This document shows, piece after piece, positions 1 to 33,017 of a stretch of DNA of 33,017 nt. The DNA is from Verrucomicrobiales bacterium. Its GTDB lineage: Bacteria; Verrucomicrobiota; Verrucomicrobiia; Verrucomicrobiales; DEV007. Both the position numbers and the translations under genes were made by a program. Position 1 is the first letter of the stretch. The number at the start of each line of letters is the position of its first letter. The notes beneath the pieces were generated by a model. It saw nothing but the letters and a program-made list of their open reading frames with translations. It made no database searches and was not told the origin of the DNA. Where the stretch lies: positions 14,048 through 47,064 of the forward strand of contig JARGOP010000006.1 in assembly GCA_029233965.1 (NCBI GenBank), read 5' to 3'.

Positions 1-28
1 GGAGGGTTGGGACAGGAGGGTTGGGACA
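1..28. repeat. Two tandem copies of a 14-bp G-rich repeat at the window edge
   Basis: The first 28 bases are two identical copies of GGAGGGTTGGGACA, followed by a partial GGG. The array may continue to the left of the window, so its true length is unknown. It is not coding in any frame I can support. It may be the end of a dispersed intergenic repeat or of an insertion-type element, but only the direct repetition is seen here. Confidence 0.6.
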
Positions 29-31
29 GGG

Positions 32-56
32 TTTCAGCTGAGGAGTTCAACTGAAA
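32..56. repeat. Imperfect inverted repeat next to the 14-bp repeats
   Basis: TTTCAGCTGA at 32-41 pairs with TCAACTGAAA at 47-56 around a 5-nt loop, with one mismatch in the 10-bp arm. There is no clean T-run directly after it on the + strand; the following bases are TGACCCCC. It could be a weak terminator for a gene left of the window, or part of the same repetitive element as the G-rich direct repeat. The function is unknown. Confidence 0.35.
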
Positions 57-79
57 ATGACCCCCTCTTTCGTTTTGTA

Positions 80-108
80 TTTACGAATATTTAAGGTATC
101 CTAATAAT
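80..108 (+). promoter_or_regulatory. Candidate sigma70-like promoter upstream of bamA
   Basis: An AT-rich stretch at 76-116 contains a -35-like TTTACG at 80-85 and a -10-like AATAAT at 103-108, separated by 17 bp. Together they match 9 of 12 consensus positions. A second possible -10, TATAAA at 109-114, overlaps it. This is the only clearly AT-rich, promoter-like segment in the 334-bp leader before bamA, which otherwise holds the repeats at 1-56 and no gene I can support. The implied 5' UTR would be long, about 150-220 nt. Confidence 0.3.
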
Positions 109-334
109 TATAAATGTCGACATGTTTCGCTTGCAGAAGATTCGATCTGAGATAATCGATTGCAGTGAAGCGACTTTCGCCTTTTATTTGGCACAAAATC
201 AGCCTCTCGGGAAGACTCAGTATGGCTAATTTCTACCTTGACGAACCGCTGAATTCTCTTATCTAAGAGGGCCTCGTTTGCACGACAAAACCGCACGACT
301 TTCCAACTACCGAGAACGGACTACCACTCTTCGT

Positions 335-2635
335 ATGAACCTTTCCAGAAGAATTAAACTTTATCTTACGGGCGCACGGCTCGCTCTCATTGCCATTGCC
401 GCCGCTTCAACCCTCCCGGTGGAAGCCCAGGAAGGTAAGACAATTAAGTCGATTGATGTGCAGTATGTCGGAAATCAGACCGTCTCGCCGGACCGCATAC
501 GATCTCAAATGGCATCCCGGGTGGGCGATAAGCTTTCGCTCTCTCAGGTTGATGAAGACGTGAAGAATCTTTACGCAAGCGGAGACGTCGAGAATGTCCG
601 CATTCTTTCCGAGAACGCTGCGGGAGGAGTTGCTCTCATTGTGGTGGTGCAGACCCGTGCTGTTTACGGCGGTGTTCAGTTTGTGGGGAATACCCTGATC
701 GACACTTCAAAGCTTTCGAAGAAGGTTGATTTGAAGGTGAACAAGCCAATCGACGAGGAGGTTCTGAAGACCGCTCGTCAGGAAATTCAGGAAATGTATC
801 GCAATAAGGGCTTTTCCGAAGCGACCGTGACTTACCGCATAGGTGCGCCGACGGTGGAAGGCTACTCGACGGTCTTCTACACGATCAACGAAGGGACTCA
901 GGGCGTTCTTCGCAATGTTGATTTCGTGGGTAATGTTTCGTTCACGGCGGCGCGACTCAAAGATGAAATGTCTCAGAAGGAAAAGGGCATCAAGTCTCTC
1001 TTTGGGAGCGGTGGGTCTACCGATGCCGAGACGCTCGCTCAGGATGTCCGGGCCATCGAGGACTTCTATCGCGACAACGGCTTTCTCAATGCGAAGGTTG
1101 TCAATGTCTCCCGCGTTCGTGCCGATGCGAAGTACGTCGACGTGGTCATTACGATTGATGAAGGGGATACGTATCAGGTCGACAGTCTTTCCATCACCGG
1201 GGTGCAGGCACTGTCTCTTCCCGAAGATATCCTTCCTTATCTCAAGACGAAGGCCGGCGACCAGTTTGCCGGTAACAAGCTGACCGAGGATATTACCCTG
1301 ATTGCGGATCAGTATGGCTCCCAGGGCTACGCGGATGTTCGCGTTATTCCCCGTCTTGAAGATGCCGGGAATGGTGGCGTGAAAGTCGTCCTCGATGTCA
1401 CCGAGGGCAACGCATACAAGATCGGTAAGATTCAGATTGAAGGGAACGACAAGACTCAGGATCGCGTCATTCGCCGTGAGCTTCCGTTGGAGCCGGGGCA
1501 GCCCTTCGATACCACAAGGATGGATGTCACCAAGCGCCGTCTTGAGAACATGAACTACTTCAGCAATGTCGAGCTCATGCCGGTGGATACCAGCTATCTC
1601 GACGAGAAGGATCTCCTTATCCGGGTGACGGAGAAGCCGACCGGAACGGTCAATTTCGGTGCCGGATTCAGCTCGATCGACAGCCTCACCGGTTTCATGG
1701 AGATTACTCAGACCAACTTTGACCTCTTTGATTGGCCAAGCTTTACCGGGGCGGGACAGCGGTTCCGACTCAGTATTCGTGCCGGTAGTGAGCGTCGCGA
1801 CGCGAGTATTTCTTTGACTGAGCCATGGTTCCTTGGTCAGCGACTCGCGCTCACAACCGAAGCGTATTATCGAAATCTTCTTTTCCTCAGTGATCAGTAT
1901 GACCAGACAGAGGCCGGTGCCGCTGTATCCCTTCGTAAGTCGCTTGGAGAGTTTACTTACGGTGTTCTTGAGCTTCGCGGTGAGCAGATCGATGTCGACG
2001 CCGAGGCGAATGCTTCTCCGGCGTTTTTGGCCGAGGACGGTGACTTCTTTAAGGGCAGCGTCGGTGTGAATGTCACTCGCGACACCCGGGATAATATTTT
2101 CCTGCCCCGTGAAGGTCATAAGATCAATGTCGGCTTTGAGTTTGCTGGACTCGGTGGCGATGTCGATGACACGATTGCCACGGTGACGGCGGCTCAGTAT
2201 TTTGATCTCCCCTACGACATTATCTTAAGCGTCAACGGCGGTTTCCGCCGTTCTGCAGATGGAGATCAGATCTTCATGCGCCACTTTCTTGGTGGTGCAA
2301 ACAATCTTCGCGGCTTTGATTTCCGCGACGTAGGACCTCGTGATCCGGTGAGCGGTGAAACGCTTGGTGGTAAGCAGGCGTGGAACGTTACTGCTGAAGT
2401 CACATTCCCTATTGTAGAGAAAATCCGCGGTGCGGCTTTCTACGATGCCGGTGAAGTTTCCGACGGGCCGATCGGTTCCGTCGAAAGCGGGATGAACTCG
2501 GACTGGGGTATTGGTCTCCGTCTTTTCATCCTTGGAAGTGCTCCGGTGAGACTGGATTATGCCTTTCCTCTTCAGGCTGATGCTTTCAATGACGACGGTG
2601 GACGATTCCAGTTCACCATGGGTGCCCAGTTCTAG
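335..2635 (+). CDS. bamA: Outer membrane protein assembly factor BamA (Omp85 family)
   Basis: BamA inserts beta-barrel proteins into the outer membrane. From the ATG at 335 the product is 766 aa. It has a signal peptide (basic MNLSRRIK, hydrophobic core, cleavage near VEA-Q at residue 31). Five POTRA-like repeats follow to about residue 410, each with the recurring pattern of a 'GN/GV' strand, a helix pair and a 'Y...G(Y/F).(D/E)A.V' turn. A 16-strand-type barrel fills the rest. The loop-6 signature LRGFDFRD is present, and the protein ends in Phe, as a barrel C-terminal signal should. An alternative TTG start at 278 adds 19 residues and has AAGAGG 7 nt upstream, but it lengthens the signal-peptide n-region, so I prefer 335. 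skp/ompH and lpxD follow in the common envelope-biogenesis order. Confidence 0.95.
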   Translation: MNLSRRIKLYLTGARLALIAIAAASTLPVEAQEGKTIKSIDVQYVGNQTVSPDRIRSQMASRVGDKLSLSQVDEDVKNLYASGDVENVRILSENAAGGVALIVVVQTRAVYGGVQFVGNTLIDTSKLSKKVDLKVNKPIDEEVLKTARQEIQEMYRNKGFSEATVTYRIGAPTVEGYSTVFYTINEGTQGVLRNVDFVGNVSFTAARLKDEMSQKEKGIKSLFGSGGSTDAETLAQDVRAIEDFYRDNGFLNAKVVNVSRVRADAKYVDVVITIDEGDTYQVDSLSITGVQALSLPEDILPYLKTKAGDQFAGNKLTEDITLIADQYGSQGYADVRVIPRLEDAGNGGVKVVLDVTEGNAYKIGKIQIEGNDKTQDRVIRRELPLEPGQPFDTTRMDVTKRRLENMNYFSNVELMPVDTSYLDEKDLLIRVTEKPTGTVNFGAGFSSIDSLTGFMEITQTNFDLFDWPSFTGAGQRFRLSIRAGSERRDASISLTEPWFLGQRLALTTEAYYRNLLFLSDQYDQTEAGAAVSLRKSLGEFTYGVLELRGEQIDVDAEANASPAFLAEDGDFFKGSVGVNVTRDTRDNIFLPREGHKINVGFEFAGLGGDVDDTIATVTAAQYFDLPYDIILSVNGGFRRSADGDQIFMRHFLGGANNLRGFDFRDVGPRDPVSGETLGGKQAWNVTAEVTFPIVEKIRGAAFYDAGEVSDGPIGSVESGMNSDWGIGLRLFILGSAPVRLDYAFPLQADAFNDDGGRFQFTMGAQF

Positions 2636-2752
2636 CCGTTTTACCGGGGAAACTTTCTAATAAACGCCCCTCGTTCTGCGTCTTCTGAAGGGCCGACAAA
2701 CACGCCGAATTGCGTTCCATTCTTTAAACCCTATTTCACTCACCTGATAAAC

Positions 2753-3337
2753 ATGAAGTTCAACCTGCCAACTCTCTTCTGTGTATCTGCAATCCTTCTT
2801 TCCGCTTTCGGATTGGATGCTTCAGCACAAGGTCTTAAGATCGCTGTCGTTGATATGCAGGACGCCCTCAATCGCTATTATAAAACTGAGATTGAGGTCG
2901 AGAAGATCAATGGAATGGCGGAGGAGAAGCGGAAAAATATCGATGAGCGTCAGGCTTCTTACCAGATGATGACCAACCAGATGACTGAGTTGGACAAGAC
3001 TGTCCGGGACACTCTCCTGGCGGAGGATAAGCGCAAAGAGGCAATGGAAAAGCTTCAGGCGCTTGCTCAGGAGCGTGCGAACAAAGGAAAAGAAATTGCT
3101 GATGCGCAGCGCAAGGCCTCGTCCGAAGTGATGACGGCACGCTCAGAGATGGAAGCGACCCTGGTCGGCGAGATTAAGGATGCGGTTAACGCGATCGTTG
3201 AGGCTCAGGGTCATGATCTTGTTTTTGACAAATCGTTCCTTCCCAAGGCAAACAAAGCGATCCTCTACACCTCTGATAATGTCGTGGATCTCACCGAAGA
3301 AGTCGTCGGAGCACTGAACGCCGGGGCTTCCAACTAG
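2753..3337 (+). CDS. OmpH/Skp family periplasmic chaperone
   Basis: This is a 194-aa exported protein. A signal peptide (MKFNLPTLF..., cleavage near ASA-Q at about 26) precedes a short beta segment, KIAVVDMQDALNRY, the conserved entry strand of the Skp family. A long charged helical stretch (about 50-150, rich in E, K, Q and A) should form the coiled-coil arms. A C-terminal segment, HDLVFDKSFL..., matches the family's closing beta strands. Skp binds unfolded outer-membrane proteins in the periplasm and hands them to BamA. The position 117 bp after bamA and before lpxD supports this. It is slightly longer than E. coli Skp (about 160 aa). An intrinsic terminator follows it. Confidence 0.9.
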   Translation: MKFNLPTLFCVSAILLSAFGLDASAQGLKIAVVDMQDALNRYYKTEIEVEKINGMAEEKRKNIDERQASYQMMTNQMTELDKTVRDTLLAEDKRKEAMEKLQALAQERANKGKEIADAQRKASSEVMTARSEMEATLVGEIKDAVNAIVEAQGHDLVFDKSFLPKANKAILYTSDNVVDLTEEVVGALNAGASN

Positions 3338-3365
3338 GGAACGCCTGACGATTTGATCAATGCGG

Positions 3366-3391
3366 AAGCGGCGGTTTACCGCCGCTTTTTT
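3366..3391 (+). terminator. Rho-independent terminator between skp/ompH and lpxD
   Basis: A perfect GC stem, GCGGCGG (3368-3374) with CCGCCGC (3379-3385), closes a TTTA tetraloop and is followed directly by six T residues (3386-3391). Two flanking A/T pairs extend it. It begins 28 bp after the skp stop and ends only 17 bp before the lpxD ATG. lpxD must therefore depend on read-through or on a promoter inside or near skp. Confidence 0.85.
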
Positions 3392-3408
3392 GTGTCCGGA
3401 AACAAGGA

Positions 3409-4437
3409 ATGAAAACGACGGTAGCTGAACTCACGCGACTGGTGAACGGGAAACTGCTTCGCGGGAATGAAGGGGCTTTCCTCACCAATTTTGCCGCGCT
3501 GGATCAGGCGGATTCCTCCTGTGTGAGCTTCTTCGGAAACGCGAAATACAAAGACCAGTTGGCCTCAACTGCGGCAGGGTTGGTGCTCGTTTCGACATCT
3601 GAAGTCGAGGTTCCCGAGACAGCAGCGCTCGTCCTTGTCGAGAATCCGATCATGGCTTTTGATGTCATCGTGAAGGCGTTCGGCGTGCGACCGCCGGAGT
3701 TTGTCAGTGGTGTTCACGAAGATGCTTCGGTTGCTCCTGACGCAAAGCTTGATGTTTCGAAAGTCAGCATTCTTCCGAATGCAACCGTACTCTCGGGAGC
3801 ATCGATCGGTAACGGATCTCGGATTGGTCCGGGAGCGGTCGTTGGAGAAAATGCTTCGATTGGGGAAGGATGCGAAATCGGGCCGAATGTGACGATTCGC
3901 GAAGGATGCCTCATCGGTGACCGTGTGATTTTACACGCGGGTGTTGTCGTTGGTGGTGACGGCTTCGGCTTCGAATTTATTGACGGACGTCATCAGAAGG
4001 TCGAGCAGCTTGGGATTGTGCGGATTGAGAACGACGTCGAGATCGGCGCTTCAACCACCATTGACCGGGCCCGCTTCGGAGAGACCGTGATTGGAGAGGG
4101 GACGAAGATTGATAACCAGGTTCAGATCGGGCACAACGTGATCATCGGAAAGCACTGCATCATCGTCGCTCAGACCGGAATTTCAGGAAGCACTCGAATT
4201 GGCGACTATGTGACCCTGGCGGCGCAGTGCGGAATCGCAGGGCATCTTACCATCGCCGATCAGGTCACCTGTGGCGGGCGCTCCGGGGTGATTGCGTCGA
4301 TCACCGAGCCGGGTGGCACCTACTTTGGTTATCCGGCAAGACCGCTGAAGGAAAACCGTCGGGAAAGCATGCGAATCAAACAGCTGGGCGGGCTTCTTAA
4401 GCGAGTGAAAAAGCTGGAGGAGGAGATCCGGAACTGA
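3409..4437 (+). CDS. lpxD: UDP-3-O-(3-hydroxyacyl)glucosamine N-acyltransferase LpxD
   Basis: LpxD adds the second acyl chain (N-linked 3-hydroxyacyl from ACP) to UDP-glucosamine in lipid A synthesis. The 342-aa product has the N-terminal uridine-binding domain (about 1-95), then a long left-handed beta-helix of hexapeptide repeats (about 105-300, many I/V-G-x-x motifs), and a short C-terminal helical tail with coiled-coil character. The predicted catalytic His lies in IGHNVIIG (His242), matching the AHN/GHN motif of the family. Length is as usual (about 340 aa). The ATG at 3409 gives the standard N-terminus ([14 protein letters not shown]). An AAGGA touches the ATG directly, too close to act as a normal ribosome site. 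fabZ, lpxA and lpxB, which often follow, are absent; the next gene is convergent. Confidence 0.95.
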
Positions 4438-4449
4438 TTCCCGAACCGG

Positions 4450-5811
4450 TCAACTCAGCGTAATTTCCTCGCCGGGTTCAGGCAGGATGATTCGAGCTTC
4501 AGGCAGTCGCCGGGTGAGTTCCTCTTGAAACCACGCGCGTGCGGCCGGATCGCCGTGGACGAGGATGACATTTTTTGGACGGCACGCGACGGCGTAATCA
4601 GCAATCTGATGGCGGGGGGCATGACCGCTGAAATCAAAGCGATGCACTTCGCATTTGATCTCGCTTTCGTGATCCCGCTTTTTATCCAGCTGAACGCGAC
4701 CTCCCTGACCCACCTCGAGGATTTTTCCTGCCGGGGTCTCACTGTCGGCATATCCAACGAAGATCAGCGAATGATGTTCTGACCGCAAAATGTGTCGGGC
4801 AAAACGGTTCGAAACCGTGTGCTCGGACATCATGCCACTGGAGAGGGCGTAGATTCTTCCCGGTTGAAACTCAGGCTCAAGGTGTCCGCGCGGGAGGATG
4901 TGGAGATCGTCGAAGTCATCGAGCAATCGTGTTCCCGTATGGAGTCGTTCATTGCTGTCGGAAAACCGGTCCGCAATCTGCGACATGCGGGTGCTGAGGC
5001 CTCCGATGTGAACCGGAACGTGAGGAATCAATCCTGCCTCGCGGAGTTCCTGCAGCATGAAGAGAAGTTCCTGCGTTTTTCCGAAGGCAAAAACCGGAAC
5101 CAGCACGGCACCACCGCGTTCGATCGTCTCACGGATCGCTTTTCCGAGGCGTTCTTTTTCTTTTTCTCTCGTGTACCCCGGGTCCCGCTCATAGCCGCCG
5201 CGGGTGGTCTCCACAATGAGGGTGTCGATTCCTTCGGTGGGAAACTCAGCGGCCCGGGTCAGCGTCTGATCTTCAAAATGCACATCCCCGGTATAGAAAA
5301 CGGTATGGCCTGCCCCTTCCATGCGAATTCCCACGGCACCCTGGACGTGGCCGGCAGGGAAGAATTGACACTCGACGCGGTCAGCAGACCCAATCGAGAA
5401 AGCCTCCCCGGTTTCGCGGGTGAACCAGAGGCGCTCATATTCGTTCACTCTTCGATGCGAGTAAAGCGGGTAGGCCGGCTCGTTGAGTTCTTCCTTCTGT
5501 GACTTCATGATATTCACAGAATTGTGGAGGAGGGCGGCTCCGCTCTCGCGCGTTGGCGCGGTCATCGCGACGGCAGCGGAGATTTGTTGCTGCATCAGCA
5601 CGGGAAGCCCGCCAATGTGATCAAGATGGGGGTGGCTGACGAAAATGGCGTCGACGCTATCCGGTTCGATCTCTTCGAATCGGGGAAGGGTATTCCTTCC
5701 CGTGTGTTTCGGATGGGTTCCGGCGTCGAGAACAACGCGTGTCTCGCCAAAGTCGAGCAGGTAGGAATTGGACCCGATATCGGGGAAACGTGCCAGGTTC
5801 TTGAAAAACAT
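4450..5811 (-). CDS. Beta-CASP metallo-beta-lactamase family RNase-like hydrolase
   Basis: This is a predicted cytosolic zinc-dependent nuclease of the CPSF73/RNase J superfamily, with the YsgA/KH-less 'MBL fold metallohydrolase' layout. With the ATG at 5811 the protein is 453 aa. Metal ligands are visible: HPHLDH (His60, His62, Asp64, His65), His155 in GHVQG, Asp176 in YTGDVHF, and a terminal His419 in LVHGD. The beta-CASP domain is inserted at about 205-385 (PVFAFGKTQE, SSGMMSEHT, VGYADSETPAG), and the motif-B histidine is in FSGHA (His397). An in-frame GTG at 5865 would overlap tadA and adds 18 residues that do not look like the family. It lies 40 bp downstream of tadA on the same strand, so co-transcription is likely. 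The exact substrate cannot be told from sequence. Confidence 0.88.
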   Translation of the reverse strand: MFFKNLARFPDIGSNSYLLDFGETRVVLDAGTHPKHTGRNTLPRFEEIEPDSVDAIFVSHPHLDHIGGLPVLMQQQISAAVAMTAPTRESGAALLHNSVNIMKSQKEELNEPAYPLYSHRRVNEYERLWFTRETGEAFSIGSADRVECQFFPAGHVQGAVGIRMEGAGHTVFYTGDVHFEDQTLTRAAEFPTEGIDTLIVETTRGGYERDPGYTREKEKERLGKAIRETIERGGAVLVPVFAFGKTQELLFMLQELREAGLIPHVPVHIGGLSTRMSQIADRFSDSNERLHTGTRLLDDFDDLHILPRGHLEPEFQPGRIYALSSGMMSEHTVSNRFARHILRSEHHSLIFVGYADSETPAGKILEVGQGGRVQLDKKRDHESEIKCEVHRFDFSGHAPRHQIADYAVACRPKNVILVHGDPAARAWFQEELTRRLPEARIILPEPGEEITLS

Positions 5812-5851
5812 AAAACAGTCAAAAAGCAGTCGGAGACCTTGGCGCGGTTCT

Positions 5852-6373
5852 TCAGTCGGTGCCACCCTTCTTTTTGCTGCGGGCTTCCATGAAAAAGGTT
5901 TTCAGGAGCAATTTTGAATCCTCTGCAAGGACCCCGGGCGTGACTTCACTGAAATGATTCAAGGTCGGTTGCTGAAGCAGATTGATGAACCCGCCGGCCG
6001 CGCCGCCCCTGGGGTCACCGCAACCGAAGATGACCCGGCGGATCCGGCAGTGAACAATCGCACCGGCGCACATAGGGCAGGGCTCCTTCGTGACGTAGAG
6101 ATCACAGTCTGTCAGCCTCCAGTCGCCCATTGACTCCTGTGCCTGAGTCAGGGCAAGCATCTCGGCATGGGCGGTTGCGTCGCACAGGGTTTCGACCTGA
6201 TTGTGCGAACGGGCGACAATGGAGCCATTCTGCACGATGACTGCCCCTACCGGGACCTCTTCAGCGAGATAGGCTTTCTGGGCCTGGCGCATCGCCTGCC
6301 CCATGAAAAAGGTATCGCTGGCGAGATCGATGACGGGTTCATCATCGGGATGAGGCGGTATTTCGTGGACCAT
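5852..6373 (-). CDS. tadA: tRNA-specific adenosine deaminase TadA
   Basis: TadA converts the wobble adenosine A34 of tRNA-Arg(ACG) to inosine. The 173-aa protein has the cytidine/deoxycytidylate deaminase fold with the zinc-binding and catalytic HAE motif (His69, Glu71) and the PCPMC motif (Cys99, Cys102). VPVGAV, and the GDPRGGAAGG turn that replaces the usual GA.DPK.GA.G motif, are also present. The first about 20 residues are acidic and not conserved in the family, so a later start (for example the Met at residue 24) is possible. It is divergent from rpe, with a 62-bp gap, and upstream of the beta-CASP gene. Confidence 0.92.
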   Translation of the reverse strand: MVHEIPPHPDDEPVIDLASDTFFMGQAMRQAQKAYLAEEVPVGAVIVQNGSIVARSHNQVETLCDATAHAEMLALTQAQESMGDWRLTDCDLYVTKEPCPMCAGAIVHCRIRRVIFGCGDPRGGAAGGFINLLQQPTLNHFSEVTPGVLAEDSKLLLKTFFMEARSKKKGGTD

Positions 6374-6435
6374 GGTGGAGATTCGGCGGACAAAGTTTTT
6401 GCGGTATGGCCGAAGCGTATAGATAATGCCGGTGA

Positions 6436-7098
6436 ATGAGTGACTGCAACACCCGAATTATTGCCCCTTCCGTTCTCGCCTCCGACTGGGGGAAGGTCGG
6501 GGAGGAAGTGCGTCGCGCGGATGAGGCCGGCGCAGACTGGCTTCATCTCGATGTTATGGATGGTCACTTTGTGGAGAACATTTCTTTCGGGCCCCAGTTT
6601 GTCTCGGCGGTGCGACCTCATACGGAGCTCACTCTCGACACGCATCTCATGATCACCCGCCCGGACAAGTATCTGCCGATGTTTATCGAAGCGGGATGTG
6701 ATCGAATCACGGTCCATGTCGAAGCGGATCACGATGTGTCGGCCACCCTTGCCGATATCCGCAAAGCCGGTTTGCAGTGTGGTCTCGCGCTCAACCCCGC
6801 GACCCTGCTGGAGGAGGTGACTCCGTTTTTTGATCAGATTGATTTGCTTCTTGTCATGACGGTGGTGCCGGGATTCGGTGGGCAATCCTTTATGGAAACC
6901 GAAACGATGCCCAAGGTCGCGGAAGCGCGCGAAATCCGGAACGCGAAAGGGCTTGGGTTTCATATCGAAGTGGATGGCGGCATCGATCATCGTACCGTCG
7001 AAATCGCGGCGAATCATGGAGCCAATGTCATGGTCGCGGGCACTTCTCTTTACAAGGCTCCGGACATGCCTGAGGCGATTCTGGCAATGCGAGGCTGA
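6436..7098 (+). CDS. rpe: Ribulose-phosphate 3-epimerase
   Basis: Rpe interconverts ribulose 5-phosphate and xylulose 5-phosphate in the pentose phosphate pathway. The 220-aa protein is a TIM barrel of normal length. It shows the start motif IIAPSVLASDW, metal ligands in WLHLDVMDGHFV (His37, Asp39) and DTHLM (His70), the phosphate loop VVPGFGGQ (family norm 'V.PGFGGQ'), and the catalytic aspartate in VDGGID. The following xseA starts 5 bp after the stop, so the two are almost surely co-transcribed. The 62-bp gap to tadA must hold divergent promoters. Confidence 0.96.
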   Translation: MSDCNTRIIAPSVLASDWGKVGEEVRRADEAGADWLHLDVMDGHFVENISFGPQFVSAVRPHTELTLDTHLMITRPDKYLPMFIEAGCDRITVHVEADHDVSATLADIRKAGLQCGLALNPATLLEEVTPFFDQIDLLLVMTVVPGFGGQSFMETETMPKVAEAREIRNAKGLGFHIEVDGGIDHRTVEIAANHGANVMVAGTSLYKAPDMPEAILAMRG

Positions 7099-7103
7099 TC
7101 AGG

Positions 7104-8432
7104 ATGCCGGAAGAAGTTCACAGCGTCTCGGACATCACCGCGGATATCCGGGCAAGCCTGGAAGACGGGTTTCACAGCGTCTGGGTGGAGGGGGAGATCA
7201 GTAATCTGCGCCGTCCCGGTTCGGGGCATTCCTATTTCACGCTCAAAGATTCGTTTGCTCAACTCTCGTGCGTCTTCTTCAAGGGGGCCGCCTCGCGGAG
7301 CCCGGTGGAATTGCGCGACGGACTGCAGGTGCAGGTGCAGGGGGACATTTCGGTCTACGAGGCACGGGGCCAGTATCAGCTCATCGCCAAAGTCGTTCAG
7401 CCGAAAGGAGCCGGGGATTTGCAGGCCCGCTTCGAGGCGCTGAAACGAAAGCTCGATGCCGAAGGGCTGTTTGCGCCTGAAAGGAAAAAGCCCATCCCGG
7501 TTTTTCCGACGACGATCGGCATTGTCACCTCGCCAACCGGAGCTGCGATTCGGGATATGCTGAATGTGTTCAGCCGCCGTGCTCCCTGGATTCGGGTGGT
7601 CATTTATCCGGCCAGAGTGCAAGGAGAGGGATCGGCTGAGGAAATTGCGGCGGGGGTCAGAGCTTTCGATGAGGGCGTCATTGTCCCGAGGCCCGATCTG
7701 GTGATTGTGTCCCGGGGTGGCGGTAGTATTGAGGATCTGTGGTCGTTCAACGAGGAAGTGGTGGCCCGGGCGATTGCTTCCTGCTCGATCCCGGTGATGT
7801 CGGGCGTCGGTCACGAAATTGACTTCACGATCGCGGACTTTGTTGCAGACCGCCGTGAGCCGACTCCGAGCGCTGCCGCTGAAAATGCCACTCCGGACAG
7901 CGAGACACTGTTCCGGCACCTCGATATCCTCCGGGCGTCCCTCGACAATCGGGTCGCCGGGCATTTGAGTCATCACAAACGGGTCTCGGCAGCGCTCTAT
8001 CGCGAATTGCAGGCACGCGAGCCGGGTCGCAAAATTCAATCATGGACCCAATCGCTGGATTTTCTCGGCGAGCGCCTTGAGAGCACTGTTTCTGCCCGCC
8101 TTCAGGAACTGGGCAGCGAGCTGAGGACAAGCGGGAGGGGGCTGCAATTGATTCAGCCTGACCAGAAGCTGATCCGGGCCCGGGAAGAAGTTTCGAGAGC
8201 CTTCGAAGCGATGGAGATTTCCGTTGATCGCGCCCTTTCAGATCGCGGTAAATCGATCCGGAATCTCAGTCTTCTGCTTCATTCGCTCAGTCCTGACGCG
8301 ACCGTGAAACGTGGATTCTCACTCACGATGGACGCTGCGGGAATGCCCGTCACCAGCGTGGCTTCGTTAAAAAAAGGGGATCGACTCAAAACCCGGCTTT
8401 CTGATGGTGAAGTGGAAAGCGTCGTCGAGTAA
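7104..8432 (+). CDS. xseA: Exodeoxyribonuclease VII large subunit
   Basis: This is the catalytic large subunit of ExoVII, which degrades single-stranded DNA to oligonucleotides. The 442-aa protein has an N-terminal OB-fold domain (VWVEGEISNL...GHSYFTLKD, about 22-110). The conserved catalytic core includes GIVTSPTGAAIRD, VSRGGGSIEDLWSFNEE and the GVGHEIDFTIADFVADRR...PTPSAAAE block. A helical coiled-coil region (about 265-390) and a short C-terminal beta segment (VKRGFSLTMD) follow. Length is as usual for the family. The small subunit gene xseB lies about 5 kb away on the opposite strand, beside dxs, rather than next to it. Confidence 0.96.
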   Translation: MPEEVHSVSDITADIRASLEDGFHSVWVEGEISNLRRPGSGHSYFTLKDSFAQLSCVFFKGAASRSPVELRDGLQVQVQGDISVYEARGQYQLIAKVVQPKGAGDLQARFEALKRKLDAEGLFAPERKKPIPVFPTTIGIVTSPTGAAIRDMLNVFSRRAPWIRVVIYPARVQGEGSAEEIAAGVRAFDEGVIVPRPDLVIVSRGGGSIEDLWSFNEEVVARAIASCSIPVMSGVGHEIDFTIADFVADRREPTPSAAAENATPDSETLFRHLDILRASLDNRVAGHLSHHKRVSAALYRELQAREPGRKIQSWTQSLDFLGERLESTVSARLQELGSELRTSGRGLQLIQPDQKLIRAREEVSRAFEAMEISVDRALSDRGKSIRNLSLLLHSLSPDATVKRGFSLTMDAAGMPVTSVASLKKGDRLKTRLSDGEVESVVE

Positions 8433-8622
8433 TACTCCACCTTTCCAGACTGGCTCAAATTCCCGTATCAGGATGAGGCAGAATCGTTGCATCGCAGGTT
8501 GTCGTCTTGAGGTGAATAGGCTAAAACAAGCGTCCTGACTTTTTTGCCTTAATCGTGAACCCATGAACCACTTGCGGTGTTTCATCAGCTCCGAACGGCA
8601 GATTTCGGGGAAACACACAGAC
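8433..8622 (+). promoter_or_regulatory. Non-coding leader of the secretin gene with a weak promoter-like pair
   Basis: This is a 190-bp stretch between the xseA stop and the preferred secretin start. A weak pair, TTGTCG (8499-8504) and TAAAAC (8522-8527) with a 17-bp spacer, is the best promoter candidate; each box matches 4 of 6 consensus positions. I see no T-tailed hairpin for xseA. The support is slight. Confidence 0.2.
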
Positions 8623-11130
8623 ATGAATTTCGAGCTCCGACACAAGCTCCGTGGTGATTATTACCCGGTAGCCATCACTCTTCTATTGGGTCTTTTCCTC
8701 TTGGATTCGAGCCGGTCGCAGGACCAGGACCGGCCCGAGCCCCAACAGGCCCCGTCTCTGCTTCAGCGTCCGGGTGGCCCCGGCGGGCCTGGCCCCGGTC
8801 CTGATGGCGGGGTGAGTCTCCAGTTTCCGCTGAATCCGGTGAACGATATTCTCAGCATCTATGAGCGTCTCATTGGCAAGCCCATTGTAAAAGACAGCTC
8901 AATCTTTGAAGGGCCTCAGGTCAGCCTGGTCACGCCCCGTGAAGTTCCGAGGGACGAAGCGATCCGGCTTATCGAAGCGGCTTTACTCGTGAACGGGTAT
9001 GTTCTCGTGACCGAGCCGGAGGAAGAAAGCGTAAAAGTTCTCCTCGGGGGAGCCCGTCAGGGAGGGGGCAGTCCTTCGTTCAGCGAAGGGGTCGTGATCT
9101 ACACGGATGCCGAAGCCCTTCCGGACGGAGAGTCGCTCGTCGGGTTTTTCATGGAGTTGGACTATGTCGATCCCGAAGACGCGGCCACGATTTTCGGGAA
9201 TCACATTGTCCTGAACGAATTCGGTCGCATCACTCCGGTTTCAAATCCGCACGGGCTGCTCATCACAGAGACGACTCCGATCGTCCGACAGTTGATTCGC
9301 CTGCGCTCGATCATTGATCATCCGGTCGAAGACGCCCCCCTCATCACTGAGTTCGTCCACATGGAGTTTGCCGAGGCGAACGTGGTCGCTCAGATCATTC
9401 AGGCGGCCATGGATGCCCGGATGGAGGAGCGCTCCCGGCAGAGCGAAGCAAGAGGGACGGTTAGCGGCCAGCCGAGAAACAATAACAACAATCAGGGGAA
9501 TAACGGAGGAGACCAGAGGCAGAGTGGGGGGAATCAGGGGAACCAGTCGGGAGGCAATGCCGGGAACTCCATGAACGGGGTGGGAACTTCGGACCTGCCC
9601 GCTGCGCAGCTCATTCCCGATGATCGATTGAATCGCATTATGGTGGTTGCTTCACCGACCGATGCCGCCTACATCCTTGAGTTGATCCAGAAATTTGATC
9701 AGCCTCTCGACAGCCACAAGCCGATTGAGCGGAAGCTGCGCTATGTGAAAGCCAACGATGTTCTTCCGGTTTTGGTCGATATTCTGCAGGATACGGGGAC
9801 GGGGCAGACTCAGCTCCCCGGGGGGCGACAGATTCAGAGCCGTCCGACACCGGTGACGTCTTCGCAGTTGGCGACTCTGACGGGGACCAATCAAAACACA
9901 CAGAACAACCAGAACCGGACTCAGCAGGGGGCGACGGAAGAGGTGGGCGGACGTGCCGACCAGATCTCGTTTCCAATCGACGAAGTCGCTCCGATCTCGG
10001 TTTTGGTGGGAAAAACGCGGATCATTGCCGACCGGCAGTCCAACTCCATTATCATCATGGGAACGCAGGAGTCGCAGGAGATCGTTCTCGATATGATTGA
10101 CCGGCTCGATCACAAACCGGTTCAGGTGTACCTTGCCACGGTGATCGGAGAATTGACGCTGACGGACGATGTTCAATTCGGCGTGGACTACATTCAGCGA
10201 TTTGTCCCCTGGAGTGGAAGCGATCGTAGCGAAGGAGGCTTTACGGGTGGACTGATCAATCGGCGAAGCGATATCATCGGACCGACGAATTCGACGGGGA
10301 ACATCGCCAACCTCGCGGATATGGTTACGACGACCCCCTTCGGTCCTTCCGGGGGGCTCAATATCTATGGGCAGATTGGTGAGTCTCTCGATGTCATTAT
10401 CACGGCCCTGGAGGCGACAAGCCGATTCAAGGTTCTCTCGCGTCCTGTCGTTTACACCCAGAACGGGAAGAGGGCCGAGATCACCTCCGGGCAGGAAATT
10501 CCGTTTGCAGCGAGTTCTGTTTCCGACACCACAAACCCGAATTCGATTCGCTCCACCACGGATTTCAAAGACGTTGTCCTCAAGCTTGAGGTGTTGCCGA
10601 CAATCAATGAGAACGATGAGGTGACACTCGATATTGTGCAGATCAATGACCGGGTCATTTCAACGGCCCTCATTGACCAGAATGAAGTGCCGATTATTGG
10701 AAAGCAGGAGTTGAATACGACCGTGACGGTAGCGAATCGATCCACGATCGTGCTGGGCGGTTTGATCTCTGAATCGCAGAACAACGAGGATTCCGGCATC
10801 CCGATTCTCAAGGATCTGCCCTTTATCGGGAACGCAGCGAAAACCACGAACAAGTCGAATACCCGAAGTGAATTGATGATTTTCATCCAGCCGGTTGTCG
10901 TTCACGACAACCAGAAAGCGGTGACGACGAGCTACGACGAAGATGTGCGCTCTGAAATCGGGGAAACCGCTGCCCGGGTCTTTCCTGAGCCGGGTGTGCC
11001 GACGATTCAGCACCGCGCCGAAGTGATTGAGGAAGTGCAGATGGAAGACCAGCCCCTGAAGCGCCTTGGACAAAAGCTTTTCGGCAAGAAGGAGAAAGAT
11101 CGCGAGCCGCTGCCGGTAACTGGTCAGTGA
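8623..11130 (+). CDS. Secretin (GspD/PilQ-like outer-membrane channel)
   Basis: This is an outer-membrane secretin monomer of type II secretion or type IV pilus type. From the ATG at 8623 it has 835 aa. A signal peptide comes first, then a Pro/Gly-rich linker (about 40-63), an N0-like domain (about 65-140), and N1, N2 and N3 ring domains (about 173-235, 245-360, 370-495). The secretin channel domain (about 500-760) contains the KVLSRPVVYTQNGKRAEITSG block, the VPIIGKQELNT strand, the LKDLPFIGN lip motif and the closing RSELMIFIQP. A charged tail of about 70 residues follows. Two low-complexity inserts rich in N, Q, G and S sit at about 278-322 and 391-440, in N2 and N3. The ATG at 8563 would add 20 residues that spoil the signal peptide. 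No other gsp or pil genes are nearby, so I leave the symbol blank. Confidence 0.9.
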   Translation: MNFELRHKLRGDYYPVAITLLLGLFLLDSSRSQDQDRPEPQQAPSLLQRPGGPGGPGPGPDGGVSLQFPLNPVNDILSIYERLIGKPIVKDSSIFEGPQVSLVTPREVPRDEAIRLIEAALLVNGYVLVTEPEEESVKVLLGGARQGGGSPSFSEGVVIYTDAEALPDGESLVGFFMELDYVDPEDAATIFGNHIVLNEFGRITPVSNPHGLLITETTPIVRQLIRLRSIIDHPVEDAPLITEFVHMEFAEANVVAQIIQAAMDARMEERSRQSEARGTVSGQPRNNNNNQGNNGGDQRQSGGNQGNQSGGNAGNSMNGVGTSDLPAAQLIPDDRLNRIMVVASPTDAAYILELIQKFDQPLDSHKPIERKLRYVKANDVLPVLVDILQDTGTGQTQLPGGRQIQSRPTPVTSSQLATLTGTNQNTQNNQNRTQQGATEEVGGRADQISFPIDEVAPISVLVGKTRIIADRQSNSIIIMGTQESQEIVLDMIDRLDHKPVQVYLATVIGELTLTDDVQFGVDYIQRFVPWSGSDRSEGGFTGGLINRRSDIIGPTNSTGNIANLADMVTTTPFGPSGGLNIYGQIGESLDVIITALEATSRFKVLSRPVVYTQNGKRAEITSGQEIPFAASSVSDTTNPNSIRSTTDFKDVVLKLEVLPTINENDEVTLDIVQINDRVISTALIDQNEVPIIGKQELNTTVTVANRSTIVLGGLISESQNNEDSGIPILKDLPFIGNAAKTTNKSNTRSELMIFIQPVVVHDNQKAVTTSYDEDVRSEIGETAARVFPEPGVPTIQHRAEVIEEVQMEDQPLKRLGQKLFGKKEKDREPLPVTGQ

Positions 11131-11192
11131 TCGAAGTCTTTCAAGAGGGCCGGTTGTGGCAGCACTCGTGCTCTTTTCCACTGCGATCCTGC

Positions 11193-11210
11193 GAAGGCCG
11201 GGATGCCTTC
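11193..11210. terminator. Weak hairpin between convergent secretin and dxs genes
   Basis: GAAGGC (11193-11198) pairs with GCCTTC (11205-11210) around a 6-nt loop. Three further GCG/CGC pairs are possible if one A is bulged. There is no U-tract on either strand, so this is at best a weak bidirectional terminator for the two converging genes in the 120-bp gap. Confidence 0.25.
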
Positions 11211-11250
11211 ACGCTACCGATCTTTGTTCAGCAATCGCTGATCGATAGAA

Positions 11251-13176
11251 TCAACTCGCAATCGCTTCCTCTTTGGGAGCAGGGAGGTGCTTCAGTGCTT
11301 TGGCGATGGCGTGTTTCACGGAAATGCCGTGCTTTTCCCGGAGGATGTCCACTTTTCCGTGTTCCACGAATTGATCCGGCCAGCCGATACGCTCAACCGG
11401 AGTCTGAATTCCAGCATCGTTCAAGTGCTCGATGATCGCCGCGCCGAAACCATTGTGAAGGACGTGATCCTCAAAGCTCATCACCACTTTGCACTGGCGG
11501 CCGAACTTCTCAATACAGGCCCCGTCGAGGGGTTTGATCCAGCGGGGATTGATGAGCGCGACGGAAAAGCCCATTTTCTCAAGTTCAGTCTTGGTCGCTT
11601 CCGCCATTTCGAAAAGGTGACCCAATCCGAAGAGAGCAATGTCAGTGCCGTCTTCGAGGACTTCCGCTTTCCCAATTTCAAGGAGCTGCGGCGTTTCTTT
11701 GATCGTAGCTCCTGTGCCGGCGCCCCGGGGGTAGCGAACTGCAATCGGTCCCTCGTCGTAGTTCGCCATAGTCCAGAGCATGTCGACAAATTCATCTTCA
11801 TCCTTCGGCTGCATGAACACCCAGTTCGGGATGTGACGCATGTATCCAATGTCGAAAAGACCATGGTGGGTCGGGCCGTCATCTCCACTCAGTCCGGCGC
11901 GATCCATGCACAGGCGCACGGGCAGATTCTGAATCCCGATGTCATGCACGGCCATGTCGTAGGCACGCTGGAAGAACGTCGAGTAGATCGTGAGGAAGGG
12001 CTTCAATCCCTGAACCGCCTGACCGCAGGCAAAGAGGGCTGCATGCTCTTCCGCGATTCCGACGTCGTAGTAACGCTCAGGCACTTGCGCCTGAAACCCG
12101 GTGAGGCCGGTTCCATTCGGCATCGCCGCCGTGACCGCGACGATCATTTCATCCTCTTTCGCAAACTTGCCGAGGTATTCGCCGTAGAGCTGAGAGAAGG
12201 TGGGGGAACCGGAGGCCGGAGTTTCCCCGGTCTCTGTCTTGTAGGGACCAAGACCGTGGAACTTCATCGGGTTGGCCTTGGCCGGCTCATAGCCGCGGCC
12301 TTTCTCGGTGATGATGTGGAGAACGACCGGCTCCTCCTGATCTTTGAGGAAATCAAAGGTCTTCACGAGAAGGTCGAGATCGTGGCCGTCGATCGGCCCG
12401 TAGTAGTGCATCCCGAATTTTTCGAAGAGGACATTGGGGAAAAGGAGATTCTTCGCGCCGCGCTCCACCTTGTGGACGAGGTCGCGACCGGTCTTCCCGG
12501 CGACCAGTTCCACGAACTCTGCCGCTTTGTCGTGAATGTGCGAGTACGTCGAACTCGTCTGGAGAGCGTGAAAGTATTTGGCAATCGCTCCGACATTTCG
12601 ATCGATCGACCACTCGTTGTCGTTCAGGACGAGAATGAATTTCTTTGTCGTGGCGGCGATGTTGTTGAGTGCCTCAAAGGTTGGACCGCAGGTAAAGGCG
12701 GCGTCCCCGGCAACAGCGACGACATGATCTTTTTTCCCGAGAACGTCGCGTGCTGACGCCATCCCAAGGGCGGCTGAGACCGCCGTTCCGGCATGCCCGG
12801 CACCATAGCAGTCGTGCTCGCTTTCCGAGCGGAGGAGGAAGCCGTTGAGGCCTTCATATTGGCGAATCGTGTGGATCTCGTCCCACCGTCCCGTCAACAT
12901 TTTGTGCACATAGCCCTGGTGGCTCACGTCGAAGACAAACTTGTCGTCCGGGGTGTTGAAAATGCGGTGAAGCGCAATCGAAAGCTCGACGACACCCAGA
13001 TTCGGACCAAGATGGCCGCCCGTTTTCGCCAGCGAACTGATGAGAGTGCGGCGGATATTTTCCGCGAGCTTCGGAAGGTCTTCCATAGGAAGCTTCTTCA
13101 GATCGGCTGCGTTATCAACTTTTGGCAATTCCTCGGTGGGAATTTCGGGAAATTCAAAATAGTTCTCCATGGTCAT
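11251..13176 (-). CDS. dxs: 1-deoxy-D-xylulose-5-phosphate synthase
   Basis: DXS condenses pyruvate and glyceraldehyde 3-phosphate to DXP, the first step of the MEP isoprenoid pathway, using thiamine diphosphate. The 641-aa protein shows the three transketolase-like domains. Conserved blocks are GGHLGPNLGVVELSIALH, DVSHQGYVHK, a GDA...LNDNEWS thiamine/Mg segment (Asp158, Asn186), YSTFFQRAYDMAVHD, DRAGLSGDDGPTHHGLFD and a C-terminal transketolase_C domain. Several family-typical positions differ: GDG is GDA, NDNDMS is NDNEWS, AEQHA is AEEHA, and HQAYPHK is HQGYVHK. It may be a divergent subgroup. The start at 13176 overlaps the 3' end of xseB by 23 bp; a second ATG at 13170 is equally possible. 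The two genes form one unit. Confidence 0.9.
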   Translation of the reverse strand: MTMENYFEFPEIPTEELPKVDNAADLKKLPMEDLPKLAENIRRTLISSLAKTGGHLGPNLGVVELSIALHRIFNTPDDKFVFDVSHQGYVHKMLTGRWDEIHTIRQYEGLNGFLLRSESEHDCYGAGHAGTAVSAALGMASARDVLGKKDHVVAVAGDAAFTCGPTFEALNNIAATTKKFILVLNDNEWSIDRNVGAIAKYFHALQTSSTYSHIHDKAAEFVELVAGKTGRDLVHKVERGAKNLLFPNVLFEKFGMHYYGPIDGHDLDLLVKTFDFLKDQEEPVVLHIITEKGRGYEPAKANPMKFHGLGPYKTETGETPASGSPTFSQLYGEYLGKFAKEDEMIVAVTAAMPNGTGLTGFQAQVPERYYDVGIAEEHAALFACGQAVQGLKPFLTIYSTFFQRAYDMAVHDIGIQNLPVRLCMDRAGLSGDDGPTHHGLFDIGYMRHIPNWVFMQPKDEDEFVDMLWTMANYDEGPIAVRYPRGAGTGATIKETPQLLEIGKAEVLEDGTDIALFGLGHLFEMAEATKTELEKMGFSVALINPRWIKPLDGACIEKFGRQCKVVMSFEDHVLHNGFGAAIIEHLNDAGIQTPVERIGWPDQFVEHGKVDILREKHGISVKHAIAKALKHLPAPKEEAIAS

Positions 13177-13474
13177 CGGATTCGTCCTCTTCGTCGGAAA
13201 CGGCAGCCTTTTCGTCGTTTTGACCGTCGAAGGGTTCCACTACGTCCTGTCCGTTACGATTCTTTCGAATGATTTCGATGCGTCCCTGTGCTTCATCGAG
13301 CCGTTTTTCGCAAACTTTGAAAAGACGGGTTCCTTCCTCGTAGTTCTTGATAAGTTCTTCGAGCGGCATCTGATCAGATTCCATCTCCCGAACAAGCTCT
13401 TCTAACTGAGAAAGGGCATCTTCGAAGGCCGGAGCTTCTTTTTCCGGCGCTTCGCTGTTTTTGGTTTTCGGCAT
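13154..13474 (-). CDS. xseB: Exodeoxyribonuclease VII small subunit
   Basis: This is the accessory small subunit of ExoVII that binds the large subunit helices. At 106 aa it is slightly longer than the usual about 80. The conserved core is FEDALSQLEELVREMESDQMPLEELIKNYEEG (read in two parts: FEDALSQLEELV, then LEELIKNYEEGTRLF), followed by the CEKRLDEAQGRIE helix. The N-terminal about 15 residues and the acidic C-terminal about 35 residues are extra and likely disordered. The last 23 bp overlap the dxs start, the linkage seen in many proteobacteria (xseB-ispA-dxs), but here ispA is missing between them. Confidence 0.93.
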   Translation of the reverse strand: MPKTKNSEAPEKEAPAFEDALSQLEELVREMESDQMPLEELIKNYEEGTRLFKVCEKRLDEAQGRIEIIRKNRNGQDVVEPFDGQNDEKAAVSDEEDESDDHGELF

Positions 13475-13492
13475 CGTAGGTTGAAAGGGGGC

Positions 13493-13510
13493 TGCGTTGA
13501 ATCGAACGCA
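13493..13510 (-). other. Perfect 6-bp hairpin just upstream of xseB
   Basis: TGCGTT and AACGCA form a perfect 6-bp stem around a 6-nt loop, 18 nt before the xseB start, so it would lie in the mRNA leader of xseB-dxs. It could affect translation or be a chance hairpin. No regulator-site family is recognised. The rest of the 125-bp gap to 13600 shows no clear promoter. Confidence 0.3.
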
Positions 13511-13599
13511 CTCCTATTCCTTCCCTTGGAACGCCCTGAGTTCAAGCCGTTTTGCGCTTCGTAAGGCAAGTTTGCAGGAGTCTTTTGAACCCGTTTTCG

Positions 13600-16212
13600 T
13601 CACTTCAAGGCCTTGATGTAGAGGATTATTGATTCAATTTCGTGATTTTTGAGCACACCGAGATAGGAAGGCATGCCAACACCGGTTTTTTCCGTCGCGT
13701 ATCCTTCGGCGATGCGTCGTCCCGGATCGAGAATGGATTCTTTCAGGTAGGACTCATCGACGCTTTTGATGAAAGACCCGTCGGTAAAGGTTCGCTTTGA
13801 TTTCCAGAGCCCTGTCCAGGCCGGGCCTACGGCAACGAGGGAGCCGCCTTCTCCGGAAGCGGTCGCCGGCGCGGAGTCCCCGTTTGCGTGGCAGGCGATG
13901 CATCCATATCGCATCGCGACTTCCTTGCCAAGACTGGCGGTTGGTTCGATGACCTCGTCCGGTCCGGCAGGATCCGTTCGGACCGTGAGATCGACCTCGT
14001 TGCTGCCGAAGCCATGTCGGGTGAGATCGATTGGGTCGAGAGACCAGACTGACAGGTAAACACTTTCCACGGAATTCACCTCAGGATGCGGCAATCGATA
14101 GGTGACCCTGAGAGAATGGGAGGGTTGCATGTCGCGAAGTCCGAGGAAGAGTGATTTTCCATCCTTGGAAAGCATTGCACTGGAGACGGGCACGGACTCC
14201 TGACCGGGTTTCCCGTCGGGGCGGAAATTGCCGGACCCGTAATTGTGCGTTTGCTCGTAGTTCCAGCGATCCACCGAGTAGCGCCCGATTTCGCAGGCGA
14301 GTTCTGCCGAAAGAGGCTCATCGAAGCTCAAGAGGATCCCTCGCTTTGAAGCCTTGATGTCTGCGGGAAGGAAGGATTTGCCTTCACCGGGCCGGACCCG
14401 GAAAAGTCCGCTGACCCGCTCTCCCGAGGTGCCCCAGATTTCAAAACCGCAAACATAGAGCCTGCCGTCGAGAGGGTGGACCCGCCCTTTTAAAAGGCCG
14501 GCAGGAAACCCGGAGAGCAAAGGAGCAACGGCTCCCTGCGTTCGATCTTTATCGAGGTAGACCTTGAAAATCTCCGGTCGATTGTAGCCCAGGTGAATGA
14601 GGCTGCCATTCAAGCTTCCCATCTTCGCGTTGTCCTTCAACCAAACCTGGGAGGCCCCGGACTGATTGATAAAATGCGGAATCCAGATTTCAGGCGGCGC
14701 GATGGGAGCCGGATGAACGGCTTTATCTTTGAGCTTCGCGGGTTGGAAGCCATAATATTTCCCCTCCTCAATGCGGTAGATCGGCGTTGCCGGTTTCCAG
14801 TGGCCCTGCTGATCACTCGAAGTCAGGATTCCGGTTTCCGGATCGTAGCCGATGTAGGGCTGGCGGAGGCCGGTCGCAATGATCTTGTAGGAGAGACCGT
14901 CCGGAGAGACTTTGACAATGGTGCCGTTGGCGATCCCTCTCGTTGAGCCGATTTGGCCACCTTTCGCGAGGTAAAATCCGCCATCATTGGCGGCGGCCAT
15001 ATCCATCGCAAACTCGCGGGTTTCCGCGGTCTGCGGGACGATGTTCGAGAAATTCTCATACCAATCTGCTTCGCCGTTTCCATCTGTGTCATGCAGGCGA
15101 ACGATGCCGTTTCGGTCGGATACGTAGATTCGGCCCTCGACGATGCTGACTGCATTTGGTTCGTGCAGGCCTGAGGCGAAGCGTGACCAGGTCGTTTCCT
15201 CGCTGGTCTCTTCGAGACCGGAGACAATCCAGACATCACCGTCGAAGGTGCAGAAGGCGGCGCGTCCATCCGGGAAAAAGTCGAAGCCGGAGAGGCGCAC
15301 GTTTCGTTTCCGGGGATTGGGTACGGGGAGCGGGAGGTCGTCGAAAACGAGCGCTTCCCCGGAGGATGAAGAAGTTGCCCCCGGGAGCGTGACCGTCACG
15401 GGCCAGCGCCTTGAGGAATCACGTTTCAGAGCATGCGGCCTGAGAAGCAGTCGTTCTTTCACCGGAGAGATGCCCGGAAGGCCCCGTGCCGTCCAGGGAA
15501 AGTCGGCGAATGCTTTTTTATCTGCGATGATCCGTCCTTCGCTGTCTTTGATTTCGAGTTCGCGATGCAGAACCCATTGCTCATTCGATTCTTTGAGGAA
15601 GGGCCTTTCCCGAACCGAGTATTCGCCGGTGCGGTAAACTAGAGTCAGCTTCCCACTCGACAGGTCAATGCCCTCGAACCGTCCGAGACGGGCTGGAATC
15701 GGCCCGATCCCGATCTCTCCTTCGTCTGACCCGGCCCGTTCCCGGGGGTCGTGTTTTACGTCAGGACGGTCGGCTTCGAGCCATCCCGGAAGAGTGGGAG
15801 TCGCGAAAAGCAGCGTTCCGATGGGTTTCGGCAGGGATTCCTGACCCGCCGGAGCCTTGCGATTGGGAAGGCGATAGCTGCCCGGGGCCATGCCATCCAT
15901 GGTGAGATATTCGCCCGCTTCGTTCGCTTTCCAGACCAGCGCCCAGCGGAGCAAGTCGGGATCAAAGCAACCGTAGTAATCTCCGCCGAGTTTCACGATG
16001 ATGCCCCGTGGAGTGAGATTGGTGGGTTCGGGATTCTCCCCGAACTCCCGGGCATCCAGCGTTTGAGTGAAGAACGGGAAGTCGTCCTCGACGTAGGACC
16101 CGAATTCTGAGTCGATGTCGAGATGGGCTTTCTGCTGTGCCTCGATACCGGGCGCCGCAGCGAGGATCAACACGGTCAGGCAGTTAAGGAGATGAACTCT
16201 GAGGGAAATCAC
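13600..16212 (-). CDS. Secreted c-type cytochrome with beta-propeller (DUF6797-like, heme-binding domain family)
   Basis: This is a large exported protein of 870 aa from a GTG at 16212, which gives a clean signal peptide (RVHLLNCLTVLILAAAPG, cleavage near IEA-Q). The N-terminal half (about 40-300) resembles the DUF6797-type region of verrucomicrobial multidomain proteins. A six-bladed/NHL-like beta-propeller follows (about 300-600: GFDFFPDGRAAFCTFDGDVWI, DTDGNGEADWY). The C-terminus is a mono-heme cytochrome c domain with CIACH (Cys771, Cys774, His775) and a likely axial Met847 in GVGMPSYLG. Such proteins in Planctomycetes and Verrucomicrobia are presumed periplasmic dehydrogenases or carbohydrate-related electron donors; the substrate is unknown. 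An upstream in-frame ATG at 16302 and a longer frame to 16449 exist but overlap the divergent gene. It is monocistronic. Confidence 0.75.
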   Translation of the reverse strand: MISLRVHLLNCLTVLILAAAPGIEAQQKAHLDIDSEFGSYVEDDFPFFTQTLDAREFGENPEPTNLTPRGIIVKLGGDYYGCFDPDLLRWALVWKANEAGEYLTMDGMAPGSYRLPNRKAPAGQESLPKPIGTLLFATPTLPGWLEADRPDVKHDPRERAGSDEGEIGIGPIPARLGRFEGIDLSSGKLTLVYRTGEYSVRERPFLKESNEQWVLHRELEIKDSEGRIIADKKAFADFPWTARGLPGISPVKERLLLRPHALKRDSSRRWPVTVTLPGATSSSSGEALVFDDLPLPVPNPRKRNVRLSGFDFFPDGRAAFCTFDGDVWIVSGLEETSEETTWSRFASGLHEPNAVSIVEGRIYVSDRNGIVRLHDTDGNGEADWYENFSNIVPQTAETREFAMDMAAANDGGFYLAKGGQIGSTRGIANGTIVKVSPDGLSYKIIATGLRQPYIGYDPETGILTSSDQQGHWKPATPIYRIEEGKYYGFQPAKLKDKAVHPAPIAPPEIWIPHFINQSGASQVWLKDNAKMGSLNGSLIHLGYNRPEIFKVYLDKDRTQGAVAPLLSGFPAGLLKGRVHPLDGRLYVCGFEIWGTSGERVSGLFRVRPGEGKSFLPADIKASKRGILLSFDEPLSAELACEIGRYSVDRWNYEQTHNYGSGNFRPDGKPGQESVPVSSAMLSKDGKSLFLGLRDMQPSHSLRVTYRLPHPEVNSVESVYLSVWSLDPIDLTRHGFGSNEVDLTVRTDPAGPDEVIEPTASLGKEVAMRYGCIACHANGDSAPATASGEGGSLVAVGPAWTGLWKSKRTFTDGSFIKSVDESYLKESILDPGRRIAEGYATEKTGVGMPSYLGVLKNHEIESIILYIKALK

Positions 16213-16300
16213 AACGGGATCATGGCGGTCGCCGCGCGTTTCGACAATAGCGCAATCCACTGCGGAGATTCTCCTCTTGAATCCATCGCCGACCTTTGCC

Positions 16301-17464
16301 ATGAATGCTGAGATGGAACTCCGGCGATTGGTATGGACACTTTCGTTGGCTCTCAGTGCAGGGAATTTGTGCGCAGAGCCGGCCCGACGCGCTTCGGATT
16401 TTTTGTCGCTGCCCCCGGCCTTTCGGGCTCTCGCCGGAGATCCGGTCATTCAGATCGAGCGTTCGCAAGGTTCAAAGAAAAAGAGTCGTCTCACGGGGGT
16501 AAGACCGTTCTCGCCCAGATCCGGGTTTCAACACCGTGACGATAACGGGCGCCTCCTTTTGCGACTTGATCCTGCGGAGAGCGACGAAAAAATTGCGGGG
16601 AATGCGGCGAATGCCCTTGCGAAAGAATTCCATCGGAAAGTGCTGAGTCGCGACAGTCTGAATTGGCATGAACGCCGCCTTCGTCTGGATACACTCTTTC
16701 TTTGCGAAGAAGATCGCTTCGTTGAACTTGCCGAAAGGAAACTCAAGGGCCGCGCGGCTCCAGAACCCTGGCTTGATGCGTGGTGGAAAGTCAGGATGGG
16801 TTTGCCACAGACTCCTGATCGGTCTCACGACCTCATCCTGATCAATCTTCACTACGATCATTTCGGGGAGAAAACGACCAACGGACATTTTTGTTTCGCG
16901 CTGAGGAGGCGCGGGGGGGATGCGGAAAATGACCTCCTCTTTGATTTCCGGGCACCGTGGCATCTCGACCGGCCGCCGCGCCCCACAGAAGGTCTGAATA
17001 TCCACAACCGCTTACTGCTCAGTGCGACGGTTGAGAACCTCTACGACTGGCTCTACACACAAACCGAATACAGACACAGCTACGTTGAGTGTTGGTTTCT
17101 TCCTGTGACGAAGGAGCAGGTGACACTTCTCAAGCATATCGCGGATCGTCCTGTTGCCCATGAGGCCGGACAGTTCCGTGTTTTCCGGAAGAACTGCGCG
17201 TCTCTCGGTCTGGCGTTCCTGCACCGGCTCCAACCAATCGGGACTCCGCTGCCACTGGGCCGCGGCGTGGCGGACAGGCCAACCGTAGCAGCGCAGCGAA
17301 TCCTGGATGATTTTGAGGAAAACCCGCCCTATTTCCGCCTCGAAAACGTCACTCATGAGCGCGGACGTGAACCCACTGCCAAATCGACCATTCACCGCGC
17401 GCAGCCCTCGCGGGCGGGCTCACGGGCCTTTCGAATGCTGAGAACCGTGCCGGAGGCCAATTAG
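16301..17464 (+). CDS. Exported protein of unknown function, possibly permuted papain-like (DUF4105-like)
   Basis: This is a 387-aa exported protein; the signal peptide is MELRRLVWTLSLALSAGNLCA, with a second Met start at 16313. I do not recognise a close family. The middle has a His-containing strand NGHFCFALR (His196) after LILINLHYDHFG. About 100 residues later comes a Cys in FRKNCASLGLAFLHRL (Cys299). The order His then Cys, with these sequence surroundings, resembles permuted NlpC/P60-fold proteins such as DUF4105/Lnb, where 'GHTFLRF' and 'NCTT' carry the active His and Cys. This is inference by pattern only. The N-terminal about 30-150 is helical and charged. The C-terminus is basic. 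The gene is divergent from the cytochrome gene, with about 90 bp between them for two promoters, and convergent with the peptidase-like gene at 17504. Confidence 0.55.
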   Translation: MNAEMELRRLVWTLSLALSAGNLCAEPARRASDFLSLPPAFRALAGDPVIQIERSQGSKKKSRLTGVRPFSPRSGFQHRDDNGRLLLRLDPAESDEKIAGNAANALAKEFHRKVLSRDSLNWHERRLRLDTLFLCEEDRFVELAERKLKGRAAPEPWLDAWWKVRMGLPQTPDRSHDLILINLHYDHFGEKTTNGHFCFALRRRGGDAENDLLFDFRAPWHLDRPPRPTEGLNIHNRLLLSATVENLYDWLYTQTEYRHSYVECWFLPVTKEQVTLLKHIADRPVAHEAGQFRVFRKNCASLGLAFLHRLQPIGTPLPLGRGVADRPTVAAQRILDDFEENPPYFRLENVTHERGREPTAKSTIHRAQPSRAGSRAFRMLRTVPEAN

Positions 17465-17503
17465 CGACCTGGCTCAATTGCTCCAGCGACCCCGCAGCGG
17501 CAA

Positions 17504-18955
17504 TCAAAGATCAATGATGTAGAACCGGTTCTGCGAAACCTGTTCCGCTTCCGGAATCGTGATCCAGCGTTCGAGGTAGCGTTCGCCCCAGGAATCGCTG
17601 AAGGCGATCTCGTTGGTCTCCTCGTTGTAACCGATGATGATGACAACATGCCCGCGACTGCGATCCGCCGGCAGGACTGCTTCGGCGGCAGCAGTAGTCA
17701 CGAGGTCACGGTAAGCGCCCCAGGGTTCAGACTTCCGCAGTTGGGTTCGCTCCGAAGCCGTGTCGTTAAATTCCGCTGTGCTGTAAAGCGCCCACATGAT
17801 CGGAATCCCGTCATCAATCGAGCGTTTGATGTCCCGCATTTTCAGCTCACCGGTTTCGATGTCGAAAGAGCGGCCTTTGCGTTTGATGTCACTTCCGATG
17901 TTCGAGAGCAGCAAATCTACCGAGGTCCCGCCACCCGCTTGAGTTTCTCCCGCCATGGCAAGGAGATACATGTCCGCAGGGATTCCAAGAAAACGCATGA
18001 TCCGCTCTGCCGTGGCGGGAACACAGTATCCTTTTGGCCCCTGATCGACCATCGGGATGTTCGTGACGACAACATCGCCGTTTTCCCGGGTCTCCACGAA
18101 TCCCCGGGCCCGCTCGCGGATCACGGCATCGGAAACCCTTGCGGTGCGTCCACGGTCATCGGCGGCCTCGACGGTTTGGATCGAAAGCGAAACATATTCC
18201 TCTTCAACATGAGAGAGAAGAAAGGAATGCCCGGCCCAGTCCCAGCGCTCGGCATTGACCCGTGATTCACCCTCTCCGAATTTCTGTGATTCCGGCTCTC
18301 CGAGAAGAGCCGTCAGTTTCTCCGCGATCGTCTTTGCATCGTAGGTCATGAGAGCTTTAACTCCCTCCATGCCTCCGGGAACCGGCTTTCCTTCGATGAA
18401 ATGATCTTCACCGGATCCTGCCGAGCTGAATGAGTCACCCTTGTTCGCGAAGACAATAGAGATGCCGGTGACCTTCTCGTTTTCGCCGTAGAGAGCAGCA
18501 GAGAAAGGGCGTGCCCCGAGAAAGCGATAGTCCTCTTTCGGGTAGGCGCGATAGGATTCGGAAATCTCGGTTTTTGATTCGCGGGGCCAGTCAAGGCGGG
18601 TCGCCACGTCTGCCGGGTTGCTGTCCCAGAGGGCGGCGTCGGCAAACAGTTCCTGACCGACGGCTTCATTGACGGCTGCGGCGGTGACTCCCGAAGCGGG
18701 AAGGACTGACGCGGGCGCGGAAGTCCAGCTTTTCAGATACTCCTGATCCCCGGCGGAGAGGGAGGAAATCGGGATCGTGAACGGACTTCCGTTCCTGAGT
18801 TGAATCGTGACCTGCCCACCACTGATGGATTCGACTTTTGCTTCAATCGATTTGCCTGCCGAATTGGTAAAGGTCCGATAGTCCTCTGCATGCGTTAGGG
18901 CGAGGGCGAGGGCGGAAAGAAACACCGCGAGAGCGACGGGGAAAGAGGCTTTCAT
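17504..18955 (-). CDS. Secreted SHD1-like domain plus C39/papain-fold peptidase-like protein
   Basis: The 483-aa exported protein has a signal peptide (MKASFPVALAVFLSALALALTHA). An SHD1/SLA1-type small beta domain follows at about 24-78 (DYRTFTNSAGKSIEAKV...PFTIPISSLSAGDQEYLKSW), a module frequent in Planctomycetes and Verrucomicrobia. A middle region of unknown fold (100-290) comes next. The C-terminal part carries a C39-type papain-fold signature: QGPKGYCVPATAERI (Gln305, Cys311), RGHVVIIIGYN (His436) and FSDSWG (Asp454). The set Q-C-H-D is complete, so activity is plausible. No ABC transporter or bacteriocin gene is near, so it is not an obvious leader-cleaving peptidase. It lies 72 bp downstream of nuoN on the same strand and probably has its own promoter. 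Confidence 0.75.
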   Translation of the reverse strand: MKASFPVALAVFLSALALALTHAEDYRTFTNSAGKSIEAKVESISGGQVTIQLRNGSPFTIPISSLSAGDQEYLKSWTSAPASVLPASGVTAAAVNEAVGQELFADAALWDSNPADVATRLDWPRESKTEISESYRAYPKEDYRFLGARPFSAALYGENEKVTGISIVFANKGDSFSSAGSGEDHFIEGKPVPGGMEGVKALMTYDAKTIAEKLTALLGEPESQKFGEGESRVNAERWDWAGHSFLLSHVEEEYVSLSIQTVEAADDRGRTARVSDAVIRERARGFVETRENGDVVVTNIPMVDQGPKGYCVPATAERIMRFLGIPADMYLLAMAGETQAGGGTSVDLLLSNIGSDIKRKGRSFDIETGELKMRDIKRSIDDGIPIMWALYSTAEFNDTASERTQLRKSEPWGAYRDLVTTAAAEAVLPADRSRGHVVIIIGYNEETNEIAFSDSWGERYLERWITIPEAEQVSQNRFYIIDL

Positions 18956-19027
18956 GCCCTGAGTCTACGCTTTTCCAGTGAGGTGGCAATACTTCACACG
19001 CGTTGGCCGAGGGCGGGAAAACGCCGC

Positions 19028-20512
19028 TCAGGAAAGCAGGCCTATGATGAGGGCAGGGTTCAATCCACCAATCAGGATCAGCGCGATAAGAACAATCATC
19101 GCGATGCGCGAGAGGGTGCCGACCGGGATCGCCGAAATGTCATCTTTCGGATCTTGCTCGCTGAGAAACATGGAAGCGGCGATTTTCAGGTAGTAGTAGA
19201 AGCCGGCTCCGGCGCCGACCAGACCCACCGTGAGCAGAAACCACTGCTGTTGCTGAACTGCGAGTTGGAAAACAAAAAACTTTCCAAAGAATCCCGCCGT
19301 GAGTGGAATGCCGGCGAGAGACGCCATCGAGATAATCATGGCAAAGGCGAGAAACGGGGACCGCTTCGCGAGCCCTTTGTAGGAAGTGAGGTCCTCACCC
19401 GGGATCTGAACGCGCACTGTTGTCATGACAAGAAACGCGAGAAGCGTCATGAGGAGATACGCACCGAGATAGAAAGCGATCACTTTGGCAGGAGAGAGAA
19501 ACTCACCGGCCTGACTGGCCGTCGGGGTGCAGGCCAGCGCCATGAGAAGAAAGCCGGCGTGAGCGACGCTGGAGTAGGCGAGGAGGCGCTTGAAGTTCTG
19601 CTGGGGCAGCGCGGAGAGGTTACCCACGATCAGAGTAAGCACAGCGATGACCGTCACGGCGAGGATGATTTTCCCAACGAGTTCACTGCTGGAAAGAAAG
19701 GGATCAATGAGGCGGAGAAGAACGATGAATCCCGCGGCTTTCGATCCGACCGAAAGAAAGGCGGTGATGGGTGTCGGAGCACCCTGGTAAACGTCCGGGA
19801 TCCAGAAGTGAAATGGGGCGCCGCCCACTTTGAAGGCAAGAGCGACGAGGATGAGGGAAAAAGCAAAGAGCGACCCGATCACGTTGACGTTGTCACCGGA
19901 GAGGGCGGTTTTGATTTCCTCGAGCTGCATGCTGCCGGTCATGCCGTAGAGCCAGGCAAATCCGTAAACGAGAAAGCCGGTCGAGAGTGCACCGAGGATG
20001 AGGTATTTCACCCCGGCCTCAAGAGAACCGACGTTGCGGCGGAGATAGGCAACCATAACGTAGAACGCAATCGTCACCGTCTCGAGCGCCACGAAAATAC
20101 TCACGAGATGGTTCGCCGAAGCCATGAGCATGAGACCGGCGCAGGCGAACATCGGAAGCGCGAAAAACTCGCCCAGCCCCGACTGAGGGTGAGCGCCTTT
20201 TTCCGGTGGAGCAGTCTGATCCACGACGATGCGGCTGTAGTCGGACGCCATGATAAGCACGACGAGGGTCGTCAGGATCGCGATGCCCTTGAAGTAGAGG
20301 GCCATCTGATCGCCTGTGGTATAGAAATTCCAGAACGGACTCTCCGTTGACTCGGGCCATTGAACGCGGAAGAGGAGGCCGAAAGTGACGACCAGTCCCA
20401 GCATTCCGATCCAGGCAATGGAGCGTTTGTCTTCCAGCTTCACGAAAGCGTCGACCAGCAGCATGATGATGCCGAGGGAGACAACGATGATTTCGAGGAA
20501 ATAGACCGGCAT
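19028..20512 (-). CDS. nuoN: NADH-quinone oxidoreductase subunit N
   Basis: This is a membrane antiporter-like, proton-pumping subunit of respiratory complex I. The 494-aa protein has about 14 transmembrane segments and a Proton_antipo_M core. Key pieces are the Glu in VALETVTIAFYVMVAYL, the Lys in SLEAGVKYLILGALSTG, and the signature KVGGAPFHFWIPDVYQGAPTP. It is the last gene of the nuo cluster. The 88-bp gap to nuoM is the second longest in the operon and shows no hairpin with a U-tract. No Shine-Dalgarno is visible. Confidence 0.95.
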   Translation of the reverse strand: MPVYFLEIIVVSLGIIMLLVDAFVKLEDKRSIAWIGMLGLVVTFGLLFRVQWPESTESPFWNFYTTGDQMALYFKGIAILTTLVVLIMASDYSRIVVDQTAPPEKGAHPQSGLGEFFALPMFACAGLMLMASANHLVSIFVALETVTIAFYVMVAYLRRNVGSLEAGVKYLILGALSTGFLVYGFAWLYGMTGSMQLEEIKTALSGDNVNVIGSLFAFSLILVALAFKVGGAPFHFWIPDVYQGAPTPITAFLSVGSKAAGFIVLLRLIDPFLSSSELVGKIILAVTVIAVLTLIVGNLSALPQQNFKRLLAYSSVAHAGFLLMALACTPTASQAGEFLSPAKVIAFYLGAYLLMTLLAFLVMTTVRVQIPGEDLTSYKGLAKRSPFLAFAMIISMASLAGIPLTAGFFGKFFVFQLAVQQQQWFLLTVGLVGAGAGFYYYLKIAASMFLSEQDPKDDISAIPVGTLSRIAMIVLIALILIGGLNPALIIGLLS

Positions 20513-20600
20513 GTTAGGAAAAATAAAAAGAGTGAAGTGACGGATTTGACAGGGTTAGGTCAGGCACGTAACAGGGTTTGAGACCCTCACCGGGGTCGAA

Positions 20601-22100
20601 TCATCCGGCGGTGACGAGGAAAAGCCCTTCGACGGCGGGACGGATAAACTGGTTCAAAATTTCAGGGACAAAGCCAACCGCGATGAGCGTGGCGAGAAGG
20701 AGAAAGTAGGGGAGCCTCGCGGTCATTGTCATGTCGGCCGGAGTCGCCATTTTCTTTTCGGGAGTTCCGAGGAACAAATTACGGAAGGCACGGAGCATGT
20801 AGACGGCAGAGATGACGACACCCCAAAGGGCGATAATTGTGGTCCATTGCAGCCAGCCGAGTGATTCGCCGGTGTCTTGAAACGCGCCGAAGAACACCGA
20901 AACCTCGGCGGCGAAATTCGCAAAGCCGGGGAGCCCGGCGGAGGCGAACGCGGCAAAGGCAAAGAGAAGCCCGAGTTTCGGAAGTTGACTCGCGATTCCG
21001 CCGAGTTCTTCGAAACTGACGGTGCCGTAATTTTTGCGGATCCATCCGCAGAGCGCGAAGAGCAGGGCGATAGAAACACCGTGCGCGAACATGAGGAGGA
21101 CCGCCCCGGAAACACCGAGTTGGTTGAAGGCGGCAAGTCCGAGGAAGACGTAGCCCATGTGCATGACGCTGGAGTAGCCGAGCATGCGGTCGAGCTTCTT
21201 TTGCGCGATGGTCACCAGACCGATGTAGATAATGTTTCCGAGAAGGAGGACGAGGAGCACGTTCAGCAGCGCCGCCATGCCCTCGGGGACGATGGGCATG
21301 GCGATCCGGATAAGTCCGTAGAGCCCGAATTTTTTGAGAACGCCGGCGTGAAGCATGGCGACGGGAGCCGGGGCTTCTGCGTAGGCGGGGGCGGCCCAGC
21401 TGTGGAAAGGAAAGAGAGAAACGAGGATTCCGAATCCGACGAGAAGGAAGGCAAAGATCCAGGTCTGCTGACTAGCGGCGATGCCGGTTTCGGGGTTCTT
21501 GGCCGTCGCGATGAGATCAGCAATCGCGAAGGTGGCGCTGCCGAGAGCGAAGACCGCCATGATCAATCCAACGAGAAGGATGAGGCTGCCGACGCCGAGA
21601 TAGATTGTGATCGTCCAGGCGGTGCGGACCCGGTTTTCCCCGTGCCCGAAAATGCCGATCATGAGGAAGGTCGGGATCAGCGCGAGTTCGTGGAAGGCGT
21701 AGAGGAAAAAGAGATCCGTCGAGGTGAAGGCTCCGATCGCACCTCCTCCGATGAGAAGAAGAGAGAGGTAGTAAAGTTTTGAGCTTCCTTTGATTTCATT
21801 CTCCTGAGGGGAAACAAGAACGGCGGCGACCATGACGAGGGTCGCGAGGAGCAGGAGGACAAGACTGATGCCGTCGATTCCGAAAGCAAGGCTCAAGGTC
21901 GGGAATCCGACCATGTCCATGAAAGTTCGGGAGGACTCGAACTGATAGGAGCCCTCAACATTCGGATTGAACTGGACGGCGACGACCAGACTGAGGATCA
22001 GCGTGATGATGGAAGCGCCCAGAGCAGAGAAACGGGCAGGTGCGCCCAGGCCGATCGCAAGGGCAGCGATCAGGGGCAGGAAAACGATGATTTCGAGCAT
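20601..22100 (-). CDS. nuoM: NADH-quinone oxidoreductase subunit M
   Basis: This is a proton-pumping antiporter-like membrane subunit of complex I, 499 aa from the ATG at 22100; an upstream GTG at 22106 adds two residues. It has about 14 transmembrane helices. The hallmark Glu lies in LFFLYAFHELALIPTFLMIG, and the half-channel motif in FPFHSWAAPAYAEAPAPVAMLHAGVLKK. The late motif SAGLPGFANFAAE is the usual NuoM GLPGTSGF..E region. It lies 30 bp downstream of nuoL. Confidence 0.95.
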   Translation of the reverse strand: MLEIIVFLPLIAALAIGLGAPARFSALGASIITLILSLVVAVQFNPNVEGSYQFESSRTFMDMVGFPTLSLAFGIDGISLVLLLLATLVMVAAVLVSPQENEIKGSSKLYYLSLLLIGGGAIGAFTSTDLFFLYAFHELALIPTFLMIGIFGHGENRVRTAWTITIYLGVGSLILLVGLIMAVFALGSATFAIADLIATAKNPETGIAASQQTWIFAFLLVGFGILVSLFPFHSWAAPAYAEAPAPVAMLHAGVLKKFGLYGLIRIAMPIVPEGMAALLNVLLVLLLGNIIYIGLVTIAQKKLDRMLGYSSVMHMGYVFLGLAAFNQLGVSGAVLLMFAHGVSIALLFALCGWIRKNYGTVSFEELGGIASQLPKLGLLFAFAAFASAGLPGFANFAAEVSVFFGAFQDTGESLGWLQWTTIIALWGVVISAVYMLRAFRNLFLGTPEKKMATPADMTMTARLPYFLLLATLIAVGFVPEILNQFIRPAVEGLFLVTAG

Positions 22101-22130
22101 GCTCACGGTATTTCCGGGGAAAAAGTTCGA

Positions 22131-23948
22131 TTAAAGAATGAGAAGGAGGATCAGTGCTATCACCGCGATTCCATAGAAGAAGGCGTAAGACTGAACATTG
22201 CCGAGTTGAAAAATTCGCAGGAAAGAGCCGGCTCCCATTGCCGCGAGGGCGGGGAAGCGAACCACGAAGGGATCGATCACGAAACGATCCACGATGTCAA
22301 GAATTGCAGCCACGGCGTCCTGAAAGATGCGGACGAGAGCGTTGTAGAATTCATCGATGTAGAAGCGGTTTGCGAACAGGGGAATGTGGATCGGGTCCTT
22401 GTCGCGCCCTTTGTAGAGGAAGATCGCCGCAGCTACTCCAACGGCGAGGCCGGTGAGAGACAGGATCGCGGTGAGCCCGAAGTGCTCGACGAGGTGGCTG
22501 AGGCTGCCGTAGCCGGTCGCGAGAAGCGGACCGGAAACCGGCTTGTAGGCGGAGAAGACAGCCATGACCGCGAGGATTGCGAGCGGAGCCCACATGAGCG
22601 GACCGACCTCTTTGGCATGATCGGCATCCTTCGTGCGATTTTTTCCAAAGAAAGCGACGATGACGAGGCGCGTCATGTAAAACGGGGTGAGGAAAGCCAC
22701 GATGATTCCGCAGACATAGGGGAACATCGCGCCTTCGTGATATGCCGCTTCGAGGATCATTTCCTTACTCCAGAAACCACTTGTGAACGGCACCGCGATG
22801 AGCGCCGCGGTTCCCAGCGCAAAGGTGGCGAAAGTGATGGGCATTTTCCTGCGGAGGCCGCCCATTTTCCAGATGTCCTGCTCGTGGTGGCAGGCATAGA
22901 TGACGGCACCGGATCCGAGGAAGAGGAGCGCTTTGAAGAAAGCATGCGTGTAGAGGTGGAACATGCCGGCGTCGCTTCCGCCGTGGCCGATGCCCTGCGC
23001 CATGATCATGTAGCCGAGCTGGGAGAGCGTCGAGTAGGCGAGAATGCGCTTGATATCGTTCTGCTGCAGCGCCATGAGCGCGGCGACGACGGCAGTGGCG
23101 GCACCGATGTAGGAAATGACCTGCGCCGCCATTTCGGTTGCTTCGATCAGGAAGACGACGCGGGCGAGCATGAAGACACCGGCGGCAACCATCGTGGCTG
23201 CATGGATGAGAGCGGAAACAGGCGTGGGGCCTTCCATCGCATCGGGTAGCCAGACATGAAGAGGAAGCTGAGCGGACTTACCGATCGCGCCACAGAAGAC
23301 GCAGAGCACGGCGATGTTGAGGAGAGCGAGGTTCGTGACTCCGCCGACGGCTTCTTTGATCTCTTCAAAATAAATCGAACCCGTCAGCACCCAGACCAGA
23401 AGAATGCCGATCATGAAACCGAAGTCACCGATCTTGTTCGTGAGGAACGCTTTCTTGGCGGCATCGGCAGCGGATTCCTTGTGGAACCAGTGACCGATCA
23501 GAATGTAGGAGCTGACGCCGACGAGCTCCCAGAAAATGAACATCATCACGAAGTTGTTCGCGAGGACGATACCGGTCATGGAGAACATGAAGAGCGAGAG
23601 TCCGGCAAAGTAGCGGGCCTTTCCTTTATCGTCCTTCATGTAGGCGAGTGAGAAAATGTGCACGAGAAGACCGATCGAGGTCACGATCAGCATCATGCCG
23701 CGGCTCAATTCATCGAGCTGAAAACCGATCTCGACCCGGAAGAGGTCTCCCATGTCGATCCAGGGAAACGCTTTCGCCTCACCGCCTTCGCCGCCCGCGA
23801 GGATCATGCAGAGAATAAAAGTGATGAGCACGGAACCGGTGGAAACCAGAGCGGAGAGTCCGGGGGAACGTTTCAGACCGAAGATGATGAGAGCAGCCAC
23901 AATGAGTGGCAGCAGGAGAACGGTCCAGGCGGTGGTATTCACATCCAT
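22131..23948 (-). CDS. nuoL: NADH-quinone oxidoreductase subunit L
   Basis: This is the distal proton pump of complex I, with the long lateral helix. The 605-aa protein has the expected length. Signatures are IFWELVGVSSYILIGHW, AFLTNKIGDFGFMIGI, KSAQLPLHVWLPDAMEGPTPVSALIHAATMVAAG, GGLRRKMPIT and PFTSGFWSKE. The C-terminal part, NRFYIDEFYN, matches the NuoL-specific tail with the lateral arm and a final transmembrane helix. It begins 20 bp after the nuoK stop. Large open frames on the opposite strand are shadows of its biased codon use. Confidence 0.96.
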   Translation of the reverse strand: MDVNTTAWTVLLLPLIVAALIIFGLKRSPGLSALVSTGSVLITFILCMILAGGEGGEAKAFPWIDMGDLFRVEIGFQLDELSRGMMLIVTSIGLLVHIFSLAYMKDDKGKARYFAGLSLFMFSMTGIVLANNFVMMFIFWELVGVSSYILIGHWFHKESAADAAKKAFLTNKIGDFGFMIGILLVWVLTGSIYFEEIKEAVGGVTNLALLNIAVLCVFCGAIGKSAQLPLHVWLPDAMEGPTPVSALIHAATMVAAGVFMLARVVFLIEATEMAAQVISYIGAATAVVAALMALQQNDIKRILAYSTLSQLGYMIMAQGIGHGGSDAGMFHLYTHAFFKALLFLGSGAVIYACHHEQDIWKMGGLRRKMPITFATFALGTAALIAVPFTSGFWSKEMILEAAYHEGAMFPYVCGIIVAFLTPFYMTRLVIVAFFGKNRTKDADHAKEVGPLMWAPLAILAVMAVFSAYKPVSGPLLATGYGSLSHLVEHFGLTAILSLTGLAVGVAAAIFLYKGRDKDPIHIPLFANRFYIDEFYNALVRIFQDAVAAILDIVDRFVIDPFVVRFPALAAMGAGSFLRIFQLGNVQSYAFFYGIAVIALILLLIL

Positions 23949-23968
23949 TAATACAAGCGGTCGGAAAT

Positions 23969-24295
23969 CTAGTATTTCATCGAGTCTACCTTCGTCACAT
24001 CCGTGGTTCCTTTGGAACGGAAGAGCGCGACAATGATGGCGAGTCCGACCGCTACCTCAGCGGCAGCGACGGTGATGATAAAAAAGAGGAGAACGTGGCC
24101 TTCGTAATCCGGTTGGCCTTCCTTGAGGTTGAAGCGTGAAAACGCCACGAGGGTAAGGTTCGCGGCCGCGAGCATGAGTTCGAGACACATGAAAATGATG
24201 ATGAGATTGCGGCGCACCAGAACCCCGGCGAGTCCAATCGCGAACAACACTCCGCTGACGAAGAGAAAGTGATTCAGGGTGAGAGCGGTTTCCAT
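23969..24295 (-). CDS. nuoK: NADH-quinone oxidoreductase subunit K
   Basis: This is a small 108-aa membrane subunit of complex I with three transmembrane helices, homologous to MrpC and ND4L. The two conserved helix glutamates are visible in [19 protein letters not shown] and [19 protein letters not shown]. The C-terminal 15 residues are charged and slightly longer than typical. It is followed 20 bp later by nuoL. Confidence 0.95.
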
Positions 24296-24324
24296 ACGGT
24301 CACAAACAGGCGTTCAAATCAGGC

Positions 24325-24834
24325 TCACTTCAACTCCTTCTTACTGAGAACGACCACTCCAATGGTGGCGACCAAGAGAAGAATACCGACCACCTGGATC
24401 GGGAACCAATACTGACTGAAAAGAAGTTCACCAATCCGGTGCACGTCGGACGAGCCGGGGCCTTCGGTGGCGGCAAGTGCGGGAAGGGTGGCGGCTCCAA
24501 CTTCGCTGCGGTTCAGGACAACGAGCAGCAGGGCGGCAAAAGCGGCGGCAACGCCGCCGGTGCAAAGTGCGCCAAAGAAAGGGAAGCGGCGGTTCTCCTC
24601 CACCCGGACATCGAGAAGCATGATGATGAAAATAAAGAGCACCATGATTGCCCCGGCGTAGACGAGAATCTGAAGAACACCAACAAGGTAGGCATCGAGC
24701 TGGATGAAAAGAGCTGCCAGGCCGAGAAATGAAACAATCATGGCAAAGGCCGCCGAAACCGGATTCCGGTTCACGACGACGCCGATTCCACCGACAAGGG
24801 CGAGAGCGGCAAAGATGTAGAAAAGAAAGGTCAT
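24325..24834 (-). CDS. nuoJ: NADH-quinone oxidoreductase subunit J
   Basis: This is the ND6-like membrane subunit of complex I, 169 aa with five transmembrane segments. The conserved pi-bulge region is recognisable as VYAGAIMVLFIFIIMLLDV, the standard QILVYAGA motif of NuoJ. It lies between nuoK and the heptad-repeat element that separates it from nuoI. The ATG at 24834 has no Shine-Dalgarno; the bases ahead of it belong to the repeat. Confidence 0.95.
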   Translation of the reverse strand: MTFLFYIFAALALVGGIGVVVNRNPVSAAFAMIVSFLGLAALFIQLDAYLVGVLQILVYAGAIMVLFIFIIMLLDVRVEENRRFPFFGALCTGGVAAAFAALLLVVLNRSEVGAATLPALAATEGPGSSDVHRIGELLFSQYWFPIQVVGILLLVATIGVVVLSKKELK

Positions 24835-24843
24835 TCTTTGGAG

Positions 24844-24925
24844 GGATCTTGGTTCTTTGATATTGGTGTCAAATCAGACTGCGTTTCTGGATTCACTAAG
24901 ATCCAACTTCCAAAATCCAATATCC
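24844..24925. repeat. Inverted array of 7-bp repeats (GGATNTT-type) between nuoI and nuoJ
   Basis: On the + strand, GGATCTT GGTTCTT TGATATT lie in tandem at 24844-24864. Their near-complements AAGATCC AACTTCC AAAATCC AATATCC lie in tandem at 24898-24925. On the minus (nuo) strand this reads four GGAnnTT heptads, a 33-nt loop, then three complementary heptads, so the mRNA can fold into slip-paired stem-loops. GGATCTT/AAGATCC is an exact 7-bp pair. The segment is visibly more AT-rich than its neighbours. It looks like a short tandemly repeated or REP-type element inserted inside the operon. Nothing else occupies this 96-bp gap. Confidence 0.7.
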
Positions 24926-24930
24926 TGAGG

Positions 24931-25461
24931 TTACTTCAGCTCGTTCCACTTATTCACGAGGCCGACGCGAACGCCGCCGATTTCGTAGAGTTTCTTTTTA
25001 TCGTGTACCATCTCGGCCCGGCTTGTGCCGGTGATGGCGTAATCTTTGCGGAGATAGATGGCCTGCTCGGGGCAAACCTCTTCGCAAAGGCCGCAATAAA
25101 TACAGCGAATCATGTCGATGTCGAACGCTTTGGGGCGCTTCTCCACCTTGGCCCACTTGTCATCGCTCGGGATTTCCTCCGGCTTGATCGTGATGGCGCG
25201 GGGAGGACAGATAAATTCACAAAGCTGGCAGGCGACGCAGCGCTCACGGTCCTGCTCGTCTTTCACGAGAGCGGGGGCACCGCGGTAGTGCTCGGGAAGG
25301 CTTTCGTCCCACTTCTCCTCGGGATACTGCATCGTGACCTTCTTCCTGCCGGATACGATCTTGAAGAAGTGGCCGAGAGTCACCCGCATTCCGGAAATGA
25401 TTCCGGGGATGTAGAGTTGTTCCCACCATTTCAGTTTTGGACGTTTAACGACGATTGCCAT
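24931..25461 (-). CDS. nuoI: NADH-quinone oxidoreductase subunit I
   Basis: This is the electron-transfer subunit carrying clusters N6a and N6b, linking the hydrophilic arm to NuoB. The 176-aa protein starts at the ATG at 25461; a GTG at 25500 would overlap nuoH and adds 13 unconserved residues. Two ferredoxin-type 4Fe-4S motifs are complete: CVACQLCEFICPP (Cys75, 78, 81, 85) and CIYCGLCEEVCPE (Cys120, 123, 126, 130). The N-terminal amphipathic region is typical. The C-terminal extension (about 140-176) is charged. Confidence 0.95.
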   Translation of the reverse strand: MAIVVKRPKLKWWEQLYIPGIISGMRVTLGHFFKIVSGRKKVTMQYPEEKWDESLPEHYRGAPALVKDEQDRERCVACQLCEFICPPRAITIKPEEIPSDDKWAKVEKRPKAFDIDMIRCIYCGLCEEVCPEQAIYLRKDYAITGTSRAEMVHDKKKLYEIGGVRVGLVNKWNELK

Positions 25462-25484
25462 GAGTTGAGGAGAGTAAGGTAGGT

Positions 25485-26564
25485 TTAAGCGAGCCACCAC
25501 ATGAGGAGGGCGGTGAGGACCACGTTAAACAAGGCGATTTCAAAGAAGAAGACCCAGCCGAGACGCATGAGTTGGTCGTAGCGGAAGCGGGGAAGCGTCC
25601 AGCGGATCACGATAAAGAAGAGAATCAGGGCGATGACTTTCGCGAAGAAGGTGCCGATGTGGATGAGGCCGTGCCACCATGGGACCGCGGCATCAGCGCT
25701 CTCAGGAGTGAGCCAGCCGAAGGGGAGACTCCATCCGCCAAGGAACAGGGTCACCGCGAGGCCGGATCCGATGATCATCGCGGCATACTCCCCGAGGAAG
25801 AAGAGCGCGAACTTCATCGAGCTGTATTCGGTGTGGTAACCGGCGACGAGCTCAGTTTCACACTCGGGAAGATCGAAAGGGAGACGGTTCGTCTCCGCGA
25901 ACATCGACGTCATGAAGACGATAAACGAAATCAGGACCGGAATGGTGAGGAGGAATCCTTTTACGCTGAGACCTTCTCCCCAGAGGGGTAGAAGCGCCCA
26001 GCCGTTCTCCGCCTGATACTGAACGATGCTGCTGAGGTTGAGCTCGCCGTAAATCATGATGAGCGGAACGACCGAGAGTCCGAGGGAAATCTCGTAGGAG
26101 ATCATCTGGCTCGTCGAGCGGACACCACCGAGGAAGGGGTATTTCGAGTTCGAAGCCCAGCCCGCGAGGACGATGCCGTAGACGGAAAGAGAAGCGACCG
26201 CGAAGACGAAGAGCGGACCGACGTCGAGATCGGCGATAACCATTTTCTCCCCGAAAAGTGAGCTGCCGAAAGGAAGCACCGCAGAGGTCATGAGGGCGGG
26301 CACCATGACGAGAGCCGGGGCGAGCCAGAAGTAGCCTTTGCGAACGTGGTCCGGGGTGAAGTCCTCCTTGAGAAGAAATTTAATGCCGTCGGCGACCGCC
26401 TGAAGAAGTCCCGCAGGTCCGACGCGGTTGGGGCCGACGCGGTCCTGGATTGCCGCACTGACACGGCGCTCGGCCCAGACCGACATGGCGACGAGCGGCA
26501 AGGTGACGAGAAACACGAAGACGACGATCTTTACAGACGCTGCGATGATGATATGCCAATCCAT
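25485..26564 (-). CDS. nuoH: NADH-quinone oxidoreductase subunit H
   Basis: This is the membrane subunit forming much of the quinone-binding chamber. It has 359 aa and about eight transmembrane helices. Signatures are WAERRVSAAIQDRVGPNRVGP, LLQAVADGIKFLLKED and PFDLPECETELVAGYHTEYS, the last holding the acidic residues of the E-channel. It lies 11 bp after nuoG and 23 bp before the preferred nuoI start. Confidence 0.96.
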   Translation of the reverse strand: MDWHIIIAASVKIVVFVFLVTLPLVAMSVWAERRVSAAIQDRVGPNRVGPAGLLQAVADGIKFLLKEDFTPDHVRKGYFWLAPALVMVPALMTSAVLPFGSSLFGEKMVIADLDVGPLFVFAVASLSVYGIVLAGWASNSKYPFLGGVRSTSQMISYEISLGLSVVPLIMIYGELNLSSIVQYQAENGWALLPLWGEGLSVKGFLLTIPVLISFIVFMTSMFAETNRLPFDLPECETELVAGYHTEYSSMKFALFFLGEYAAMIIGSGLAVTLFLGGWSLPFGWLTPESADAAVPWWHGLIHIGTFFAKVIALILFFIVIRWTLPRFRYDQLMRLGWVFFFEIALFNVVLTALLMWWLA

Positions 26565-26575
26565 GTTCAGAAAAG

Positions 26576-28288
26576 TCAGCCGACGATGAGTCCTCTGGCG
26601 ACACGCTCTTTCTCCCGCTCAAGCAGGGGAATCGTTTCGCCGGTTTCGATGAGAGGAATGCCCAGATCACCGATTTGCCCCCAGGTGAGGCCTTCGAATT
26701 CTGACACTTCCTGCGTCAGCTGTGTAAAGATGTCAGTTACGGAGTAAATCCCGTTTCCACCGCCGGTGGCCTGGATGAGGTCACGAACGATTTCCCAGGC
26801 CTCAAGCGTCAGGCCGGGGCCGTCGATGACTTTGTTGAGGCGCTGGAGGCGGCCGGTCACGTTGATCATCGTTCCCGACTTCTCAGCCCAACCGGCGCTC
26901 GGGAGGACGACATGGGCGACATCCGCGGTCGGATTTGCGAGAGGATAGGAAGTGAGGAGGAAATCGAGCTTTCCGAGGAGCTCGGCGCTGAAGTCCGCGT
27001 CTTCGACGAGATTTTCCTGAAGGGCGATCACTGCTTTGATGCGGCCCTGCTCGATGCCTTCTTTGATCGATTCGATCTGTGAACCGGGATCATCGAGTCC
27101 GAGGATGAGCTTCACGCCATTGGTGTTCGGGTTGCGATCCGCGGAAATGAGGTAGCCGTCGGCCTCGCCCATGCGGGTGACGGTGTCGACATGACCGGCA
27201 CCGAGGTGCTTGATGAGCCGGTTCGTCATGAGGAGTTCCTCATTCGTCATCCGGGCCGAAGCGATCACGGCGATTTCCCCGCCTTCGAGTCCGGCGAGCT
27301 TGTCAGCCGAAGTCGCAAGCGCTTCCTGCCAGGTCGCGAGGCGGTGGTTCTCTCCGTCGCAAATGAGAGGATCGGTGAGACGGGCGTCACTTTCGATCCA
27401 GTGGAAGTTGAGACGGTGGGAATCCGGCATCCAGTCGGAGTTCACGTCGTTGTTCTGACGTGGAGTGATGCGGTAAATCTTATCCTCGCGGCTGTAGACG
27501 GTGACGTTGGCGCCGGTCGCGCAATTCACGTCGATGGTCTTCGTCTCCTTCATGAACCAGACGCGCATCTGGAAGCGGAAGTCGTTGGAGGTCAACGCCC
27601 CGACGGGACAGATGTCGACGGTGTTGAGCGAGTAATTGTTCGCCAGCTCATGACCGGGATAAACGGTGAGGACGGTATGGCTGCCCCGATCAGTGAAGCC
27701 GAGAACCGGATCGTCGGCGATTTCATCGGTGAAACGAATGCAGCGGCTGCACATGATGCATCGCTCATCATCGAGACGGATTCTCGGGCCGACGTCGACA
27801 TTTTTCGGCTTCTTCACCTTCTGCTCACGGAAACGGGACTCGCCTTTTCCGTGTTCGACGGAGAATTCCTGGAGGGAACATTCTCCGGCCTGATCGCAGA
27901 TCGGGCAATCGAGCGGGTGGTTCGCGAGTAGGAGCTCCATGACCCCTTTGCGACACTCTTCTGTCATCGCACTCTCCGTATTGATGCCCATGTTGGGGGC
28001 GATCGTGTTCGCACACGCAATCGCCGGACGCGGAATCCACGAAATCGGAAGGTGGCCGTTTTCATCCGGCTCGGGTGGATCTTCACCGGGACGCGGACGT
28101 GGCGGCATCCCCATTTCGACGAGACACATGCGGCAGTTGCCGGGGGAAGTCAGCTTGGGGTGATAGCAGTAGTGTGGAACTTCGACACCGGCCTGACGGC
28201 AGGCTTCAATCATGCGTGTCCCTTTGGGGAAGGAATGCCACTCCCCGTTGATCTGGACGTCTATCAAATCGGATTTTTCTTCGCTCAT
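26576..28288 (-). CDS. nuoG: NADH-quinone oxidoreductase subunit G (short form)
   Basis: This is the iron-sulfur subunit of the peripheral arm. At 570 aa it is shorter than E. coli NuoG (about 900) and the about 700-aa NDUFS1 type. N-terminal 2Fe-2S ligands (N1b) are Cys41, Cys52, Cys55 and Cys92. The His-Cys3 motif (N5) is His124, Cys128, Cys131 and Cys137. The third cluster (N4) is Cys177, Cys180, Cys183 and Cys227. The extra N7 cluster ligands of some bacteria are absent: only one Cys (256) remains there, and the usual WLCDKGR is WMPDSHR. The molybdopterin-oxidoreductase-like C-terminal domain is reduced to about 280 residues. It overlaps the nuoF stop by 4 bp (ATGA). Confidence 0.95.
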   Translation of the reverse strand: MSEEKSDLIDVQINGEWHSFPKGTRMIEACRQAGVEVPHYCYHPKLTSPGNCRMCLVEMGMPPRPRPGEDPPEPDENGHLPISWIPRPAIACANTIAPNMGINTESAMTEECRKGVMELLLANHPLDCPICDQAGECSLQEFSVEHGKGESRFREQKVKKPKNVDVGPRIRLDDERCIMCSRCIRFTDEIADDPVLGFTDRGSHTVLTVYPGHELANNYSLNTVDICPVGALTSNDFRFQMRVWFMKETKTIDVNCATGANVTVYSREDKIYRITPRQNNDVNSDWMPDSHRLNFHWIESDARLTDPLICDGENHRLATWQEALATSADKLAGLEGGEIAVIASARMTNEELLMTNRLIKHLGAGHVDTVTRMGEADGYLISADRNPNTNGVKLILGLDDPGSQIESIKEGIEQGRIKAVIALQENLVEDADFSAELLGKLDFLLTSYPLANPTADVAHVVLPSAGWAEKSGTMINVTGRLQRLNKVIDGPGLTLEAWEIVRDLIQATGGGNGIYSVTDIFTQLTQEVSEFEGLTWGQIGDLGIPLIETGETIPLLEREKERVARGLIVG

Positions 28289-29682
28289 CTGAGGTTGGCG
28301 GCAGCGGTAAGTGCCTCGGCGTTGAGGAAATCGTCCTCGAGCTCAGGTTTCGTGTCCGCGACGAGCTCGTCGCGGAATTTTTCAACAAAGCTCTCGGTCG
28401 GCCAGGAGGCCGCTTCGCCGAAAGCGCAAATGGTGCGGCCGTCGATGTTTCTCGCGACGCTGTCGAGCGTGTCGATGTCGCTTGGGGAGGCTTTTCCGGC
28501 GACGACGCGGTCGGTGATCTTTTTCATCCAGAGCGATCCTTCACGACACGGGGTGCACTGACCGCAGGACTCGTGGGCGTAGAAATTGTTGATGTTGTTC
28601 AGAACCCAGCTGATGGAGCGGCTGTCGTCGATCACGATGACCCCTCCGGAGCCGGCCATGGAACCACAGGCGGCGAGAGTGTCGAAATCCATCGGGATGT
28701 CCCAGATCGTGAGTTCGCGGGCACCGTCGCCGCGTCCGACCGTGAAAACTTCGTCAGCGCGGAGGACTTTCGCGGAGGAACCCCCGGGAATGACCGCCTT
28801 GAGCTCGCGTCCTTCTTTGAGGCCGCCGCACATGTCGTTGATGAGCTCACCCATCGTGACTTTGCCGACCTGAACTTCATAGTAGCCGGGCTTTTTGACA
28901 TCACCGCTGACGCAAAGGATTCGCGTCCCCGTGTTGTTCGGGGTTCCCGTTTTTGCCCAGGCTTCACTCCCGATTTCGAGGATGTGCTTCACGTGGCAAA
29001 GCGTCTCGACGTTGTTCACGATCGTCGGGCAGAGGTAGAGCCCCATCGCAGCCGGAAAATACGGTGGCTTAATGCGGGGGTAGGGGCGCTTGCCCTCGAG
29101 GGACTCAATCAAACCGGTTTCCTCACCGCAGATGTAGGCACCGGCACCACGATGAACATAAATTTCGAGGTCAAATCCGCTGCCCTGAATGTTCTTGCCG
29201 AGGTAGCCGGCCTTGTGAGCTTCCGCGATCGCTTTTTCGAGAATCTGCGCGCCCTCGGGAAACTCTTCGCGGATGTAAATGTAGGCGAGGCGCGCACCGG
29301 TCGCGAAGCAGGCGATTGCCATGCCCTCGATGAGCTGATGCGGATCCTGGTGAATGATGTAGCGGTCCTTGAAGGTGCCGGGCTCGGATTCGTCCGCGTT
29401 GCAGATCAGATAGACGGGCTTGTCGTTGTTCGGCGGAAGGAAGCTCCACTTCATTCCCGCCGGGAAGCCTGCTCCGCCGCGTCCGCGAAGCCCGGCCGCT
29501 TTCACCTCTTCCGTGATCGTTTTCGGCTCCATGCCGAGAGCTTTCTTGAGCTGATCGTAGCCTCCTTCACTCTCGTAGGTTTTGAGAGAGGTGTCCCAGT
29601 CCGCCCGATCCACGTTTTTGAAAACGACGCGGTGCTCTTTGGGATGCGGCTCTTTGCCTGGTCGGTATTGAATCGCGCTCAT
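28285..29682 (-). CDS. nuoF: NADH-quinone oxidoreductase subunit F
   Basis: This is the NADH-oxidising flavoprotein subunit. From the ATG at 29682, 4 bp after the nuoE stop, it has 465 aa; an upstream in-frame start at 29715 overlaps nuoE. The FMN/NADH region shows GLRGRGGAGFPAGMKW, ADESEPGTFKDR and GAYICGEETGLIESLEGKRP. The N3 4Fe-4S ligands are in ESCGQCTPCREG (Cys373, 376, 379) and TICAFGE (Cys419). All catalytic motifs are intact. Confidence 0.96.
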   Translation of the reverse strand: MSAIQYRPGKEPHPKEHRVVFKNVDRADWDTSLKTYESEGGYDQLKKALGMEPKTITEEVKAAGLRGRGGAGFPAGMKWSFLPPNNDKPVYLICNADESEPGTFKDRYIIHQDPHQLIEGMAIACFATGARLAYIYIREEFPEGAQILEKAIAEAHKAGYLGKNIQGSGFDLEIYVHRGAGAYICGEETGLIESLEGKRPYPRIKPPYFPAAMGLYLCPTIVNNVETLCHVKHILEIGSEAWAKTGTPNNTGTRILCVSGDVKKPGYYEVQVGKVTMGELINDMCGGLKEGRELKAVIPGGSSAKVLRADEVFTVGRGDGARELTIWDIPMDFDTLAACGSMAGSGGVIVIDDSRSISWVLNNINNFYAHESCGQCTPCREGSLWMKKITDRVVAGKASPSDIDTLDSVARNIDGRTICAFGEAASWPTESFVEKFRDELVADTKPELEDDFLNAEALTAAANLR

Positions 29683-29686
29683 AAAA

Positions 29687-30181
29687 TCACTGATACTGGC
29701 TGAGGAGTCCGTCAACGTCGCTGACCGCTTCGTGGAAGTCGTCGTTCACGAGGCAAACAGGACCGGTGCCGCAGCTCGCGAGACACTCGGCGAATTCGAT
29801 GCTGAATTTGCCATCGGCGCTCACTGCGATCGGATCGTGATGCGTCACGCCGGAGCGATCAATGCCTGTTTTTTCACACAGCTTATCCATCAACTCGTAG
29901 CTGCCGGCCATGGCGCAACTGAGCGTGCGGCAGACCCGGATGTGGCATTTTCCGGGCGCCGACTGGCGGAAGCCCGGGTAGAATGTCACGACTTCGAGCA
30001 CCTGAATCGGCTCGAGTTCCAACTTGGCAGCGGCCCATTCGACGGCGGCTTCCTCGATGTAGCCGAAGTGATGCTGCAGGGCATGGAGGACTGGAAGCAC
30101 GGCGGACCTTTTGCTCACGGGGTAATGCGTGATGCGGTCATCGATTTCTTTTTCCAGATCGGAGGGGACAGCGAAAGACAT
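29687..30181 (-). CDS. nuoE: NADH-quinone oxidoreductase subunit E
   Basis: This is the thioredoxin-fold subunit with the N1a 2Fe-2S cluster, partner of NuoF. The 164-aa protein has ligands in CRTLSC (Cys84, Cys89) and ECLASC (Cys133, Cys137). The helical N-terminal part contains the family patterns FGYIEEAAVEWAA and EVVTFYPGF. It begins 11 bp after the nuoD stop. No Shine-Dalgarno is seen. Confidence 0.96.
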   Translation of the reverse strand: MSFAVPSDLEKEIDDRITHYPVSKRSAVLPVLHALQHHFGYIEEAAVEWAAAKLELEPIQVLEVVTFYPGFRQSAPGKCHIRVCRTLSCAMAGSYELMDKLCEKTGIDRSGVTHHDPIAVSADGKFSIEFAECLASCGTGPVCLVNDDFHEAVSDVDGLLSQYQ

Positions 30182-30192
30182 GGTCGGGAAAA

Positions 30193-31458
30193 TTAACGGT
30201 CACACTCACCCATGACGAAGTCGAGACTTCCGAGGATCGCCACGGTGTCACTCATCATGTTGCCTTCAAGAAGTTTGGGCAGAATGCTCAGGTTTACAAA
30301 GGAGGGGGCGCGGATCTTGAGACGGTAGGGGACTCCTCCGCCTTTGGAGTGGATGTAAAAACCAAGTTCGCCCTTCGGATTTTCCGCTCCGAAGTAGACT
30401 TCGCCGGCGGGGGCATCGAGCCCTTCAGTGACGAGGATAAAGTGGTGAATGAGTTCCTCCATGCTCATGAGGACCCGCTCTTTTTGAGGGAGCTTCTGTT
30501 TGCTGTCGACCACGTTGATGGGGCCGTCAGGCAGGTTCTTGATCGCCTGCTTCAGAATGCGAACGCTCTGACGCATTTCCTCCATGCGAACGAGGTAGCG
30601 GTCGTAGCAGTCCCCGATCGTTCCGACGGGAATATCGAAATCGTAATTCCTGTAGTCCAGGTAGGGATTCGCCTTGCGGAGATCGTGCTCAACGCCTGAA
30701 CCACGCAGATTGGGGCCGCTCAGTCCCCAGGCAATCGCTTCCTCCTTCGAAATGACCCCGATGTCGCGGGTCCGGTCGAGGAAGATCTTGTTGCGGGTGA
30801 GAAGGGTATCAATCTCGTCCAGCGCCGGAATGAATTCATCGCAGAACTTGTCGAGTTGGTCGATGAAACCTTCCGGAAGGTCGCGGATCTGACCGCCGAC
30901 ACGAGTGAAGCTGGTCGTAAACCGGGCTCCGGTGAGGAGTTCGCAGAGGTTGTAAATCGTTTCCCGCTGGGTAAAGGTGTAGAGGAAAACGGTCATCGCC
31001 CCGACGTCCATGGCGTAGGCACCGATCCCGAGAAGGTGGGCGGAAATGCGGGCCATCTCGCAGGAAATCGTGCGGATCGTCTGGCCGCGGGCCGGAAGTT
31101 CCCAACCCATGAGCTTTTCCACGGCGAGGGCGTAGGCGACGTTGTTCGCGAGAGGCGCAAGGTAATCGAGTCGGTCCGTGTAGGGCACGAACTGATTGTA
31201 TTGCATGTTCTCCGCGATCTTTTCGTCGCCGCGGTGCAGGTAGCCGACGTCCGGGTCCGCCTTCGTAATTACTTCGCCATCAAGTTCGAGCACGATGCGG
31301 AGGACGCCGTGTGTCGCGGGGTGGGACGGACCCATGTTCAGGGTCAGCTTTTCACCGACAAGATCGTCCGTGGTCTGCTGATATCCCTCAAGCTCAGACG
31401 CCGCCGCAGCGCGCGCTGCAGTGTCCTGAATTTCGAGCTCTTTTGTTGTCGTAGCCAT
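30193..31458 (-). CDS. nuoD: NADH-quinone oxidoreductase subunit D
   Basis: This is the 49-kDa homologue lining the quinone site. The 421-aa protein has the NMGPSHPATHGVLR signature, the GYLHRGDEKIAE motif, the PARGQTIRTI region and the C-terminal IRAPSFVNLSILPKLLEGN...GSLDFVMGECDR, all standard. The first about 33 residues are a charged, unconserved extension. It is the first gene of the operon here: nuoA, nuoB and nuoC do not precede it, and the next gene upstream is divergent. The 195-bp gap contains the promoter and palindrome listed separately. The bases just before the ATG are pyrimidine-rich with no Shine-Dalgarno. Confidence 0.96.
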   Translation of the reverse strand: MATTTKELEIQDTAARAAAASELEGYQQTTDDLVGEKLTLNMGPSHPATHGVLRIVLELDGEVITKADPDVGYLHRGDEKIAENMQYNQFVPYTDRLDYLAPLANNVAYALAVEKLMGWELPARGQTIRTISCEMARISAHLLGIGAYAMDVGAMTVFLYTFTQRETIYNLCELLTGARFTTSFTRVGGQIRDLPEGFIDQLDKFCDEFIPALDEIDTLLTRNKIFLDRTRDIGVISKEEAIAWGLSGPNLRGSGVEHDLRKANPYLDYRNYDFDIPVGTIGDCYDRYLVRMEEMRQSVRILKQAIKNLPDGPINVVDSKQKLPQKERVLMSMEELIHHFILVTEGLDAPAGEVYFGAENPKGELGFYIHSKGGGVPYRLKIRAPSFVNLSILPKLLEGNMMSDTVAILGSLDFVMGECDR

Positions 31459-31517
31459 GGCAGGAGGGGAAGTCGCGATAGTCGGTTCAATTGCCTATCG
31501 GGATCCGGAGAATTTCG

Positions 31518-31546
31518 AGTATCGGTGCGCCGTTTTGGAGTTTCAA
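31518..31546 (-). promoter_or_regulatory. Sigma70-like promoter of the nuoD-N operon
   Basis: Read on the minus strand, TTGAAA (31546-31541; 5 of 6 to the -35 consensus) is followed after exactly 17 bp by GATACT (31523-31518; 4 of 6 to the -10 consensus). Transcription would start near 31511, giving a leader of about 50 nt to the nuoD ATG at 31458. A CRP/FNR-type palindrome ends 6 bp upstream of the -35 box. This is the best-supported promoter in the window. Confidence 0.55.
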
Positions 31547-31552
31547 GGTGAG

Positions 31553-31572
31553 TTTGTGAAAAATTTCACAAA
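31553..31572. promoter_or_regulatory. Perfect CRP/FNR-family type operator between nuoD and a DUF1232-like gene
   Basis: TTTGTGAAA (31553-31561) and TTTCACAAA (31564-31572) form a perfect 9-bp inverted repeat around AA. Inside it is TGTGA-N6-TCACA, the E. coli CRP core consensus and close to the FNR type. It is centred about 50 bp upstream of the predicted nuo transcription start and about 90 bp upstream of the divergent gene at 31654, so a CRP/FNR-family regulator could act on both. The match is seen; the regulator's identity is inference. Confidence 0.6.
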
Positions 31573-31653
31573 GTCCTCGAGACGTTGATACGTTACAAAA
31601 AGGGAAGCGGATTGTAGTCGTTTCTTTGACTCAAAACATCGAACATCCCAACC

Positions 31654-31947
31654 ATGCAAAAAGAAGATACTGTTCACGGAGAGGTAAAGGATAAGCGGAG
31701 CGTCCTCACCTCTATCATCGTCGGGGGAGTTGGCGCTTTCAGTGCCGTGTATCTTTTAAACCCGACCGCCGGCTTTCTCGAATTGATCCCGGATAACCTT
31801 CCCGTGGTTGGAAATCTGGATGAAGCCGCCGCGGCCGCACTTCTCGTGAGCTGTCTCGCCTATTTCGGGGTCGACATCGGCGGGCTTTTCGGTCGGAAGA
31901 AAAAAGACGAAGCTTCGGATATCATCGACGTCGAGGCACAGGCCTAG
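31654..31947 (+). CDS. Small DUF1232-like membrane protein
   Basis: This is a 97-aa protein with a basic start, a hydrophobic segment (about 17-35) and the motif LLNPTAGFLELIPDNLPVVGNLDEAAAAALL. In shorter form, the core IPDNLPVVGNLDEAA resembles the DUF1232/YkvA core (IPDFIPVLGYLDD). A second hydrophobic stretch (about 56-78) and a GRKKK stop-transfer follow, then an acidic tail. The function of DUF1232 proteins is not known. It is divergent from the nuo operon and may share the palindromic operator. It is convergent with the lipoprotein gene 16 bp away. Confidence 0.7.
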   Translation: MQKEDTVHGEVKDKRSVLTSIIVGGVGAFSAVYLLNPTAGFLELIPDNLPVVGNLDEAAAAALLVSCLAYFGVDIGGLFGRKKKDEASDIIDVEAQA

Positions 31948-31963
31948 ACCCAACTGGGTTTGG

Positions 31964-32353
31964 TCACTGACTCGACCCTGTTGCCTGCGCATTCGCGGCC
32001 GCGAGAATCCTCGGCATGTAGGGCTCGGGATTCATGTCGAATGCCTTCACGCAGGGGGTGCAGCAGAAGAGGACCTCCTGGCCCTTGTAAACCCTGCGGT
32101 GCTTCGGTTTTCCGTCCTTGAAAGGTTTGTGGAACTGGACCGCGCAGGTATCAAACGGATACGGGGTGATCGTGGCTTCGGTCTGGCGGGCCTTCCGATC
32201 CGCTTCTGCGGTGGCCCGGAAAGAGGAAGCCTCATCAGGCGCGGCCGCCGGAGAGGGGGCTGCAGCGGTAGAGAGTGTGTCATCTACCGTGGTGCAACCG
32301 GGAAAGGCCAAAGAGACTAGGCCCATGCCTACGGTGAAAGCGAAGTGTTTCAT
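31964..32353 (-). CDS. Cysteine-rich YHS/TRASH-like lipoprotein
   Basis: The 129-aa predicted lipoprotein has a signal peptide ending in FPGC (Cys20). The lipobox is imperfect but plausible, with a short Ala/Pro linker after it. The C-terminal half has YPFDTCAV (Cys70) and VLFCCTPCVKAF (Cys97, 98, 101), followed by NPEPYMPRI. The Cys spacing and the 'V(Y/F)..Q.(V/L)FC(C)..C...F..NPE.Y' pattern match the YHS/TRASH-type metal-binding domains used in copper and other metal handling. A metal-binding role in the periplasm is inferred. No metal transporter is adjacent. Confidence 0.7.
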   Translation of the reverse strand: MKHFAFTVGMGLVSLAFPGCTTVDDTLSTAAAPSPAAAPDEASSFRATAEADRKARQTEATITPYPFDTCAVQFHKPFKDGKPKHRRVYKGQEVLFCCTPCVKAFDMNPEPYMPRILAAANAQATGSSQ

Positions 32354-32457
32354 GACGACTCAAAGCTTTCCCCGCTATGTCCGCGCCAGCAAGCGAATTT
32401 GCGCAACTCTTGTCGGCGAATTTTGTTTGCAGTGAAGGGGGATTCCGCTTTGCTTGG

Positions 32458-32476
32458 CCGGGCGGGAAGAGCCCGG
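32458..32476 (+). other. GC hairpin in the leader of the zinc-ribbon gene
   Basis: CCGGGC (32458-32463) pairs perfectly with GCCCGG (32471-32476) around a 7-nt loop, ending 16 nt before the ATG at 32493 and just ahead of an AAAGGA ribosome-binding-like motif (32486-32491). No T-run follows, so it is not a terminator. It could influence translation or be chance. Confidence 0.3.
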
Positions 32477-32492
32477 ACTGGAATCAAAGGAA

Positions 32493-33017
32493 ATGGCAAC
32501 CATCAAAGTGGCGTGCCCCAAATGCGGGCAGAAAGTGTCGGGTGACGAAACCTTCGCAGGTGCCATCGTACCCTGTCCGGTTTGCTCGTCCGATATTCAG
32601 TTTCCGGGTGAGCTCCGCGGGGGAACTCCCACCGGCATTCTGAAAACGGAAGCGTATGAGCCTGAACAATACACGGGTCCGTTCGAGCTTCCCGGTGAGA
32701 TTCCCGATTTTGTGGAGGTGGCTCCGCAGGCGAGCCGCGAAATTCCGGAAGAGCATCCGGGGCAGGAAGAACCGGTAGAGGATGATTCGGACGGGGATGA
32801 AGAGGAGGAGGAGATGGTTGTGCCTTCGCCCGTTTCCGGTGCGGTCTCTCTTGTGGCCAGTGTCCTCGGAGTTGTCCTCTGTATTGCCGGAGGGATTCTC
32901 TTTTCCCCTATCGCGATCATTTTCGGCCACATTTCCCAGGCAAAGGCGAGGCACAGTCCGGTGCAACCGGCGCCCGGCCAGACCCTCGGAGCGATCGGGA
33001 TGCTGATTGGCTATGTC
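32493..33017 (+). CDS. Zinc-ribbon plus DUF4190-like membrane protein (5' part, cut by window end)
   Basis: An open frame from the ATG at 32493 runs 175 codons to the window edge with no stop, so the gene is incomplete here. AAAGGA lies just upstream. The N-terminus is a zinc-ribbon-like domain with two CxxC pairs, CPKC (about residue 8) and CPVC (about 29). A long acidic linker (about 45-108, including a run of glutamates) follows. A DUF4190-type membrane region begins at about 110: GAVSLVASVLGVVLCIAGG, then FSPIAIIFGHISQAKAR and TLGAIGMLIGYV, the usual two-helix 'GHIA...R...G.AI.GL..GY' layout. The function of such proteins is unknown. Confidence 0.75.
   Translation, partial: MATIKVACPKCGQKVSGDETFAGAIVPCPVCSSDIQFPGELRGGTPTGILKTEAYEPEQYTGPFELPGEIPDFVEVAPQASREIPEEHPGQEEPVEDDSDGDEEEEEMVVPSPVSGAVSLVASVLGVVLCIAGGILFSPIAIIFGHISQAKARHSPVQPAPGQTLGAIGMLIGYV

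Follow-up and report, generated by a model that had tools for sequence, protein, structure and literature searches.

The window, i.e., the whole 33,017-nt stretch of DNA analyzed here, contains a gap between nuoD, the first gene of a complex I unit, and a divergent gene, and in this gap a perfect palindrome stands directly in front of a predicted promoter. The locus raises the question of which regulator reads the palindrome and to what signal the complex I genes respond. A regulator of the CRP/FNR family had been proposed in the original prediction. According to the analysis reported here, the palindrome is very probably an operator of Rex, a single Rex protein repressing nuoD-N at a low NADH/NAD+ ratio and also controlling the ATP synthase and what is probably an alternative complex III.

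Palindrome, promoter, and neighboring genes

The following features were located, with positions given in the window:

31553-31572, no strand: putative Rex operator, a 20-bp palindrome TTTGTGAAAAATTTCACAAA, its 18-bp core (31554-31571) free of mismatches, as in 29 of 30 nuoD loci
31541-31546, minus strand: -35 box TTGAAA of the predicted nuoD promoter, from a consensus scan; its TTG is conserved at nuoD sites
31518-31523, minus strand: -10 box GATACT of the predicted nuoD promoter, from the same scan, 17 bp from the -35 box
30193-31458, minus strand: nuoD, putative first gene of the controlled unit, by profile match
17504-30181, minus strand: nuoE-N, the rest of the unit (E and F by profile; F, G, and H by tblastn; I-N from earlier annotation)
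31654-31947, plus strand: divergent 97-aa gene, possibly co-controlled, at a conserved distance from the operator

The perfect 9-bp inverted repeat holding TGTGA-N6-TCACA, 6 bp upstream of TTGAAA-N17-GATACT, was present as originally described. Its structure is TTTGTGAAA-AA-TTTCACAAA (31553-31572), with 9-bp arms and a 2-bp center, and it adjoins the predicted promoter, as expected of a Rex operator, with 6 bp between the end of the palindrome and the -35 box (minus strand, 31546-31541). The promoter was the sole match of the consensus scan over 31400-31720 (9 of 12 positions; mean of 0.3 in shuffles). With the transcription start of this predicted promoter placed, by inference, about 7 bp past the -10 box, the palindrome is centered at about -51.5, in agreement with the earlier claim of a center some 50 bp upstream of the predicted start, between the class I and class II positions. 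CRP/FNR sites are classically centered at -41.5 or about -61.5.

Both TGTGA-N6-TCACA and the 18-mer TTGTGAA-N4-TTCACAA (31554-31571) occur exactly once in the window. Loose scans of the window were uninformative, yielding 7 matches against 9.83 expected for the CRP core with up to 2 mismatches, and 1 against 1.05 for the 18-mer with up to 3. The weight of the operator comes not from these scans but from exact matches, which far outnumber a reversed-pattern control: 3 places against 0 in the host genome, and 118 against 1 in 141 genomes of the class.

The nuoD-N unit stood for NuoD, E, and F (profiles) and for NuoF, G, and H (tblastn), while nuoI-N were carried over from the earlier annotation. 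Across the common gap, the divergent gene was found where predicted, but its likeness to DUF1232 was weak (17.6 bits, cut-off 23). Among 39 loci examined, the start of this 97-aa gene was 81-88 bp from the operator in all 20 carrying it, a constancy suggesting that the gene may be co-regulated; inspection by eye could not fix a promoter for it. This near-constant distance, together with the gap common to both genes, could also mean that the palindrome mainly serves the 97-aa gene, or forms a transcript hairpin, and adjoins nuoD by accident. Such an explanation is improbable in the extreme. The nuoD operator was retained in 18 of the 19 loci without a match to the 97-aa gene, the same unit of operator and TTG box also fronts other nuo genes and atpB, no terminator-like site was found, and the predicted nuoD transcript does not include the palindrome.

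Candidate regulator and its co-occurrence with the operator

TGTGA-N6-TCACA is the core of CRP-type operators. This core is present in Rex operators too, so that it does not discriminate between the two families. The full 18-bp core at 31554-31571 matched the published Rex consensus TTGTGAANNNNTTCACAA with 0 mismatches, the consensus being as given in passages of papers (PMC5355995, PMC6391272, PMC5317091) that quote Ravcheev 2012, the main comparative Rex study.

The host genome (4.83 Mb draft, 151 contigs, 96% complete) contains one Rex gene. Its product was over the cut-offs of PF06971 and PF02629 (N-terminal winged helix and NAD-binding Rossmann domain, respectively), scored 235.6 bits with the NCBIfam Rex profile (cut-off 226), and matched solved Rex chains with a best E of 4.1e-39. 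Residues K44, Q47, R49, K50, G59, R61, G62, and Y65, of which R49 and K50 lie in the recognition helix and R61 and G62 in the wing, aligned with the DNA-contact residues of Thermotoga maritima Rex, and GVGNLG (residues 90-95) aligned with its NAD loop, as these are reported in PMC8836258. The host Rex has thus kept both the DNA contacts and the GXGXXG loop of the Thermotoga protein.

Profile searches of the 96% complete draft found no CRP/FNR transcription factor. Seven host proteins had a cyclic-nucleotide-binding domain, none of them with a DNA-binding domain in a Pfam scan, and HTH_Crp_2 had no host match over cut-off, the two sub-threshold matches being a DtxR-type and a MarR-type protein. 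The operator is therefore like those of CRP/FNR regulators in its core, but unlike them in that no factor of this family was found in the host. That a cAMP-, oxygen-, or redox-responsive CRP/FNR-family regulator binds TGTGA-N6-TCACA and controls nuo would accord with the exactness of this core and with a placement upstream of the -35 box that resembles an activator site. It was rejected as highly improbable, given the missing factor, the conserved outer and inner bases that complete the full Rex consensus, and the co-occurrence of operators with Rex across genomes. The regulator family first named is thus most likely wrong, and the search for a CRP/FNR-family gene that the original prediction had proposed as a check found none in the draft. 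Its wider claim, redox-responsive control of complex I, is probable, though via Rex, whose consensus the site equals and whose gene the genome holds.

Exact operators were found in 31 of 43 Rex-positive genomes of the class (113 operators) and in 4 of 98 Rex-negative ones (5 operators), with a Fisher p of 3.5e-17 that treats the 141 genomes as independent despite common descent. The per-genome numbers of Rex matches and operators are hand counts. Rex-positive denotes a match over cut-off to a single profile, PF06971 (Rex N-terminal domain), which also matches E. coli among the controls (6 of 7 matching controls were over cut-off). Twelve of the 43 Rex-positive genomes were without an exact operator. 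A Rex match was present in 29 of the 36 nearest genomes, and those without were three from genus g2 and four incomplete genomes (52-83%); G026 (83% complete) had 5 operators and no Rex match. All 15 same-genus genomes searched hold three to five exact operators.

Upstream of nuoD, the exact operator was present in 29 of 30 loci (host included), from a set unselected for the motif, for which 36 genomes were searched and 34 had a NuoD match. The palindrome looks genuine as an operator of the nuo promoter, and its conservation in close relatives, which had been set as a test, favors Rex over CRP/FNR. The sole exception (L066, genome G034, genus g2) belongs to a genome without a Rex match; in genus g2, 0 of 18 genomes had a Rex match and 0 of 18 an exact operator. 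The g2 genomes are small, and the genus may be Akkermansia. A second set unselected for the motif comprised 80 named loci among the matches listed, mostly titled Verrucomicrobiota, of which one was too short. Among the 79 usable loci of these listed matches, 35 had the exact nuoD operator and 44 had not (15 with nuoC directly upstream and 29 without), so that control of nuoD by Rex does not extend to the whole phylum. Several of the 29 were titled Spartobacteria or Chthoniobacterales, and two had a 1-mismatch site. The two sets overlap, their 64 nuoD sites representing 58 distinct sequences. In one further alignment, chosen by the exact motif, palindrome conservation exists by construction and only the flanks are informative. 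The exact operator, its conservation, the promoter boxes, the Rex residues, and the co-occurrence with Rex are observations made here.

Two host proteins with a cyclic-nucleotide-binding domain are recorded for their architecture: a type II NADH dehydrogenase fused to this domain and two CBS stretches (contig C133, L003:157-2250), and a fumarase/aspartase-type lyase with the domain at its N-terminus (contig C7, L006:1-1902, minus strand).

Operator targets and promoter designs

All three exact host operators precede energy-metabolism genes, namely nuoD, an actA-like gene, and atpB. The second is 49-50 bp upstream of a multihaem cytochrome gene followed by a gene for a MoCo/FeS fusion protein. 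These act-like genes matched the QrcA, QrcB, and QrcC profiles below cut-off and the TAT-variant MoCo domain over cut-off, and are probably actA-actB of alternative complex III. By eye, this operator proved to be part of a more extended perfect palindrome (L026:5043-5072), each arm of which is 14 bp long. The third is 102-103 bp upstream of atpB in the F1Fo ATP synthase operon. A decayed operator with 3 mismatches was found at nuoB, which shares a contig with nuoD at a distance of about 27 kb (contig C27, minus strand, upstream of 73058), its left arm decayed and its right arm and TTG box intact; the nuoB operator was exact in the close relatives examined.

Two host sites had 1 mismatch. One is 45 bp upstream of ppk1, encoding polyphosphate kinase 1 (contig C83, L029:5009-5026). 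Among 30 ppk1 loci scanned (one without upstream DNA), no other had a site with 0 or 1 mismatch, so that ppk1 was not counted as a secure target; in several relatives the half-site TTCACAA alone recurs at a similar distance. The other (L028) falls within the first ~50 bases of an unannotated reading frame. Autoregulation of rex was rejected for the host, in whose genome no operator was found near rex; rex genes often, though not always, have an operator of their own. Among 58 rex loci scanned, some being the same gene twice, an exact upstream site occurred in 3 (L159, L161, and L167) and a 1-mismatch site in one further locus (L165).

Targets were similar in relatives. Nine genomes of the order held 60 exact sites, and 57 of these adjoin respiratory or quinone-chain genes. 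By tblastn, 54 stood beside NuoB, NuoD, NuoF, NuoG, NuoH, NuoM/N-type, AtpB, ActA, NDH-2, or a polyprenyl synthetase, the last presumably a quinone side-chain enzyme. The remaining six consisted of one site preceding a NuoJ-type gene (L271), two at a cytochrome c gene (L286 by profile, and L289 by its clustering with L286), and three without an evident respiratory neighbor (L264, L280, and L293). Where nuo was split, as many as five or six of the separated genes had their own operator. The neighbor survey covered 82 loci (one set minus two sites, part of the sites of same-genus genomes, and two host sites), and cyd and hem genes were absent from the operator sites examined.

The position of the operator relative to the promoter split the targets into two groups. 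At nuo (B, D, F, G, H, and M/N) and atp sites, a TTG followed the 18-mer by 5-8 bp in 41 of 41 cases, two of which (nuoD of G032 and G035) were read separately from their loci. The same spacing was found at 57 of 58 distinct nuoD sites, 27 of these 57 having an [AG]ATA[ACG]T box 17 bp after the TTG (hand count). The one clear NDH-2 site also had a TTG box after the operator. A TTG at this spacing was absent from all 8 act sites and all 4 polyprenyl-synthetase sites. By eye, many act sites showed TAAATG- or TAAGTG-like boxes 17 bp after the TTGTGA of the operator, which together could be the act promoter itself.

By homology, Rex most likely binds this site, represses from it, and responds to NADH as elsewhere. 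At low NADH/NAD+, Rex carrying NAD+ would bind the operator and hold down nuoD-N transcription; as NADH builds up, under oxygen shortage or surplus reductant, Rex would be released and complex I made. The stretch just upstream of the -35 box is where the alpha subunit of RNA polymerase normally docks with its C-terminal domains. In a first reading, a bound Rex dimer at nuo and atp would cover this stretch and mask the upstream contacts of the polymerase.

Placement of the operator upstream of the TTG box at all 41 nuo and atp sites could also suggest that Rex-NAD+ contacts RNA polymerase there and activates, while repressing at complex III. Many -35 boxes are moreover poor beyond TTG (e.g., TTGCCG and TTGCGA), and poor -35 boxes are typical of activator-dependent promoters. 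Activation is nonetheless unlikely. The spacing between operator and TTG varies from 5 to 8 bp, and opposite control of complexes I and III is physiologically implausible. Rex is described as repressing nuo and atp in Streptomyces avermitilis (PMC5355995). In Listeria, Rex is described as a repressor and the genes requiring it for expression had no Rex sites; direct activation by Rex was not mentioned in the portions of the literature consulted.

With repression by Rex as the preferred reading, a broader scheme may be put forward tentatively, and is on balance doubtful. In Verrucomicrobiales, nearly all of the respiratory chain might be set by one Rex acting at promoters of two kinds. At complex I and ATP synthase the operator would precede the -35 box, and Rex would act on the upstream contacts of the polymerase, either covering an AT-rich stretch that resembles an UP element or conceivably activating; at complex III the operator would overlap the promoter. 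Where nuo is split, each piece would keep the operator-promoter unit.

Relation to known Rex systems and implications

The closest parallel is the Rex regulon of S. avermitilis, as described in PMC5355995. There, one Rex represses nuoA1-N1 and atpIBEFHAGDC by binding an 18-bp motif in front of each, so that the consensus, the single regulator, and the complex I and ATP synthase targets are alike; ndh2 is a target as well, and NDH-2 sites occur here in relatives. Rex acts as a repressor when it is bound to its site with NAD+, and comes off with NADH (PMC5355995, PMC8836258). The systems differ in that S. avermitilis sites deviate from the consensus whereas those found here are exact. Its operators lie over the promoter, with protected regions of -42 to -16 (nuoA1) and -50 to -22 (atpI), whereas the nuo and atp operators here lie upstream of the TTG box, relative to predicted starts. 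The probable alternative complex III and polyprenyl synthetase are targets here, unlike in S. avermitilis (PMC5355995).

No description of Rex control in Verrucomicrobiota was found in the open-access literature searched, nor one of Rex control of alternative complex III in the accessible parts of that literature, where Rex and complex III were both mentioned, without a link (PMC5317091). The finding is that of a known regulator in a new taxon, with an extension of its targets.

One Rex and one operator type at complex I, the probable alternative complex III, and ATP synthase imply that NADH/NAD+ would set them together, rising NADH raising all three. The two operator placements offer a test of repressor action from upstream of the -35 box, and genus g2, in which neither Rex matches nor exact operators were found, constitutes a natural experiment. 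The operator-promoter unit may be used for finding respiratory genes in uncultured genomes. If the proposal is true, the joint response of these three complexes to the NADH/NAD+ ratio, as read by Rex, would amount to a regulatory code of respiration that can be tested, in a phylum for which genetic tools are scarce.
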